Source: Phragmitibacter flavus
GTDB lineage: Bacteria; Verrucomicrobiota; Verrucomicrobiia; Verrucomicrobiales; Verrucomicrobiaceae
Assembly (NCBI RefSeq): GCF_005780165.1
Contig: NZ_VAUV01000009.1
Location: 186,001 to 250,000 of the forward strand
DNA: 64,000 bases
Direction of reading: 5' to 3'
The notes under the pieces are model-generated. The model searched no databases. It saw only the letters and a program-made list of their open reading frames with translations, and was not told where the DNA came from. Shown one piece after another: positions 1-64,000 of the stretch (position 1 is the stretch's first letter; every line of letters starts with the position of its first letter). Position numbers and translations under genes: made by a program.

Positions 1-21
1 TCAGTAAGATGTCAGATTGGG

Positions 22-1476
22 CTAGGCCACTTTAACTTTTCCAGCTTCAATCTCCAGCTCATGCACCCCTTTTTCGTGGTGATCATTCGCATGGGGATCG
101 GCTTGTGGGAGGATCGCCTTCACTTCGCCAATCGCAATGACCGGCAGGAAGCGGAGGAACAACAAAAACAGCGTCATAAACAATCCAAAGGTGCCGATGA
201 AGGTCCAGTTATCCACCCAGGTCGCATCATAAGTTCTCCACGATCCAGGCATAAAGTGACGCTCAAGGGTAGTCACAATGATGACATAACGTTCATACCA
301 CATCCCGGCATTGACGAACATGCAGACCACCATCACCACGATCAGGTTTTTGCGGCACCACTTGAACCAGAACAGCTGCGGGAAAATCACGTTGAAGATG
401 AACATGCAGTAGAAATACCAGACCGAAGGACCATGCATGGTGCGCATCAGGAAAACCTGCCCTTCATAAGCATTGCCGCTGTAGAAGGCCATGAAGAACT
501 CCATGCAATACCCATAGCCAACAATGGTGCCGGTCAGCAGGATGATTTTCGCCATGTTGTCAATGTGCTTGGCGGTGATCAGATCATGCAAGCCATAGAT
601 GGCGCGAACCGGAATCATCAACGTCAACACCATCGCAAATCCGCCGAAAATGGCTCCCGCCACAAAGTAAGGCGGAAAGATCGTGGTATGCCATCCGGGA
701 ACCACCGACGTCGCAAAGTCAAAGGACACTACCGAGTGAACCGAGAGCACCAGCGGAGTGGAAAGAGCCGCCAACAAAAGGTAGGCCATCTCGTAATGGT
801 TCCATTGACGGTTGCCACCGCGCCAGCCGAGGGAGAACAGACCGTAAAGGGTTTTGCGCAGACCGTTTTTGCAGCGGTCACGAAGGGTGGCCAAGTCAGG
901 AATCAGACCGATATACCAGAACATCAACGACACGGTGAAGTAAGTCGACACCGCGAAAACGTCCCAGAGCAGCGGCGACTTGAAGTTCTGCCAGATGGCG
1001 TTGGCATTCGGCACCGGAGCGAGGAACCACACCATCCAAACCCGGCCCACGTGAAACGCCGGGAACAAACCGGCGCAAACCACCGCGAAGATGGTCATCG
1101 CCTCAGCCGCGCGGTTGACCGCCGTGCGCCATTTCTGACGCGTGAGGAAAAGAATCGCGGAAATCAAGGTTCCCGCGTGACCGATACCGATCCAGAAAAC
1201 GAAGTTGGTGATGTCCCAAGCCCATGCCACCGGCTGTTTCTGGCCCCAAACTCCGACACCGGTCGAGATGAGATAGACGAAACAAAACACCGTCACACCG
1301 GCGAGCAACACCGACGGGACAAACAGCCACCACCAAAGGGCGGGCTGACGGTTCTCCACAATCCCGCACACCCGTTCGGTGATCCAGTTGTAGCTGCGAT
1401 TGTTCGAAACCAACGGCTCGCGATCAAGAATGCGCGGCTGATCTGGTGGAGAAGTGGCGGTCGCGGTATCGGACAT
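22..1476 (-). CDS. actC: Alternative complex III subunit ActC (NrfD/PsrC-like membrane quinol-binding protein)
   Basis: Polytopic membrane protein of the NrfD/PsrC family, the quinol-oxidising membrane subunit of alternative complex III, which passes electrons from menaquinol to cytochrome c or a terminal oxidase. About ten hydrophobic segments are visible, starting near residue 50 ([20 protein letters not shown]). Length (484 aa) fits ActC. It follows actB by about 10 nt in the order actA-actB-actC, typical of ACIII operons; actD and later genes should lie beyond the left edge. An in-frame TTG two codons upstream (1482) is possible, but ATG at 1476 is preferred. The family call is firm; the physiological partner oxidase is not visible here. 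Confidence 0.93.
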
Positions 1477-1486
1477 GGTCAATCAA

Positions 1487-4400
1487 TCAAAAGGAGTTCT
1501 TCATGCTGGTTGAACCACCAGTGGGAACGATGCGATCTTTCTCAAAAGGCAACATTTCCTGGTTCACGTTGCGGATGCGGGCAAGATAACTGGTGCGCGG
1601 CCTGGTGCCGATGTATTTAAGCAGGTCGTAATTGCGCGGGCTGTTTTTGGCTTCGACGATCTTGGCGTCTGGATTGGCCAAGTCACCAAAAATCACGGCG
1701 TCAGCAGAGCAGGAAGCCTGACAGGCCACCTTGATCATTCCGTCCTTCACACGAAGTTCATCAGGATTATCGCGGGCTTTGGCACGCTGACGGATTTTTG
1801 CTTCTTCAAGCCGCTGCACACAATACGTGCACTTCTCGATCACTCCGCGCATGCGCACCGTGACGTTTGGGTTTTTCTGGAGCTGGATGACTTCTTGGGG
1901 CTTTTTCTCGCCCAGAGGACCGGCATAGAGGTTGCCCGTCGTGATGCCCACCACCTTGGTTTCGGTGAAAGGATTGCGCTTGTTCCAATCGAAGAAGTTA
2001 AATCGACGTGCGGTGTAAGGACAGTTGTTGGCGCAATAACGGGTGCCGATGCAGCGATTGTAAGCCATCGCGTTGAGGCCGTCTTCGGTATGCACCGTGG
2101 CATTGACCGGGCAAACCGTCTCACAGGGAGCCGATTCACATTGCTGGCAGGCCACCGGCTGACTCACCATCGAAGGGTTGTCGAGTTCGCTCATGTCGGG
2201 CTCCGACCTCACACCATCCGAAGTGGCAAAATACCGGTCCATACGGATCCAGTGCATGATGCGACCTTTGCGGACCTGGTCTTTGCCCACCACTGGGATG
2301 TTGTTTTCACTCTGACAGGCCACCGCACAGGCTGAACAACCCAGGCATTTGCTGAGGTCAATGACCATGCCCCATTGGTGTTCGTTTTCGTAGTCAAAAC
2401 CTTCAGGATTCTCTTCCGACTTCCGTCCCATCCGGCCTTTGTAAAGCGAGATGTTTGGTGGAATGTGGGAATCCATGCCCTGAGTCTGGGCAAAATCAGG
2501 ATCGCCTTCAAATTTGTCCAAGGTGCCTTCGCGAACCAGCGCGCGGCCTTCCATCGTGTAATTTTCCTGGGCGTTGGCCAGCTCGTAGTGTCCACCAGCA
2601 TTGGTCAATTGGGCTCCCGTCAGCACAAACTCATTCACGCCACTGCGCAACAGATAGCCATTGAATCCACGCTGTTCACCAATGACACTGCCGACGTTTT
2701 TCTGACCGTAGCCAAGCGGGATGGTGACCGAATCATGCGCGTGCCCAGGGCACTGGAACGCAGGAAGCGTCAAAGTTTTGTCACCAACGGTCACCGTCAC
2801 GGTGTCGCCGTCTTTCTTCAGTCCAAGGGAGGCGAAAGTGCGGGGACTGATCCACGCGGCGTTGTCCCAAGTCAACTTGGTGATCGGATCGGGAGCTTCA
2901 TGAAGCCATGGGTTGTCGATATATCGACCGTCCCACATGTTCGCCGAAGGAGCCAGCACCACCTCCACCCCGCCGGGTTTGGCCGCAGATGGCATCGGTG
3001 CTTTAGCCACGAGTCCGGCAAGCGCGCCGACATTAAACATGGCACCAGCGATCGCATAAGCCGAGTTCTTCAAAAATCCGTCACGCAATACATGGTTCCA
3101 TGACTCTTCATTCCATCCGCCAGCCAGCGCAGCAAAGCTCGCCTTGACCGCTTCATAAGCAGGATCAGCTTGAGGAGGAGCCAATGGAGCAGGCGCTCCT
3201 TCAGCAGACTCTTCCGCCGGAGGCTCAGGACTGAGACGTTTGCGACCCGCCAGGGCAAGGAGCAGATCGTTTTCTGAAATTCCGCCAAAGAGCGGGCTGA
3301 TCATCGGTTGAACGATGCTGTAAGTGCCATCGATCTGACGCACATCACCCCAAGACTCAAGATAAGTCGTGGCGGGAAGGGTCCACTGCGCAAAATGTCC
3401 GGTGCGGTTCGGGCGAAGCGCCAGCTGAACGATGCGTGGTTTCGCTTCTCTCACAGCGGCTTCAAACCCAGGAAGGTCATAAGCCGGATCGCTCTCAGCG
3501 GTGACAAAAAGATAGCCAATTTTCTTGGCTTTGATTTCCGCCAGGAGTTCGTCGGCACCGGCATACTCATCCGCGCCGGTTTGCAACAGTTCAAGCGTGG
3601 TGCCGAGGGCACCGAGCGTTTGATTGAGCGCCAGCACCAAACCTTGAACGGCTTCGCTTTGACGAGGACCGGCAAAAACCAGGGACTTGCCGCGATTGGC
3701 CACCAGATCTTTGGCCGCCGTGGCGAGCCACTCACGCAGACCAATGTCAACACTGCCCGCAAGACCTGCCGCCGCCTGCTGAAGCGCGGCGTCACCAGCA
3801 AGTTTGCCAACTTCCTCGGCCAAAATGGCCGCCGCGACGGGAATCAAACTGGCCGCTAGCGGCTTGCGATGGTCCGACATTCCACCGGTCAGGGTGTAGC
3901 GGTTCTCCACCACGTAAAGACGGTTCATCTTGTCCTTCGCAGGATCAACTGGAGCCCGCATGGACATGAAATCCTTCACCAAAAGCTCGGAGTCGGCGTC
4001 AAGACCAAGGAAATCACTATCAAGAGCGAACACGCGTTCGGCCTTTGCAAGGCGAGGAACCACGGTGACTCCAGGCCCCACCAACGCCTTCAGGGCGGCA
4101 GCCTGCTGACCACGGTGCAGCGGCTCATAAGCATACACCTTCGCCTTGGGCAAACGTGCTGCGACCTCTTTCAACAAAGCTGAACGGGTCGGAGACGTGT
4201 TGGGCGACATCAAGATCGCCACGCCTTCACCGCCATCCTTCTCCCAGATCATGTGATCCCAAGCACGAAGTTTTTTATCGAACGCCTTCCACGAAGACAC
4301 CTTGCCCTTGGCCTGCACTTCTTTAACGCGGTCCGGATTGTAAAGCTCAAGCACCGAAGCCTGCGCAAAGACATCGAGCCCGCCGCCACTGGGGTGAAGA

Positions 4401-4783
4401 GGGTTGCCCTGCAAGTGGGTCGGACGTCCTTCATGCGTCACCACCACCATCGGCGTCGCTCCACCGGAACGAGGCATGGCGGTCGCATAAAGCAAAGGCT
4501 TGCCAGGAATGATCCATTCAACGTGGTCGGTGAATGGCAGGATTTTCTGCAACGGACGACGGCAACTGGTGAGCGTCAATCCCGCCAAGGCGGCTGCGCC
4601 ACCCATGATCTTCATGAACTGGCGACGTGAGCTTTCACGCTCATCTTCCGAAATGAAATTGATGGAAGGATCGAACTCGCGACCAAGCCTCTCCTTGAAT
4701 TCCGGCGTGTCATGATATTCACCGAGGCTCCGCCAGTAGCGGCGCTCGGACTTGACTTCGGGATGTTGCCAGATGCGTTTCAT
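1487..4783 (-). CDS. actB: Alternative complex III subunit ActB (fused molybdopterin-oxidoreductase-like and iron-sulfur subunit)
   Basis: 1098-residue ActB: an N-terminal molybdopterin-oxidoreductase-like half without obvious catalytic function, fused to a C-terminal four-cluster ferredoxin half. Near residue 50 there is a Tat-like signal (SSRRQFMKIMGGAAALAG) followed by a Cys, matching the TAT-variant-translocated family and suggesting periplasmic export. Cysteine motifs in the last 300 residues include CLGCSACAVAC, CQQCESAPCETVCP, CIGTRYCANNCP, CTYC and CQASC, enough for 3Fe-4S and 4Fe-4S clusters that wire quinol oxidation to the haem subunit. It lies between actA (48 nt upstream) and actC. 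Length and architecture are as expected. Confidence 0.95.
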   Translation of the reverse strand: MKRIWQHPEVKSERRYWRSLGEYHDTPEFKERLGREFDPSINFISEDERESSRRQFMKIMGGAAALAGLTLTSCRRPLQKILPFTDHVEWIIPGKPLLYATAMPRSGGATPMVVVTHEGRPTHLQGNPLHPSGGGLDVFAQASVLELYNPDRVKEVQAKGKVSSWKAFDKKLRAWDHMIWEKDGGEGVAILMSPNTSPTRSALLKEVAARLPKAKVYAYEPLHRGQQAAALKALVGPGVTVVPRLAKAERVFALDSDFLGLDADSELLVKDFMSMRAPVDPAKDKMNRLYVVENRYTLTGGMSDHRKPLAASLIPVAAAILAEEVGKLAGDAALQQAAAGLAGSVDIGLREWLATAAKDLVANRGKSLVFAGPRQSEAVQGLVLALNQTLGALGTTLELLQTGADEYAGADELLAEIKAKKIGYLFVTAESDPAYDLPGFEAAVREAKPRIVQLALRPNRTGHFAQWTLPATTYLESWGDVRQIDGTYSIVQPMISPLFGGISENDLLLALAGRKRLSPEPPAEESAEGAPAPLAPPQADPAYEAVKASFAALAGGWNEESWNHVLRDGFLKNSAYAIAGAMFNVGALAGLVAKAPMPSAAKPGGVEVVLAPSANMWDGRYIDNPWLHEAPDPITKLTWDNAAWISPRTFASLGLKKDGDTVTVTVGDKTLTLPAFQCPGHAHDSVTIPLGYGQKNVGSVIGEQRGFNGYLLRSGVNEFVLTGAQLTNAGGHYELANAQENYTMEGRALVREGTLDKFEGDPDFAQTQGMDSHIPPNISLYKGRMGRKSEENPEGFDYENEHQWGMVIDLSKCLGCSACAVACQSENNIPVVGKDQVRKGRIMHWIRMDRYFATSDGVRSEPDMSELDNPSMVSQPVACQQCESAPCETVCPVNATVHTEDGLNAMAYNRCIGTRYCANNCPYTARRFNFFDWNKRNPFTETKVVGITTGNLYAGPLGEKKPQEVIQLQKNPNVTVRMRGVIEKCTYCVQRLEEAKIRQRAKARDNPDELRVKDGMIKVACQASCSADAVIFGDLANPDAKIVEAKNSPRNYDLLKYIGTRPRTSYLARIRNVNQEMLPFEKDRIVPTGGSTSMKNSF

Positions 4784-4831
4784 GCTTCAGCTCAGGGAGG
4801 CGCTCTTCAAAAGAAAAAGAAAAAAGGTGGT

Positions 4832-5641
4832 TTAGCGATGGCAGGCAGTGCAGTCTTCAGGAGGAGTGATGTGCCAGCGGGCTTTGATTTGGCAACCCAC
4901 TTCGGTCTGGGTCATCTTTGGGCCATAAGCTTTTTCGGCAATGCTGATCAGCGACTGCAAATCCGTTGGCTTGGCCTCTTCCTTGGCACCAATCGTCTCC
5001 GCCAACTGCTCTAGCGTCGCCCCCTTGGCCACCATTTTGCCGTAAAAATCTTCGCGGGAAAGCTGCTCAGGCTTGTAGTTAAGATTGGTGATCTGATCCA
5101 GCGGACGCAACGAATCCTCAGGCTTGCGGTGACAGTCAAGACACCAGCCCATGCTGTGCGGCTCCGCATGTTTGACCACCTCCATGTCATTGACCTGACC
5201 ATGACAACTCACACAGGAAACCCCACGGTTGATGTGAACGCTGTGATTAAAATAGACGTAGTCAGGTGCCTTATGAATTTTGATCCACTCCAAAGGCTTG
5301 CCAGTTTCCTTGGCCTCACGCACGGCAGCAAGCTTCACGCTGTCTTTTTTCACCTGTCCTTTGTCAGGACCATGGCAGTTGTAGCAGGTCTCATTGGTCG
5401 GCACATTGGCGTGACTGGACGATTCCACATAGGAATGGCAATAACGACAGTCGAGACCAAGCTCTCCCACGTGTTGCCTGTGTGAAAACGCCACCGGTTG
5501 AGTCGGCTCATAGCCCACCCTCGTGTATTTCGGCGTAAAATAGTAACTGGCTGCGGCTCCCGCGCCCACTGCCACAAATCCCAGACAAACCGCTATTTTC
5601 AGCGGAAGCCAGTTGATCCATCGAGGGAAATAATTGCCCAT
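4832..5641 (-). CDS. actA: Alternative complex III pentahaem cytochrome c subunit ActA
   Basis: 269-residue membrane-anchored multihaem cytochrome. One N-terminal transmembrane segment (about residues 13-35) precedes five CxxCH haem sites: CRYCH, CYNCH, CVSCH, CLDCH and, at the extreme C-terminus, CTACH. This matches pentahaem ActA, which relays electrons out of the Fe-S chain of ActB. It is the first gene of the operon; the start ATG at 5641 lies 19 nt from a perfect palindrome and about 40 nt from a plausible transcription start, so the leader is short. Confidence 0.94.
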   Translation of the reverse strand: MGNYFPRWINWLPLKIAVCLGFVAVGAGAAASYYFTPKYTRVGYEPTQPVAFSHRQHVGELGLDCRYCHSYVESSSHANVPTNETCYNCHGPDKGQVKKDSVKLAAVREAKETGKPLEWIKIHKAPDYVYFNHSVHINRGVSCVSCHGQVNDMEVVKHAEPHSMGWCLDCHRKPEDSLRPLDQITNLNYKPEQLSREDFYGKMVAKGATLEQLAETIGAKEEAKPTDLQSLISIAEKAYGPKMTQTEVGCQIKARWHITPPEDCTACHR

Positions 5642-5659
5642 AAAGTCAGTTGAACTACG

Positions 5660-5679
5660 CTTGTGAAAAATTTCACAAG
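5660..5679. promoter_or_regulatory. Palindromic operator in front of actABC, CRP/FNR-type
   Basis: A perfect 20-bp palindrome with 9-bp arms around AA (CTTGTGAAA / TTTCACAAG). Its core is TGTGA-N6-TCACA, the consensus spacing of CRP-family sites. It falls at about +1 to +20 relative to the predicted act promoter, a position that would favour repression. The palindrome is seen directly; the regulator is inferred, and none is encoded in this window. Confidence 0.6.
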
Positions 5680-5686
5680 GGGCCTC

Positions 5687-5714
5687 ATTGTAGATTTACC
5701 CCCGTGGTTTGCAA
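5687..5714 (-). promoter_or_regulatory. Predicted sigma70-like promoter of actABC
   Basis: On the minus strand, TTGCAA (5709-5714) is separated by 16 nt from TACAAT (5687-5692). Transcription would start near 5680, at the edge of the palindrome and about 40 nt before the actA start codon. Prediction from sequence only. Confidence 0.4.
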
Positions 5715-6139
5715 CCGTGTATTGCAGATTTTTTTGAACTTTTCATCTGATTTCTTTGTCTGTGGACGTTTCGTCACACCACCCGGTGGAGAAAGCCCCG
5801 CTAAAGTCGTGTTCGAGGCAGAATTCAGGCCAAGGGGAATGCCATTTCAGACGATTCCTGACGCCATTTTTGGCCAGCAATTATTGGAATTCTCATGGAA
5901 TGCCTTTCTCCGCGTTGGGTGGAACTGCGATGTGCGACAGAGCTGGCGACCTCTTCTCAAGCGTATCGCATTGGATGCGGCAACCCGCGCCTCTGGCATG
6001 ATTTGTGCATCTCACCACGCCAGTCATTCAAGCGCTGCGCTTCTTTCCAAAAGGTGATCCCAACGGGTCGGCTCACCTTTTCGTCACAGCGAAATCGGTT
6101 GACCCAAAGCCATTCCTATTCGAGAACGTTTTCCCAGCT
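5715..6139. other. Divergent intergenic region between actA and the HNH gene
   Basis: About 425 bp without a convincing gene. Short open frames cross it but have no family resemblance or ribosome-binding site. It should hold the promoter of the rightward HNH gene; I see no strong -35/-10 pair for that strand. Confidence 0.4.
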
Positions 6140-6721
6140 ATGAGCGACGTGCTTCATAAGACGACTGTGCTGGTGCTGAACCGCAACTGGCAGGCCATCG
6201 ACGTCAAGTCCCCAGCAGACGCCTTCTGCATGATGGCCGCTGGAACCGCCACCGCTCTCTCCATCGGCGAGGAAGGTGAGATGTTCCCCGAAAAATGGGA
6301 CAAATGGTTTGCCCTTCCGGTTCGCGACAGCGACAACTTCGTGCGCACCGTGCACGGTCCCGTGCGCGTGCCGACGGTCATCGTCCTCGCCAAGTATGAC
6401 AAGGTGCCCCGCCGCCGTCCCAAACTCAGCGGACGCGGCATCTGGGAACGCGATGGCGGCGTCTGCCAATATACCGGACGCAAACTCGCCCGTGACGAAG
6501 GCAACATTGATCACGTGGTGCCCCGCTCCCGTGGCGGCAAAACCACCTGGGACAACTGCGTGCTCGCCGACAAACGCGTCAACAGCCGCAAAGCCGACAA
6601 ACTTCCCGACGAAGCCGGCCTCAAACTGCAGCGCAAACCCGCCGTGCCCCGCGACATGCCTTCCACCTATTATATTCGCAACGTCTACGGCGTGGCGGAC
6701 TGGGACATGTTCCTCGGGTAG
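6140..6721 (+). CDS. HNH endonuclease family protein
   Basis: 193-residue protein with an HNH nuclease fold. An N-terminal segment (VLVLNRNWQAIDVKSPADAF) typical of this bacterial HNH subfamily is followed by the nuclease core near residues 110-150: CQYTGRKL, then IDHVVPRSRGG with the catalytic His, then WDNCVLAD. Only some of the usual zinc cysteines are present. The start MSDVLHK is chosen because it matches relatives; an upstream in-frame ATG at 6005 would add an unlikely 45-residue tail. A secreted nuclease follows after 14 nt. These stand-alone HNH proteins are common in Verrucomicrobiota and Planctomycetota; their biological role is unclear. Confidence 0.85.
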   Translation: MSDVLHKTTVLVLNRNWQAIDVKSPADAFCMMAAGTATALSIGEEGEMFPEKWDKWFALPVRDSDNFVRTVHGPVRVPTVIVLAKYDKVPRRRPKLSGRGIWERDGGVCQYTGRKLARDEGNIDHVVPRSRGGKTTWDNCVLADKRVNSRKADKLPDEAGLKLQRKPAVPRDMPSTYYIRNVYGVADWDMFLG

Positions 6722-6735
6722 TCGAGGAATCATCC

Positions 6736-7908
6736 ATGATCATCCTCCGGATCCCGTCATTTGTTGTAGCGCTTGTTTTTGCCAGTGGCATTTGCTCCGC
6801 TCAGGTGCAAACGCCGGAAGGTTTTGAGAAGCGGACCTTTACCGAACTCAATCAGAATTACTGGCACAGCGCCGATACCTTCTCGCTGAAGGTAAACATC
6901 AAAAACGGCACACGCAGCCAGCATTTCCGACTGCACGGCGTCAACAGTCCCGAGCCCGACGATCAGCGCGAAGCAGAACTGACCGCCGACTCCGCCCGCT
7001 TCCGACTCTCTACAGAACAAATCCTCCTTTGGGGTGATCACGCCAAACAAGCCGTTCGCCGCACCCTGCAAGACGGTGGCACGATCTACACCAAGCGCGT
7101 CCCCGCCGGTGAAATTCAGGACCGTCGCTACGTCTACGCCATCGTCCTCGACTCCAAGGGTCGCGATCTCGCCGGACTGCTGATTGAAGCCGGACTCGCC
7201 GCGTATGATCCCGATGCATCGCCCCTCACCTCATCAGTGACCGCTCTTCCGCGCAGTCATGAGGTCGCCATCCGCAGCCGCCGTGGCATCTGGGCGCATG
7301 CCCGTGCCGCGATCCCCGCACTGCCGGTCAAACCCCAACCCGGTGCTTCCGCCGCCGTCCTTGATCCCCTTCCCGAGTTGGACGGCAAACCATGGATCGT
7401 CTACGAAGACGGCAAACTCGCTGAAGACTACTACTCCGGTGACGGCGACAGCTTTGCCCTCACCTCCAAGTCGCCGCAGTCCCAGCGTTCCAGCACCCAG
7501 GTGTGGCGACTCTACGCCATCGATTGCCCCGAAAGCGACAATCAAATCCCTGAGCGCGTCCAATCCCAAGCCAGGCATTTCGGAGTCTCTACCGCCACCG
7601 TCATGAACTACGGAAAACGATCCGCCACCTTCGCCCAGAGATTCCTCGCCCAAGGTCCCGCCACCGTTTACACCGTTCGCGAAGACGCTCGTGGAGCCAG
7701 CTCCAAAAAACGCTATTACGCGCTGGTTCGTGTGAATGGTCAGGACCTTGGCCTTGCCCTGGTTCGAGAAGGACTTGCGCTATCCGGCTCGATGCCCCTG
7801 CCTGGCAAAAGTCGCGATGCGTTGCGGTTCCGCCAACTTCTCGACAAAGCCGAAAGCGAAGCGAAAGCCGCCCGGCGTGGCATCTGGCAATCTTCGAGTC
7901 AACGATAG
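6736..7908 (+). CDS. Secreted protein with two staphylococcal-nuclease-like domains
   Basis: 390 residues beginning with a signal peptide (cleavage after about residue 22, FASGICSAQ). Two SNase-like (thermonuclease) domains are visible, about 40-195 and 225-388. The second carries DGDSF, RLYAIDCPESD and a GLAL...RGIWQ ending; the first has ADTFSLKV, RLHGVNSPEPDD and ends in SRRGIWAHARA. These match the OB-fold nuclease pattern (active-site Asp/Arg/Glu regions). Export suggests periplasmic or extracellular nucleic-acid degradation. Tandem SNase domains in one secreted bacterial chain are less usual than single ones; the first domain lacks the canonical DGDT and may be degenerate. Confidence 0.8.
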   Translation: MIILRIPSFVVALVFASGICSAQVQTPEGFEKRTFTELNQNYWHSADTFSLKVNIKNGTRSQHFRLHGVNSPEPDDQREAELTADSARFRLSTEQILLWGDHAKQAVRRTLQDGGTIYTKRVPAGEIQDRRYVYAIVLDSKGRDLAGLLIEAGLAAYDPDASPLTSSVTALPRSHEVAIRSRRGIWAHARAAIPALPVKPQPGASAAVLDPLPELDGKPWIVYEDGKLAEDYYSGDGDSFALTSKSPQSQRSSTQVWRLYAIDCPESDNQIPERVQSQARHFGVSTATVMNYGKRSATFAQRFLAQGPATVYTVREDARGASSKKRYYALVRVNGQDLGLALVREGLALSGSMPLPGKSRDALRFRQLLDKAESEAKAARRGIWQSSSQR

Positions 7909-7927
7909 CCGACTTCGCCCTGCATTC

Positions 7928-9052
7928 CTATGCGGCCTGATAGAGAGCCACAAAATCCTGCTCCTCCAACGAGCGCGGATTGAACTTCGCCGTCCATTGC
8001 GTTGCGGCCTGAGCCGCCAGTTTGCCGATGTTCTCACGGGGAACTTCAAGTGACGCCAAATCTGTCGCCAGTCCGGCCTCGGCCAGTTGCTCCGTTACCC
8101 AAGCCGCCAGATCTCCCTCAAAATACTCCCGGTAAATCGCCGCAATTTCCGGCAGTTCGCGATTGAACCGGATCACGTGTGGCAGCATCACCCCCACCGC
8201 CTGCCCGTGAATGATGCCATGATTCGCCGTCAGCGGGTTCGCCGTCGAATGTGCTGCCCCAAGCATCGAATTTTCAATCGCCAGACCCGCCAGGGCAGCC
8301 CCAAGTTGCATCTGTCCGCGTGCTTCCAAGTTCATCGGATCCGACAACACCTTGGCAAACCCCGCGCTCAGCAGCCGGAACGACTCCTTCGAATACATGC
8401 ACGAAAGCGGATTCCTCGTCCGGCACACCGCCGTTTCCAGCGCATGGGCAATCGCATCAATGCCGGTCACCGCCGTCACTTTGAATGGTTGGGATACCGT
8501 CAACTGCGGATCAAGGATCGCCACCCTCGCCGCCGCCTTCGCATCGCCACAAGCCATCTTCGCATGCGTCACCTCATCGGAAATCAACGCATAACTCTGC
8601 GCCTCACTCCCCGTTCCCGAAGTCGTGGGAATCGCGATCAAGGGCAGCATCGGCTTGGTCGCCTTGTCATGGCCCCAGTAGTCTTGCATCCGTCCGCCAT
8701 TGGTGAGGATAAAATTGCAGCCCTTCGCCGTGTCCATGCTGCTGCCGCCACCCAGACCAATCAAAAAATCCGCGCCAAACTCGCGCGCCACCGCCACACA
8801 AACATCAACATCGGCTGTGGTTGGATTCTCATGCACCTGATCAAACACCAGACTCTCCACCCCGGCCGCATGCAGAGCCTCCACCGCCAGTCCGGTGTGC
8901 CCCGCCTTCACGATGCCTGCGTCGGACACCACAAGAACCCGTGTGCCGCCATACTCACGAGTCAGCTCACCCACGCGGGCAATGGTCCCATTGCCAAAGA
9001 CAAAGCGGGTGCGCGGTTGATGGTCGAAGGGGGTTAGGATGGGAAACGACAT
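7928..9052 (-). CDS. Iron-containing alcohol dehydrogenase
   Basis: 374-residue group III (iron-dependent) alcohol dehydrogenase. The NAD-binding GGGSSMDTAK motif is at about residue 95, and the Fe-binding region includes DAIAHALETAVCR and the HSTANPLTANHGIIHG stretch with conserved His residues. It would interconvert an alcohol and an aldehyde in the cytoplasm. It is the last of three same-strand genes (AMP-forming enzyme, aldehyde dehydrogenase, this), 21 nt after the aldehyde dehydrogenase, implying a shared pathway between a carboxylate and an alcohol. ATG at 9052 is preferred over an in-frame TTG at 9058. Confidence 0.9.
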   Translation of the reverse strand: MSFPILTPFDHQPRTRFVFGNGTIARVGELTREYGGTRVLVVSDAGIVKAGHTGLAVEALHAAGVESLVFDQVHENPTTADVDVCVAVAREFGADFLIGLGGGSSMDTAKGCNFILTNGGRMQDYWGHDKATKPMLPLIAIPTTSGTGSEAQSYALISDEVTHAKMACGDAKAAARVAILDPQLTVSQPFKVTAVTGIDAIAHALETAVCRTRNPLSCMYSKESFRLLSAGFAKVLSDPMNLEARGQMQLGAALAGLAIENSMLGAAHSTANPLTANHGIIHGQAVGVMLPHVIRFNRELPEIAAIYREYFEGDLAAWVTEQLAEAGLATDLASLEVPRENIGKLAAQAATQWTAKFNPRSLEEQDFVALYQAA

Positions 9053-9073
9053 GATCAAGATTGACAGCGTTGC

Positions 9074-10507
9074 CTACCCGGCGATTTCAATGGAGCGACG
9101 TTTGTAGAGGAACTCAAACATGTTGCCCTCATGCGGCTGATTCCACGAGATGCGCATGGTCGGAATCGGTCCAATGTTGAGGCGTTCGATGAGATCACTT
9201 TCCAACAACTCATCCATGAACGCCTTGTCTTTGGTGATCGCCGTCACCACCAACGAAGGTCCGATCTTCCCGAGCATCTCATTCTGCGGCACTTCCACCA
9301 CGCTGGCATACGGACAGAGAAACTCGCGATTGCCCAGCGTGTGCTCAAATTTGTCGCAATGCACGATGGTCGGACGCAGGTAAACCCCGCCATCAAGCTC
9401 CGCCTTGCGCGGTCCATTGCGGTATTTGGCCGTCACATCTTCCGCCCCTGGATCGGCAAGCCCCTGCTCAATGGCCCCGTCAATGAATTCGGCCATCTTC
9501 GGATTGGCAAATCCAGAAAGTTTCGCACCTTCATCGGTCGGTGCCAGCGGATCCACCGGACCCAGCTTCTTCGCCAACGCATCGGCAATTTCCTTTCCGT
9601 ATTTCGGCACAATCACCGCCGAAGCATTGATGCAGGAACGTCCGCCGTTCTCGGCAATCGACGCCGCGATCATGTCAATATACTGCGGCCAGTTCTCCAC
9701 CTCATCGTTGCCGATCAACACCTTGCTGAAGCCCGGACCATGAACCTCAAACTTCGGATTGTTCTTGTATTGGCCGACCGTGTTCGCATCGCCAAACACC
9801 AAAGCCCGACCGCTCAACTTCAGCACCTCGCCCGAACCTTCGTGATCCGTTGGATAAAAGCCAAACGCCTCTGCAGGCACGCCCGCCGCAATGAACGCCT
9901 GAATCAACCGATACGGCGTCCAAGGTTCCTCGCGTCCTGGTTTGATGATCACCGGTGTCTTCAGCGCAATCGCCGGCAGCCACAAAGAATTCACCGCTGG
10001 CGAATTGCTGGGCATCACCAATCCAAGACAGGCCGTGGTCGGATGATAACTCACCGGACAACCTGCCTGTTCGCCATATCCCACATCCAAAACCCCGAGA
10101 TCCAGTCCGCGCGTCAACCCGTTAAGAACCGTGCGCATGTTGATCAGCGCGTCATTGATCTTCGCCATGTTGCGCTTCACCATCACATGCGGCAGACCGC
10201 TCGTGCGGCTCAAGGTCTCCACATACTGCTGCGGAGTCTGCGTGTGCCCCTTGTCCCCAAAAGGCAGCGTGTCATTCAGGAAGATCTCCCCCGCCTTGGC
10301 GCACATCTCCATCAACTCTTCACAGGTAAACTTCTTCAACGCCGCCCTCGCCTCGCCGAGACGGTTCAGATCACGACGAATGATGCCAGCATTCACCTGG
10401 CTCACCGTGGCGAGAACCTCGCCCGTCCGATGATCTTTCACCTCGACCTGTTCGAGACTTTCATAAGGTTTGCCTTTGCGGAGCGCGGGTAGATGCGGAA
10501 GAGACAT
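9074..10507 (-). CDS. Aldehyde dehydrogenase family protein, LuxC-like acyl reductase candidate
   Basis: 477 residues of the aldehyde dehydrogenase superfamily. The likely catalytic Cys is in NGGRSCINAS (about residue 290). Segments such as CLGLVMPSNSPAVNSLWLPA and VHGPGFSKVLIG resemble fatty-acyl/aryl reductases (LuxC type) more than classical NAD aldehyde dehydrogenases with the EGNGELGG motif. I infer reduction of an activated acyl group to the aldehyde, because the upstream gene encodes an acid-activating enzyme and the downstream gene an alcohol dehydrogenase. Operation in the oxidative direction cannot be excluded from sequence. Confidence 0.75.
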   Translation of the reverse strand: MSLPHLPALRKGKPYESLEQVEVKDHRTGEVLATVSQVNAGIIRRDLNRLGEARAALKKFTCEELMEMCAKAGEIFLNDTLPFGDKGHTQTPQQYVETLSRTSGLPHVMVKRNMAKINDALINMRTVLNGLTRGLDLGVLDVGYGEQAGCPVSYHPTTACLGLVMPSNSPAVNSLWLPAIALKTPVIIKPGREEPWTPYRLIQAFIAAGVPAEAFGFYPTDHEGSGEVLKLSGRALVFGDANTVGQYKNNPKFEVHGPGFSKVLIGNDEVENWPQYIDMIAASIAENGGRSCINASAVIVPKYGKEIADALAKKLGPVDPLAPTDEGAKLSGFANPKMAEFIDGAIEQGLADPGAEDVTAKYRNGPRKAELDGGVYLRPTIVHCDKFEHTLGNREFLCPYASVVEVPQNEMLGKIGPSLVVTAITKDKAFMDELLESDLIERLNIGPIPTMRISWNQPHEGNMFEFLYKRRSIEIAG

Positions 10508-10548
10508 AAATAAATGGATAAATAAAAAATAGCTACGAATTCAAAGTT

Positions 10549-10595
10549 CGGGTGTCCGCATTCAAGTCACGTCGCCCGGTGCCACGAGACACCCG
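10549..10595. repeat. Inverted repeat between two cassette genes
   Basis: CGGGTGTC (10549-10556) and GACACCCG (10588-10595) form an 8-bp perfect stem with a GC-rich loop in the 113-nt gap between the adenylating enzyme and the aldehyde dehydrogenase genes. No T-run follows on the minus strand, so it looks like an mRNA-stability or processing hairpin rather than a terminator. Confidence 0.35.
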
Positions 10596-10620
10596 GCTTC
10601 TCCTGGGCACACCATGGAAA

Positions 10621-11670
10621 TCAATACACCCCTTCGACGATCTTGTTTTCCATCGCCCCAAACGGACGCACTTCCGCCACCCCATCCCAGGCATACGGAG
10701 CACGCGGACGACGGCGCAAGGCTTCATCCCGTTCAAGGAAACGCGGCATGAAAAACTCACGCGTCAACGTGGTCAGTTCCACCCGTCCCCAAGTGTCATA
10801 CTCCACCGTTTCATCCGTGTTTTGCGGATTCACCACCCTCAGCACCGCGCGAGGTTGCGGAGCATAATAGGTGATCGAAAACTTGTCTTCCGGCAGCAAC
10901 GGCACACTCGCCGCCAGGCCCATCAACGTGTTCCCGTAAGTCGGATAGAAACCAATGCGATTCTCCAGCACCTCCTCAACAATAAAGCGCACGTATTGCG
11001 GCAACATGGTGGTGCCTCCGCAGAACACCCCGCGAATGCCCGCTTCAAAGATGTCGATCTTCTCCGCCAAAGCCTCCAGCAATTTCGGTGTGGTGAACAA
11101 CCCACTGATCTTGCGATGTTTCAAAATCGTCGAGGCCTGATCCACCACGTGATCCATGTATTGGCGTGCAATATCGAACTGCTTGTTGCTGATCAGCTTC
11201 TTCACAAAACGCGGATCAAGATCGATGAAATAACACGCCGAACCCCGCACGTTCGCCAGATGTTCAATCGCCAGTCGCAAACGACGCGGACCTGTCGGAC
11301 CCATCATCATCCATGCTTCGCCGCGCGGAAAATGTTCGTCACTGATTTTCTCCGAAAACTCGCTGTAATCGATACGAAAATCATCCCAGCCAATGCGCTG
11401 CTTCGGCATGCCCGTCGTGCCGCCCGTTTCAAAGATGTTGAATGGACGCCCCTGATATTCTTTCGGCACCCACACTTCAGGCTGCAAATCGCGCAGCGAC
11501 TCATCCTGGAAATGCGGAAACTTCAGCATGTCACCAATGCCATGGATCTCCTTGCGAGGATCAAAGTTTTTCTCAGCCCACTCCAGCCAGAACGGACAGC
11601 CCGTCTCAGGTGAGAAATGCCATTGAATGATTTCGCGAAGGTGTTGGTCGAGTTGTTCTGAAGCGCTCAT
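10621..11670 (-). CDS. Adenylate-forming enzyme (LuxE / phenylacetate-CoA ligase-like)
   Basis: 349-residue member of the ANL adenylate-forming superfamily. The phosphate-binding loop ETGGTTGMPKQ is at about residue 80, and YPTYGNTLMGL near 235 and YDTWGRVELTTLTREFF near 290 match later core motifs. It is shorter than phenylacetate-CoA ligase (about 430 aa) and close to LuxE acyl-protein synthetase. It should activate a carboxylic acid with ATP as acyl-AMP and pass it to a thiol. First gene of the three-gene cassette; a toxin-antitoxin-like pair lies just upstream on the same strand. Confidence 0.75.
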   Translation of the reverse strand: MSASEQLDQHLREIIQWHFSPETGCPFWLEWAEKNFDPRKEIHGIGDMLKFPHFQDESLRDLQPEVWVPKEYQGRPFNIFETGGTTGMPKQRIGWDDFRIDYSEFSEKISDEHFPRGEAWMMMGPTGPRRLRLAIEHLANVRGSACYFIDLDPRFVKKLISNKQFDIARQYMDHVVDQASTILKHRKISGLFTTPKLLEALAEKIDIFEAGIRGVFCGGTTMLPQYVRFIVEEVLENRIGFYPTYGNTLMGLAASVPLLPEDKFSITYYAPQPRAVLRVVNPQNTDETVEYDTWGRVELTTLTREFFMPRFLERDEALRRRPRAPYAWDGVAEVRPFGAMENKIVEGVY

Positions 11671-11685
11671 AGAATGAAATGAAAT

Positions 11686-12060
11686 TTAACCTTTCCTGCC
11701 AAGGGGCAGAGTTGAAATACGCATTTTGTGCGGATCGATGGTAACTAAGGCACCGGCCAGCAGATCCACTGATGCTTTACGAATCGCCGACATCACCAGG
11801 TCCCCAATGAATTGTGGTCGCAACTCTTCTCCACGAATTTGAATGACGCTTGGAGCCGAAGCATTTGTTGCATACAACAGCGCTCCGTAATCAAGATCGT
11901 GGGTAAACACCACATGCTCATGGTCGCGAGCCCACTGCATGATCTCCGTATCGGGAGCAGACGCATCCCCAACCGAACTCCAGTGAGTGGCCTGATGCCC
12001 CCCATCTCGAAGCGTGCTGACCCAGCTTGGCGATAAATTCATATCGAGCAGGATTTTCAC
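11686..12060 (-). CDS. DUF5615 family PIN-like protein (putative toxin)
   Basis: 124 residues if translation starts at the GTG at 12060: VKILLDMNLSPSW, the usual N-terminus of DUF5615 (Mut7-C/PIN-like) proteins, with acidic residues at LLDMN and FTHDLDYG that would form a metal site. The GTG overlaps the TGA stop of the DUF433 gene (GTGA), indicating translational coupling. An open frame extends upstream to 12234 but only overlaps DUF433 out of frame. DUF433-DUF5615 pairs are widespread and resemble toxin-antitoxin modules; the toxic activity (probably RNA cleavage) is inferred, not shown. Confidence 0.8.
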   Translation of the reverse strand: MKILLDMNLSPSWVSTLRDGGHQATHWSSVGDASAPDTEIMQWARDHEHVVFTHDLDYGALLYATNASAPSVIQIRGEELRPQFIGDLVMSAIRKASVDLLAGALVTIDPHKMRISTLPLGRKG

Positions 12061-12299
12061 ACGCCAACGAGGGAAAGATGCCGCTCTTCGGTGAGCCATG
12101 TGGCATAGGTCAACGCCGCCCGAACATCTGCATCTTCCAAATAAGGATACAATTCCAGAATCTCCGCGAATGACGTTCCCGAAGCCACCAATCCCGTAAT
12201 CATTCCGACGGTTACCCGCATTCCACGAATGCAAGGCTTACCCCCCATAATCTCAGGATCAATGGTGACGCGGTCAATCTCAGGGAAAGTCATCGCCAT
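12057..12299 (-). CDS. DUF433 domain protein (putative antitoxin)
   Basis: 80-residue DUF433 protein with the family signatures IDPEIMGGKPCIRGMRVTVG and a helix-turn-helix-like tail (SFAEILELYPYLEDADVRAALTYA). DUF433 proteins are compact winged-helix-like proteins placed in front of DUF5615 partners and are proposed antitoxins/repressors. Overlaps its partner by 4 nt. ATG at 12293 is an alternative start two codons in. Confidence 0.85.
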   Translation of the reverse strand: MAMTFPEIDRVTIDPEIMGGKPCIRGMRVTVGMITGLVASGTSFAEILELYPYLEDADVRAALTYATWLTEERHLSLVGV

Positions 12300-12341
12300 A
12301 GAATAAAGGAATTTTCCAACAAGTCGAACGACACGGGACAG

Positions 12342-13976
12342 TTAGTTCTTCGCCACAGGACTGCCGCCTTCCTTGAACGCATACAGATGGGTGTGGGTGG
12401 TCACATAAAGAACGCCATTGGCGGCGACCACATTGTTCATGATCGGGCCGGGGAACTCGATGGTGCCAAGCTCTTTCAATTCTTTGCCTTCCGCGAGGAT
12501 GAACAATTCACCTTCCGCATTGCCAATGTAAACCTTGCCGTCCACCAGCAAAGGGCTGCTCCAGATGTTGCCTTTGGTGTCGAACTTCCAGTATTCCTGG
12601 CCGGTTTTCGCATCCAGGCAGAACACACGACCCGTGTAATCGCCCACGTAAATCAGACCATCCTTGATCGCAGGGGTGGAAATGGAACGCTCAATGCCTT
12701 TGAAGGTCCAAACGGCCTTGCCACTGATGTCGCCTTCCTTGGTAGGATCGATCGCGCTGATCATGCCCAATCCTTCGCCGTGTTCAGGATCTTGACCGAT
12801 CGGGATATAAACCAAACCATCATAATACACCGGCGTGGCGATGTTTTCGCTGGGGCCGTCAAACTCCGCATACTTGCGAGGTTCGCCGTTTTCGTCCTTG
12901 CGATACTCGGGTGGATTGCAGTCATAACGCCAGTATTCCTTCATGATGTCCAGACCGTCCTCGTTCTTCTCGGTCTCCATCGACAGGCCATACATCCAGC
13001 CATCGCCCGCAGCGAAAATGATCTGGTCCTTGTCACCCACCTTCACATGAATTGGCGACGACCATGAACAATGCAGCGTGCGCTCGCTCGCAATGGAACT
13101 CTGTTCGCCGAGCAACTCACCGGTGTTTTTGTCGAGCATGATGAAGCTCGGTGCGGTGGGAGCCGGAATGTTTTGGTGCGTCCAGTCCACGCCATTGCAG
13201 GTCACCGTGAAAAGTTTATCACCAACAATCAAAGGATAACCCGAGGTCGCATTGTGCTGAAACACGCCCAGTTCCTTATACATGTCATAGGCCCAGATGA
13301 TGTCCGCATCGGTGGCATTGTCCAATGGAATGGGCGCGAGGTTGCCGTCCGCCCCCGTCGGCGCATAAAAGTTCTCTTCATCGGTAAACGGACCGTCATT
13401 GCCGTTCGCAAACCCTTCCACATCAAGACAGACGATCTGGCAGCGATTGGTCGGCACATAAGCCCGGTTGCCCACAATCGTTGGCGACGCACAAATGCCC
13501 AGATACTCCCAGTCATTGACCTTCCCCGTGCCCATCTTCGGCACGATCATCTGCCAGAGAAAATTGCCGGTCTTCTCTTCAAACACCATCATCACCCCGC
13601 GGTCACCCAGATTTTTCGGGTTACGCGGACTCTCATTGTTGGTGCCCACATAGATGCGTCCATCCGCGATCACTGGCGTTCCGTAAGTTTGCGATCCCAG
13701 CTTGGCCACCCACAAACAATTTTTGGTGGTGCTCATGTCGATGTCTTCGGCACTGAGCTTGTTCACCTCTTCAGCACCCGGACGAAGCCGACCAGCAATG
13801 GCCGGCGCCGCCTTGGGTCCGAGCTTGGAACCAGGACTGAAATCCAACGGCATGTTCTTTTCCATGGACACCATGTTGCGCTGGTTGGACCCGCCCCACT
13901 GCGGCCAGTCGGCGGCATGCAACAAGGCAGGACAAAGGGCAAGGGCGAGTAATGGGGTAAGGGTCGTGAGCTTCAT
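12342..13976 (-). CDS. Exported PQQ-like beta-propeller repeat protein
   Basis: 544 residues from MKLTTLTPLLALALCPALLHA, a clear signal peptide cleaved before ADWPQWGG. The rest is a PQQ-enzyme-like eight-bladed propeller, with repeats such as IYVGTNNESP, VYIPIGQDPEHGEG, IYVGDYTGRVFCLDAKTG and VYIGNAEGELFILAEG. The ADWPQWGG opening is characteristic of the planctomycete/verrucomicrobial outer-membrane-assembly-like or sugar-dehydrogenase-like propellers of unknown substrate. The start is chosen at the signal peptide; an in-frame ATG 26 codons upstream adds a non-signal tail. Paired with the homologous upstream gene, 78 nt away. No enzymatic function can be assigned. Confidence 0.85.
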   Translation of the reverse strand: MKLTTLTPLLALALCPALLHAADWPQWGGSNQRNMVSMEKNMPLDFSPGSKLGPKAAPAIAGRLRPGAEEVNKLSAEDIDMSTTKNCLWVAKLGSQTYGTPVIADGRIYVGTNNESPRNPKNLGDRGVMMVFEEKTGNFLWQMIVPKMGTGKVNDWEYLGICASPTIVGNRAYVPTNRCQIVCLDVEGFANGNDGPFTDEENFYAPTGADGNLAPIPLDNATDADIIWAYDMYKELGVFQHNATSGYPLIVGDKLFTVTCNGVDWTHQNIPAPTAPSFIMLDKNTGELLGEQSSIASERTLHCSWSSPIHVKVGDKDQIIFAAGDGWMYGLSMETEKNEDGLDIMKEYWRYDCNPPEYRKDENGEPRKYAEFDGPSENIATPVYYDGLVYIPIGQDPEHGEGLGMISAIDPTKEGDISGKAVWTFKGIERSISTPAIKDGLIYVGDYTGRVFCLDAKTGQEYWKFDTKGNIWSSPLLVDGKVYIGNAEGELFILAEGKELKELGTIEFPGPIMNNVVAANGVLYVTTHTHLYAFKEGGSPVAKN

Positions 13977-14054
13977 GATGGAGACGGGCAATGAATGGAG
14001 GGGGCGGGGGCTTGGATTCAGTTTAGTTGATTTAAGGGAACGACGGACGGACAA

Positions 14055-16337
14055 TTATTGATTGGGGGTGATGCTCAAATTATCGAGATAAGCACGGCGT
14101 TGATTGAGCGGCGTGAAACTGAAAATCCCGGGAGAACCGTTTTTGTGAACGCGCGCCACCGGCACCTCAATGGTCCACGCATCAGGCTCGGCCTGACCAC
14201 GCTCCCAAACCTTGGCGAGCACCACGCCACTGCCATCTTCTTTGGAGTCCACCCGCGTTTTCAACGTATACCACGCGTTGGGTTTGACCTTGAACGGCGC
14301 GGTCTTCGCGAGCCGCTCCAGATTCGAACTCACCTCAAGCTTCCCGGCATTGCTGCGGAGACAGATGAGATAACGCTGATTGATCAGTCCGATGTCCGAC
14401 TTCACCCGAGCGGTGCCGTCCGTGAGCACGTCCACCTGCGCGGTGTAATTGGCGAGATCCGATCGCCCAACAAACACCGTCGCACGCTGGAACAGGATGC
14501 GGTCAAAGGTCTTGGCGAACACTTTTTCGCCTTCCAGTTCGCGCACATCAAACTTGAACCGCGCCCCGATCCAAGGCAACGGAGGGTAGGCGAATTTGAT
14601 GTTCTCTCTCGGCTGGTCCTCGTTCAACTCATACTGGTTGAAGTCCTCCACAATGGGAAGATTCTGCAGGACGCGCCCACGAATCGTGCCCGTGAGACCA
14701 TCCGCCGTGGTCGCCTTGAAAGCACCGGCACTCAGCTTGGCATTCTCCGCCGCCACCAATTCGCCTGCCTCATTGAAAGCCGCATCCATGGTCGCCTTCA
14801 CCCTGGCCGTTGGCGGCACAAACGAAGCCCACTTGGCCTCCTTTATATCACCTACTACAAAGCCATTCGCATCCACCGAACGCAGACGGAACTTGGCCTT
14901 GTGTCCAGGTGTCAGCACCACTTCCGCAGGGATCGCCTGAATCGCCGCCGGTTTGCCCGCAACAGGAATCTCCACCACCGGTTCCGCATCGCGCGTCAAA
15001 CCTTCATGACTGATGTTGAAGCAGTAAAATTTCTCGGTCGTGTGCAGGTAAAGTTTGCCATCGCAAACCACCACTGCCCCAAGACATTGACCCTCGACGC
15101 TGATCTCCTGCACAATCTCCGCGTCCTTCTCACCCGGTTTCACCACGAACAATTTGCCGGAAGTGAACGGGCAATACAGCAAGCCATCCACATACAAAGG
15201 CGACGCGTGCAGGTTGCTGTTGCTGAGTTTTTTGGTCCAGATGATCTCGCCGGTTTCGATGTTCAAACAATGCAACTCACCACCGTCGGTCTGCTGATAA
15301 AGCCGGTCGCCCACCACAATGGGCGAACTGCTCGTTGCCGCCAACGGTGCCCGCCATGCTTCTGCCGACGGCTCCAAAACCACCGTCGTCTGCCCTTCCG
15401 CCGGTGCCCCGGCCTCTTTAGGAATGTTCACCGCTGCCAGACGCCCTTTGTCAGAGCTGTCGACATTCTCATCGTTGTGAATCCCGATCACCTTGTCACC
15501 ATGCAAAACCACCGAGGCATTCATGCCATTTTTGCCCGCTTGAAAGCGGAAGATCGGCTTGCCGTTGCGGGCATTGACGCAAATGATGTTGCCACAGCCG
15601 GTCCCTGCATAAAACACCCGCTTGCCAAAGCGCGTCTCGAACACCGGAGTTGAAAACGAACTGTCCACCGGAGGCGTGATGCCCGGCATGCTCCACCAAA
15701 CCAACTCACCCGTGCGTTTGTCATACGCATAAAAACGATCCGCCGCAGGACCATCCGCACCCCAGTTGGAAGTGATCCCCCGTGCAATCACCAAATCCCC
15801 CTCAATCACCGCGCTGCCCACCCGCGCATTCGGAAAACTCAGTTTGCCAAAGTCTTCCGACATCGAAATGCGCCACAGTTCCTTGCCGTCAAAATCAAAA
15901 CACAACAGCAGCCCGTAGTGAGTCATCAGATACACCTGCTTCGTCTCTGGATCGACCGTCGGTGCCCCAATGGAATAGCGATCATAAATCGTGTCGCTAA
16001 GGAAGTCGTTGAACTCATGTTCCCAGATCATCTTCCCCGTCTTGGCGTCCAGGGCCGTGAGCACCTCCACCAAATTCTCCCCCGCTCCTCGATACCCCCA
16101 GGAAAACAAACGGCCATCAAACAACACCGGCGCGCCCCGACCACGGGTCGCATACGTCCATGCTGGCTCCGTGTCCACCTTGCTGTTTTTGTAATGCTCC
16201 AGCGACACCCCATTCTGAAGCGGCCCACGCCAGTTCGGCCAGTTTGCAGAAGATTCTTGAGCGGGGGCGACAGAAGCAGCTCCAGCCATCAGGCTGACCG
16301 CCGCAACGATACGAATAGGGTGAAGCAAAAACGACAT
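14055..16337 (-). CDS. Large exported PQQ-like beta-propeller protein with C-terminal beta domain
   Basis: 760 residues from MSFLLHPIRIVAAVSLMAGA, a signal peptide ending near PAQES, followed by NWPNWRGP, the same WPxWRG opening as its neighbour. Propeller blades (e.g. KQVYLMTHYGLLLCFDFDGKELWR, abbreviated here; GGELHCLNIETGEIIW; GKLFVVKPG) cover about residues 30-470. A C-terminal region of about 280 residues has Ig-like and LamG/DUF1080-like character (WYTLKTRVDSKEDG, PGIFSFTPLNQRRAYLDNLSI). I infer periplasmic or surface function, perhaps carbohydrate binding. Upstream ATGs as far as 16631 would place non-signal sequence first and are rejected. Confidence 0.85.
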   Translation of the reverse strand: MSFLLHPIRIVAAVSLMAGAASVAPAQESSANWPNWRGPLQNGVSLEHYKNSKVDTEPAWTYATRGRGAPVLFDGRLFSWGYRGAGENLVEVLTALDAKTGKMIWEHEFNDFLSDTIYDRYSIGAPTVDPETKQVYLMTHYGLLLCFDFDGKELWRISMSEDFGKLSFPNARVGSAVIEGDLVIARGITSNWGADGPAADRFYAYDKRTGELVWWSMPGITPPVDSSFSTPVFETRFGKRVFYAGTGCGNIICVNARNGKPIFRFQAGKNGMNASVVLHGDKVIGIHNDENVDSSDKGRLAAVNIPKEAGAPAEGQTTVVLEPSAEAWRAPLAATSSSPIVVGDRLYQQTDGGELHCLNIETGEIIWTKKLSNSNLHASPLYVDGLLYCPFTSGKLFVVKPGEKDAEIVQEISVEGQCLGAVVVCDGKLYLHTTEKFYCFNISHEGLTRDAEPVVEIPVAGKPAAIQAIPAEVVLTPGHKAKFRLRSVDANGFVVGDIKEAKWASFVPPTARVKATMDAAFNEAGELVAAENAKLSAGAFKATTADGLTGTIRGRVLQNLPIVEDFNQYELNEDQPRENIKFAYPPLPWIGARFKFDVRELEGEKVFAKTFDRILFQRATVFVGRSDLANYTAQVDVLTDGTARVKSDIGLINQRYLICLRSNAGKLEVSSNLERLAKTAPFKVKPNAWYTLKTRVDSKEDGSGVVLAKVWERGQAEPDAWTIEVPVARVHKNGSPGIFSFTPLNQRRAYLDNLSITPNQ

Positions 16338-16701
16338 GGGAAGCGGAGAAAGATATGACAGGGAAGGCAATACTGAACAAGACGACTGACGATGGCAAGG
16401 TTCAACCGGCGAACGACGACGGAAAAACCGCGTGTGAGGATACGTCCGCCACAAAGAACATCTCGCATCCACTGCCCGCCAAAGTTCTACCGCCCCGATC
16501 AAACAGCTCCAACTCCATTGCCCGGCCAGATTGGACAACCAAAAGCGCCGCAAACGTTCAAATGCCTCAAAATAGCTCCCAACCCACAACTCCCGAAAGG
16601 CTGTCAACCCATAAAATGCTAAAATTTTCATCTTTCGGGCACTTAAAACCCTCTCAAAAATGAGAATAACCTCCTGTTTTTGAAAAAGTGCCCCCTCCTC
16701 A
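16338..16701. other. Upstream region of the propeller pair, no gene seen
   Basis: About 360 bp without a supported gene. It lies upstream of the leftward propeller operon and so should contain its promoter; AT content rises toward 16620-16700. No strong box pair could be fixed. Confidence 0.35.
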
Positions 16702-16729
16702 TTGACGCATCCTCAAAAGATTTTAAGAT
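16702..16729 (+). promoter_or_regulatory. Predicted promoter of a small RNA
   Basis: TTGACG (16702-16707), a 16-nt spacer and TAAGAT (16724-16729) on the plus strand, in an AT-rich stretch with no rightward protein gene behind it. Transcription would begin near 16736, about 120 nt before a strong terminator. Confidence 0.5.
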
Positions 16730-16736
16730 AAAACCT

Positions 16737-16858
16737 GTCTGTTGGCGTCAGTTTACAGACCGATCGGGAGCAGCCCGTTTGCTGGTTCCTTTCGTTTGAT
16801 CCTCGTATTGGTTGCTGGATCATTGGCTCCTCGGTCGCAAGACCGGGGAGTTTTTTTT
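16737..16858 (+). ncRNA. Candidate stand-alone small RNA, about 120 nt
   Basis: A short transcription unit is implied by a promoter at 16702-16729 and an intrinsic terminator at 16827-16858, with no protein gene on this strand for several kb on the left and antisense genes on both sides. Three hairpins are visible: GTCTGT/ACAGAC (16737-16742 with 16755-16760), CGGG/CCCG (16765-16768 with 16774-16777) and the terminator stem. No start codon with a ribosome-binding site lies inside. I do not recognise a known RNA family. It ends just 4 nt from the 3' end of the convergent GTPase gene. Confidence 0.5.
16827..16858 (+). terminator. Intrinsic terminator (rightward)
   Basis: CTCCTCGGTC-GCAA-GACCGGGGAG, a 10-bp stem with one G-T wobble and a GNRA-type tetraloop, followed by eight T. 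Directional for the plus strand; no matching A-run exists for the minus strand. Confidence 0.85.
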
Positions 16859-16861
16859 GGC

Positions 16862-18298
16862 TCAACGCCGCTCCGCGAGCGGATACAATTGCCGCAAGAT
16901 GTCCTTGCCCAGCTCGCGCATCATCAGTTCCATCTCCTCGTTCATGCTCGCAATGCCCACCTTCGAATCGGACGCGTGCTCCCACACATGGTCCACCATC
17001 TCACGATAACTCTCCACCAATTCGTCCACCTCACGCTGCCAGTGCGCCGGCCGTGCATCACGCGTCCAGGACCCGCGACCCCGACCAAAATGCGCCACCG
17101 CCAGATACGACAGTAAAGCCAGCTTCACCTGCTCTCGAAAATGCTCTTTTGACCAATGCAGCTTGTTGTCGTCCCCGCGCACCAGATTGTAGGACTTGAT
17201 CAGCGCATAAGCACCCAGGCCGCCTCCGATCCCGCCCAGCAACGCCCCGCCGCCGAAGGTCAATCCACCCGCCTTCAAGTCCACCACCACCCCCGCGAGC
17301 GCGCCACTGGCAATCCCACTCAACGCCCCCCACACCGCCGCTTCCACATGCTGGGGCTCCGCAAAATCCCGCTTCGCCGAACGCAGCATTTCGCCTTTCT
17401 CGTCACGCCCCTCGAGTCCGTGGATCTCAATCAACCGATTCATCGCCTGCTCCGCGCGACCTGCCAATGACTCGCTCAACTTCTGCCGCGCCTCCGACCA
17501 CTCCACTTCCAGCTCCCCGCGCTTGAACCCAATCTTCTGCAAAAACGACTCCGGCTTCACCGGCACCCCGTCCAGCGCATTCGCCGTCAGTTGATGCGAC
17601 AACACCCGCATCGATCCCTGAAAAATGTCCTCGTTGCGACGCTGCCACGCCTTGCGCAGCTTCGTCATCGTCTCCTTCTTCTCCTCCGCCAACACCCGGT
17701 CAATGTGCTCCATCAACACCCGCTCCTGGACCCAGCAACGCGTGAACGCATCCAAGCTCAGCACCTGCTTCACGATAGGAAACTTCTGCAAATGCTCCCT
17801 CCACGCCTGCTCCTCCGCCGCCTCCTCCGCTGCTGGCCGCGGTGCCCCTGTCTGATTTAACAACACCAGCACCGGCTTGCCGATCCAGTCAAGAATCTCC
17901 ATCTCGTGCTGCACAAATGTCCCGCCATTCAGACTCTCGCTGGCATTCGCCAGATACAGCACCACGTCCGCCTCCTCGCGAACATTTTTTAATGCTTGCT
18001 GCGCACACCACAACGGCTTGTCCGTCATCCGATCCCACATCTGGCTAAAAAACCACACCATCCCGCGCTCCATGCGCCGCAACCTCACCAGCAACCGCGC
18101 CGAATCCCCAAACCCAGGCGTGTCCCACAAAATCAATTCCGCCTCGCCCGACTCAATCAACGGATACGCCGTGTTAAACAACGTCACATGCGCCGCATCC
18201 CGCACCTCCCCCACATCACTGCGCAACAATGTCCTCGCAAGCGTCGTCTTGCCAGCATTGGTGTGCGAAATCAGGCTGAGGGTAACAGTGGAAGGCAC
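16862..18298 (-). CDS. Membrane-associated GTPase, DUF3482-like
   Basis: 478 residues. The N-terminal TrmE/Era-type G domain (about 1-190) shows the P-loop SHTNAGKTTL, switch II LWDTPGFGDS and LLNQTGAP in the NKxD position (N-Q-T-G, a divergent G4). A helical C-terminal half includes a Gly-rich hydrophobic hairpin (WGALSGIASGALAGVVVDL and GGALLGGIGGGLGAYALI, about 320-375), likely membrane-inserted. This matches DUF3482-type GTPases, which often sit next to a DUF2868 gene; no such partner is here. Function is unknown; membrane remodelling or stress response is a guess. Confidence 0.8.
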   Translation of the reverse strand: MPSTVTLSLISHTNAGKTTLARTLLRSDVGEVRDAAHVTLFNTAYPLIESGEAELILWDTPGFGDSARLLVRLRRMERGMVWFFSQMWDRMTDKPLWCAQQALKNVREEADVVLYLANASESLNGGTFVQHEMEILDWIGKPVLVLLNQTGAPRPAAEEAAEEQAWREHLQKFPIVKQVLSLDAFTRCWVQERVLMEHIDRVLAEEKKETMTKLRKAWQRRNEDIFQGSMRVLSHQLTANALDGVPVKPESFLQKIGFKRGELEVEWSEARQKLSESLAGRAEQAMNRLIEIHGLEGRDEKGEMLRSAKRDFAEPQHVEAAVWGALSGIASGALAGVVVDLKAGGLTFGGGALLGGIGGGLGAYALIKSYNLVRGDDNKLHWSKEHFREQVKLALLSYLAVAHFGRGRGSWTRDARPAHWQREVDELVESYREMVDHVWEHASDSKVGIASMNEEMELMMRELGKDILRQLYPLAERR

Positions 18299-18557
18299 GA
18301 GTAAAGAACCCCCATTCCTAATCCACCCTCGTCGTTCGTCAAACCATCAGTCATCAACAACCACTCTTCCCCCTCTCCAAACACCCACCCAAACCACCGA
18401 AAACACCTCCAGACTCGCTGTGTAATTTTGAGACTTCATCGCAAAAGCACCTTGGCGAAATACAAAATGAATAATTTTCTGACCAATCGCGCCTACGAGT
18501 GCTGTCACAGTTGACTTCAACATCTCCACTGGCGTAGTTTTCTGCCATCACCCACCC

Positions 18558-18983
18558 ATGAAACCAACCTTGCTCACCCTTTCGGCCATGGCCTTTGCCA
18601 TTGGCAGTCTCTCCATCACCAACGCGTCCGCTCAAGATGCTCCGGTCGATTTTGAAAAACAAATCCTCCCCATCCTTGATGCCAAATGCATGAGCTGCCA
18701 CGCCAAGGAACACGAAGACAACGGCCGCATCAAAAAACCCAAAAGCGGACTCGCCCTCGACAGCGCCACCGCCATCATGAAAGGCGGCAAAGTCGAACCC
18801 GAAAAAACCGTCGTCGCTGGCAAAGCCGACGAAAGCTGGCTCCTCAAAAGCCTCCTCCTCCCTGAAGACGACGACATGTTCATGCCCCCCAAAGGCGACC
18901 ACGTCACCCCCGAAGAACAAGCCCTGATCAAACAATGGATCGAACAAGGCGCCAACTTCGGAGCCTGGAAAGGCAACGAATAA
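18558..18983 (+). CDS. Small exported c-type cytochrome (planctomycete-type cytochrome C domain)
   Basis: 141 residues with a signal peptide (about 1-25, ending NASAQ) and one haem site, CMSCH, at about residue 50. The surrounding FEKQILPILDAKCMSCH and the distal MFMPPKGDHVTPEEQALIKQWIEQGA fit the planctomycete-type cytochrome C domain, where a Met near MPPKG serves as sixth haem ligand. Probably a soluble periplasmic electron carrier. Monocistronic: a strong terminator follows after 38 nt. A weak TTGACT/TAGTTT pair (18511-18540) could be its promoter. Confidence 0.85.
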   Translation: MKPTLLTLSAMAFAIGSLSITNASAQDAPVDFEKQILPILDAKCMSCHAKEHEDNGRIKKPKSGLALDSATAIMKGGKVEPEKTVVAGKADESWLLKSLLLPEDDDMFMPPKGDHVTPEEQALIKQWIEQGANFGAWKGNE

Positions 18984-19021
18984 TCTTTAACCGACGCTAA
19001 CCCCAACCCCTTCAAGCAACA

Positions 19022-19053
19022 GCGCGCCCACCTCACCGGGGGCGCGCTTTTTT
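19022..19053 (+). terminator. Intrinsic terminator after the cytochrome gene
   Basis: GCGCGCCC (19022-19029) pairs with GGGCGCGC (19040-19047), 10-nt loop, then six T. It separates the cytochrome from the kdp operon. Confidence 0.9.
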
Positions 19054-19071
19054 GTGCCCAAACCCCGCCAT

Positions 19072-19091
19072 TTTAATGTTTTTTTAACGCC
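19072..19091 (+). promoter_or_regulatory. Probable KdpE-binding box upstream of kdpA
   Basis: TTTAATG followed by seven T and AACGCC closely resembles the KdpE site I recall upstream of the Escherichia coli kdp operon (TTTATAC, seven-T core, ACACC). It is 52 nt before the kdpA start, and a TTTAAT hexamer (19103-19108) downstream could serve as the -10. KdpD and KdpE are encoded at the end of the same locus, giving potassium-limitation autoregulation. Confidence 0.55.
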
Positions 19092-19142
19092 TTCACTCCC
19101 CCTTTTAATTCGAGCAATCCCAGCCATGCCGCAGCCTTCGTC

Positions 19143-20879
19143 ATGCAAATCATCGACTGGCTGCAACTGGCCCTCTTTCTTCTCACCCTCACCCTCATCA
19201 CCAAACCCCTTGGCCTGTATCTCACCCAGGTCCTCGACCCCAACGGCCGCACCTGGCTCGACCCCGTCCTGCGCCCCGTCGAAAAACTGACCTATGCCCT
19301 CATCGGCATCCGCCCCCATCAGGAGCAGAACTGGAAGCAATACACGCTCGCCATGCTCATCTTCAGTGCCGCCGCCTGCGCCTTCACCTTCGCCATCCTC
19401 CTCCTTCAACATCAGCTTCCGCTCAATCCGCAAAACCTCCCCGCCCTAAGTCCCGCCCTCGCCTTCAACACCGCCATCAGCTTCACCACCAACACCAACT
19501 GGCAAAGCTACGGTGGCGAAACCACCCTGTCCTATTTCTCCCAGATGGTCGGGCTCACCCTGCACAACTTCACCTCCGCCGCCACCGGCATCGCCATCGC
19601 CGCCGCCGTCGTCCGCGGCATCGCCCGCTCCACCACCAACACCCTCGGCAACTTCTGGGTCGACCTCGTCCGCACCACCTACTACCTCCTCCTCCCCCTC
19701 AGCCTCCTGCTCGCCGTCTTCCTCATTTCCCAGGGCACCATCCAAAACTTCAAACCCTACGACACCGCCAACCTCATCGACCCCACCAGCGAAGTCACCA
19801 CCCAAACCATCGCCCAAGGCCCCATGGCCTCACAAGCCGCCATCAAGATGCTCGGCACCAACGGCGGCGGATTCACCAACGCCAACGCCTCACAACCTTT
19901 CGAAAATCCCACCCCGCTGGCGAACTTCGTCCAGATGCTCACCATCTTCGCCATCGGCAGCGGCCTCACCTACCACCTCGGACGTGTCACCAAAAACCAG
20001 GCGCACGGTTGGGCTGTCTGGATCGCCATGATGATCCTCTTCACCGGCGGCGTTCTCACCTGTTGGTGGGCGGAATCCGCCGGCAACCCCATCCATCAAC
20101 AACTCGGCATCGCCATCTCCGACGGCAACATGGAAGGCAAGGAAGTCCGCTTCGGCATCTTCAACTCCTCCCTCTTCGCCACCCTCACCACCGCCGCCTC
20201 ATGCGGAGCCGTCAACGCCATGCACGACTCCTTCACCCCCATCGGGGGACTCGTCCCCCTCCTCATGATGGAACTCGGCGAAGTCGTCATCGGCGGAGTC
20301 GGTGCCGGTCTTTACGGCATGATCGTCTTCATCATCCTCGCCGTCTTCATCGCCGGACTCATGGTCGGACGCACCCCCGAATACCTCGGCAAAAAAATCC
20401 AAGCCTTCGAAATTAAAATGGCCATGACCGCCCTTCTCACCCTCACCTTCACCATCCTCGGTTTCACCGCCTGGGCCGTCGTTAGCGACTGGGGCCTCGC
20501 CGGACTCAACAACCAAGGACCCCACGGCTTCAGCGAAATCCTCTACGCCTACAGTTCTGCCACCGCCAACAACGGCAGCGCCTTCGCCGGCCTCACCGCC
20601 ACCCCCACCAACGGCGATCCCCACTACAACCTCACCCTCGCCACCGCCATGCTCATCGGACGTTTTCTCATGATCATCCCCATCATGGCCCTAGCCGGCT
20701 CCCTCGCCCAAAAATCCATCACCCCGCCCGGTGCCGGAACCTTCCCCGCCCACGGCCCCACCTTCATCCTCCTGCTCGTCGTCAGCGTCGTCCTCATCGG
20801 TGCCCTCAACTTCCTCCCCGCCCTCGCCCTCGGCCCCATCGTCGAACACTTCCTCATGCACACCAACCAGTTGTTCTAA
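19143..20879 (+). CDS. kdpA: Potassium-transporting ATPase potassium-binding subunit KdpA
   Basis: 578-residue polytopic membrane protein, full length for KdpA, the channel-like subunit that selects K+ in the KdpFABC P-type ATPase. Selectivity-loop segments are visible: [19 protein letters not shown] (about residue 110), [21 protein letters not shown] (first 20 residues, about 235), [15 protein letters not shown] and [13 protein letters not shown]. No kdpF-like mini-gene is evident upstream. kdpB follows after 52 nt occupied by a heptanucleotide repeat. The start [12 protein letters not shown] matches the family. Confidence 0.96.
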
Positions 20880-20887
20880 CCATCCCC

Positions 20888-20929
20888 TTCATCCTTCCGC
20901 CTTCATCCCTTATCCTTTATCCTTTCTTC
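20888..20929 (+). repeat. Heptanucleotide repeat tract before kdpB
   Basis: Six head-to-tail 7-mers: TTCATCC, TTCCGCC, TTCATCC, CTTATCC, TTTATCC and TTTCTTC, ending 2 nt before the kdpB ATG. It occupies the space of the ribosome-binding site, and no Shine-Dalgarno sequence is present. Confidence 0.85.
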
Positions 20930-20931
20930 TC

Positions 20932-22962
20932 ATGTCCACTTCCCTCTTCGACTGGCAAATCGCCCGCCCCGCCATCCCCGCCGCCTTCAAAAAGCTCCAC
21001 CCCCGGCTCATGATTCAAAACCCGGTGATGGCCCTCACCCTTCTCGGAGCCATCACCACCACCTTCAGCATCTTCACCACCACCCCCGACGCGCGAGGTT
21101 TCACCCTGCAACTTTCCCTCTGGCTCTGGTTCACCGTGCTCTTCGCCAACTTCGCCGAAGCCATCGCCGAAGGCCGCGGCAAAGCACAGGCCGACACCCT
21201 CCGCAAAGCCCGCAAAGACACCACCGCACGCCGGCTCAAGTCGAACGGTAGCGAAGAAACCATCCCCGCCCAATCCCTCCAAAAAGGCGACACCGTCATC
21301 TGCGAAACCGGCGACCTCATCCCCGCCGACGGCGAAGTCATCGAAGGCATCGCCAGCGTCGACGAAGCCGCCATCACCGGCGAATCCGCCCCCGTCATCC
21401 GCGAAAGCGGCGGCGATCGCAGCGCCGTCACCGGCGGCACCCGCGTCATCAGCGACCGCATCCTCATCCGCATCACCTCCGAAAAAGGCAACACCTTCAT
21501 CGACCGCATGATCTCCATGGTCGAAGGCGCGCAACGCCAGAAAACCCCCAACGAAATCGCCCTCACCATCCTCCTCACCGCCCTCACTCTCATCTTCCTC
21601 GGCGTCGTGGTCACCCTCCATCCCTTCGCCCGCTACGCCGGACTCACCCTCAGCCTCCCCGTCCTCACCGCCCTCCTCGTCTGCCTCATCCCCACCACCA
21701 TCGGTGCCCTCCTCAGCGCCATCGGCATCAGCGGTATCGACCGCCTCATCCGCCGCAACGTCATCGCCACCAGCGGCCGCGCTGTCGAAGCCGCCGGTGA
21801 CATCGACGTCCTCCTGCTCGACAAAACCGGCACCATCACCATCGGCAACCGCATGGCCTCCGACTTCCGCCCCGCCCCCGGCATCACCGAAGCCCAACTC
21901 GCCGACGCCGCCCAGCTCGCCTCCCTCGCCGACGAAACCCCCGAGGGCCGCAGCATCGTCATCCTCGCCAAAGAAAAATTCAACCTGCGCGCCCGCGACC
22001 TCACCACCGACAACAACAACACCCAGGCCACCTTCATCCCCTTCACCGCCCAGACCCGCATGAGCGGCGTCGACATCGACCAACGCCGCATCCGCAAAGG
22101 TGCCGCCGACTCCATCCGCCAATACATCCAACAACTGGGCGGAAGCTATCCCTCCGAAGTCACCCAACTCGTCGAAACCGCCTCACGCGCCGGCCGCACC
22201 CCCCTCGTCGTCGCCGAAGGCAACCAGGTGCTCGGCGTCGTCGAACTCAAAGATGTCGTCAAAGGCGGCATCAAACAACGCTTCGCCCAACTCCGCCAGA
22301 TGGGCATCCGCACCGTCATGATCACCGGCGACAACCCCATGACCGCCGCCGCCATTGCCGCCGAAGCCGGCGTCGACGACTTCATGGCCCAGGCCACCCC
22401 TGAAGACAAACTCAACCGCATCCGCCACGAGCAAGCCCAGGGGCGACTCGTCGCCATGACCGGCGACGGCACCAACGACGCCCCCGCCCTCGCGCAGGCC
22501 GACGTCGGTGTCGCCATGAACACCGGCACCCAGGCCGCCCGCGAAGCCGGCAACATGGTCGACCTCGACAGCAACCCCACCAAACTCATCGAAATCGTCG
22601 AAATCGGCAAACAACTCCTCATGACCCGCGGTGCCCTCACCACCTTCAGCATCTCCAACGATGTGGCAAAATACTTCGCCATCATTCCCGCCATGCTCAT
22701 GGCCACCTTCCCCGCCATCGCCCCCCTCAACATCATGCGCCTCGCCTCCCCCGAAAGCGCCATCCTCAGCGCCATCATCTTCAACGCCCTCATCATCATC
22801 GCCCTCATCCCCCTTGCCCTGCGCGGCGTCCCCTATCGCGCCGTCGGAGCCACCGCCGCCCTCCAGCGCAACCTCCTCATCTACGGCCTCGGCGGCCTCA
22901 TCCTCCCTTTCATCGGCATCAAAGCCATCGACCTCATCATCACCACCCTCCACCTCGTGTGA
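20932..22962 (+). CDS. kdpB: Potassium-transporting P-type ATPase catalytic subunit KdpB
   Basis: 676 residues. The phosphorylated aspartate is D297 in DKTGTIT; TGES is present in ITGESAPVI, and the nucleotide/hinge motif [18 protein letters not shown] is near residue 510. It hydrolyses ATP to energise K+ uptake through KdpA. Hydrophobic segments frame the catalytic loops as expected. The start MSTSLFDWQ matches KdpB homologues; the frame is open further upstream, but only through the end of kdpA. kdpC follows after 80 nt. Confidence 0.96.
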
Positions 22963-22980
22963 CACAAACTTATTGGGAGC

Positions 22981-22993
22981 GCCGGACTCCGGC
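22981..22993. repeat. Short palindrome between kdpB and kdpC
   Basis: GCCGGACTCCGGC, 6-bp arms around one C, followed by GGCC. It lies 18 nt after kdpB and may be a REP-type hairpin that tunes expression between the two cistrons. Only one copy is seen here. Confidence 0.35.
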
Positions 22994-23042
22994 CGGCCTC
23001 AGTGACCACCGTCCCCACCATCACCCACCCATTCAACATCCC

Positions 23043-23633
23043 ATGAAAACCATCCTCCATCACCTCCGCGCCTCTATCGTCATCACCCTCCTTTTCACCC
23101 TCATCCTCTGCGGCCTCTACCCCCTCACCATCTGGTCCATCGGCCAGATCGCCTTCCCCCATCAAGCCAACGGCAGCCTCATCACCAACCCCCAAGGCGA
23201 ACTCCTCGGCTCCACCCTCATCGGCCAGAACTTCACGAGCCCAACCTACTTCCATTCCCGCCCCAGCGCCGCCGGCCCCCATGGCTACGACGCCTCCAGC
23301 TCCAGCGGCAGCAACCTCGGCCCCACCTCCATAAAACTCGCCGACCAAATCCAGCAACGCATCACCGACTACCTCAGCAGTAACACCATTCCCCCCAACA
23401 CCCCCATTCCCGCCGACGCCGTCACCGCTTCCGCCAGCGGTCTCGACCCCCACATCAGCCCCGCCAACGCCGAGCTCCAAATCCCCCGCATCGCCCGCGC
23501 CCGCAACCTCCCCGAAAATCAAATCCGCCAACTCGTTCATCAACACACCGAACCCCCATCCCTGGGCCTCCTCGCCCCCCCCCGCGTCAACGTCCTCACC
23601 CTCAACCTCGCCCTCGACCACCAAACTCCCTAA
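23043..23633 (+). CDS. kdpC: Potassium-transporting ATPase subunit KdpC
   Basis: 196-residue KdpC, a single-span membrane protein that stabilises the KdpAB complex. The transmembrane helix is at about 14-36 (VITLLFTLILCGLYPLTIWS). Family motifs follow: GSLIGQNF-type STLIGQNFTSPTYFHSRPSA, NLGPTS, AVTASASGLDPHISPANA and NVLTLNLAL at the end. ATG 23043 is chosen because it precedes the membrane helix directly. A REP-transposase insertion starts 9 nt after the stop and separates kdpC from kdpD. Confidence 0.95.
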   Translation: MKTILHHLRASIVITLLFTLILCGLYPLTIWSIGQIAFPHQANGSLITNPQGELLGSTLIGQNFTSPTYFHSRPSAAGPHGYDASSSSGSNLGPTSIKLADQIQQRITDYLSSNTIPPNTPIPADAVTASASGLDPHISPANAELQIPRIARARNLPENQIRQLVHQHTEPPSLGLLAPPRVNVLTLNLALDHQTP

Positions 23634-23641
23634 CCCCAATC

Positions 23642-23693
23642 CCGTGGACTGCGGCAGCCCGCTGCCGCCGTAACCCCCGCAGCCTGCTGCGGC
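23642..23693. repeat. REP element, left copy of a 52-bp direct repeat
   Basis: Contains two hairpins: GCGGCAG-CCCG-CTGCCGC and CCGCAG-CCTG-CTGCGG. An identical 52-bp copy in the same orientation lies at 24346-24397, and the two bracket the transposase gene. Classic arrangement for REP sequences and their dedicated transposase. Confidence 0.9.
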
Positions 23694-23705
23694 AAAAACT
23701 CAACC

Positions 23706-24290
23706 TCATTCCCCATCCCCTCTCGCAATCTCATCAAACCTAAAACTCGCCACCGTCCGGCACCACGCAGGCGTCACCGACTCCTTAAACGCCAGCGCAC
23801 TGCACCAACGATAATCCGACGCCCGCTCCACCAACCCATGATGCACCGCATTCTGATGCACATAATTCAAGCGCGCCAAATAGCCCCGCTGCAACGTCAA
23901 ATGCGTCTCCCGAAAGTTCTGCCACAGCCGCGTTCCCCCCTCCCTTCCCATCCGTCGGTTAAACTCCCGCGTCGTCACACTATGCAAATGCCGTAAAAAA
24001 TTCCCCAACGACCCCGCCCCGCCCGAATCAGCCGCCGGACTATGCCCCACCAAATGATAATGATTCGATAACACCGCCCATGCCTCCAACCTCCAACCAT
24101 ACTTCTCCGCCAAACTCAGCAACGTCTCCTGAAACCAGTCCTTCATTTGCGGCGAATCCAGAATCGGCACCTGACCCGCCGTCCTCGCCGTCACAAAATA
24201 CACCCCAGCTTCGAGCAACCGATGCGGCGGCCCATGCGGCCAGTCCCGCGTGCCCTTGCAAGCAACCTCATCTGGAACAGGGGTTTCCAT
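23706..24290 (-). CDS. REP-associated tyrosine transposase (Y1/HUH family)
   Basis: 194 residues from METPVPDEV. The HUH motif is HYHLVGHS (His-hydrophobic-His), and the catalytic tyrosine is in YVHQNAVHHGLV; VYFVTARTAGQVP and RVWQ-like RLWQNFRETHL complete the Y1-transposase core. Proteins of this kind act on single-stranded DNA at REP hairpins. Flanking 52-bp identical REP repeats support that role. The gene is antisense to kdp and interrupts the kdpC-kdpD junction. A GTG ten codons upstream (24320) is an alternative start. Confidence 0.88.
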   Translation of the reverse strand: METPVPDEVACKGTRDWPHGPPHRLLEAGVYFVTARTAGQVPILDSPQMKDWFQETLLSLAEKYGWRLEAWAVLSNHYHLVGHSPAADSGGAGSLGNFLRHLHSVTTREFNRRMGREGGTRLWQNFRETHLTLQRGYLARLNYVHQNAVHHGLVERASDYRWCSALAFKESVTPAWCRTVASFRFDEIARGDGE

Positions 24291-24345
24291 CACAAAAAAC
24301 CTATCCAACTCCTCCTCCACTCACAACTCATTTTCACACAAAGCT

Positions 24346-24397
24346 CCGTGGACTGCGGCAGCCCGCTGCCGCCGTAACCCCCGCAGCCTGCTGCGGC
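24346..24397. repeat. REP element, right copy of the 52-bp direct repeat
   Basis: Identical over 52 bp to 23642-23693 and in the same orientation. Further diverged hairpin sequence follows (GCAGCAAGCTGC at about 24420 and AGCGGCAGCAAGCTTCCGC at about 24440), suggesting older REP copies. Confidence 0.88.
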
Positions 24398-24534
24398 CAT
24401 CCATCCATCCCCCCCCTCGCAGCAAGCTGCATCGCCCCAGCGGCAGCAAGCTTCCGCACTCCACAACCCATTTGCCCCCGCGCCCCACTCACCCTACCAT
24501 CACCCATCCACCCACGGCACTCCTGCCATGACCC

Positions 24535-27183
24535 ATGACCGAACTCATCCGTCCTGATCCCGATTCCCTCCTCGCGGAAGTCATGCGTCAGGAAGCCCAA
24601 TCCAAGATGGGCAAACTCCACATCTTCCTCGGCATGTGCCCCGGCGTCGGCAAAACGTTCGCCATGCTGCAGGCCGCTGCCCAACGCCAGCGCGAAGGCA
24701 CCAACCTCCTCGTCGGCATCGTCGAAACCCACGGCCGCCGCGAAACCGCCGACCTCCTCAACCACCTCGAAGTCCTCCCGCGCAAAACCCTCCCCCATCG
24801 CGATCACCCCCTCACCGAATTCGATCTCGACGCCGTCCTCGAACGCCGACCCGACCTCGTCCTCGTCGACGAACTCGCCCACACCAACGCCCCCGGCTCC
24901 CGCCACACCAAACGCTACCAGGACGTCCTCGAACTCCTCAGCGCCGGCATCGACGTCTACACCACCGTCAACGTCCAGCACATCGAAAGCCAGGTCGACA
25001 CCGTCCGCCAGATCACCGGCGTCACCATCCAGGAAACCGTCCCCGACTCCATCCTCGACCACGCCCACGAGATCGAACTCATCGACATCAGCGTCGACAA
25101 ACTCCTCGACCGCATGGCCGCTGGCAAAGTCTACCTCGGCGACCGCGCCGAACACGCCATGTCCAACTTTTTCAAGGAAGGCAACCTCACCGCCCTACGC
25201 GAAATGGCCCTGCGTTTCACCGCGGAGCACGTCGACCGCGACCTCGAAAACATCCGCCGCTCCCACCGCGTCACCAGCCCTTGGAAAACCAACGCCCGGC
25301 TCCTCCTCGGCGTCGGCCCAAGCCCCTATGCCGAAAGCCTCATCCGCTGGACCCGCCGTGCCGCCACCCGGCTCAACTGCCCCTGGCTCATCGTCTGGGT
25401 CGAAAGCACCACCACCCCAACTCCCGAAGCCCAAAAACGCCTCACCGCCTCCCTCGCCCTCGCCCGCCAGCTCGGTGCCGAAATCGTCAACGTCACCGGC
25501 GAAGACATCGCCACCGCCATCCTCCAGGTCGCCCGCGAACGCAACGTCACCCAGATCGTCGTCGGCAAACCCGGCAAACGCCGCCTCTTCCGACCCACCC
25601 TCGCCGATCAAATCATCGCCCAAAGCGGGGACATCGACGTCTGCGTCGTCCGCCCCACCCTTGCCACCAACCAAACTTCCACCCCCTCCAAAAACACCCG
25701 TCCGTTACCATCCCCCGCCACCCTCCGCGAATACGCCTGGGCCATCGGCATCACCGCCGTCACCACCCTCATCGGCTTCCCCCTTCTGCCTCTCACCGGC
25801 TACTTTTTCGTCGGCCTGCTCTTCCTGCTCACCATCATCCTCAGCTCCCTCCGGCTCACCCGCGGCCCCGTGCTCTTGATGGCCACCCTCAACGCCCTCT
25901 GCTGGAACTTCCTCTTCATCCAGCCCTACTACACTTTTCAAATTCAGAACCTGCACGACAGCCTCATGTTCGGCATGTTCTTCATCATCGCCCTCAGCAT
26001 GGGCCACCTCACCACCCGCCTCCGTCAACGCGAACGGGCCGAACGCCAGCGCCAGCGCCAGACCGCCGCCCTCCTCAGCGTCACCCAAAGCGCCGCCCTT
26101 TCCGCCCAACCCGATCAAGGCCTCGCCGAAGCTCTGCGCACCATCAACGAACTCCTCAACGCCCAAACCGCCATCGTCACCCGCCACGGCGACCACACCC
26201 TCCACTCCCAACCCCACCCCGCCAGCACCTTCATCCCCACCGACAAAGAATGGGGCGTCATCCACTGGTCCTACGACAACAAAAAACCCGCCGGACGCTT
26301 CACCGACACCCTCCCCGTTTCCGACGCCACCTGGTTCCCCCTGCAAACCGCCACCAGCATCCTCGGCGTCATCGGCCTCAAACGTAACTCTGCCACCACC
26401 CTCGACTTCCTCACCCGCCAGTCCATCGAAGCCTTCGCCCTCCAGATCGCCCTCGTCCTCGAAAAAGAACACTTCATCGCCGCCATCAAACACGCCGAAC
26501 TGCTCGCCCAATCCGAACACCTCCAGCGCACCCTCCTCGACAGCGTCTCCCACGAACTCAAAACCCCCCTCGCCATCATCCAAACCTCCCTCGACGCCCT
26601 CGACACTGAGCAAAATCCTTACCTCGACGAAATCCACACCGCCTCCCAACGCCTCCAACGCGTCGTCAACAACCTCCTCCAAATCACCCGCATCGAATCC
26701 ACCACCATTCAGCCACAAAGCGAATGGTGCACCCTCTCCGACCTCATCCACGAAGCCCTCGACACCGTCCAGGACGACCTCACCCAGCACCCCATTCATC
26801 AACACCTCCCCGATCCCGCGCCCACCATTTCCCTCGACCCAAAAATCTTCACCCAAGCCATCGCCAATCTCATCCACAACGCCACCACCTACACGCCCCC
26901 CCAAACCCCCATCGACATCCACGCCAGCATCGAAAACCAAAAGACTCTCACCCTCACCGTCCGCGACCACGGCCCCGGCCTTCCCCCCGATTCCACCGAG
27001 AAAATCTTCACCAAATTCTACCGCCTCCCCGGCAGCCCCACCGGCGGCACCGGGCTCGGACTCTCCATCGCCCGCGCCCTCATCCGTTCCCTCAACGGCA
27101 CCCTCACCGCCGCCAACCACCCCCAAGGAGGAGCCCTCTTCACCATCAAGCTCCCCGTTTCCATCCTCAACGCCGACCCATGA
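24535..27183 (+). CDS. kdpD: Osmosensitive K+ channel histidine kinase KdpD
   Basis: 882 residues, standard KdpD length and order. The N-terminal KdpD domain has Walker A GMCPGVGKTF (about 33-42) and DELAHTNAPGSRH; a USP-like domain follows (about 250-375). Transmembrane helices lie at about 400-490, then a GAF-like region (about 510-660), the dimerisation H-box SVSHELKTPLA with phospho-His 673, and a HATPase domain with N-box NLIHNATTYTPP and G2 box GGTGLGLSIA. It senses low K+ or osmotic stress and phosphorylates KdpE. Overlaps kdpE by 4 nt. Confidence 0.96.
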   Translation: MTELIRPDPDSLLAEVMRQEAQSKMGKLHIFLGMCPGVGKTFAMLQAAAQRQREGTNLLVGIVETHGRRETADLLNHLEVLPRKTLPHRDHPLTEFDLDAVLERRPDLVLVDELAHTNAPGSRHTKRYQDVLELLSAGIDVYTTVNVQHIESQVDTVRQITGVTIQETVPDSILDHAHEIELIDISVDKLLDRMAAGKVYLGDRAEHAMSNFFKEGNLTALREMALRFTAEHVDRDLENIRRSHRVTSPWKTNARLLLGVGPSPYAESLIRWTRRAATRLNCPWLIVWVESTTTPTPEAQKRLTASLALARQLGAEIVNVTGEDIATAILQVARERNVTQIVVGKPGKRRLFRPTLADQIIAQSGDIDVCVVRPTLATNQTSTPSKNTRPLPSPATLREYAWAIGITAVTTLIGFPLLPLTGYFFVGLLFLLTIILSSLRLTRGPVLLMATLNALCWNFLFIQPYYTFQIQNLHDSLMFGMFFIIALSMGHLTTRLRQRERAERQRQRQTAALLSVTQSAALSAQPDQGLAEALRTINELLNAQTAIVTRHGDHTLHSQPHPASTFIPTDKEWGVIHWSYDNKKPAGRFTDTLPVSDATWFPLQTATSILGVIGLKRNSATTLDFLTRQSIEAFALQIALVLEKEHFIAAIKHAELLAQSEHLQRTLLDSVSHELKTPLAIIQTSLDALDTEQNPYLDEIHTASQRLQRVVNNLLQITRIESTTIQPQSEWCTLSDLIHEALDTVQDDLTQHPIHQHLPDPAPTISLDPKIFTQAIANLIHNATTYTPPQTPIDIHASIENQKTLTLTVRDHGPGLPPDSTEKIFTKFYRLPGSPTGGTGLGLSIARALIRSLNGTLTAANHPQGGALFTIKLPVSILNADP

Positions 27184-27860
27184 TCCCCGCCCCACGCGCC
27201 CTCATCATCGACGATGAAATCCAGCTTCGTCGCCTGCTCCGACTCGCCCTTCAAGGCAAAGGCTACGAAGTCTTCGAAGCCGAAACCGGCTCCCTCGGCC
27301 TCAGCGAAGCCGCCTTCCGCAAACCCGACATCATCCTCCTCGACCTCGGCCTTCCCGACATCGACGGCCTCGAAGTTCTCAAACGCCTCCGCGAATGGAC
27401 CGACACCCCCATTCTCATCCTTAGCGTCCGCGATCAGGAAACCATCAAAGTCACCGCCCTCGAAAACGGAGCCGACGACTACGTCACCAAACCGTTTTCC
27501 ACCGTTGAGCTCGCCGCCCGCATGAGCGCTATCCAGCGCCGGCGCAAAACCGAAAGCGAACCCCTCATCACCCTCGGCCACCTCACCATCGACTTCGCCC
27601 AGCACGAAGCCCACCTTCGCGGACAGCCCCTCAAGCTTACCCCCATCGAATACCAGCTGCTCGCCCTCCTCGCCCGCAACGCCGGAAAAATCGTCACGCA
27701 AAAGCAAATCCTCACCGCCGTCTGGGGACCCAACGCCGCCGATCAGGCTCAATATCTCCGCGTTTACATCACCCACCTCCGCAAAAAAATCCCCGAGCCC
27801 GAGTCCCAAGTGAAAATCGCCAACGAACCCGGCATCGGCTACCGCCTCATCGAATCCTAA
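27180..27860 (+). CDS. kdpE: Response regulator KdpE
   Basis: 226-residue OmpR-type regulator. The receiver domain (1-120) has acidic pocket IIDDE, phospho-acceptor D55 in LLDLGLPDIDG and the K of YVTKPF near 104; the winged-helix domain (about 130-225) ends with YLRVYITHLRKKIP and GIGYRLIE. The start ATG overlaps the kdpD stop (ATGA). It should bind the kdp promoter box at 19072-19091 and activate transcription on K+ limitation. Confidence 0.96.
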   Translation: MIPAPRALIIDDEIQLRRLLRLALQGKGYEVFEAETGSLGLSEAAFRKPDIILLDLGLPDIDGLEVLKRLREWTDTPILILSVRDQETIKVTALENGADDYVTKPFSTVELAARMSAIQRRRKTESEPLITLGHLTIDFAQHEAHLRGQPLKLTPIEYQLLALLARNAGKIVTQKQILTAVWGPNAADQAQYLRVYITHLRKKIPEPESQVKIANEPGIGYRLIES

Positions 27861-27865
27861 CGTGA

Positions 27866-27906
27866 CACAGGCTTGCAGCCTGTGGGTGGGTCAGGCATCC
27901 TGCCTG
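27866..27906. repeat. Tandem REP-like hairpins after kdpE
   Basis: Two palindromes in a row: CACAGGCTTGCAGCCTGTG (27866-27884) and CAGGCATCCTGCCTG (27892-27906). They sit between the convergent kdpE and the hypothetical gene at 27912, overlap neither, and differ from the REP family around 23.6-24.4 kb. No T-run follows. Confidence 0.7.
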
Positions 27907-27911
27907 TCCCT

Positions 27912-28316
27912 TCAGGAATCGACCTCCACTTCATCATCCTTCCTCGGATAAATCGTCACCACCACAGTAGCTCCCACTTCATAGACCGCCTTGATCGTCT
28001 CCATGTTAAGCTCTGATCGAAAGTTGCCCGGTCTAGCATCCGCTTCATATCCAATATCAAACGTTCTTCGATGAGCACGATCCCAAATGCCCTTGGCGCG
28101 TTCATCCAAATGATTGACCGCACCAGTAAAAGTTAAAACCAGAGAGTCAGGACAATACGGCCCATGTCGGTTGCACTCGAATGTCGCCAAATAGCCGCCA
28201 GTGGCCTCTCCACAATAAAGATGTCGGATTTCATACTCCGATAACGCCAGAGCCAGATAATCAAGCGGCTCGCGCGAAGTCACTTCGAGATCAACATTCA
28301 CAAACGATGCGGCCAT
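27912..28316 (-). CDS. Conserved hypothetical protein
   Basis: 134 residues, no signal peptide or membrane segment. Recognisable pattern: VNVDLEVTSREPLDYLALAL, LYCGEATGGYLATFE, AHRRTFDIGYEA, ELNMETIKAVYEVGATVVVTIYP. I have seen this layout in scattered bacterial hypothetical proteins, some near immunity or accessory loci, but cannot name the family with confidence. Codon use is less C-biased than in the kdp genes, so it may be acquired. Flanked by REP-like hairpins on its 3' side. Confidence 0.65.
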   Translation of the reverse strand: MAASFVNVDLEVTSREPLDYLALALSEYEIRHLYCGEATGGYLATFECNRHGPYCPDSLVLTFTGAVNHLDERAKGIWDRAHRRTFDIGYEADARPGNFRSELNMETIKAVYEVGATVVVTIYPRKDDEVEVDS

Positions 28317-28352
28317 GGCAATGAATGTTGAATTCCTCGAACCAACCCAATC

Positions 28353-29162
28353 TCAAAGCTTCTTAAACGCCGCTTCCAAACTCGCCACATCCACATTCGA
28401 CTTCGGAGCCGCCTTCGCAATCCCCTTCGCCGGAGCCGCCGCCTCAATCGCCGCCGACTGCAACGCACACAACTCCTTGATCCCCTTCTTGCCCAACACC
28501 AGCATCGCCGCCAGTTGCTCATCCGTAAACGTCGACTCCTCACCACTCCCCTGAATCTCCACAAACCGACCGTCCTCCGTCATCACCAGGTTGCAATCCA
28601 CCTCCGCGTCCCGATCCTCTTCATAACAAAGATCCAGCAACGCCTCATTTTTGTAAATCCCCACGCTGATCGCCGCCACCTTCCGGGTCATCGGCTGCTC
28701 CCGCAAAGTCCCCTTTGCCAACAACCGGTTGAACGCCATCGTCGCCGCCACACAGGCTCCGGTGATCGACGCCGTGCGCGTTCCGCCATCCGCCTGCAAC
28801 ACATCACAATCGATCCACAACGTGCGCGAACCCAACTTCTTCAAATCCACCACCGCCCGCAAACTGCGACCGATCAAACGCTGAATCTCCTGACTCCGAC
28901 CATCCAGTTTCCCCCGTGAAATGTCCCGATCTTTGCGGTCCAGCGTCGAATACGGCAGCATCGAATACTCCGCCGTCAACCATCCCCCCTGCACCCCCTG
29001 CACCTTCATCCAGCGCGGCACCTCATCCTGAATCGTCGCCGCACAAATCACCCGTGTTTTGCCAAACGACACCAACACCGACCCCGTCGCATGCGGGGCA
29101 ATATCCGGTTCAAACGAAATTTCACGAAGTTGGTCGGCGGCACGGGAATCAGAGCGAGGCAT
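28353..29162 (-). CDS. rph: Ribonuclease PH
   Basis: 269 residues. Phosphorolytic 3'-exoribonuclease that trims tRNA 3' ends. Family signatures: R-SD-RA-DQLR at the N-terminus, GSVLVSFGKTRVICAA, GWLTAEYSMLPYST, RSQEIQRLIGRSLRAVVD, DCDVLQADGGTRTASI and GRFVEIQGSGEE. A C-terminal tail of about 25 residues (AAAPAKGIAKAAPKSNVD) extends beyond typical RNase PH. The start MPRSDSRAADQ is the family's; the frame remains open into an upstream heptanucleotide repeat, giving spurious SLVIGHW repeats that should not be annotated as protein. Confidence 0.95.
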   Translation of the reverse strand: MPRSDSRAADQLREISFEPDIAPHATGSVLVSFGKTRVICAATIQDEVPRWMKVQGVQGGWLTAEYSMLPYSTLDRKDRDISRGKLDGRSQEIQRLIGRSLRAVVDLKKLGSRTLWIDCDVLQADGGTRTASITGACVAATMAFNRLLAKGTLREQPMTRKVAAISVGIYKNEALLDLCYEEDRDAEVDCNLVMTEDGRFVEIQGSGEESTFTDEQLAAMLVLGKKGIKELCALQSAAIEAAAPAKGIAKAAPKSNVDVASLEAAFKKL

Positions 29163-29237
29163 CAGGCAACTACGGGAAAAGACAGAAGATGGCAAGACAG
29201 AAGACACAAGACTTCGTCCGCTCAACCCCCACCATTT

Positions 29238-29279
29238 CCAATGACCAATGACCAATGACCAATGACCAATGACCAATGA
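29238..29279. repeat. Heptanucleotide tandem repeat, CCAATGA x6
   Basis: Six perfect copies of CCAATGA in the divergent rph-thrB intergenic region. The 7-nt period matches short tandemly repeated repetitive (STRR) sequences described in cyanobacteria. Noncoding. Confidence 0.95.
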
Positions 29280-29291
29280 CCATGCCGACTG

Positions 29292-29339
29292 CCGTCTTCC
29301 GTCTTCCGTCTTCCGTCTTCCGTCTTCTGTCTTCTGTCC
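29292..29339. repeat. Heptanucleotide tandem repeat, CCGTCTT type
   Basis: Five perfect CCGTCTT copies followed by CTGTCTT and CTGTCC, 12 nt after the CCAATGA array. Degenerate TGTCTTC words continue to the thrB start and also appear, inverted, before rph (29175-29215). Confidence 0.93.
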
Positions 29340-29400
29340 TGCATCGAACTCTTTTGTCTTCTGTCTTGAACTCTTTTGTCTTCCCGTGTTTCCTTCCCCC

Positions 29401-30264
29401 GTGTCATCCGTCACCATCTACGTCCCCGCCACCTCCGCCAACCTCGGCCCCGGTTACGACTGCCTCGGACTCGCCCTCAACCTCCACAATCGCGTCACCA
29501 TCACGCGAACCACCAGCCCCGGCGAATCCCCCGCCCATCCCATGGTGGCACAAATCGCTTCCCTCTTTTTCAACCACCACCAGACCAACACCTCCCCCTT
29601 CGGCTTCACCTGGCACATTGAAGGCGAAGTCCCCCGCTCCCGCGGCCTCGGCAGCAGCGTCACCGTCCGCCTCGGCGTCCTCATGGGCCTCAACGCCCTC
29701 GCCGGCAACCCGCTCAACCGCGAAATCCTCTTCAACATCTGCACCATCGCCGAAGGCCATCCCGACAACGTCGCCCCCGCCGTCTTCGGCGGTTTCGCCC
29801 TCGCCAGCTCCACCCAGCACTTCCGTTTTGAAGTCGATCCCCGCCTCAAAGCCGTCATAGCCATTCCCGCCCTCGAAGTCGAAACCTCCCAGGCCCGCGC
29901 CGCCCTGCCGACCAGCATCCCGCACGCCGAAGCCGCCAAAAACACCGCCAACGCCGCCGTGATCGTCGCCGCCTTCGCCACCGGCCAATACGAAAAACTC
30001 GTCGGCGCTTTCCACGACTACCTCCACCAACCCTACCGACAGCACCTCATCCCTGGCCTCTTCGACACCATCAACGCCGGCATCGACGCCGGTGCCCTCG
30101 GCGGTTACCTCAGCGGCTCCGGCTCCACCATCGCCTGCCTCACCCTCAGCGAAGATCCCCAATCCATCGCCCAGGCCATGCAGGCCGCCCTTGCCGCCAA
30201 ACAAATTTCCTCCCACACCCACATCCTCACCCCCGACAACCAAGGCGCCCAAGTCCAGCTCTGA
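29401..30264 (+). CDS. thrB: Homoserine kinase
   Basis: 287-residue GHMP kinase that phosphorylates homoserine in threonine biosynthesis. N-terminal VYVPATSANLGPGYDCLGLAL-type signature (here IYVPATSANLGPGYDCLG), ATP loop PRSRGLGSSVTVRLG and C-terminal YLSGSGSTIACL are diagnostic. The start is the GTG at 29401, immediately after a pyrimidine-rich heptad tract; the frame is open upstream only through repeats. lpxK begins 37 nt downstream behind another heptad tract. Confidence 0.93.
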   Translation: MSSVTIYVPATSANLGPGYDCLGLALNLHNRVTITRTTSPGESPAHPMVAQIASLFFNHHQTNTSPFGFTWHIEGEVPRSRGLGSSVTVRLGVLMGLNALAGNPLNREILFNICTIAEGHPDNVAPAVFGGFALASSTQHFRFEVDPRLKAVIAIPALEVETSQARAALPTSIPHAEAAKNTANAAVIVAAFATGQYEKLVGAFHDYLHQPYRQHLIPGLFDTINAGIDAGALGGYLSGSGSTIACLTLSEDPQSIAQAMQAALAAKQISSHTHILTPDNQGAQVQL

Positions 30265-30266
30265 AA

Positions 30267-30301
30267 ATTATCCTTTATCCCTTATCCTTTAGCCTTTCGA
30301 T
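30267..30301 (+). repeat. Heptanucleotide tract before lpxK
   Basis: ATTATCC, TTTATCC, CTTATCC, TTTAGCC and TTTCGAT abut the ATG of lpxK exactly. Nearly the same arrangement occurs before the SDR gene at 36341. Confidence 0.88.
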
Positions 30302-31537
30302 ATGGACTTCAAAGATCAGCTGGAAGAACTTGAGCAGTGGGCCATCGCGGTCATCCTGCACAACAAACCAGGCGTCAAAGAAAGCTTCGCCCGCTGCCTC
30401 ATGCACGGCCTTTCTTGGATCTACAAAGGCCTCGTCCGGCTCCGCATCAAACTTTACCGTGAACGTTTCATTCACGACCACCACCTCGGTGTCCCCGTCA
30501 TCAGCATCGGCAATCTCACCGTCGGCGGCACCGGCAAAACCCCCGTCTGCGAGCTCCTCGCCCGCGCCCTGCAAAAACACGGTCGCCGCGTCGCCATTCT
30601 CTCCCGCGGTTACAAAAGCAAACGTCAAAAACGCGTTCGCATCTGGACCAAACTTCTCGCCAAAGTCCGTGGCGAACCGCTCCCCCAAAATCCACCCCGC
30701 GTCGTCAGCGACGGCGAACGCGTCCTGCTCGACAGCCACATCGCCGGTGACGAGCCCTTCATGCTCGCCTCCAACCTCCCCGGCGTCGCCGTGGTGGTCG
30801 ACAAAGACCGCGTCAAAGCCGGCATCCACGCCTTGAAAGAACTCGGCGCCGACATCCTCATCCTCGACGACGGCCTGCAATATCTCCGCCTCAAACACCG
30901 CCTCGACATGGTCCTCATCGACCGCACCGCCCCCTGGGGCAACGGCCACCTCCTCCCCCGCGGCACCCTCCGTGAACCCCCCCGCCACCTCAAACGCGCC
31001 AGCTACATCTTCCTCACCAAATGCGATGGCGGCAACAACACCGACATCATCGCCGAAATCCGCAAACACAACCGCGTCGCCGAAATCATCGAATGCCGCC
31101 ACCGCCCCACCCATCTCGAAGACATCTACACCCGCGAAAAACTCCCGCTTGAATCCATCTACGGCGCCCACGTCGGAGCCGTCAGCGGCATCGCCGTTCC
31201 CGAAGGATTCGAAAACGGCCTGCGCAAACTCGGTGCCAAGGTCGACGTCATTAAACGCTTCGCCGACCACCACCGCTTCTCCGCCAAAGACATGCGCGAA
31301 TTCATCGCCCGCTGCGAAAAACGCGACGTCAGCATGATTGTCACCACCGAAAAAGATTTCGTCCGATTCCCCAACATCCCCAAACCCGACGTCCCCATCG
31401 TCTTCCTCCGCGTCGAGATCGAACTCGTCACCGGCAAAGCCATCTTTGATCGCATGATCCGCATCCTCTGCGACCCAAGAGAAGTCCCCAAACCCGTCTA
31501 CGGTGCCGAACTTATCGGCGTCGGTCTGCAAGAATGA
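30302..31537 (+). CDS. lpxK: Tetraacyldisaccharide 4'-kinase
   Basis: 411 residues. LpxK phosphorylates the lipid A disaccharide at the 4' position at the inner membrane. The P-loop is in [15 protein letters not shown] (about residue 68), followed by [36 protein letters not shown] and [10 protein letters not shown], all LpxK signatures. An N-terminal hydrophobic region is weak. It is longer than the usual 310-340 residues, mainly through an extended N-terminus and inserts. It shows that the organism makes lipid A. Confidence 0.93.
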
Positions 31538-31595
31538 TTTAAATTCGGAATGCGAAGTGCGGAATGCGGATGTAACCAATGAATTCTCCACCGCC

Positions 31596-32222
31596 ATGCC
31601 CGCTCCATCCCGCAACAACAAAAACCGCCCTTCCTCCAAGGCGAAGACGCTCTATTCCGATTCCCAGCCTCGCGAAGCACGTTTAAACAAACACGCCGTC
31701 ACCGACACCGCCCTCAAATTTTACGAGGACTCCGACTTCCCCGCCCTTCTCGAAGGCAAGACCGACTCCCTCGTCCTCATCCTCGACTGCATCCAGGACC
31801 CTCACAATCTCGGTGCCTGCCTGCGCAGCGCCGATGCCGCCGGTTGCGCGTTGGTGATCATGCCCAAGGACAAAACCGCCCCCATCTCCGAAACCGTCCG
31901 CCGCGTCGCCTGTGGTGGAGCCGAAAGCATGCCCCTCGCCCGCGTCACCAATCTCGCCCGCGCCATGGACAAACTGAAAGACCTCGGCTTCTGGATCGTT
32001 GGCACCGCCGATGAATCCCCCAAATCCCTCTACCAACTCGACCTCAAAGGCAATATCGCCATCGTTGTCGGAGCCGAAGGCGAAGGCATGCGCCGTCTCA
32101 CCGGCGAAAAATGCGACTTCCTGGGCCGCATTCCCATGGGCGATTCCTCCACCGTCCCCTGCCTCAACGTCTCCGTCGCCACCGGCGTCTGCCTCTTCGA
32201 AGCCGTGCGCCAGCGGCAGTAA
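31596..32222 (+). CDS. TrmH family RNA 2'-O-methyltransferase
   Basis: 208 residues of the SPOUT/TrmH (SpoU) class. The trefoil-knot SAM site is built from [33 protein letters not shown] and [24 protein letters not shown], all near-canonical. It methylates the 2'-O of a tRNA or rRNA ribose; closest style is RlmB (23S G2251), but a short N-terminus prevents assignment. ATG 31596 chosen; the frame is open upstream but that stretch contains degenerate repeats. Confidence 0.88.
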
Positions 32223-32259
32223 CTCCAGTTCGAGCATGTAATCTTCTCGACCATCTAAA

Positions 32260-32684
32260 CCGGATATAGCCCGCTTAGAGGAGATATTCCCTCCGCGTCG
32301 AATCGCTATTAGAGACATCAAAGGCGTCGGACCTGAAGTCGGCGAATACATGAAGGACTTCGGTGACCGCACTTGGACAGAGGTGGATCGTCGAAGCTAC
32401 CGTTGTCATAATGATGTTTACTGTCTAATGGATCATGAAACACTGATCCACTACATTGCGGGCTTCATGCGCATCGACCTTCAGGATAATTTTTCGAGGT
32501 GCGATGATTTTTTGATTTTTTTGTGTCTGGTGATGAATTTTGTGACTTCTGTGAATTGCTAACAACTGATCAAACAAAATACATCGTGCAATTCGTTGAT
32601 CACTTCATCTACGACGAATATTTTTCTGATCAGCGAGATGGCTACATGGTAAACCGTGAAACAATTCTCCAGAACTTGGCCTAG
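32260..32684 (+). pseudogene. Frameshifted small gene, DUF6714-like
   Basis: Coding sequence is split over two frames. Frame 1 (32260 to about 32520) reads REIFPPRRIAIRDIKG, then KDFGDRTWTEVDRRSYRC and DHETLIHYIAGFMRIDL; frame 2 (from about 32516 to the TAG at 32684) continues FFVSGDEFCDFCELLTTDQ and YIVQFVDHFIYDEYF. The junction is a run of seven T (32516-32522); adding one T restores a single frame. The pattern resembles DUF6714 proteins (weak call). No clear start codon precedes the first conserved residues, so it may be 5'-truncated too. Low C-ending codon bias. Confidence 0.6.
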
Positions 32685-32733
32685 TTGGTAGGTAGCGACA
32701 GAATAACGACGATTCGATAATCTATTCTTAACA

Positions 32734-33558
32734 TCACCCAATCACCCCAAACCTCACCAACAGCAGCCCCACCACCCCCGCAGCCCCGATCCCCGCGACA
32801 CTCAGCGACTGTTTCATCACCATTGTCGCCGCTCCCATCGCATCGCTACGCGAACCTTGCGACAACACCAGCCTCCCAGGCTGCGAAAACGGCCAGACCA
32901 AATGCTTCACGCCCGGTGGCAGCGCAGCTCGCAATTCCTTCGTATCCGCGTAGTCAACCTCTCGCGTAATCTCCCCAAACGCATACACCTCATCGCCAGC
33001 CAGCAGTCGCTCCTCCACATACCGAAACTTCGCATCCGAAGGTTCCTCCTGAACCTCATCCTCCGGCGGTCCCTCCATCGGCTTAGGCGTCTCTCCATAC
33101 CAGATGCTGCGATGGGCCGTCATCGCCTCCACCCCCGCCGCCCATACCGCACAAGTCGCCGTCCGATCCGTCACCAGCAACGGCATGTCACAGTAAAACT
33201 CCTCCTTCAGCCTCCAGGTCCACCCCTTCACCGGTCCTGTCTCTCCTTTGGTTTTCCTTCGACGTTCCCGTTTCTCCACTTTGGCCGAATACCAGCAACA
33301 CGGTTTTCCCGTCAACGCCCCCGACACCGGACCCGTCAACAACTCCTCCACCCGACCCTCGATCGCCACCAGTCCCCGCGCCACGTCTCCAATCGAACTC
33401 ACCTTCACATCAAAAATGGCTTTTGACCGCTTCCACTCCCTGCGAGCCTGCACCACGCCCGTCAGCAGAAACACCCCCGGCATCAAACACAAAAATAAAA
33501 ACACCCCCAACGGCACCCTCTGAATGAACTCCACCATGCGCTCCAATTGTTGATCCAT
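32734..33558 (-). CDS. GIDE-domain membrane protein
   Basis: 274 residues. An N-terminal transmembrane helix (about 14-36, VPLGVFLFLCLMPGVFLLTG) and a C-terminal one (about 248-270) enclose a GIDE domain: GLVAIEGRVEELLTGPVSG, then KPCCWYSAKVEKR and later YVEERLLAGDEVYAFGE. In eukaryotes the GIDE domain occurs in the mitochondrial E3 ligase MUL1; bacterial versions lack the RING finger, and none is seen here. Function in bacteria is unknown; a membrane scaffold is a guess. Confidence 0.8.
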   Translation of the reverse strand: MDQQLERMVEFIQRVPLGVFLFLCLMPGVFLLTGVVQARREWKRSKAIFDVKVSSIGDVARGLVAIEGRVEELLTGPVSGALTGKPCCWYSAKVEKRERRRKTKGETGPVKGWTWRLKEEFYCDMPLLVTDRTATCAVWAAGVEAMTAHRSIWYGETPKPMEGPPEDEVQEEPSDAKFRYVEERLLAGDEVYAFGEITREVDYADTKELRAALPPGVKHLVWPFSQPGRLVLSQGSRSDAMGAATMVMKQSLSVAGIGAAGVVGLLLVRFGVIG

Positions 33559-33661
33559 CGCTGCTTGTGACCACCCTCAAGGCAACAACTCCCCCATCCA
33601 CCGCGTAATTCATTCCGTCCCATCGCCATCGTGGGTTGTCTCACGTCATCATTCCGCCATA

Positions 33662-34060
33662 ATGCCAGCGAACATGCCCATGCCCGATTCCGATTTCGAA
33701 ACCGCACCCGATTCTACCGCCCAGCCACCCCGCCTTCTCTACTGCCGCTGTGCTTACGCCCAGGTCGTTCCCCAGCAGGTGAAGGATAGCGTCCTGGAAA
33801 AACTCTGCGAATCCGGCGCCAGCTTCGAATCCGTCGCCGACCTCTGTGAAATGGCCGCCCATCGCGACCCGCGTCTCCAGGCCTTCGCCACCCAAACCCC
33901 GTTGCGCATCGCCGCCTGCTATCCCCGCGTCGTGCGCGGCCTGTTCCAGCAATGCAACGCCACCCTTCCCCAGGACGACGACCAAATCCAAATCCTTAAC
34001 ATGCGCACCCAATCCCCCGAAGAAATCGCCGCCGCCATGCTCGACTCCCCCCCCGTTTAG
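33662..34060 (+). CDS. Hypothetical cysteine-containing protein paired with an Fe-S protein
   Basis: 132 residues, soluble. Conserved-looking blocks: RLLYCRCAYAQVVP, SFESVADLCEMAAHRDP, LRIAACYPRVVRGLF and IQILNMRT. Six cysteines, two in a CxC pair near residue 28, hint at redox or metal chemistry. It is 42 nt upstream of a ferredoxin-like gene on the same strand, so the two probably work together. I do not recognise a named family. Confidence 0.7.
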   Translation: MPANMPMPDSDFETAPDSTAQPPRLLYCRCAYAQVVPQQVKDSVLEKLCESGASFESVADLCEMAAHRDPRLQAFATQTPLRIAACYPRVVRGLFQQCNATLPQDDDQIQILNMRTQSPEEIAAAMLDSPPV

Positions 34061-34102
34061 CCCTTCCCACCCGGCTCCAATCCTGCTAATTTTCAATAGG
34101 CC

Positions 34103-34957
34103 ATGATCACTCACACCGCCCGCCCGCTCCGCATCGTCCTCTACGAAGGCGAAGGTTCCATTACCCTCAGCCCCGCTGCACGACTCCAGGTCATGGCCGC
34201 GTTGCTCGACAAAGGTTACGCCGTCACCCGCAGCACCTCCAACAACCGCAGCGGCAACGCCTTCCCCCATGACGACCGCAGCCTGCTCGTCCTCGGCTCC
34301 TTCCCCGATAAACAAGCGCCTGACCTCGAAGACGCCAGCGGCAAAATCACCATCGAAGCCCGCGACATCACCGGACTCGAACCCGACGCCATCGTTTCCC
34401 TGGTTGAAAAAACCCGCGGCGAAACCCCCATGAACCAGCCCGGCATCTGGAAACCCTGGTTCCCCGTCATCGACTACTCCCGCTGCACCAACTGCATGCA
34501 GTGCCTCAGCTTCTGCCTCTTCGACGTTTACGGCACCAGCAGCGACGGCAAAATTCAGGTCCAGAACAACGACAACTGCAAAACCAACTGCCCCGCCTGC
34601 TCCCGCGTCTGCCCCGAAGTCGCAATCATGTTCCCCAAATACCAGACCGGCCCCATCAACGGCGACCAGGTCAACGACGAGGACATGCGGCGCGAAAAAA
34701 TGAAGGTCGACATCAGCAGCCTCCTCGGTGGCGACATCTACGCCCGACTCCGCGACCGCAGCGCTGCCGCCAAATCCCGCTTCAGCAAAGAGCGCAGTCC
34801 AGACAAAGCCCTCGAAGAACGCAAAAAGTGTCTCACCAAGATGGTCTCCGACGGATTCATCCCCGCCGAAGTCCTCGCCGCCCTTCCTTCCCCCGAAGAA
34901 ATCATGCGCAAAGCCGAAGAAGCCAAAGCCAAAGCCCAGACCGCGCTTGGGGCCTGA
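34103..34957 (+). CDS. Ferredoxin-like protein with two 4Fe-4S motifs
   Basis: 284 residues. The central region (about 113-175) holds CTNCMQCLSFC and CKTNCPACSRVCP, two four-cysteine motifs (the second with a one-residue longer first spacing). The N-terminal 110 residues look like a separate alpha/beta domain (LRIVLYEGEG, SLLVLGSF); the C-terminal 100 are charged and helical (EEIMRKAEEAKAKAQTA). It is likely a cytoplasmic electron-transfer protein acting with its upstream cysteine-rich partner; substrate unknown. Confidence 0.8.
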   Translation: MITHTARPLRIVLYEGEGSITLSPAARLQVMAALLDKGYAVTRSTSNNRSGNAFPHDDRSLLVLGSFPDKQAPDLEDASGKITIEARDITGLEPDAIVSLVEKTRGETPMNQPGIWKPWFPVIDYSRCTNCMQCLSFCLFDVYGTSSDGKIQVQNNDNCKTNCPACSRVCPEVAIMFPKYQTGPINGDQVNDEDMRREKMKVDISSLLGGDIYARLRDRSAAAKSRFSKERSPDKALEERKKCLTKMVSDGFIPAEVLAALPSPEEIMRKAEEAKAKAQTALGA

Positions 34958-35006
34958 TCTCAGATCTCCAATCAAAAATCTCAAATCATCAATCATCAAT
35001 TCCCTC

Positions 35007-36308
35007 ATGACGTGGACCCGCCGTAAATTCCTCCTCGCCTCCGCCTCCACCCTGGCCCTCCAGCAGGCCCTTCGCGCTCAATCGTTGCCCCCCACCGTCT
35101 CCCGTCTCAATCCCCTCGCTGAAGCCCCCGACTGGAACGCCCTCGAAACCTTCGCCAATACCCTGCCTCGCGAGGCCTTCGAACGCGCCATCACCAAAAT
35201 CTACAACGACACCTCCGCCTTTCCCCTTCCCTGGACCATCGAAGGCGACAACCTCGTGGTCCAAACCACCTCCCCCACCACCACCCGGCCAATCCCCTTT
35301 CTCTCCGCCGGACAAAAACCCAAAAAGCCCACCCGCTACTGGCGCGCCCCCACCGAACTCCCGGCACTCACCGCCATCGACCCACCGCTCAAAGGCCTCC
35401 ACATCGCCCTCGATCCAGGCCACATCGGCGGCGGCTACGCCCAAATGGAAGAACGCTGGCTCACCATGGACAACGGCGCCACCGTCGTCATGGAAGGCAG
35501 CCTCGTCCTCCAGGTCGCCAACCTCCTCAAACCCCGCCTCGAAGCCCTCGGTGCTCAAGTCACCCTCGTCCGCAGCCAGGACGCCCCCGTCACCACCGCC
35601 AAACTCGAAGACTTCCACGAACTCGCCAAAAAAATCCTCAACGACGCCGGCATCCCCGACCCACCAGCCACCTACACCGACCGACTCGACGAGCGCCGCA
35701 TCATCAGCATCCAGTGGCAGGCCGAAAAACTCTTCTATCGCGTCAGCGAAATCCGCGCCCGCGCCCATCGCGTCAACCACGACCTGCGACCCGATCTTGT
35801 TCTTTGCCTTCACCTCAATGCCGAGGCCTGGGGCGATCCACAAACCCCCGCTTTCGTTGACAAAAATCATCTCCATCTCCTCGTCAACGGCTGTTACGGA
35901 GCCGACGAACTCCAATACCAGGACACCCGCTTCGAGATGCTCACCCGTCTCTTCCAGCAGACCCACGATGAAGAACTTCCCCTCGCCGACATCGTCGCCA
36001 GCGAACTCGCCAACACCACCCAACTCCCTCCTTACACCTACACTTCAAAGAACGCCCGCCGCGTCACCGAGAACCCCTACGTTTTCGCCCGCAATCTGCT
36101 CGCCAGCCGCCTCTATCAATGCCCCGTGCTCTACTTCGAGCCCTACGTGATGAACCACGAGCAGACTTATAAACGCCTCACCCTCGGACATTACATCGGT
36201 AGAACCCTGCTCGACGACCAGCTCGTCACCAGCCCCCTTGAAGACTACACCCGAGGCGTCATTCGCGGCCTGAGAAAATACTACACCAAAACCCGCCAGC
36301 CCAGCTAA
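35007..36308 (+). CDS. Exported N-acetylmuramoyl-L-alanine amidase (Amidase_3)
   Basis: 433 residues. The N-terminus MTWTRRKFLLASASTLALQQ is a Tat signal (RRKFL). The Amidase_3 domain (about 130-430) has zinc ligands in IALDPGHIGGG and the following EER, and CLHLNAEAWGDP as the HxN motif. It cleaves the amide between MurNAc and L-Ala in periplasmic peptidoglycan. A short AATCATC heptad run precedes the start. Tat-dependent amidases are known (AmiA/AmiC), but this one has a large insert with no clear family. Confidence 0.85.
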   Translation: MTWTRRKFLLASASTLALQQALRAQSLPPTVSRLNPLAEAPDWNALETFANTLPREAFERAITKIYNDTSAFPLPWTIEGDNLVVQTTSPTTTRPIPFLSAGQKPKKPTRYWRAPTELPALTAIDPPLKGLHIALDPGHIGGGYAQMEERWLTMDNGATVVMEGSLVLQVANLLKPRLEALGAQVTLVRSQDAPVTTAKLEDFHELAKKILNDAGIPDPPATYTDRLDERRIISIQWQAEKLFYRVSEIRARAHRVNHDLRPDLVLCLHLNAEAWGDPQTPAFVDKNHLHLLVNGCYGADELQYQDTRFEMLTRLFQQTHDEELPLADIVASELANTTQLPPYTYTSKNARRVTENPYVFARNLLASRLYQCPVLYFEPYVMNHEQTYKRLTLGHYIGRTLLDDQLVTSPLEDYTRGVIRGLRKYYTKTRQPS

Positions 36309-36312
36309 CTCA

Positions 36313-36340
36313 TTTAGCCTTTATCCTTTAGCCTTTCCAT
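36313..36340 (+). repeat. Heptanucleotide tract before the SDR gene
   Basis: TTTAGCC, TTTATCC, TTTAGCC and TTTCCAT, ending exactly at the ATG. Twin of the lpxK leader at 30267-30301. Confidence 0.9.
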
Positions 36341-37249
36341 ATGTTCCTTCTCATCGGCTGCGGCTACATTGGCGAACGCGTCGCCGACCTCCTCCATCAA
36401 TCCGGCCACTCCCTCGCTGCCGTCACCCACTCCCAAGAATCCGCCGCCAAACTTCGCAGCACCAAACCCTACCCCATCCTCACCTCCGACGTTAGCAACC
36501 ACGTCAACCTGCAACACCTCGCCACCCAACTCCCCGACGCTCCCACCAAAATCCTCCACTGCGCCTCCTCCAATCGCGGCGGCCCCAGTCAATACCAGCG
36601 CGTCTTCGTCCACGGCTGCCAAAACCTCATCAAAACATTCCCCGACGCCCACCTGCTCTTCACCAGCAGCACCAGCGTCTACCCCCAACTCGACGGCAGC
36701 GAAGTCACCGAAACCACCTTCGCTGAACCCACCGCCCGCACCAGCCAGCTCCTCCGCGACGCCGAACAAATCGTGCTCGCCCATCACGGCACCGTCGCCC
36801 GACTCGCGGGTCTCTACGGTCCGCACCGCTCTTTTGTCCTCAAACAATTCATCGAAGGCACCGCCGCCATCGAAGGCAATCACGGCGAGGGACGCTGCCT
36901 CAACCAGATCCATCGCGAAGACGCCGCCCGCGCCCTCGTCCATCTCTTCAACCTCTCGCCATCCGGCATTTTTAACGTCGTCGACCAACACCCCCTCAAC
37001 CAGCGCGACTGCTACCTGCAACTCCAAACCCTCTTCAACCTCCCGCTCCCGCCGACCACCGAACCGAACCACGAACGCAAACGCCCTTGGACCCACAAGC
37101 GCGTCTCCAGCGCCAAATTGCAGTCCAGCGGATTCACCTGGCGTTACCCCAGCTATCTCGACGCCCTCAAAAACGATCCCGAACTGATACCATCCATCCT
37201 TGCATTAGTGCCCAGTCCAGCGCATCCACTAGGTGCCCATGACCACTGA
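36341..37249 (+). CDS. NAD-dependent epimerase/dehydratase-like SDR protein
   Basis: 302 residues. Extended short-chain dehydrogenase fold with the dinucleotide site LLIGCGYIGERVA at residues 3-15, HCASS, SSTSVYPQ (Ser of the catalytic triad) and LAGLYGPHRS. The YxxxK motif is not obvious where expected, so catalysis may differ. Similar to YeeZ-type proteins of unknown substrate. The gene overlaps the shikimate kinase start by 11 nt, implying one operon. Confidence 0.8.
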   Translation: MFLLIGCGYIGERVADLLHQSGHSLAAVTHSQESAAKLRSTKPYPILTSDVSNHVNLQHLATQLPDAPTKILHCASSNRGGPSQYQRVFVHGCQNLIKTFPDAHLLFTSSTSVYPQLDGSEVTETTFAEPTARTSQLLRDAEQIVLAHHGTVARLAGLYGPHRSFVLKQFIEGTAAIEGNHGEGRCLNQIHREDAARALVHLFNLSPSGIFNVVDQHPLNQRDCYLQLQTLFNLPLPPTTEPNHERKRPWTHKRVSSAKLQSSGFTWRYPSYLDALKNDPELIPSILALVPSPAHPLGAHDH

Positions 37250-37817
37250 CCCCGCCCAGCCCCAACCCTCCACCTCGCGCCGCCCGAGCAACATCGTGCT
37301 CATCGGCCTCATGGGCTCCGGCAAAACCACCGTCGGCAAACTCGTCGCCCACAGCCTCGGATTCAGCTTCATCGACACCGACGAAATCATTGTCAAAAAC
37401 GCCGGCAAACCCATTCCCGACATCTTCGCTGCCGAAGGCGAAACCGGCTTCCGCCAGCACGAAACCGCCGCCCTCCAACAGCTCCTCAACCAACTCCAGC
37501 AACACGCCGTCATCGCCACCGGCGGTGGCATCGTCACCCGGCCCGAAAATCTCCCGCTTCTCAAACAACTCGGCTATGTTGTCTGGCTCTACGCCACCCC
37601 CAACACCCTTCACCATCGCACCGCCCACAGCGACGACCGCCCCCTGCTTCGCAATGCCGATCCCGCAGGCACCTTGCGTAACCTTCTTGAAGCCCGCGCC
37701 GACCTTTACAAACTCGCCAGCGATCTAAAAATCACCACCGACGACCTCTCCGCCCACGATGTCGCCTACGGCGTCTCCGAATCCGTCCGCGTCGAATTCG
37801 CCAAACAGTCCGCCTAG
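37239..37817 (+). CDS. aroK: Shikimate kinase
   Basis: 192 residues. Walker A GLMGSGKTTVGK, shikimate-binding DTDEIIVKNAGKPI and FRQHETAAL, IATGGGIV and the lid YRRTA-like DDRPLLR are visible. Phosphorylates shikimate in the chorismate pathway. ATG 37239 is preferred over GTG 37233. Overlaps the preceding SDR gene; an intrinsic terminator lies about 140 nt downstream. Confidence 0.93.
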   Translation: MTTDPAQPQPSTSRRPSNIVLIGLMGSGKTTVGKLVAHSLGFSFIDTDEIIVKNAGKPIPDIFAAEGETGFRQHETAALQQLLNQLQQHAVIATGGGIVTRPENLPLLKQLGYVVWLYATPNTLHHRTAHSDDRPLLRNADPAGTLRNLLEARADLYKLASDLKITTDDLSAHDVAYGVSESVRVEFAKQSA

Positions 37818-37958
37818 CCCCGTTGCCTCTTTCGCGACCATGTAATCACTCCGTTGTCACATGAAATGACCACCGGAGCATTAAAAAAACCAAACCCTTC
37901 GTTTGTGCTTGGCAATCACCTGCGTGCGTGGGTAGAGTCGTTTCCATCCACGACAACC

Positions 37959-37984
37959 CAGCCGATCAACCCGGCTGATTTTTT
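37959..37984 (+). terminator. Intrinsic terminator between aroK and the kinase gene
   Basis: CAGCCG (37959-37964) pairs with CGGCTG (37972-37977), 7-nt loop, then A and six T (37979-37984). It ends 27 nt before the kinase start, so the kinase leader must begin inside or after it, or be controlled by it. Confidence 0.7.
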
Positions 37985-38010
37985 CAACGGCATAGGCAAA
38001 AAATTCGCGA

Positions 38011-40023
38011 ATGGCAGGTCGATACAGAATCCTCGAACAGCTCGGAGCTGGCGGCGTCGGTGCCGTCTTTAAAGCCTACGACACCCAGCTCAACCGCTAC
38101 GTCGCCGTCAAGCGCCTCCTCAGCCGCGAAGAAATCGAAGCCCACGAAGACCGCACCGACACCCTCGTCAAAGAAGCCGGCTCCCTCGCCGCCCTTCAGC
38201 ATCCCAACATCGTTTCCGTCTACGATCTTGCCACCGACGAAGAAGGTTTCTTCATCGTCATGGAACTCCTCGAAGGCGAAACTCTCGCCGACTGGATCCA
38301 CACCTCCGGCGTCCTCACCCTTCCCGACTTCTACGAACTCGCCACCCAGACCCTCGAAGCCGTCCTCACCGCGCATCATCAAAGCATTCTCCATCGCGAC
38401 CTGAAACCCGAGAACCTCAAAGTTCTCCGACTCCCCGGCGGTCGCCTCCAGGTCAAAGTTCTCGACTTCGGCCTCGCCCGACTCTCCTACGGCGCCCGCA
38501 AAATGACCGAAGATCAAAGCGGCAACATCTTCGGTTCCATCTACTACATGGCCCCCGAACAGTTGCAGCGCCTGCCCGTCGATGGACGCACCGACCTCTA
38601 CGCGCTCGGCTGCATGTTCTACCAATCCCTCAGCGGCTACCGACCTTTCGAGCATCAGGACATCCAAAGCGTCATCCAGCTCCATCTCCAGCATCTCGTC
38701 CATCCCCTTCGCACCGTCGCGCCGCACGTCCCCCAGCCCATCTGCGATTGGGTCATGTGGCTCTTCAATCTCGACCCCGCCCACCGACCCGCCAGCGCCC
38801 AGCAAGCCCTCGACACCCTTCGCGAAATTCACAAAGCCGGCTGGTTCAAAGTCTCCGAATCCGTCCCGATGGCCATCCCCGTCGCCGTGGCCGTCTCCTC
38901 AAATCCCAACCGGCCCACCGGCAGTCAGCGCCTCGTCCGCGGACCCGGTTCCTCCCAGCGTTTGTCCGGTCAACCCACCGGAGCCCTCAACCGACGCCCC
39001 CCCACTGCCTCCGTTCCCGGTGCCCGACCCGCCTCAGGTCCTATCCAAAAAACCAAACCCAAAAAAGACGCCGAAGAAACCACCCAACTTCCCTTCTGGA
39101 TCTGGCCTGCCGGAGCCGCCGTCCTCGCCATCATCATCTGGTCCCTCTGGCCCAAAGGCGATGACAAACCCACCACCGCGCCCGCCGTTGCCACCGCCCC
39201 GGTGGCATCATCCGCTCCCATCCCTCCCGCCGCCACCCTCGCCACGCGTCCTCCCGACCTCATCTTCCCTGACAACATTGTCCACCTCCGCGCCGGCGAA
39301 AACATGATCGCCCCCGGCAACAAGACCCCCATCCAAAACAACGACACCGTTCAAACCTGGAACGACACCACCAAAAAAGACCTCTCCTTCACCGCCCAAG
39401 GCAGCCCTCCCCGCTATCTCTTCGACAAACCAGAAGGCCTCAACCACCGCATCGGCTTCCTTCGACTCCAGCCCGGCAACCTATTGCTCCATCGCATGGC
39501 CAGGGACAAATCCGCCTACAAAACTTATCCCATGGCCCCCGGCACCAAACGCCAGGGCCTCACCGCCATCATCGTCGCGCGACCCGACCCCACCGCCCAG
39601 GAAATCAACCTTCTGCAAATCGGCGATCAGGACAACCTAGCCAGCCTCACCGTCAAAGCCTACCCCAGCGGCGAATTCCGCGCCATCGCCCAGGTCGGCA
39701 AAGACCGCAAAGAAGCCAAAATCACCGGACGCAAAGTCAAAATCTACTCCATCCTCAGCGTCGTCTGGGACGCCACCACCAACAAACTCAGCTTCAACAT
39801 TCGCAGTCAGGACGGCGGCAAAACCCTCGGCAGCGGCGACGCCCCACCCAAGCCCCCCATTTTCAACGACATCCGTCTCCCCGCCGCCGCCGCCGAAGCC
39901 AACTACAACGGCGACATCGCCGAACTCATCGTCTGGCCCTACGCCATGGAATCCGAACAACGCAACGTCCAGGACTGGCGCCTCTCCCAGCACTACTTCA
40001 CCAATCCCGGCACCCGCTATTAA
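38011..40023 (+). CDS. Transmembrane serine/threonine protein kinase with LamG-like extracytoplasmic domain
   Basis: 670 residues. Hanks-type kinase domain at about 5-275: glycine loop LGAGGVGAVF, VAVKRL lysine, catalytic HRDLKPEN (about 128), VLDFGLARL and YYMAPEQL. A Pro/Ser-rich linker (about 290-355) leads to one membrane helix (about 361-380, IWPAGAAVLAIIIWSLW). The remaining 290 residues outside resemble a concanavalin/LamG-like domain and may sense a ligand. Preceded by an intrinsic terminator and about 190 nt of spacer. Typical of Planctomycetota-Verrucomicrobiota kinases. Confidence 0.88.
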   Translation: MAGRYRILEQLGAGGVGAVFKAYDTQLNRYVAVKRLLSREEIEAHEDRTDTLVKEAGSLAALQHPNIVSVYDLATDEEGFFIVMELLEGETLADWIHTSGVLTLPDFYELATQTLEAVLTAHHQSILHRDLKPENLKVLRLPGGRLQVKVLDFGLARLSYGARKMTEDQSGNIFGSIYYMAPEQLQRLPVDGRTDLYALGCMFYQSLSGYRPFEHQDIQSVIQLHLQHLVHPLRTVAPHVPQPICDWVMWLFNLDPAHRPASAQQALDTLREIHKAGWFKVSESVPMAIPVAVAVSSNPNRPTGSQRLVRGPGSSQRLSGQPTGALNRRPPTASVPGARPASGPIQKTKPKKDAEETTQLPFWIWPAGAAVLAIIIWSLWPKGDDKPTTAPAVATAPVASSAPIPPAATLATRPPDLIFPDNIVHLRAGENMIAPGNKTPIQNNDTVQTWNDTTKKDLSFTAQGSPPRYLFDKPEGLNHRIGFLRLQPGNLLLHRMARDKSAYKTYPMAPGTKRQGLTAIIVARPDPTAQEINLLQIGDQDNLASLTVKAYPSGEFRAIAQVGKDRKEAKITGRKVKIYSILSVVWDATTNKLSFNIRSQDGGKTLGSGDAPPKPPIFNDIRLPAAAAEANYNGDIAELIVWPYAMESEQRNVQDWRLSQHYFTNPGTRY

Positions 40024-40076
40024 GTCTAAGCCCGCCCCTTTCATCCCGTTCTCTCCACGCCCCCTTAGTCAGTATT

Positions 40077-40193
40077 GATCTGTGATCATCTGCGGAAATC
40101 TGTGACCATCTGTGCCAAAAAAGAACTCTCCTTAACCTCCAGAAAATTCCTTCTTCACAGATTCTCACAGATACCCACAGATTTTCACCGATA
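40077..40193. repeat. Imperfect inverted repeat, ATCTGTG/CACAGAT family
   Basis: ATCTGTG words (40079-40113) are mirrored by CACAGAT words (40156-40190). Together they form a weak large hairpin between the kinase and the glycosylase gene. Same word family as the much better structured elements at 48953 and 51678. Confidence 0.55.
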
Positions 40194-40219
40194 ATATCTC
40201 TGACACCACAATCTCCAGT

Positions 40220-40942
40220 TTGAATACCGCCGCCACCCTCATCGCCGCCGCCGAAACCCTCAGCCGCACCCTCGCCCCCCTCTCCTTTAGCGCCCCCGTC
40301 AGTCATATCTACAATCCGCTCGACTACGCCGCCGCTGCCCACGCCACCTACCTGCGCCGTTTCGCCAACACCAAAAAGCGCATCATCTTCCTCGGTATGA
40401 ATCCCGGTCCTTTTGGCATGACCCAGACCGGCGTCCCCTTCGGCGAAATCCCCTCCGTCCGCGACTGGATGAGGATCCACGAACCCATCGGCAACCCCGC
40501 CATCGAACATCCCAAACGCCCCATCCTCGGCTTCGACTGCCCGCAAAGTGAAGTCAGCGGTCGCCGTCTCTGGGGCCTGTTCGCCGAAAAATACGGCACG
40601 CCTGAAAACTTCTTCGCCGACCACTTCGTCGCCAACTACTGCCCCCTCGTGTTCATGTCCGCCACCGGGGCCAACCTCACCCCCGACAAACTCAGCGCCA
40701 CCGAAATGGCCCCCGTCCACAGCGCCTGTCTCGACCACCTCAAAACCCTCGTCGAAATCCTCCAGCCTGAGTGGCTCATCGGCGTTGGCGGATTCGCCGA
40801 AGGCCGCGCCCTCCTCCTTCAAGACCAGTTCCCCAAATTAAAAATCGCCCGCATCCTCCACCCCAGCCCCGCCAGCCCCGCCGCCAACAAAGACTGGTCC
40901 GGCAACGTCACCCGCAAAATGCATGAACTCGCCCTCTGGTAG
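40220..40942 (+). CDS. SMUG1-family uracil-DNA glycosylase
   Basis: 240 residues with a TTG start. Active-site motif IFLGMNPGPFGMTQTGVPFG (residues about 55-74) and second motif [13 protein letters not shown] near 215 match single-strand-selective monofunctional uracil glycosylases. It removes uracil from DNA for base-excision repair. SMUG1 is mainly metazoan with scattered bacterial homologues, several in Verrucomicrobiota and Planctomycetota. No ATG start fits better. Confidence 0.85.
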   Translation: MNTAATLIAAAETLSRTLAPLSFSAPVSHIYNPLDYAAAAHATYLRRFANTKKRIIFLGMNPGPFGMTQTGVPFGEIPSVRDWMRIHEPIGNPAIEHPKRPILGFDCPQSEVSGRRLWGLFAEKYGTPENFFADHFVANYCPLVFMSATGANLTPDKLSATEMAPVHSACLDHLKTLVEILQPEWLIGVGGFAEGRALLLQDQFPKLKIARILHPSPASPAANKDWSGNVTRKMHELALW

Positions 40943-40975
40943 TCAAAAAGGACCGCGAAGTTTTACTTCGCCTAC

Positions 40976-40996
40976 TTTAGCCTTTAGCCTTCATCC
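40976..40996 (+). repeat. Heptanucleotide tract upstream of the Gfo/Idh gene
   Basis: TTTAGCC, TTTAGCC and TTCATCC, then TTTCTAA. It lies 62 nt before the start codon, farther away than the other tracts. Confidence 0.8.
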
Positions 40997-41058
40997 TTTC
41001 TAATCCCTGCTCCAATTTTCACTTTTCACCCCCCCACTCCCTCTCTAACCTCATCACC

Positions 41059-42216
41059 ATGGACAACGTCAGACTCGGCATCGTAGGACTCGGAAACATG
41101 GGCAAGACACACCTTGCCAACATCCGTGCAGGAAAAGTCACCGGACTTCGCGTCACCGCCCTCTGCGAAAGCGTCGGCACCCTCCCTCCCCTCGTTGAAG
41201 GCGAAACTCCCTTCACCGACGTCGAAGCCATGATCCACAGCGGCAAAATCGACGCCATCCTCATCTGCACCCCCCACTTCTCCCACACCACCATCGGCAT
41301 CTCCGCCCTCAACGCCGGCCTGCACGTCCTCGTCGAGAAACCCATTTCCGTTCACAAAGCCGACTGCGAACGCCTCATCGCCGCGCACACCAACAAAAAG
41401 CAGGTGTTCGCCGCCATGTTCAACCAGCGCACCAACGCCACCTTCAAAAAAGTCAAAGACCTCATCGACTCCGGCGAAATCGGCGAAGTCCGCCGCATTC
41501 ATTGGGAAGTGACCAATTGGTTCCGCACCAACTACTACTATGCCACCGGCGGCTGGCGCGGCACCTGGAAAGGCGAGGGCGGCGGAGTCCTCATGAATCA
41601 GTGCCCACACAACCTCGACCTCTTCCAATGGCTCTTCGGCATGCCCGACACCATCCGCGGCTTCTGCCAGTTCGGTCGATTCCACGAAATCGAAGTCGAA
41701 GACAACGTCACCGCCTACATGGCCTACAAAAACGGCACCACCGCCACCTTCATCACCTCCACAGGTGAAGCCCCCGGCGCCAACCGCCTTGAAATCATCG
41801 CTGAACAAGGCCGGCTCACCATCACCGACGGCACCCAAATCCACTCCCAGCGCAACCGCCAGCCCATGGGCAAATTCTGCATGGAAGCCGAAGCCGCCTT
41901 CGCCGCTCCCGAAACCTGGAGCATGAACATCCCCGTCGATCAAAGCGGTGGTCAGCACAACGAGATCCTGCAAAACTTCACCAACGCCATCCTCAAGGAC
42001 GAGCACCTCCTCTCCCCCGCCGAGCAAGGCATCTACAGCGTGGAACTGGCCAATGCCATCCTCCTCTCCACCTGGCAGGACAAAACCATTGAACTCCCCT
42101 TCGACTCCGCCGATTACGAAAAACTCCTCATCGAAAAAGGCGAAGCCAGCACCTTCCAGAAAACCAAAGTCGTCGCCAAAGCCACCTCCGACGACTTTGC
42201 AAAGAGCTTCAAGTGA
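41059..42216 (+). CDS. Gfo/Idh/MocA family oxidoreductase
   Basis: 385 residues. The N-terminal Rossmann fold has GIVGLGNMGKTHLAN (residues about 6-20) and the EKP motif VLVEKPISVHK near 95; the C-terminal alpha/beta domain has GGWRGTWKGEGGGVLMNQCPHNLD with the candidate catalytic His. It reduces or oxidises a sugar or inositol-like substrate with NAD(P). Length and layout are typical; substrate cannot be read from sequence. Alone on its strand. Confidence 0.9.
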   Translation: MDNVRLGIVGLGNMGKTHLANIRAGKVTGLRVTALCESVGTLPPLVEGETPFTDVEAMIHSGKIDAILICTPHFSHTTIGISALNAGLHVLVEKPISVHKADCERLIAAHTNKKQVFAAMFNQRTNATFKKVKDLIDSGEIGEVRRIHWEVTNWFRTNYYYATGGWRGTWKGEGGGVLMNQCPHNLDLFQWLFGMPDTIRGFCQFGRFHEIEVEDNVTAYMAYKNGTTATFITSTGEAPGANRLEIIAEQGRLTITDGTQIHSQRNRQPMGKFCMEAEAAFAAPETWSMNIPVDQSGGQHNEILQNFTNAILKDEHLLSPAEQGIYSVELANAILLSTWQDKTIELPFDSADYEKLLIEKGEASTFQKTKVVAKATSDDFAKSFK

Positions 42217-42302
42217 CCAACTTGACATAGGTCCTCGGAATTGGCGCAATCTTTTACTGCCGCCGAAAACAGTCATTCTGTTTTTAGGTGGAGAACCATG
42301 TT

Positions 42303-42728
42303 ATGTTACCGGTGATCAATCAATCCAAGTGGCCAGTGTGGTGCGCAAAGAAAGCGTTGCCCATGCAAGAAGCGTCTTTTGCATTGGAAACCTGCTACTA
42401 CGGAGCGGGCTGGCGCACCCGTCCTGGCACACTTCTGCTGACAGATAAGGAGCTCATTCACCACTCCTATTCATGGCGAGACACACATTACGCGATGTTT
42501 GAGCCGAGTCTGCGCGTCACGATTCCGATGATTGACGTCGCGCACGTTGCTCCCCTGCGCCTCAAATTTGGATGGCGGTTGCTCCACGGAAATCCTCAAT
42601 CATGTTTCCGCATGTTCATGCAAGATGGAACGCACCACGACCTGCTTTTACAACGCTCTGGCGAAGAATTTCGAAGTTCGCTTTCGTCTCGCGGGATTCC
42701 AATCGAGCCGGAAATATACGCCGTCTAG
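42303..42728 (+). CDS. Hypothetical protein, possibly GRAM/PH-like
   Basis: 141 residues from ATG 42303, which has a good ribosome-binding site (AGGTGGAG, 42286-42293) nine nt upstream; a GTG at 42288 lies inside that site. The central pattern GTLLLTDKELIHHSY...IPMIDVAHV resembles GRAM or bacterial PH domains, a weak call. Codon use lacks the strong C bias of neighbours. The 3' end overlaps the converging glpR-like gene by 4 nt. Confidence 0.65.
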   Translation: MLPVINQSKWPVWCAKKALPMQEASFALETCYYGAGWRTRPGTLLLTDKELIHHSYSWRDTHYAMFEPSLRVTIPMIDVAHVAPLRLKFGWRLLHGNPQSCFRMFMQDGTHHDLLLQRSGEEFRSSLSSRGIPIEPEIYAV

Positions 42729-43516
42729 CCCCCACGCTTCCTCCCCCTCCTCGACGGCGCTCCTGCCAGCACCACCTTCACCCCCAGCGCCTCAAACCGC
42801 GCCACCATCTCTGGCGGAGCCTTGTCATCGGTGATCAAGACATCCACCCTCGACACCGGCGCAAAACAATAAGTGCTCCTCGCACCAAGCTTGCTGTGAT
42901 CCGCCAGCAAAATCACCCGGTCCACCCGCTCAATCAGCCGCTCCTTCAACACCCCGTGACCATGGTTCGCGTCCATCGCCCCACGCTCCGGGTCCAGCGC
43001 GTCCACTCCTAAAAACGCCGTGCGGATCACAAATCGCCGCGACGCATCCTCCGCCATCGACCCCGTATAGCTGCGCGACGAATTTTCGTAGTGCCCCCCC
43101 GTGCACACCAGCGTCACCTCCGGCCGCTCCGCCAGCCGCATCACCACATGATGCGCATTTGTCACCACCGTCATCGGCATCGCCGGTAAAAAATCCGCCA
43201 GCCGCAACACCGTCGAACTCGCATCCAAAAAAATCGTCTCCTTCCTTCCGATCCAACCCGCCGCCAGTTGCGCAATCCATTCCTTCTCCTGCGAATTGTG
43301 CGCCGTCCGTTCCGGCAACGGCAACTCAAACCGATCCGAATCCGGTCGCGCCGCCCCCCCATGATTACGCACCAGCCGACCCAGCTTCTCCAGCGCCGTC
43401 AGGTCCTTCCTGATCGTTTCATCCGACACCCCAAACTCCGCCACCAAATCCGCATTTCGGACAAAACCGTCATTTTGCACCCTCTGCAAAATCAAATGTT
43501 GGCGTTCGCTGGTCAT
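42725..43516 (-). CDS. glpR: DeoR-family transcriptional regulator, probably GlpR
   Basis: 263 residues from MTSERQHLILQRVQNDG. The DeoR helix-turn-helix (about 18-55) includes VAEFGVSDETIRKDLTALEKLGRLVRNHGGA. The C-terminal sugar-phosphate sensor domain has IFLDASSTVLRLAD and VTNAHHVVMRLA. It diverges from a barrel-glpF-glpK-glpD operon, so a glycerol-3-phosphate-responsive repressor (GlpR) is the likely role; this is inferred from context. In-frame ATG at 43519 and codons to 43552 are alternatives. Confidence 0.75.
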   Translation of the reverse strand: MTSERQHLILQRVQNDGFVRNADLVAEFGVSDETIRKDLTALEKLGRLVRNHGGAARPDSDRFELPLPERTAHNSQEKEWIAQLAAGWIGRKETIFLDASSTVLRLADFLPAMPMTVVTNAHHVVMRLAERPEVTLVCTGGHYENSSRSYTGSMAEDASRRFVIRTAFLGVDALDPERGAMDANHGHGVLKERLIERVDRVILLADHSKLGARSTYCFAPVSRVDVLITDDKAPPEMVARFEALGVKVVLAGAPSRRGRKRGG

Positions 43517-43694
43517 CATAACGAAAAAAAGCATAAAAAACTTCCCCAACAAAAGCCAACCAAATCCTTTTCAATCCCAAGGAATTTTCACCGATTTTCT
43601 TGGGTTTCATCACTCAAAGATCCAATCCCACGCCGATCAATTGGGTTTTATTGGAAATGCCCTCACCTAACTCGTTCACCCTCAACAAAATAAT

Positions 43695-43708
43695 GCTTTT
43701 CGAAAAGC
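43695..43708. promoter_or_regulatory. Palindromic operator candidate in the glpR-glp intergenic region
   Basis: GCTTTTCGAAAAGC is a perfect 14-bp palindrome in the 281-bp divergent gap, about 90 nt before the first glp gene. DeoR-family operators often contain such TTTCGAAA-like half-sites. A second inverted repeat (CGGGAA 43746-43751 with TTCCCG 43767-43772) lies between it and the start codon. Regulator binding is inferred. Confidence 0.5.
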
Positions 43709-43797
43709 AACGTTTTCCTCACAATCGGCGTTCTTAAATCCAGTCCGGGAATTTTCCAACACGCATTTCCCGACTCAGAAATCCAACCCTAAACGTC

Positions 43798-44565
43798 ATG
43801 AATCCAATCAAACATTGCACCTCACTCGCTCTGGCAACCGCATTCGCCCTCAGCCTCACCACCACCATCCCTTCCTCCCTCACCGCCGGAACCACCGACG
43901 CCAAAAACGTCGCCCCCGTCACCCCCGAAGCCACTTTCACGTCCGAATCCTGGTGGACGATGAAAGCCCACCTCGGTTACGAAAGCCTTCACGTCTACCG
44001 CGGTGTCGACTCCTCCGGCGGACTCCCCATCATCTGGGGCGCGCTCGATCTCACCCTCTTCGACGCCCTCAACCTCAGCCTTTTTAAGGGCAATGACTTC
44101 GACGGCGACTACAACGAACTCACCCCCACCATCTCATTCACCCACGACCTCGGATTTGTCTCGGCTACCGCGGGACTCATCTGGTATACCTTTCCAGATG
44201 AAGACGGTCTTGATAGCGAAGAATACTTCCTCAAGCTCAGCCGCGACCTCCCCGCCGGCTTCAACGCCTCCCTCTGGCTGTCCTACAACCCCAACGCCAG
44301 CGGCTGGTATAACGAGTTCAAAGTCAGCCATCTACTCCCGCTTACCGACCGACTCAGCCTCGCCACCTCCACCACCCTCGGCTGGTCAGAAGGCCAACGC
44401 TCTGGTGGTTCTGGACTCGACAACCTCACCTTCGCCGTCGGACTCCCCATCACCCTCACCAAAAACCTCACCCTCACCCCCCTTGGTGGCTACGCCTTCG
44501 CCCTCGAAGCGCTTGAAAGCGACGACGAAGCCTGGGCCGGCATCACCCTGACCCTTCAGTTCTAA
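43798..44565 (+). CDS. Outer-membrane beta-barrel protein of the glycerol locus
   Basis: 255 residues: signal peptide (about 1-30, ALATAFALSLTTTIPSSLTAG) and then alternating beta strands rich in Tyr, Trp and Thr, ending in ITLTLQF with C-terminal Phe, the outer-membrane insertion signal. About ten to twelve strands can be drawn. First gene before glpF, glpK and glpD, so it may let glycerol or glycerol phosphates through the outer membrane; this is inferred from position. Confidence 0.75.
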   Translation: MNPIKHCTSLALATAFALSLTTTIPSSLTAGTTDAKNVAPVTPEATFTSESWWTMKAHLGYESLHVYRGVDSSGGLPIIWGALDLTLFDALNLSLFKGNDFDGDYNELTPTISFTHDLGFVSATAGLIWYTFPDEDGLDSEEYFLKLSRDLPAGFNASLWLSYNPNASGWYNEFKVSHLLPLTDRLSLATSTTLGWSEGQRSGGSGLDNLTFAVGLPITLTKNLTLTPLGGYAFALEALESDDEAWAGITLTLQF

Positions 44566-44617
44566 GCAATTCAACCCACTCCACGCACCCACCCTTAACC
44601 CGCACCCGCTTCCTCCC

Positions 44618-45382
44618 ATGAACCCATACCTCGCAGAATTCATTGGCACCGCCATCCTCATCCTCCTCGGCAATGGCGTCGTTGCCAACGTCGTGCTCAA
44701 CCGCAGCAAAGGCCAGAACGGCGGTTGGATGGTCATCACCGCCGGATGGGGACTCGGCGTCGCCTTCGCCGTCTACTCCGTCGGCCGCATCTCCGGCGCC
44801 CACATCAACCCCGCCGTCACGCTCGGCCTCGCTTCAATCGGCGACTTCGGATGGGACCTCGTCCCCGGCTACATCGCCGCCCAGGTCGCCGGAGCCGCCG
44901 CCGGAGCCACCCTCGTCTGGCTTACCTACCTTGCCCACTGGGCAGAAACCCCCGACGAAGGCGGCAAGCTCGCCTGCTTCTCCACGAGTCCCGCCATCCC
45001 CAACAACACTGCCGCCTTCATCACCGAATTCATCGGCACTGCCATGCTCGTCTTCGGTGTTCTCGCCATCGGCAGCATCGCCAAAGGCATTCCCGACACC
45101 ACCACCGCCGAAGCCATCCCCGCTTCCCTCGTCGGCATCGTCGCCAACTGGTGGAGCCCCCTGCTCGTCGGCCTGCTCGTCGTTTCCCTCGGCCTCTCCC
45201 TCGGTGGACCCACTGGCTACGCCATCAACCCTGCCCGCGATCTCGGACCCCGCATCGCCCATCAACTCCTCCCCATCGCCGGCAAAGGCAGTTCCAACTG
45301 GTCCTACGCCTGGATCCCCATCATCGCCCCCATCGTCGGCGGCATCGCCGGAGCCCAACTCCACCGCCTTCTCATCCCCTAA
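44618..45382 (+). CDS. glpF: Glycerol facilitator (aquaporin/MIP family)
   Basis: 254-residue six-helix channel with both NPA boxes: GAHINPAVTLG (about residue 66) and GYAINPARDLGPR (about 205). The aspartate after the second box (NPARD) marks glycerol-transporting aquaglyceroporins. It mediates glycerol entry through the inner membrane. Lies 52 nt after the barrel gene and 78 nt before glpK. Confidence 0.95.
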   Translation: MNPYLAEFIGTAILILLGNGVVANVVLNRSKGQNGGWMVITAGWGLGVAFAVYSVGRISGAHINPAVTLGLASIGDFGWDLVPGYIAAQVAGAAAGATLVWLTYLAHWAETPDEGGKLACFSTSPAIPNNTAAFITEFIGTAMLVFGVLAIGSIAKGIPDTTTAEAIPASLVGIVANWWSPLLVGLLVVSLGLSLGGPTGYAINPARDLGPRIAHQLLPIAGKGSSNWSYAWIPIIAPIVGGIAGAQLHRLLIP

Positions 45383-45430
45383 AAAATCCTACTCCTACTC
45401 TTCCTCCTACTCTTACTCCTCCTCCTAAAT

Positions 45431-45458
45431 TTCATCCCTCATCCTTCATCCTTCATCC
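45431..45458 (+). repeat. Heptanucleotide tract before glpK
   Basis: TTCATCC, CTCATCC, TTCATCC and TTCATCC, then TT and the ATG. A TACTCC-type pyrimidine tract (45388-45425) precedes it. Confidence 0.88.
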
Positions 45459-45460
45459 TT

Positions 45461-46978
<1,518 letters not shown>

Positions 46979-47080
46979 AGTCGGAAGTGGGAAGGCGGAG
47001 GTCGGAAGTAAAAGCTCCGCCTCAGAAACTCCCGCCCACCCCAGAAAATCCCCCATCTCTCTTAGACCCCCTCCATCAAG

Positions 47081-47200
47081 CCCAAAACACCCGCTCACGG
47101 CCCCAAACACCCACTTACCGTATCTAAATGCTCACTCACCGCATCCAAACGACCGCTCACTGGACCTAAACGGCCATTCACTACACCTTAACGGCCGCGG
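47081..47200. repeat. 21-bp imperfect tandem repeat between glpK and glpD
   Basis: About five to six units of roughly CTAAACGACCGCTCACTGGAC, i.e. 21 bp or three heptads (units begin near 47081, 47101, 47123, 47144, 47165 and 47186). Copies share AAAC or TAAAC at the start and a CTCACxG core. Noncoding: only accidental frames cross it. Flanked by GTCGGAAG words (46980-47011) and inverted TTCCGAC repeats (47304-47338). Confidence 0.75.
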
Positions 47201-47303
47201 ATGGTCTCTAAATAAAAACACACCTACTTGTAGCAATTCATTGATGTTGAGATAGTTGCATCCAAACAATTGCTCCTAAACACCCTGATCCCCGCAAACC
47301 CAC

Positions 47304-47376
47304 CTCCGACTTCCGACTTCCGACTTCCGACTTCCGACTTCCCCTTAGCCCTTATCCTTTATCCTTTATCCTTTCT
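47304..47376 (+). repeat. Double heptanucleotide tract before glpD
   Basis: CTCCGAC and four TTCCGAC copies (47304-47338) are followed by CTTAGCC, CTTATCC and two TTTATCC (47344-47371), then TTTCT and the ATG at 47377. Two distinct heptad families are stacked in one leader. Confidence 0.92.
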
Positions 47377-48948
47377 ATGAACCGCCCGACTTCCCTCCAA
47401 CAACTCGCCGCCCAAACCACCCCCTGGGACATCGCCATCATCGGCGGTGGAGCCACCGGCATGGGCATCGCCGTTGACGCCGCCTCGCGCGGCTACTCCG
47501 TCATCCTCCTCGAACAACACGACTTCGGCAAAGGCACCTCCAGCCGTTCCACCAAACTCGTCCACGGTGGCGTCCGTTACCTCCAGCAAGGCAACATCTC
47601 CCTTGTTATGGAGGCCCTCAAAGAACGCGGCCTCCTCTTGCGCAACGCCCCCCACCTTGTCCACGACCTCGCCTTCATCGTGCCCAACTACGCCTGGTGG
47701 GAAACCCCCTTCTACGGCATCGGCATGAAAATCTATGACATGCTCGCCGGCAAATACGGCTTTGGCCCCTCCCAAATCCTCTCCCGCGACGAAGTCCTCG
47801 AAAAAATCCCCACCCTCGAAACCGACGGACTGCGTGGCGGCGTCAAATACCACGACGGCCAGTTCGACGACTCCCGACTCCTCATCAACCTCGCCCAAAC
47901 CGCCGTCGAACAAGGCGCCTGTCTCATTAACTACGCCCGCGTCACCGGCTTCACCAAAGACGAAGGCTACTACCTCAACGGCCTCACCTTCACCGACCAG
48001 GAATCCGGCACCACCCACACCATCCAGGCCAAATCCATCATCAACGCCACCGGCCCGTTCTGTGACGCCGTGCGCAAAATGGACGACACCAAAGCCACCG
48101 ACATCATCTCCCCCAGCCAGGGCGTTCACATTGTCCTCAGCCGCGATTTCCTCCCCGGCAACACCGCCATCATGGTCCCCCACACCCGCGATGGACGTGT
48201 CATGTTCGCCATCCCCTGGCACGGCCACGCCCTCGTCGGCACCACCGACACCGCCATCACCGACACCCCCCTTGAACCTCTCGCCCTCGACGAAGAAATC
48301 ACCTTCATCCTCGAAACCGCCTCCAGCTATCTCGCCAAGGACCCCACCCGCGACGACATCCTTAGCGTCTTCACCGGCATCCGTCCCCTAGTCAAAGCCG
48401 GCGACGCCAACAACACCGCCGCCCTGTCCCGCGACCACACCATCCACATCGCCAGTTCCGGCCTCCTCACCATCGCCGGCGGCAAATGGACCACCTATCG
48501 CAAAATGGCCGAAGACGCCGTCGACCACGCCATCGTCCTTGCCCACATCGAAGAACGTCCCTGCATCACCAAAGACCTTCACCTCCACGGCTTCCACCAG
48601 CACTCCGCCAACTTCGGCGAACTCTCCTACTACGGCTCCGACGCCCGTTCCATCGAGCAACTCATTCGCGACAACCCCGACCTCGGCAAACCACTCCACC
48701 CCGACCTCCCCATCGTCGCCGCCCAAGTCATCTGGGCCGCTAGGCATGAAATGGCCCGCACCGTCGAAGACTTCCTGGCCCGCCGCACCCGCGCCCTCTT
48801 CCTAAACTCCAAAGCCTCCCAGTCCATGGCCCCCGAAGTCGCCCGACTCCTCGCTCAAGAGTTACACCAAGACGAAACCTGGCAACAACTCCAGCTCGCC
48901 GACTTCGAGAAAACTCTGGTCGCCTTTCAAGCCCCCAAAGCCAACTAA
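47377..48948 (+). CDS. glpD: FAD-dependent glycerol-3-phosphate dehydrogenase
   Basis: 523 residues. FAD-binding IIGGGATGMGIAVDAASRG is near residue 18, followed by SRSTKLVHGGVRYL, a GlpD hallmark, and later GGKWTTYRKMAEDAVD. Oxidises glycerol 3-phosphate to dihydroxyacetone phosphate with transfer to the quinone pool at the membrane. Completes the glp pathway with glpF and glpK. Converges on the ABC-permease gene across a large inverted repeat. Confidence 0.96.
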   Translation: MNRPTSLQQLAAQTTPWDIAIIGGGATGMGIAVDAASRGYSVILLEQHDFGKGTSSRSTKLVHGGVRYLQQGNISLVMEALKERGLLLRNAPHLVHDLAFIVPNYAWWETPFYGIGMKIYDMLAGKYGFGPSQILSRDEVLEKIPTLETDGLRGGVKYHDGQFDDSRLLINLAQTAVEQGACLINYARVTGFTKDEGYYLNGLTFTDQESGTTHTIQAKSIINATGPFCDAVRKMDDTKATDIISPSQGVHIVLSRDFLPGNTAIMVPHTRDGRVMFAIPWHGHALVGTTDTAITDTPLEPLALDEEITFILETASSYLAKDPTRDDILSVFTGIRPLVKAGDANNTAALSRDHTIHIASSGLLTIAGGKWTTYRKMAEDAVDHAIVLAHIEERPCITKDLHLHGFHQHSANFGELSYYGSDARSIEQLIRDNPDLGKPLHPDLPIVAAQVIWAARHEMARTVEDFLARRTRALFLNSKASQSMAPEVARLLAQELHQDETWQQLQLADFEKTLVAFQAPKAN

Positions 48949-48952
48949 GTTC

Positions 48953-49140
48953 AAACCACAAATGGACACGAATTTACACGAATAGTTTCTTCTGAATTTT
49001 TATCTGTGTTTATCTGAGTCCATCTGTGGTTCTTAGATGTTAAAGCTCAAGTCCACTAACCACAGATGGACTCAGATAAACACAGATAGCTTCCGTTAAT
49101 TAACTCCCTATTCGTGTAAATTCGTGTCCATTCGTGGTTT
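48953..49140. repeat. Large nested inverted repeat between converging genes
   Basis: Left arm 48953-49031 and right arm 49058-49140. The outer 33 bp pair with one mismatch, then an unpaired 16/20-nt bubble, then an inner 30 bp pair perfectly around a 26-nt loop. The inner and outer units are themselves homologous (AACCAC, then ATGGAC and ACACxxAT words). It overlaps the permease stop codon by 2 nt and could serve as a two-way terminator or be a mobile repeat. Confidence 0.93.
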
Positions 49141-50098
49141 AACTCCCCCTCCTCACCCCCACCCGCCTGACGCCCTCATCGACCATCACCGCGATCAAGA
49201 TCACCGCGCCAATGATCGCAAACTCCAACTGCGTCGATAATCCCAACACATTGATCGCATTATACAGCACCCGCATCAACGCCGCGCCAATGATCACTCC
49301 CAGCACACTGCCCTCACCTCCCCGCAAACTGCACCCGCCGAGCACCGCCGCCGCGATCGCATACAGCTCATAAAAATTCCCCTGCGCCGCCGGCTGCACC
49401 GAATTCACATCCAGCGCAAACAACACCCCGCCGACCCCCGCCAGCAACGAGCACAACACATAAGCCAGCACCGTCATCCGCTCCGTGCGAATGCCGCTGT
49501 ATCGCGCCGCCTCCTCATTGCGACCCAACGCCAGCAGGTGCCGACCCCACACCGTCTTGTTCAGAAACACCGCCGCGATCACCGCAATCCCCAACAAAAT
49601 CAGCAACGGCACCGGAAATCGGTAATCCCCAACAAACTCCACCCTCCCCGTCGCCAGCCAGCGGAGCCCATCATAATCCCCGCCAAACCCCACCGTCTCA
49701 TCGTGCGTCAACCACCGCGCCAGCCCCCGGTAGATCAACAACCCGCAAAGCGTCACCACAAACGGTTGCAAGCGCATCTTCGTGATCAGCACCCCGTGCA
49801 CCAAACCAATCAACCCCGACACCAACACCACCGCCGCCAAAGCCATCGGAATACTCCACCCATTCTTCACCAACAACCAGGGCAACAACGTCCCCGTCAA
49901 CCCCACCACCGATCCAATGCTCAAATCAATCCCCCCAGTAATGATCACCATCGCCGCCCCAATGCTCAGAATCCCAAACAGCGCCGTCCAGTTTACCAAA
50001 TTCTCCACATTATAAGGCCGCAAAAAATTCGGATTCATCCAAGCCGTCAACGCACAAACCAGCCCCAGCAAAATCGTAATTCCAAAAGTCTTCGACAT
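49139..50098 (-). CDS. Sugar ABC transporter permease, RbsC-like
   Basis: 319 residues. Eight to ten membrane helices with the family signature GIDLSIGSVVGLTGTL (about residue 63), GRNEEAARYSGI cytoplasmic loop and AVLGGCSLRGGEGSVLG. Forms the membrane channel of a ribose/galactose/xylose-type importer. ATG 50098 is chosen over an upstream codon at 50119 because GGGAG lies 7 nt before it. Last gene of a three-gene operon (binding protein, ATPase, permease). Confidence 0.9.
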   Translation of the reverse strand: MSKTFGITILLGLVCALTAWMNPNFLRPYNVENLVNWTALFGILSIGAAMVIITGGIDLSIGSVVGLTGTLLPWLLVKNGWSIPMALAAVVLVSGLIGLVHGVLITKMRLQPFVVTLCGLLIYRGLARWLTHDETVGFGGDYDGLRWLATGRVEFVGDYRFPVPLLILLGIAVIAAVFLNKTVWGRHLLALGRNEEAARYSGIRTERMTVLAYVLCSLLAGVGGVLFALDVNSVQPAAQGNFYELYAIAAAVLGGCSLRGGEGSVLGVIIGAALMRVLYNAINVLGLSTQLEFAIIGAVILIAVMVDEGVRRVGVRRGS

Positions 50099-50114
50099 AA
50101 AAAATCTCCCTTCA

Positions 50115-50149
50115 CTCACTGCTCACTGCTCACTGCCCACTGCCCACTG
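50115..50149. repeat. Heptanucleotide tandem repeat between the ABC ATPase and permease genes
   Basis: Three CTCACTG copies and two CCCACTG copies; on the coding (minus) strand they read CAGTGAG/CAGTGGG and lie 17-51 nt before the permease start. Here a real Shine-Dalgarno sequence lies between repeat and ATG. Confidence 0.92.
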
Positions 50150-50150
50150 C

Positions 50151-51662
50151 CTACCTCCTCCCCGGCAACCCGCGATGATGCCCCAAAGCCAGCGACATGA
50201 TCGCCTCCTCATTGATCCCCTCCCCCTGCAACACCCCCATCAACTCCCCTTCGTGCATCACCAGCACCCGATCCGACAACGCAATCACCTCCTCCATCTC
50301 ACTGCTCACAAAAAGGATCGCCATGCCCTGACCCGCAAGCCTCTCCATCAACTGATAAATCTCCCGCTTCGCCCCCACATCAATTCCCCGCGTCGGCTCA
50401 TCCAGCAACAACACCCCCGGCCCCAAAGCCAGCCATTTGCCCAACGCCACCTTTTGCTGATTCCCCCCCGACAGGGTCCCCACCTTGGTCTTCAACGACG
50501 CCGACTTGATCTTCAACAACTCCGCCATCCGCTCCGCATCCCGTTTCTCAATCCCTCCATCCACCCACACCCCGCCCCGCGCATGCCTGGACAAACCCGG
50601 CAGCCCTACATTCCACTTCACCGACTCCTCCAAAAACACCCCCAGCTTCTTGCGATCCTCCGGCACCAACGCCATCCCCGCCGACATCGCATCACGCGGA
50701 TGTTTGATCCGCACCTTCTCTCCATTCACCAAAACATCGCCACCCACCGGCGGCTCGATCCCGAACAAGGCCTGCAACACCTCCGTCCTTCCCGACCCCA
50801 CCAGCCCCGCCAGTCCCAAGATCTCCCCCTGTCTCAAATCGAACCCAAACTTCCGCTCCGGATGCGCCTTCGTCCGCAACCCCTGCACATCCAAAACCAC
50901 CCACCCTTTTTTCTGCGGCGTCCGCTCATACACCTGCGAAAGATCACGACCCACCATCATCCGCACCATCGCATCATGATCCACCTCAAACCGCAACAAC
51001 TCCCCCACATTGCAACCATCCCGCAATCCCACCACCCGGTCCGCCAGCTTCTCCACCTCACCCAGCCGATGGGAAATATACAAAATCCCCAACCCGCGTT
51101 TTTTCAGATCCGCGATCACCTCATAAAGTTTCGCCACCTCGCTGGCCGACAAACTCGACGTCGGCTCATCCATGATGATCACCTTCGCGTCCATCGACAA
51201 CGCCTTCGCAATCTCCACCAACTGCTGCTGACCCAACGACAACTTCGACACCGCCGTGTCCGCCTTAAAATTCGCCCCCAACCTCTTCAAGATCACCGCC
51301 GTCTTTTCCCGCATCACCTTTTTCTGCACCAACCCCCACTTTCGCGGCTCACGCCCCAGCCACACATTCCCCGCCACATCCAGATTATCCGCCAGATTCA
51401 GCTCCTGATGAATCAACGCAATCCCCAAATCCTGCGCCTCCTTCACAGACCTCAAAATCACCTCATCCCCCTCAAGAAAAACCTTCCCCTCATCCGCTTG
51501 ACCGATCCCCGCCAGCACCTTCATCAACGTGCTTTTCCCCGCCCCATTTTCCCCAATCACCGCCACCACCTCGCCCTTCCCCAAACTCAAACTTACATCC
51601 GAAAGCGCCAGCACTCCTGGAAAGCGTTTCGTCAAATTGATCGCGCGCAGCAAGTCAGCCAT
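50151..51662 (-). CDS. Sugar ABC transporter ATP-binding protein, RbsA-like
   Basis: 503 residues with two ABC cassettes. First: Walker A GENGAGKSTLMK, signature LSLGQQQLVEIAKAL, Walker B VIIMDEPTSSL. Second: degenerate Walker A GLVGSGRTEVL, signature LSGGNQQKVALGKWL, Walker B LLLDEPTRGID. This tandem layout is typical of monosaccharide importers (RbsA/MglA/XylG). Sits between the binding-protein and permease genes. Confidence 0.93.
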   Translation of the reverse strand: MADLLRAINLTKRFPGVLALSDVSLSLGKGEVVAVIGENGAGKSTLMKVLAGIGQADEGKVFLEGDEVILRSVKEAQDLGIALIHQELNLADNLDVAGNVWLGREPRKWGLVQKKVMREKTAVILKRLGANFKADTAVSKLSLGQQQLVEIAKALSMDAKVIIMDEPTSSLSASEVAKLYEVIADLKKRGLGILYISHRLGEVEKLADRVVGLRDGCNVGELLRFEVDHDAMVRMMVGRDLSQVYERTPQKKGWVVLDVQGLRTKAHPERKFGFDLRQGEILGLAGLVGSGRTEVLQALFGIEPPVGGDVLVNGEKVRIKHPRDAMSAGMALVPEDRKKLGVFLEESVKWNVGLPGLSRHARGGVWVDGGIEKRDAERMAELLKIKSASLKTKVGTLSGGNQQKVALGKWLALGPGVLLLDEPTRGIDVGAKREIYQLMERLAGQGMAILFVSSEMEEVIALSDRVLVMHEGELMGVLQGEGINEEAIMSLALGHHRGLPGRR

Positions 51663-51677
51663 AAATCAGTTTCAAAC

Positions 51678-51755
51678 AACCACAGATGAACGCAGATAGA
51701 CACAAATAAAATTTCAGGGAAACCCATTCGTGTAAATTCGTGTCCATTCGTGGTT
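51678..51755. repeat. Inverted repeat in the ABC operon leader of the ATPase
   Basis: AACCACAGATGAACGCAGAT (51678-51697) with the following GACACAAAT word is mirrored by ATTCGTG words ending ATTCGTGGTT (51726-51755). Same family as 48953-49140 but one arm pair only. Lies between the binding-protein stop and the ATPase start. Confidence 0.8.
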
Positions 51756-51771
51756 GATCTTCCCCCTCACC

Positions 51772-52773
51772 TCACTTCACCAACGCCTTCAACTCCTCCC
51801 AAAACACCGCCACGTCCTCCTTCTTCACCGCCTTCGCCGGCACCTCCAAAAACTTCGACTCCGGCACCACCGAGTTGTCCCCCTTCGCCAGCGCCGCCAG
51901 AATGCGCACACTCTCATACCCATAACGATACGGACTCTGCACCACCGTCGCATGAATCGCCCCCTCCTGCACCCCGCGCAACGTATCATCCTCTTCATCA
52001 AACCCCACGATCTTCACCGCCCCCACTCTTCCCGCCTCTTTCACCGCCGCAAAAATCTGCGGCGTGTTATACGAAAACAACCCCACCAAACACCCCACAT
52101 CCGGATACCGCGTCAACGTGTCCTGCACATTCGCCTTCGCCTTCGCCACATCCGCCTCATCCGTGCGCGTCCCCAAAATCACATAACGCCCCCCTTCAAT
52201 CACCGCATCCGCCGCATCCTCCCCCGGCGAACCCACCGGTCGATCCAGCAACTCATCAATCACCCCCTGCCTGCGTTGCTTCGCATTCAACTGCCCCGCT
52301 CTCCCCACAAAAAACATCACCTTCCCTCCATCAGGCAGCGCCTCCTTCACCAGCTTCCCACAAAGCCGACCCGCCTGATAATTGTCCATCCCCACAAAAC
52401 ACCGCCTCGGTGAATCCGGCGCATCACTGTCCTGCGTGATCAAAATCGTCTGCTTCGCCATCTCCGTCATCAGCTCCAACTGGTTCGCCGGATCCGCCGG
52501 ACTGAACGCAATCCCATCCACCCCGCGCGCCAAAAGTTCCTCCACCATGCGCTTCTGATCCGAAGCCCCGTTCGCCGGCATCCGCACCTCCACGTCCACC
52601 CCAAACTCCTCACCTGCCTTGCGTGCCCCCTTCTCCGCAATCGTCCAGAATGGCGCAATCGCATTCCCCACATAAGCCACCCTCAATTTTCTCTCCCCGT
52701 CAGGTTCCTTCGGCCCACACCCCAACAGCATCGAAATCGCCAAACACCCCAACGACAAAAACAAAAGCTTCAT
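51772..52773 (-). CDS. Sugar ABC transporter substrate-binding lipoprotein
   Basis: 333 residues. Lipoprotein signal peptide with lipobox MLLGC near residue 19, then a type I periplasmic binding-protein fold of the RbsB class (LRVAYVGNAIAPFWTIAEKGA, GVDGIAFSPADPANQ, VKIVGFDEEDDTLRGVQEGAI). It captures a monosaccharide for the permease and ATPase downstream. Substrate is not assignable; ribose, galactose or similar is possible. First gene of its operon. Confidence 0.9.
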   Translation of the reverse strand: MKLLFLSLGCLAISMLLGCGPKEPDGERKLRVAYVGNAIAPFWTIAEKGARKAGEEFGVDVEVRMPANGASDQKRMVEELLARGVDGIAFSPADPANQLELMTEMAKQTILITQDSDAPDSPRRCFVGMDNYQAGRLCGKLVKEALPDGGKVMFFVGRAGQLNAKQRRQGVIDELLDRPVGSPGEDAADAVIEGGRYVILGTRTDEADVAKAKANVQDTLTRYPDVGCLVGLFSYNTPQIFAAVKEAGRVGAVKIVGFDEEDDTLRGVQEGAIHATVVQSPYRYGYESVRILAALAKGDNSVVPESKFLEVPAKAVKKEDVAVFWEELKALVK

Positions 52774-52839
52774 CCCTGCATCCTACAAACCCCCCATTTC
52801 CCTGTCAAGCCCAAAAACGAGCCCACCTCACCTTCAACC

Positions 52840-53805
52840 TCACGCCTTCCGACGCCGACCAATCAACAGCATTCCTGCCATCATCACCAAAATTCCCCTG
52901 CTTGGCTCAGGCACCGCAAAAATGGCCAGCACCTCCGCCTCACTCAGCGCCTCATCAAACAGCGCCAGGTAATCCAAAGTTCCATCAAAAGTTTTGCGCT
53001 GGTTTCCACTCCCCGTGCCCCCCTGCTCGGCTCCCACCGTGAGACCACTCCCCGAGTTCTCATTCACCCAAACATTGTTTCCACTGGTGTCCGTGATCAA
53101 ATTCCCGGCCGCTGGCTTGGCATAAAAAGTCACCTTGCCCGTCGCGTCTCCCGTAGTTCCCAGATTGTCCACCACCATCGCGATATCATACCATCCCTCC
53201 TCAGCTATCACCAAACCCGGACCCGAATTGTAAACATGCGTCGCACCCGACCCACCGACCGATGCCGTGTAATAAGTGAGCCTCCCCGTTAGCGTGAAGC
53301 CCATCATAAATCCGACGTTCGATCCACCCATCCCACTGTTCACCAGCCAGACGTTGCCAAAGTTGTCGTCAGAAGCAATCGGCCCGTTCCAATAGAGTCG
53401 CGTGATGATCGTCGCATTTCCTTTTACCGTCGCTCCCGTGCTCACCTGAAAAGTCGCAGCCACTGCCGTGTCATTCAGCGGATTGGTTCCGCCTGAATCG
53501 CCCGCTCCAGGCACCACGGTCACCGAAGGATTAAACGAAAGACCCCGCGCCAGCGTCCCTACTGCGTCTCCTCCCGAAGGCCCCGTCGCAGGCACTGGCA
53601 CCCAACTCAGATTGCTCGAAGCCGCATTCACCGGGTTTCCGTTCGCATCCACAATCTGCCCGGCCGACGCCGTGCCCGAAGAAGCATGGTCAAACCGCCA
53701 CAGCCGATGAGCATCCGTCAACGTCACCGCCCCGTTCGCCTCGACGACCAGGCCGACGAAGATCCAGACAAACATCCATCGTGCGACTCCAGCATTCTTC
53801 TTCAT
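52840..53805 (-). CDS. PEP-CTERM protein with LamG-like domain
   Basis: 321 residues from MKKNAG: signal peptide (about 5-25), then a concanavalin/LamG-like beta domain (WYDIAMVVDNLGTTGDATGKVTFYAK, FDGTLDYLALFDEALSEAEV) and a PEP-CTERM sorting tail: VPEPSRG, a hydrophobic stretch and RRRKA. Such proteins are exported and trimmed by exosortase; none is encoded here. Divergent from the giant gene at 54023. Confidence 0.88.
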   Translation of the reverse strand: MKKNAGVARWMFVWIFVGLVVEANGAVTLTDAHRLWRFDHASSGTASAGQIVDANGNPVNAASSNLSWVPVPATGPSGGDAVGTLARGLSFNPSVTVVPGAGDSGGTNPLNDTAVAATFQVSTGATVKGNATIITRLYWNGPIASDDNFGNVWLVNSGMGGSNVGFMMGFTLTGRLTYYTASVGGSGATHVYNSGPGLVIAEEGWYDIAMVVDNLGTTGDATGKVTFYAKPAAGNLITDTSGNNVWVNENSGSGLTVGAEQGGTGSGNQRKTFDGTLDYLALFDEALSEAEVLAIFAVPEPSRGILVMMAGMLLIGRRRKA

Positions 53806-54022
53806 AGCAATCAAGATTCTTAGCAGATCAGAAACAAGACACCACCCTAAAATCGATGCCCAACCTCATCAACAGTTCATCTGCCCAATCAAACACCAGT
53901 TCATCCAAACACCCATCCAACATTTCTTAACGCTTTATCCTCAAAGGCTTGCACAAGATTTACAGATTTGCCAATATCGAAAAAAATCCCCGCGCTCACT
54001 CCTTCCTCACCCAACCGAAGAT

Positions 54023-57000
54023 ATGAACCAAGGGATCACCCGTGGCAAAACGCCACACTCCATCGCATCAGTCATTTGCGCCATCCTCGCCGCCGCAGGA
54101 GCCACCACCTCCTTCAGCCAGACCAACGTTCCGGTCCCCAAACAAACCTTCACCACCCCGCAGCTCCACACCAAACTGCGCACCTTCACCGCCGCCGAGG
54201 TCGGACAACGACCCACCTTCGCCGCCATGCATCGCGGCCACCTCGTCATCTCCGGTGGCTTTGCCGATGCCAACGGACAAAACGGTAAACTCAGCACCTG
54301 GCGACTCTCCCAATCCGCCACTCCCAACAACGTCGGCCCCAGCCGCGTCGGCGTGCATGAGAACAACGCCATCTTCAAAAGCCACGCCATGGGCTTCTCC
54401 GGCGAACTCACCCAAATTCGCGCCAGCAAATTCACCGTCTACGACCTCACCAACATGGCCGCACCCACGGTCGCCGGTGTCGCCAACGGCGGCATCTCCT
54501 CCAGCCATTCCAGCGCCTGGGGCGGCAAATACATCTACACCGGCGGCGAAGGTTACGGCGAAGCCACCGGCTTCGTTGACGTCTGGGATGTTAGCAATCC
54601 AGCCGCGCCCGTGCGCCTCCGCTCCGTCGATGTGCCCGCCCTCACCGGCTTCCGCTGCGCTTCTGTCTATGTTATCGGCAACGTCATGGTCGTCTCCGCC
54701 AGCCTTACCAACGGCGTCGCCACCTTTGACCTCAACAATCCCGCCGACCCCCAGCTGCTCGACGTCAACCGCGACGACATCGGTGCCAACACCTACACCA
54801 GCTACCTCAGTGGCAACCGGCTCTACGGCGGCGGCCAGAACGGCGGCTTCTTCGTGTATGACATCTCCGATCCCCGCAACATCCAAGTCGTCGGCCACAT
54901 GAACCCCGGCGGCACCATCCGCTACCCCGTTCTTCAGGACGAATTCATCCACGTCGGAAACCTCGGCAACGGACGTTACCAAAAGATCCGCATCGACACC
55001 ATGCCCCCCGTCCTCGTCGCCGACATCCCCGGATTCCCCCAGGCCGAAGTCGCCATCCCCATCGGCAACCTCGCCTTCGTCGGCACCGCCTCCGCCGATC
55101 CCAATGCCGCCGGCTGGCTCATCCCGCACGACACCGCCGTCGACAACCGCCCTCCCGTCATCAACGCCATCCGACCCATCAACGGCGAAACCAACGTCGG
55201 TCTCCACAGCATGATCGGCGTTTCTTTCACCGATCTCCTCGACGGACCCAGCGTGAACAACACCTCCATCATCGTCCGACCCCAGGGCGGAACCGCCCTC
55301 ACCGGCACTTATGCCCACATGGGCGGCATCGTCAATTTCTCCCCCTCCGGCCCCCTCCAGCCCAACACCATCTATGAAATCGTCGTCGTCGCTGGCGGCA
55401 TCAAAGACTGCTCCGGCAACGCTGTCGTCGGACAAACCATTTCCACCTTTTCCACCGGCTCCCTCGACGCCACCGGACTCGGCCTCACCCTGCGCTATCC
55501 GCTCGATGAAACCTCCGGCACTAACGCCAGCGACAGCGCCGGCACCAATCCCGGCACCCTCTTCGGCTTCACCACTCCGCCCAGCCCCTGGACCACCGAC
55601 GCCGCCGTCGGCACCGCCGCCCTCACCTTCGACGGCATCAACGACTTCATCCGCACCCCCAGCTTCAACACCGGCGACACCTTCACCGTCTCCACCTACG
55701 TCCGCGTCCCCTCCGGCACCACCGGCCTGCACAATATCGTCGGCAACGCCACCGGCGGTTACTCCGTCCCCGGCTGGAAACTTTTCGTCTACGGCTCCGC
55801 CAACACCACCCCTGGCCGGGTCGCCATCGAAACCGGCAATATCAGCGGCGTCGGTGGCAACGCGGCCTCCACCGCCAACAACGTCTTCCCCTTCGACCGC
55901 TGGGTCCACCTCGCCGCCACCATCAACCGCACCACCGGCACCGCCCGCATCTGGATCGATGGCGAGGACCTCACCGTCGACAGCACCATCCGCAACGACT
56001 TCCCCACCACCGGCGAACTCAACTGGGGCCGCATGGTCAACAGCGGCGCTTACCTCCTCGGCCAGATGGACGACCTGCGCCTCTACAACCGCATCCTCCC
56101 CGAAGCCGACCTCCTTCTCCTCCGCAACCTCGCCCCACTCACCCTCGCCCACTGGCGGCTCAATGGTGATCCCAACGACAGCTCGCCCGCCCAACGCCAT
56201 CTCACCCTCAGCGCCACCGGAGCCACCTACAACATCAGCACCGACACCGCCGAGGGCACCGCCTCCCTCGCCCTCAACGGCACCCTCGGCCACGCCATCT
56301 CCCCCAGCCTCGAACTCGGCTCCGCCTTCACCGCCTCCGCCTGGGTCAAACTCAACTCCGGCAACGCCACCCTCAACACGATCTTCGGCAACACCGGCAG
56401 CGGCTACCACACCGACGGCTGGAAATGTTTCGTCTACGGCTCCACCCACGCCACCACCCCCGGCCGCATCCAGGTCGAAACCGGCAACGGCACCCTCGGC
56501 AACGCGTCTGTCACGGCCATCAACACCCTGCCCTTCGACCAATGGGTTCATATCGCCATCGGTGTCGACCGCCCCTCCGGCATCTGCCGCATTTACCTCA
56601 ACGGCGTCGACGTCACCCTCGACCAAACCATCGTCCCCGACTTCCGCACCCTCGGCCCCGTCCACCTCGGTCAAATGGCCAACAACAGCTACCGCCTAGC
56701 CGGCTCCATCGACGACGTGCGCCTGCACGGACGCTGGATCGACGACAACGAAATCGCCCTGCTCGCCGTCGGCAAACTCCAGGGCCACTGGTCCCTCGAA
56801 GGCAGCGACGCCGACCTCTCCGGCTTCAACCGCCCCCTCACCCGCCGCAACGGAGCCAACTTCGTCGGCGAAGCCGCCAAAGGCAGCCTCAGCCTCGGTT
56901 ACGACGGCATCAACGACTACGCCGACGCCCCCGCCTTCTCCCTCGGCGACAAAATCACCCTCTCCCTCTGGGCCAAAATGCCCTCCGGCCTCCCCCCCGG

Positions 57001-59596
57001 CTCCCGCACCCTGCTATCGAATTCTCCCGGTGGCAGCCTCAGCAACGGCTTCCGTTGGTTCGTCAACAACTGGGCCACCAACAACCTCGCCCTCGTTTTC
57101 GAAACCGCCAACGGCACCCTGTCCGCCAACATCTACGCCCCCGCCGGCACCTTCCTCGTCGATCAATGGAACCACCTCGCGATGGTCATCGACCGCACCA
57201 CCGGCACCGCCGACATCTATTGCAACCGACGCAAGGTCAACACCACCTCCCCCATCCGCGCCGACTTCGGCAATCTGACCTCCCTCAACATTGGTGCCTT
57301 CACCGGCGGCAGCGCCCCCTGGCTCGGTCAGATCGATGAAGTCCGCGTCTACTCCGAAACCGCCAGCCACGCCGACATCGCCGCCCTCGGCCACGGCTCC
57401 CCCAACATCGCCCCCATCGTCAACACCCTCGCCTCCAACAACCCCGCCCAAACCACCAGCACCAGCGTCACCTTCACCGCCAACGTCACCGATCCCAACG
57501 TCGGCGAACAATTCCTCTACCTCTTCAACTACGGCGACGGCACCCAGAGCAACTGGCAAACCTCCCCGACTTCCACCCGCACCTACACCGCCCCCGGACG
57601 TCACATTGTCACCGTCACCGTTTCCGACGGCTACACCACTTCCTTGCCCAAACAGATGACCCAAATCATCTACAACCCCATCACCGCCAATCCCCCCTCC
57701 ATCGCCTCCGAGATGGTCTTCGATGCCAGCCGCAACAAAGTCTGGTGCGTCGTCCCCGATGGCGACAATCACGACAACAACATCGCCACCCCCCCCATCG
57801 GCACCATCGTGCGTTTCGACGCCACCACCCTCGCCGTCGAACACCGTGTCAACCTCGGCAACGACACCGAACCCGTCTCCTGCACCCTCCGCCCCGGCTC
57901 GGCAGAAATCTGGGTCGTCTGCAAAAACTCCAAAACCAACAACGGCGAAATCAAAATCCTCAACGCCTCCACCGCCGCCGTCCTAAGCACCATCAACATC
58001 GGTCGCGGATACCTCCCCACCGGCGTCGCCTTCGCGCCCAATGGCACCGCCGCCTTCGTGGCCTGCGAAGGAGCCGAAGGCGTGCTCAAATACAACCCCA
58101 CCACGCGTGCCTTGCTCGGCAGTCAGGACATCGGCGGCCCCGCCCGCAGCATCTCCGTCGCCTCCGACTCCACCCGCGTCTTCGTCACCCGCTTCCGATC
58201 CCCCAACAGCGGCGGCCAGGTGCTCGAACTCAACGCCTCCACCCTCGCCATCACCCGCACCTTCACCCTCGCGCCCGACACCACCACCATCGACGGACCC
58301 AACTCCGGACGCGGCCTCCCCAACTACCTCATGCAAACCGTCATCTCCCCCGACGGACGCCGCGGCTGGATCCCCGCCAAAAAAGACAACATCTACCGCG
58401 GCCTGTTCCGCGACGGCAACTCCCTCAATCACGAAAACTCAGTCCGCTCCCTCGTCGCCCAGCTCGACCTCATCAACAACAACGAACCCATCGGCAATCG
58501 CATCGACCTCGACGACGCCCACTTCCCCGCCGCCCTCGCCTTCAGCCCGCGCGGCGACCTCGTCTTCGCCGCCATGATCGGCAACGAACAAATCAACGTC
58601 ATTGACGCCAACACCCGCAACACCCTCAGCCCCATCAACGCCACCAATGGCAGCGACCTGTTCGGCCACGCCCCCACCGGACTCTGCGTCTCCCCCGACG
58701 GCTCACGCCTCTACGTTCACAACTTCCTCGAGCGCCGCGTCCGCGTCTTCGACATCACCCAGCTCACCGCCGGCACCGGTTCCGCCACTCCATTGGCAGG
58801 CACCGTCAACCTCGTCATCGCCGAACCCCTCGCCAGCAACGTCCTCCAAGGCAAAAAACTCTTCCACAACGCCCGCGACCCGCGTCTCGCCCTCGACGGT
58901 TACATCAGTTGCGCCAGTTGCCACATCGGCGGCGACCACGACGGCCGCACCTGGGACCTCGGCAACTTCGGCGAAGGCCTCCGTCAAACCATCGACCTGC
59001 GCGGTCACGGCGGCATGTCGCAAGGCGCCCTTCACTGGAGCGCCAACTTCAACGAGATCCAGGATTTCGAAGGGCAAATCCGCGACCTCAGTGGCGGCAC
59101 CGGCCTCATCGCCAATGGCACCCCCCATCCACCCCTCGGCACCGCCAACGCCGGACGCAGCACCGACCTCGACGCCCTCGCTGCCTACCTCACCTCATTG
59201 AGTGCCCCTTTGCGCAGTCCCTTCCGCAATGCCGACGGCACCCTCACCGCCGCCGCCATCAATGGTCAAACCCACTTCACCACCAAAGGCTGCGCCACCT
59301 GTCACAGCGGCACGCAGTTCACCGACTCCAACGCCACCACCTTCCTCCGTCACAACATCGGCACCCAGACCACCCAATCCGGCAACCGCCTCAACAGCAC
59401 CCTCGGTGGCATCGACACCCCAACGTTGAAAGCCCTCTGGTCCAAATCCCCCTACCTCCACCGCGGCCAAGCCACAAATATAGAAGACATCTTCACCCCC
59501 ACCCACGCCCCCGGCACCACCAACCACGCCCGCTTCCGCGAACTTACCGCCCCTCAACAAGCCGAGCTCATCGAGTATCTCCTGCAGATTGAGTGA
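54023..59596 (+). CDS. Giant exported multidomain protein: propeller, three LamG domains, PKD, YncE propeller, di-haem cytochrome
   Basis: 1857 residues. Signal peptide about 1-33. Regions in order: LVIVD-like propeller (about 50-375), Ig-like domain (about 380-480), three LamG domains (about 480-705, 706-915, 916-1125), PKD (about 1126-1220), YncE/surface-layer-like propeller (about 1225-1600) and a C-terminal cytochrome region with CASCH (about 1630) and CATCH (about 1757). The last part resembles MauG/cytochrome c peroxidase-like di-haem proteins. Likely secreted or surface-bound, combining glycan or surface binding with electron transfer; substrate unknown. Confidence 0.88.
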   Translation: MNQGITRGKTPHSIASVICAILAAAGATTSFSQTNVPVPKQTFTTPQLHTKLRTFTAAEVGQRPTFAAMHRGHLVISGGFADANGQNGKLSTWRLSQSATPNNVGPSRVGVHENNAIFKSHAMGFSGELTQIRASKFTVYDLTNMAAPTVAGVANGGISSSHSSAWGGKYIYTGGEGYGEATGFVDVWDVSNPAAPVRLRSVDVPALTGFRCASVYVIGNVMVVSASLTNGVATFDLNNPADPQLLDVNRDDIGANTYTSYLSGNRLYGGGQNGGFFVYDISDPRNIQVVGHMNPGGTIRYPVLQDEFIHVGNLGNGRYQKIRIDTMPPVLVADIPGFPQAEVAIPIGNLAFVGTASADPNAAGWLIPHDTAVDNRPPVINAIRPINGETNVGLHSMIGVSFTDLLDGPSVNNTSIIVRPQGGTALTGTYAHMGGIVNFSPSGPLQPNTIYEIVVVAGGIKDCSGNAVVGQTISTFSTGSLDATGLGLTLRYPLDETSGTNASDSAGTNPGTLFGFTTPPSPWTTDAAVGTAALTFDGINDFIRTPSFNTGDTFTVSTYVRVPSGTTGLHNIVGNATGGYSVPGWKLFVYGSANTTPGRVAIETGNISGVGGNAASTANNVFPFDRWVHLAATINRTTGTARIWIDGEDLTVDSTIRNDFPTTGELNWGRMVNSGAYLLGQMDDLRLYNRILPEADLLLLRNLAPLTLAHWRLNGDPNDSSPAQRHLTLSATGATYNISTDTAEGTASLALNGTLGHAISPSLELGSAFTASAWVKLNSGNATLNTIFGNTGSGYHTDGWKCFVYGSTHATTPGRIQVETGNGTLGNASVTAINTLPFDQWVHIAIGVDRPSGICRIYLNGVDVTLDQTIVPDFRTLGPVHLGQMANNSYRLAGSIDDVRLHGRWIDDNEIALLAVGKLQGHWSLEGSDADLSGFNRPLTRRNGANFVGEAAKGSLSLGYDGINDYADAPAFSLGDKITLSLWAKMPSGLPPGSRTLLSNSPGGSLSNGFRWFVNNWATNNLALVFETANGTLSANIYAPAGTFLVDQWNHLAMVIDRTTGTADIYCNRRKVNTTSPIRADFGNLTSLNIGAFTGGSAPWLGQIDEVRVYSETASHADIAALGHGSPNIAPIVNTLASNNPAQTTSTSVTFTANVTDPNVGEQFLYLFNYGDGTQSNWQTSPTSTRTYTAPGRHIVTVTVSDGYTTSLPKQMTQIIYNPITANPPSIASEMVFDASRNKVWCVVPDGDNHDNNIATPPIGTIVRFDATTLAVEHRVNLGNDTEPVSCTLRPGSAEIWVVCKNSKTNNGEIKILNASTAAVLSTINIGRGYLPTGVAFAPNGTAAFVACEGAEGVLKYNPTTRALLGSQDIGGPARSISVASDSTRVFVTRFRSPNSGGQVLELNASTLAITRTFTLAPDTTTIDGPNSGRGLPNYLMQTVISPDGRRGWIPAKKDNIYRGLFRDGNSLNHENSVRSLVAQLDLINNNEPIGNRIDLDDAHFPAALAFSPRGDLVFAAMIGNEQINVIDANTRNTLSPINATNGSDLFGHAPTGLCVSPDGSRLYVHNFLERRVRVFDITQLTAGTGSATPLAGTVNLVIAEPLASNVLQGKKLFHNARDPRLALDGYISCASCHIGGDHDGRTWDLGNFGEGLRQTIDLRGHGGMSQGALHWSANFNEIQDFEGQIRDLSGGTGLIANGTPHPPLGTANAGRSTDLDALAAYLTSLSAPLRSPFRNADGTLTAAAINGQTHFTTKGCATCHSGTQFTDSNATTFLRHNIGTQTTQSGNRLNSTLGGIDTPTLKALWSKSPYLHRGQATNIEDIFTPTHAPGTTNHARFRELTAPQQAELIEYLLQIE

Positions 59597-59711
59597 TTAA
59601 AGGAGAAGGGACAGTCCTGTCCATCTCATCTTGCCAACCCCTCTTCGGTCACAACAATCTGCATTCGGTCACTTTTGCTTTTCCAACTATACCCATTGCC
59701 GCTTCATCCCA

Positions 59712-60176
59712 ATGCCTCAAAAAACGCAGCCCTCTGAACAGGATTTTAATCCACACGGAGATGACCTGGACGCCCGCAGTGCCTGGCTCAATTTTGGCAG
59801 TCTGACCATAGAAGAGGCTCTTCTCAAGTTTCGTGATCATCCGATGCGCTATCAGGACGATTTTGCCTTCATGGGAAGTCACGCCTTCATTTTTTATTTC
59901 CCGGTTCTTGATACATATATGAGGGATTTTCAAGTAGCGGAGGAGGCAGATGCTGTTCTCCCACCTGTCATTGTTGGGTCGATCATCACTTCACAACTCG
60001 ACTTGTCAGCCTCATCCGTCCTCTTTCCACTCCACCAAAATATTCGTTCTCTCGCCGATTACGTGTTTACTCATTTAAGATCACTCGCCACAGAACCGCG
60101 TGATCAAGAATGGATCACGTCGAGTTGGCAAAAAGTGTATGAAGCTCTTGAAAGAGACTCTGCAGAAATGTTTTAA
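59712..60176 (+). CDS. Hypothetical protein, possibly related to the frameshifted gene at 32260
   Basis: 154 residues from MPQKTQPSEQ, no signal or membrane span. Core: ARSAWLNFGSLTIEEALLKF, DDFAFMGSHAFIFYFPVLDT, SLADYVFTHL. It shares a faint pattern (FG..T, R..D...M...FI.Y, MRD) with the broken gene at 32260, so both may be DUF6714-like. Codon use lacks the strong C bias. First gene of an accessory cluster. Confidence 0.6.
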   Translation: MPQKTQPSEQDFNPHGDDLDARSAWLNFGSLTIEEALLKFRDHPMRYQDDFAFMGSHAFIFYFPVLDTYMRDFQVAEEADAVLPPVIVGSIITSQLDLSASSVLFPLHQNIRSLADYVFTHLRSLATEPRDQEWITSSWQKVYEALERDSAEMF

Positions 60177-60215
60177 AGGAAAATTCGATTTCAGAGTTCA
60201 ACGCCTAGCCACGAA

Positions 60216-60707
60216 ATGTTACCTATGAACCGCGGATGTTTAAAAACCTTGGTCCTGATTGTGGTGTTTTACGTAGCCATCTCAGCTTGGGACAGTTTTA
60301 CAAGTCGGCCAGCGGCGTTATACAAACGCTGGCTCGGCGAGCCAGTGCCATCCGACGTGCTTAATCTGACCGGCAGGTCACAGTTTTCCCTAGCCGAGTC
60401 CACCAAATGGCTTCTATTCAAAACTTCACAAAATCGAGTAGATGAGATCACCTCACGTCTCGGCATGTCAAAAGTCACTCCTGCGAACGTGTGGTTGAGG
60501 GAGAACAGGGTCCAGGAAATCGAAGTGGCTGGGAAGACCTATCATACAAATTGGTTTTATGCAGGCATCTTCCATTTTCGGAACCATCTGAATGAGATTC
60601 AAGTTTATTGGAAGAGCCACGAGGGATTCGATAATTTCAGAGGTGGATATGCTTTATATTTCGTTCCTTCGACTGGTGAGGCTTTTTACACCTCCATCTC
60701 CATCTGA
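60216..60707 (+). CDS. Hypothetical membrane-anchored protein
   Basis: 163 residues (or 160 from the ATG at 60225). One N-terminal hydrophobic helix (CLKTLVLIVVFYVAISAW) and then a soluble region with no family I recognise (e.g. NWFYAGIFHFRNHLNEIQVYW). Follows the previous hypothetical gene by 39 nt; both look acquired. Confidence 0.55.
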   Translation: MLPMNRGCLKTLVLIVVFYVAISAWDSFTSRPAALYKRWLGEPVPSDVLNLTGRSQFSLAESTKWLLFKTSQNRVDEITSRLGMSKVTPANVWLRENRVQEIEVAGKTYHTNWFYAGIFHFRNHLNEIQVYWKSHEGFDNFRGGYALYFVPSTGEAFYTSISI

Positions 60708-60822
60708 TCCTGTCATCACCATGGTCCGCTGCCTAATGAGCTGAGCCCGTCCATCCCCTCTTTGCATCTCAAATTAGACGTCTCACTGACAAGAAATGCA
60801 AGTATCAGACAACTAGTTCTCA

Positions 60823-61260
60823 ATGAACATCCGCACCTACAACCCCTCTGACGAAAACGCCGTCATTCACTTGTGGGAACTCTGCGGACTCATCGCCCCT
60901 CAAAACAACCCCCAACTCGACATCCAACGCAAACTCGCCGACTCCCCTGACTTGTTCCTCGTCGGCACCCATGACTACAACAACGAAATCGTCGCCACCG
61001 TCATGGCGGGTTACGACGGACATCGCGGCTGGATCAACTACCTTGCCGTCGCGCCCCATCTGCAAAAAACCGGCTACGGGCGCCAGATCATGGACCACGC
61101 CGAAACCCTTCTCCGCGAACTCGGCTGCCCCAAAATCAACCTCCAGGTGCGCTCCACCAACCAACAAGTCATCGACTTCTACCAACGCATCGGCTTCACC
61201 TTCGACGATGTGCAAACCATGGGCAAACGCCTGGTCACCGACGAACCCTACCAAGGCTGA
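60823..61260 (+). CDS. GNAT family acetyltransferase (YpeA-like)
   Basis: 145 residues. GCN5-type fold with the acetyl-CoA loop VAPHLQKTGYGRQIMDHAE (Q/RxxGxG/A variant) and the C-terminal NLQVRSTNQQVIDFYQRIGF. N-terminus MNIRTYNPSDENAVIHLWE and the length match the YpeA group. Substrate unknown. Codon use is C-biased as in core genes. Confidence 0.9.
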   Translation: MNIRTYNPSDENAVIHLWELCGLIAPQNNPQLDIQRKLADSPDLFLVGTHDYNNEIVATVMAGYDGHRGWINYLAVAPHLQKTGYGRQIMDHAETLLRELGCPKINLQVRSTNQQVIDFYQRIGFTFDDVQTMGKRLVTDEPYQG

Positions 61261-61284
61261 AAGGTTCCCCCCTCTTCAAATCAT

Positions 61285-61340
61285 CCGGTAGGGATGCGCT
61301 GCGCCGCGTCCCAAACTGAATTGGGCGGAGGTGGCGCGGA
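61285..61340 (+). repeat. REP-like element, copy A of second family
   Basis: Begins CCGGTAGGGATGCGCTGCG and contains the hairpin GGGATGCG/CGCGTCCC followed by a GGGCGGAGG word. Related copies at 61373-61431 (inverted) and 62017-62071 (direct) surround the transposase gene. Confidence 0.85.
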
Positions 61341-61372
61341 TGCCCGGTATCCAATTGCCTCTGGATGTCAAT

Positions 61373-61431
61373 CTCGTCCCACCGCCTCCGCCCGCAGACA
61401 AATGGGACGCGACGCAGCGCATCCCTACCGG
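61373..61431 (-). repeat. REP-like element, inverted copy B
   Basis: Reverse-complement of copy A with small differences; with copy A it could fold into a larger hairpin upstream of the transposase start. Confidence 0.82.
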
Positions 61432-61494
61432 TTTAAAGATGGGCGTTGCAAACAACGCCTTTGCAGTGACCTTTCCGCGCATCCCCCAATCTCC

Positions 61495-62022
61495 ATGCCC
61501 CCAAATCCCCGCGACGAAGTCGAAATTGGAAGAACCACCCCCGCCAAAGGAGTCGTCTTATCCTCCGAGATGCCGTTGATCTTGTTCTGCACGATCTGTG
61601 CTGATCAACGAGGTTCATGGGTAGCGCGACGTGAGGTCATGGAGTTGTTACACGACATCTGGTCAAATGAGGCAACGGCGTGGTTAGTGGGACCTTATGT
61701 ATTAATGCCAGATCATCTTCATTTTTTGTGCGTGCCCAAAGACCTCCGTCAGGGAATCGACATAGAAAAATGGACCGCCTTCTGGAAACAAAGATTCAGT
61801 CGTCGCATTGGCCAACCGGAATGGCGCTGGCAGCGCGGCATCTTTCATCATCGCTTGCGCAATGATGCTCAATTACAGGAAAAATTGGAATACATGCAGG
61901 AGAATCCCGTGGTCAAAAATTTAGCAGATAAATCCAATTCGTGGCCCTGGCGTGGAGAAGTTCACGATTTACACATGGCGATGAATTCATTTCACCAACC
62001 ATCCCCATCAAAACAACGGTAG
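61495..62022 (+). CDS. REP-associated transposase, second lineage
   Basis: 175 residues from MPPNPRDEVEIGR. HUH motif in MPDHLHFLCVP (H-L-H), FWKQRFSRRI, RGIFHHRLRNDAQLQEKLEYMQENPV with the putative catalytic Tyr, and WPWRGEVHDL. Different in sequence from the transposase at 23706 and linked to a different REP family, whose copy C overlaps this gene's stop codon. A frame open upstream to 61294 runs through repeats and is not used. Confidence 0.85.
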   Translation: MPPNPRDEVEIGRTTPAKGVVLSSEMPLILFCTICADQRGSWVARREVMELLHDIWSNEATAWLVGPYVLMPDHLHFLCVPKDLRQGIDIEKWTAFWKQRFSRRIGQPEWRWQRGIFHHRLRNDAQLQEKLEYMQENPVVKNLADKSNSWPWRGEVHDLHMAMNSFHQPSPSKQR

Positions 62023-62071
62023 GGATGCGCTGCGTCGCGTCCCAAACTGAAATGGGCGGAGGGGGCACGGA
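62017..62071 (+). repeat. REP-like element, copy C
   Basis: CGGTAGGGATGCGCTGCG, direct relative of copy A with a few substitutions. Its first bases supply the last sense codon and TAG stop of the transposase. Confidence 0.85.
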
Positions 62072-62142
62072 GCCTCGTGGCAGCGATTGATGAATGGCAT
62101 CTTGTGGAATAAAGTGTGCTCCATCAATTAGTCCATCCCACC

Positions 62143-62697
62143 ATGCCCACTCCCCAATCTCAATCTCAATCTCAATCTGATCGCATCCTGGACTTCGCCG
62201 CCACCGGCATGTGGTGGGAGGTCACCAAAACCACCGAAGAAACCAACGGTGCCTCCTTCGAAGCCATCAACATCGTCGTCTCTGGTTTTGAGGGTCCTCC
62301 GCTGCACATCCATCCGCATGCCGAAGAGATCTACTCGGTGCTGGAAGGCAAGCTCGACGTTTACGTCAACGGCCAATGGCGCACCCTCGGCCCAGGCGAA
62401 ACCGCCACGGTTCCAGTCGGTGTTCCCCACACGCTCAAGAATCCGCATCCCACTGAGGTGCGCCTGATCAATATCCATCAACCCGCGCTGGACATCGAAC
62501 GCATGTTCCGCCGCATGCATCGTCTCATCGCCGATGGCAAACTCACCCTTCCTCCCAAATCCTTCAGCGCCACGGTTCTGATCTCCATGCTTTTCGTGGC
62601 GCATTCAAAAGAGATACGCTCCATCAAACCACCGCATCTCGTGATGGGTGCGTTTGCGATTCTCGGCAAATGCCTCGGTTATCGTCTGCCTGTTTGA
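62143..62697 (+). CDS. Cupin domain protein
   Basis: 184 residues from MPTPQSQSQSQSDR. The cupin barrel (about 35-130) has metal-site motifs GPPLHIHPHAEEIYSVLEG and, after the second motif, VPVGVPHTLKN. A helical C-terminal part with some hydrophobic residues follows. Function could be metal-dependent dioxygenase, isomerase or sensor; not assignable. The QS-rich N-terminus is encoded by a hexanucleotide microsatellite. An upstream ATG (62116) is less likely. Confidence 0.85.
   Translation: MPTPQSQSQSQSDRILDFAATGMWWEVTKTTEETNGASFEAINIVVSGFEGPPLHIHPHAEEIYSVLEGKLDVYVNGQWRTLGPGETATVPVGVPHTLKNPHPTEVRLINIHQPALDIERMFRRMHRLIADGKLTLPPKSFSATVLISMLFVAHSKEIRSIKPPHLVMGAFAILGKCLGYRLPV
62155..62178. repeat. 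In-frame hexanucleotide microsatellite
   Basis: Four perfect CAATCT copies encoding the Gln-Ser repeat near the N-terminus of the cupin protein. Slippage would change the linker by two residues without frameshift. Confidence 0.85.
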
Positions 62698-62740
62698 GGT
62701 CGCGCACAAGAACAGACAGCTAGTAAATTCGATTCGAATC

Positions 62741-63061
62741 ATGAAACGGCTTCTTACCACAACCTTGCATGCAGCAGCACTATCGATAGCAACGTTCTTT
62801 GTGGTCGGGGCCACTTGGTTTGTCCATGATGTTGTTCAAGACGGGAAAAGAGCCTTCTTTTTCACATTTGAAAGCGAACCAAAAGAGGGTTGGGACTACT
62901 GGTATCGAAAACAGTTTTACAACAATTTGCCCAGCGACATCGCCTTTTACTTAGTGGTGATCATACTGTTCACCCTCCTGGGTTGGCTCTGGTATCGCTT
63001 TGGAAAAGACTTGTCAAAACGTCGCGAAACGATCCCCACTCCTTCCATTGATAAAATCTAG
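62741..63061 (+). CDS. Hypothetical small membrane protein
   Basis: 106 residues with two hydrophobic helices: about 10-30 (HAAALSIATFFVVGATWFV) and about 68-88 (IAFYLVVIILFTLLGWLWY), joined by an aromatic loop. No family recognised. Start at ATG 62741; the frame is open into the cupin gene but out of its phase. Confidence 0.6.
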   Translation: MKRLLTTTLHAAALSIATFFVVGATWFVHDVVQDGKRAFFFTFESEPKEGWDYWYRKQFYNNLPSDIAFYLVVIILFTLLGWLWYRFGKDLSKRRETIPTPSIDKI

Positions 63062-63186
63062 TGCCAGACGACTGTGCCTCAGGTTCCATCAAGACGCCTG
63101 CTTAAAAATGCACAAGCCTGAACACGCCAGCAATCCGAAGGAAAATCAACGCTGACAGCCCCGCAATACAGGCTACATTCATCGCT

Positions 63187-63720
63187 GTGACCGCAAAGAA
63201 ATTCTATGATTGGCAGACTGCAGGAGGCACCAACGATGTCATGCGCCTCGTGGACTGTTTGGAGCGTGCCGACATCAAGTGGTGCGCCATCGGAGGTGTG
63301 GCGGTCAACCACTGGGCCGAAGAACCCATGGTGACTCAAGATGTTGACTTCGTCGTCGCAGCCGCCGACGTTGACAAAGCCGTCTCCCTGCTTTCCGACG
63401 CAGGATTCAGCGCTGACCGCTTCCGATGGTCGGTAAACTTCAAAGGCCAATCAAAGGTCAGCATTCAACTGAGCACCGAAGAAGTTTACCTTTCCTTTCC
63501 AGATCGATCGGTTGCCGCTGATGTTCACGGCATCCTTCTCAGGGTAGCCTCGTTGGAAGATACCCTCACTGGCAAAATTCTCGCGTGGCGCGATTTCACC
63601 CATCGCCAAAGTAAAAGAATCAAGGACTTCGCCGACATCGCACGGCTAGTCGAATCACACCCAGTGCTCTGGTCGTTGCTCCCCGAAAGTTTACAGTCGG
63701 AGATTGAGAAACCCGAGTGA
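63187..63720 (+). CDS. Nucleotidyltransferase family protein
   Basis: 177 residues with a GTG start. Minimal nucleotidyltransferase fold: AIGGVAVNHW, then TQDVDFVVA (the DxD metal pair) and a third acid in ADVHGIL. The pattern is like AbiEii/DUF6036-type or MNT-type proteins that serve as toxins or antitoxins. No obvious partner follows before the window end, so function stays open. Confidence 0.75.
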   Translation: MTAKKFYDWQTAGGTNDVMRLVDCLERADIKWCAIGGVAVNHWAEEPMVTQDVDFVVAAADVDKAVSLLSDAGFSADRFRWSVNFKGQSKVSIQLSTEEVYLSFPDRSVAADVHGILLRVASLEDTLTGKILAWRDFTHRQSKRIKDFADIARLVESHPVLWSLLPESLQSEIEKPE

Positions 63721-63903
63721 CGTTGCCCGCTTTCCCTCCATCTCGCCGACCGCCTTCACCACCCCAAGCCCAGTGCAATGGGAGTGCTCGTGCGATCATC
63801 GCTGAAGCGCCCCCGCCATTCCGCCGAAGCGTGTTTGGTTAAACACAAGGTCGAGTTGATCAGATCCGTCAAAGCCGATTTGAGTTCGCGACTTCCACCT
63901 GAT

Positions 63904-64000
63904 TCAAATCCACCGCTTCAACCAGGACGTCTCGGTCGAACTGGCCGCCTTGGCCTCCTCCAACGCCTTCACCCTCTTCGCCAGTTGCTTGTTCGTCTCG
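63904..64000 (-). CDS. C-terminal end of a coiled-coil protein, cut by the window edge
   Basis: The minus strand reads ETNKQLAKRVKALEEAKAAS then ending SWLKRWI and TGA (63904-63906). Heptad-spaced Leu/Val/Leu residues suggest a coiled coil at the C-terminus. The family cannot be told from about 32 residues. The 180 bp on its left show no gene. Confidence 0.5.
   Translation of the reverse strand, partial: ETNKQLAKRVKALEEAKAASSTETSWLKRWI

Follow-up and report, generated by a model that had tools for sequence, protein, structure and literature searches.

The repeat at 48953-49140 of the window (the whole stretch of 64,000 nucleotides of Phragmitibacter flavus DNA that was analysed) and its relatives elsewhere in the genome are probably non-autonomous copies of an element encoding a GxxExxY nuclease, and would work in a manner resembling REPIN/RAYT systems with an unrelated enzyme. 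The GxxExxY nuclease is presumably the mover of the repeats and would bind and cut their iteron arms. The repeats, together with the bracketing of GxxExxY genes by such arms, suggest that a widely distributed form of mobile DNA has gone largely unnoticed.

The outer arms of the repeat (48953-48985 and 49108-49140) are 33 nt each with one mismatch, and the inner arms (49001-49031 and 49058-49088) match perfectly. Within a span of 260 nt, the window has no longer inverted repeats than these two; in 10 windows shuffled in two-base blocks, the longest inverted repeat reached 13 nt at most. An inverted-repeat search confirmed the outer arms and the 26-nt loop given in the original prediction. The inner arms were perfect as stated, with a length of 31 nt rather than 30, and the size of 80 bp has to be corrected to a full span of 188 bp. 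Four 30-nt units are arranged in the order + - + - over 48954-49139, and inner and outer units are identical at 22 of 30 positions, which bears out the claimed homology of the arms and their division into four units of about 30 nt. Units A and D belong to type T1 (CACGAAT; form AACCACnnATGGACACGAATTTACACGAAT), and B and C to type T2 (CACAGAT; form AACCACAGATGGACTCAGATAAACACAGAT). Each unit consists of three steps of a 10-bp direct iteron (nnACACnnAT), and one unit end reads GTGG on the opposite strand. B and C are identical over 30/30 positions; a variant CTCAGAT iteron is common to both, which suggests copying between the two arms.

The RNA fold of the whole 188 nt has a z of -17.6, and none of 200 shuffles was equally good. 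The single doublets of about 80 bp in the window fold weakly as DNA (z -2.8, -1.7 and -0.4) because T1 faces T2 in them. Units A and C alone do not fold beyond shuffles (z -1.0 each), and so lack the imperfect palindrome of a REP unit.

Table 1. Repeat units, neighbouring genes and related arrays (window positions unless a locus is named)
Feature	Position	Strand
Weak relative: CACAGAT-type 10-nt iterons, (-) 40068-40117 and (+) 40153-40192	40068..40192	.
GlpD-like FAD-dependent oxidoreductase (PF01266, PF16901), stopping 4 bp short of the repeat	47377..48948	+
Unit A, T1 (AACCAC + CACGAAT iterons), in left outer arm 48953-48985	48954..48983	+
Unit B, T2 (CACAGAT iterons), in left inner arm 49001-49031	49002..49031	-
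Loop between inner arms, 26 nt	49032..49057	.
Unit C, T2, in right inner arm 49058-49088	49058..49087	+
Unit D, T1, in right outer arm 49108-49140	49110..49139	-
ABC permease (PF02653); stop codon 49139-49141 overlaps the last two bases of the repeat	49139..50119	-
ABC ATPase (PF00005, two stretches), beside the second element	50151..51662	-
Second element, T2 unit, in the gap between substrate-binding and ATPase genes of the ABC transporter operon	51678..51707	+
Second element, T1 unit	51726..51755	-
Periplasmic substrate-binding protein (PF13407), beside the second element	51772..52773	-
Further arrays of the second type	L031 ~1980-2077; L033 ~1932-2035; L042 ~1425-1511	

The position of the repeat between converging genes and its overlap with the permease stop, both noted originally, are confirmed. 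The relative predicted at 51678-51755 is also real: T2(+) and T1(-) stand 18 nt apart there, with 26/30 and 29/30 identity to the reference units. The weaker relative placed at about 40077-40193 is related to the family and represents a distinct type. Its array, at 40068-40192, keeps the 10-nt CACAGAT period, lacks AACCAC/GGACAC, reaches 20-21/30 identity to the units and has its arms oriented the opposite way to those of the main repeat. A second array type is thus present in the genome, with CACAGAT-like 10-nt iterons, variable spacers, no AACCAC start and arms in the order - then +.

The location between converging genes, the very stable fold of the 188 nt and the second copy within an operon would also suit a repeat whose chief task is to terminate the glpD-like and permease transcripts in both directions or, as a hairpin, to stabilise these mRNAs. 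REPs are often located inside operons. Such a function is nevertheless highly improbable as the main one, since the gene-bearing form, the spread between phyla and the turnover of sites would be left unexplained by it. Moreover, a consensus scan of 48700-49400 (G+C-rich stem, short loop, T run) gave 0 terminator-like sites, so that the bidirectional terminator of the original prediction found no support; scanning of the same interval gave no promoter-like site. A terminator-type side effect would be compatible with mobility of the repeat. An Rfam scan of 48800-51900 produced 5 matches to miRNA, snoRNA and sRNA families, all below the gathering score and read as generic long-hairpin matches.

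The repeat belongs to a dispersed family, as had been claimed. In a genome-wide search, blastn with the 188 bp gave 98 matches on many contigs, many of which count one copy twice, by strand or by arm; 47 sites fitted a strict triple-iteron pattern, and 0 the reversed control pattern. The usual form in 33 stretches and the window is a +/- doublet with 15-60 nt between units, and singles and compounds occur too; two inverted units forming a REPIN-like doublet were found at many of these places. The order T1+ T2- T2+ T1- is repeated at L022, and T1+ T2- T2+ occurs at L021; thus, the nested arrangement is not unique to the window. As in MITEs, the copies possess terminal inverted repeats, carry no gene and have a gene-bearing partner in the same genome. 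The non-autonomous mobile repeat suggested in the original prediction is supported by this dispersal, by the gene-bearing form with the same ends and by comparable sites that are filled in some genomes and empty in others.

Repeats of this kind occur beside GxxExxY genes, which prompted a search for such a gene. The sole PF13366 match found in the genome lies at L037:3006-3461, on a contig other than that of the window. Two identical inverted T2 units, at L037:3008-3037 and 3416-3445, bracket it exactly, forming an element of 438 bp with identical 30-bp ends. The ORF of 151 aa extends into both arms, so annotated protein ends can consist of repeat sequence. The protein scores 121 bits with TIGR04256 (cut-off 35) and 114 bits with PF13366 (cut-off 22).

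The bracketing was then found in other genomes by local alignment of one flank against the reverse complement of the other, a score of at least 18 being counted. In a first set, 18/31 loci of relatives were bracketed versus 0/124 offset windows. In named genomes, the loci of which were the best of 586 confirmed ones, the counts were 54/76 versus 7/270. An extended set of higher-scoring loci gave 66/85 for relatives and 121/161 overall versus 7/305 offset windows (Fisher P ~1e-66, with loci treated as independent). Neither group in it is a random sample: the 85 loci of relatives were drawn largely from the top scorers among 263 matches, and the 80 named loci were those that ranked best among 586 confirmed. 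L068, L079 and L081 had been excluded beforehand (contig ends), and for 4 of the 165 loci a contig end was no more than 100 bp away. The brackets in the extended set are inverted repeats, mostly iterons, and about a quarter of its GxxExxY loci (40/161) have no clear flanking repeat. PIN genes taken as a control were bracketed in 0 of 24 cases (6/30 were too short), and RAYT genes in 1 of 13, by an unrelated repeat.

A more specific test required CACRRA iterons on either side of the gene, in the inverted order expected. These were found at 12/29 and 37/76 GxxExxY loci of two sets, versus 1/116 and 2/270 of their offset windows. None was found at 26 IVP or 13 RAYT loci, or in 104 and 52 offset windows of these, respectively. 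The opposite order was seen at 4/29 and 5/76 GxxExxY loci. Among 113 labelled loci, 81 had single outward arms on both sides and 14 had a doublet at each end. The latter could represent the plan A-B-gene-C-D, of which the window repeat could be a gene-less version; they may also be simply two neighbouring doublets.

The iteron type follows the clade of the protein. A tree of 116 domains was built by a quick method, with 48 of its 111 inner branches unresolved; 49 of the 165 loci were left out of it for want of a clear iteron label (48) or because of a stop. The iteron's last letter needs 6 changes on this tree, whereas 300 shuffles needed 39.5 on average and never fewer than 35; for the full word, the figures are 52 versus 81 (minimum 75). 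For the 62 relatives alone, the last letter again changes 6 times, versus 33.7 (minimum 27); the signal comes from them because G is the final letter at all 54 named loci. Genome identity does not track the tree (54 changes versus 53.3 shuffled), and phylum follows it partly among the named loci (24 versus 36.0). The protein of this genome (CACAGAT) is the sister of that of G040 (CACGAAT), which matches the adjacency of T2 and T1 in the window. The gene and its flanks have been passed on jointly and have stayed together across deep divergence. Since they are physically linked, tracking on the tree need not mean recognition; binding of the iterons by the protein would be the natural, not the sole, reading of it.

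The presence of the gene also goes with that of the repeats. In 77 genomes, strict triple-iteron sites were found in 51/64 genomes with a PF13366 match versus 1/13 without (P 1.5e-6). The genus g12 accounts for 8 of the 13 gene-less genomes, and with g12 omitted the counts were 51/63 versus 1/5 (P 0.0095). Within the genus g8, strict sites occurred in 24/26 genomes with the gene versus 0/2 without (P 0.016). Strict CACRRA sites were absent from 13 of the 64 gene-carrying genomes. The types of solitary and gene-borne arrays match weakly within genomes (letter match 0.79 versus 0.62 permuted, P 0.028, in 17 genomes, from hand-made lists and among the matches listed).

The predicted model of the GxxExxY protein (pLDDT 95.7) has a restriction-endonuclease-like PD-(D/E)XK fold. 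Its best structural match is 4ic1, the Cas4 protein SSO0001 (Z 9.6 over 96 residues). The next ones are the Holliday-junction resolvase Hjc 1gef (Z 7.1) and the fdxN-element excision controlling factor 2okf (Z 6.1), values below 8 being such as may mean merely a common arrangement. Foldseek used by itself found nothing at E 0.001 or better, and no solved structure was related by sequence at E up to 1. The similarity with Hjc suggests that the protein may cut the cruciform or hairpin DNA that inverted arms could form. E23 (164/165 loci), D63 (165/165), D/E73 (164/165) and K75 (161/165) are near-invariant, and the full motif set is intact in 160/165. The dN/dS values of five pairs, 0.05-0.13 with dS saturated in two, indicate that the protein is kept by selection. 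The copy of this genome has D73 and T75, threonine standing in for the catalytic lysine, and movement of the family may therefore have ceased here. A role as a defence system was rejected, as two of three proteins had no PADLOC match and the third had weak Cas4 matches (E 0.008 and 0.035). Carriage by phages and plasmids looks rare, with 1 confirmed relative among viral contigs scanned by pattern and, for one query, matches in 8 of 72,556 plasmid records.

Genes of another family, 23S_rRNA_IVP (PF05635), are bracketed in a similar way by other iterons at 16/26 loci of relatives, or 20/26 with wider flanks (4/30 were too short). No recurrent 6-mer is common to the iterons of 26 IVP and 158 GxxExxY loci. 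The IVP four-helix-bundle genes, L083-L112 in relatives and L234, L235 and L236 in this genome, lie away from rRNA as far as seen, and their bracket words include AGTTCTTGGTTC, AAGGGATAAGGG, AGTGAAAAGTGA and TCAGACTATCAGAC, quite unlike those of GxxExxY. As IVP genes are bracketed alike, the plan is more general, and there is room for a common mover acting in trans.

Some other machinery could then move the repeats in trans, the GxxExxY and IVP genes being passengers captured between arms. The like bracketing of two small protein families that are unrelated to each other would fit this explanation, as would the abundance of repeats in a genome the GxxExxY protein of which has lost its catalytic lysine. 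It is still rather unlikely, because the iteron words of the two families do not overlap in the compared loci and the iteron type follows the GxxExxY clade and not the genome, which a common mover would not predict. Furthermore, no such units lie near the 13 RAYT (PF01797) loci of the genome.

A likeness to the intervening sequences (IVS) of 23S rRNA also has to be considered. According to one description, an IVS is selfish, 428 nt long and bounded by terminal inverted repeats, with an S23 ORF in its loop (PMC4990558). This is the plan of the 438-bp GxxExxY element, the likeness, as far as that description goes, extending to the size of about 430 bp, the terminal inverted repeats, the one small ORF in the loop, and the sporadic and selfish nature (PMC4990558). 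The element could thus be imagined as IVS-like at the RNA level: its transcript would fold and be excised by RNase III, the insertion would be tolerated, and it would spread via an RNA intermediate with a reverse transcriptase acting in trans. The similar brackets of S23/IVP genes agree with this. It is scarcely credible, however, given that GxxExxY resembles DNA nucleases and that the element studied is not in rRNA, lying between two aldehyde dehydrogenase genes and encoding GxxExxY, not S23. Whereas IVS, in the account cited (PMC4990558), are located in rRNA and encode the four-helix-bundle S23, the element considered here lies between genes of the chromosome and has iteron arms and a nuclease gene.

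Comparison of relatives gave filled, empty and exchanged sites. The gap of the second element, between the binding-protein and ATPase genes, is 109 bp in the window, 11 bp in G018, G001 and G011, and 24-25 bp in G002 and G012, and it holds 496 bp of other sequence in G004. The junction of the two aldehyde dehydrogenase genes was compared in 30 genomes. The GxxExxY element is present in 4 of them (G000, and G040, G078 and G032 with CACGAAT arms). Classed by eye, 9/30 have gene-less inverted repeats of the ACAGGATT type and 2/30 another iteron type. The junction is 5-51 bp without a repeat in 6/30, another 5/30 have longer gaps outside these classes, and in 4/30 the second gene was not found. 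Gain is indistinguishable from loss at the compared sites, the boundaries of which are blurred because the comparisons are between species or genera. No target-site duplication was seen by eye around 16 elements or at the compared sites, the genomes being too diverged to fix boundaries, and no excision product or intermediate was found.

In the genus g2, a junction which we take to be pheS-pheT, named from the sequence, has flanks 95% identical between G011 and G001, while the GxxExxY genes are 62% identical and the iterons differ. At a second g2 site, flanks of 92-93% identity frame genes of 71%; in G011 versus G018, the element parts are 99-100% and the flanks 91-94% identical. These contrasts look like exchange of whole elements at fixed places, whereas the L082/L245 pair shows no contrast of identity between element and flank. 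At the putative pheS-pheT junction, L229 (G011), L228 (G001) and L075 (G018) have different GxxExxY elements and iterons and flanks 90-95% identical, and several further genomes seem to use this junction. Close g2 pairs, searched for target-site duplications, have shared elements, one filled or replaced site and one rearranged site, with no clean empty site. In a 190-bp family of g2, the outer arms are CACAGAG; 8 of 11 aligned copies have ACAGAATTA inner arms on both sides, one type being nested in another as in the window. One such site in G011 holds an unrelated GAATTAG-type repeat instead.

The turnover of sites also bears on a regulatory explanation, in which the iterons are operators through which GxxExxY regulates itself and the genes beside solitary copies. 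Direct 10-bp iterons do resemble sites for a protein on one face of the helix, and the repeats adjoin genes, one of them inside an operon. It is decidedly unlikely that this is their function, since arrays stand on both sides of the gene in inverted order, the catalytic residues are near-invariant, and the corresponding gaps of relatives lack the element or hold another type, which would not be seen in a conserved regulon.

With the GxxExxY element as the preferred source of the repeats, the following mechanism may be proposed. The 188-bp repeat is a compound of two facing non-autonomous elements of about 80 bp, A-B and C-D, each arm of an element being a 30-nt array of three 10-bp iterons; in the gene-bearing form, the GxxExxY gene fills the space between inverted copies of the same array. 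The protein would bind the iterons, spaced by one turn of the helix, on inverted arms that are paired and may be extruded as a cruciform, and would cut there. Through this cutting, elements whose arms match could be copied, or transferred, into intergenic gaps, and gene-less copies with such arms would spread in trans.

A parallel exists in RAYT genes, on either side of which stand inverted REPs that vary in concert with the gene (PMC2817692, PMC3116915). The systems share, so far as those two reports describe them, dispersed, intergenic, non-autonomous inverted doublets capable of forming hairpins, a nuclease gene between two inverted copies of the repeat, co-variation of repeat and protein, and the occurrence of repeats together with the gene (PMC2817692, PMC3116915). 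They differ in the enzyme, which is PD-(D/E)XK here and, as described for RAYT, a Y1/HUH tyrosine transposase. The unit also differs, three direct 10-bp iterons standing in place of the described palindrome headed by GT(A/G)G. An origin from RAYT was rejected because no unit lies close to the PF01797 loci of this genome, where the best unit match is 16-19/30.

For MITEs of Thiomargarita, derivation from a parent encoding a PD-(D/E)XK_2 nuclease (YhgA, PF12784) has been suggested (PMC4853749). These, too, are short inverted-repeat elements with a putative PD-(D/E)XK nuclease parent, which belongs to another nuclease family; the part of that report concerned with them describes 19-bp inverted repeats with 10-bp direct repeats and no iteron arrays (PMC4853749). 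No link between GxxExxY and repeats was found in the open-library literature searched.

It is quite possible, if short of probable, that GxxExxY proteins are the movers of an unrecognised class of mobile hairpins spanning phyla, with clade-specific arrays of iterons of about 10 bp read by a PD-(D/E)XK enzyme and types that invade, replace and nest in the same gaps. If this were true, many cryptic bacterial repeats of the CACAGAG, CACAGAT, CACGGAA and ACAGGATT types would be products of GxxExxY, and a parallel IVP/S23 class with other iterons would share the plan. The link to GxxExxY supplies a candidate maker and a candidate recognition code for a family of short intergenic repeats found in many phyla, in which the protein clade predicts the iteron type, and a candidate role for GxxExxY, a common family with no known function in the literature searched. 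Elements that lie in operon gaps and are swapped between relatives also bear on the evolution of gene ends and spacers.

The REPs tagged with GTAG or CGTC, known from Verrucomicrobia too, resemble these units in being short extragenic repeats of high copy number (PMC3733652). They differ in having a GTAG or CGTC end and, as characterised in that source, mostly a stem of 6-9 bp inside the unit (PMC3733652), whereas the present units are unfolded when alone. An inverted doublet with 19-bp perfect arms around GGTAGGGATGCGCTGCG, at 61285-61431 of the window, has the look of a GTAG-headed REP and is unrelated to the main repeat. The best RAYT-like gene of the genome, L006 (G000:C10:36567-36908), is flanked by an inverted GCCCCAACGGGGCGACCT repeat, which points to a separate REP/RAYT system beside the iteron family.
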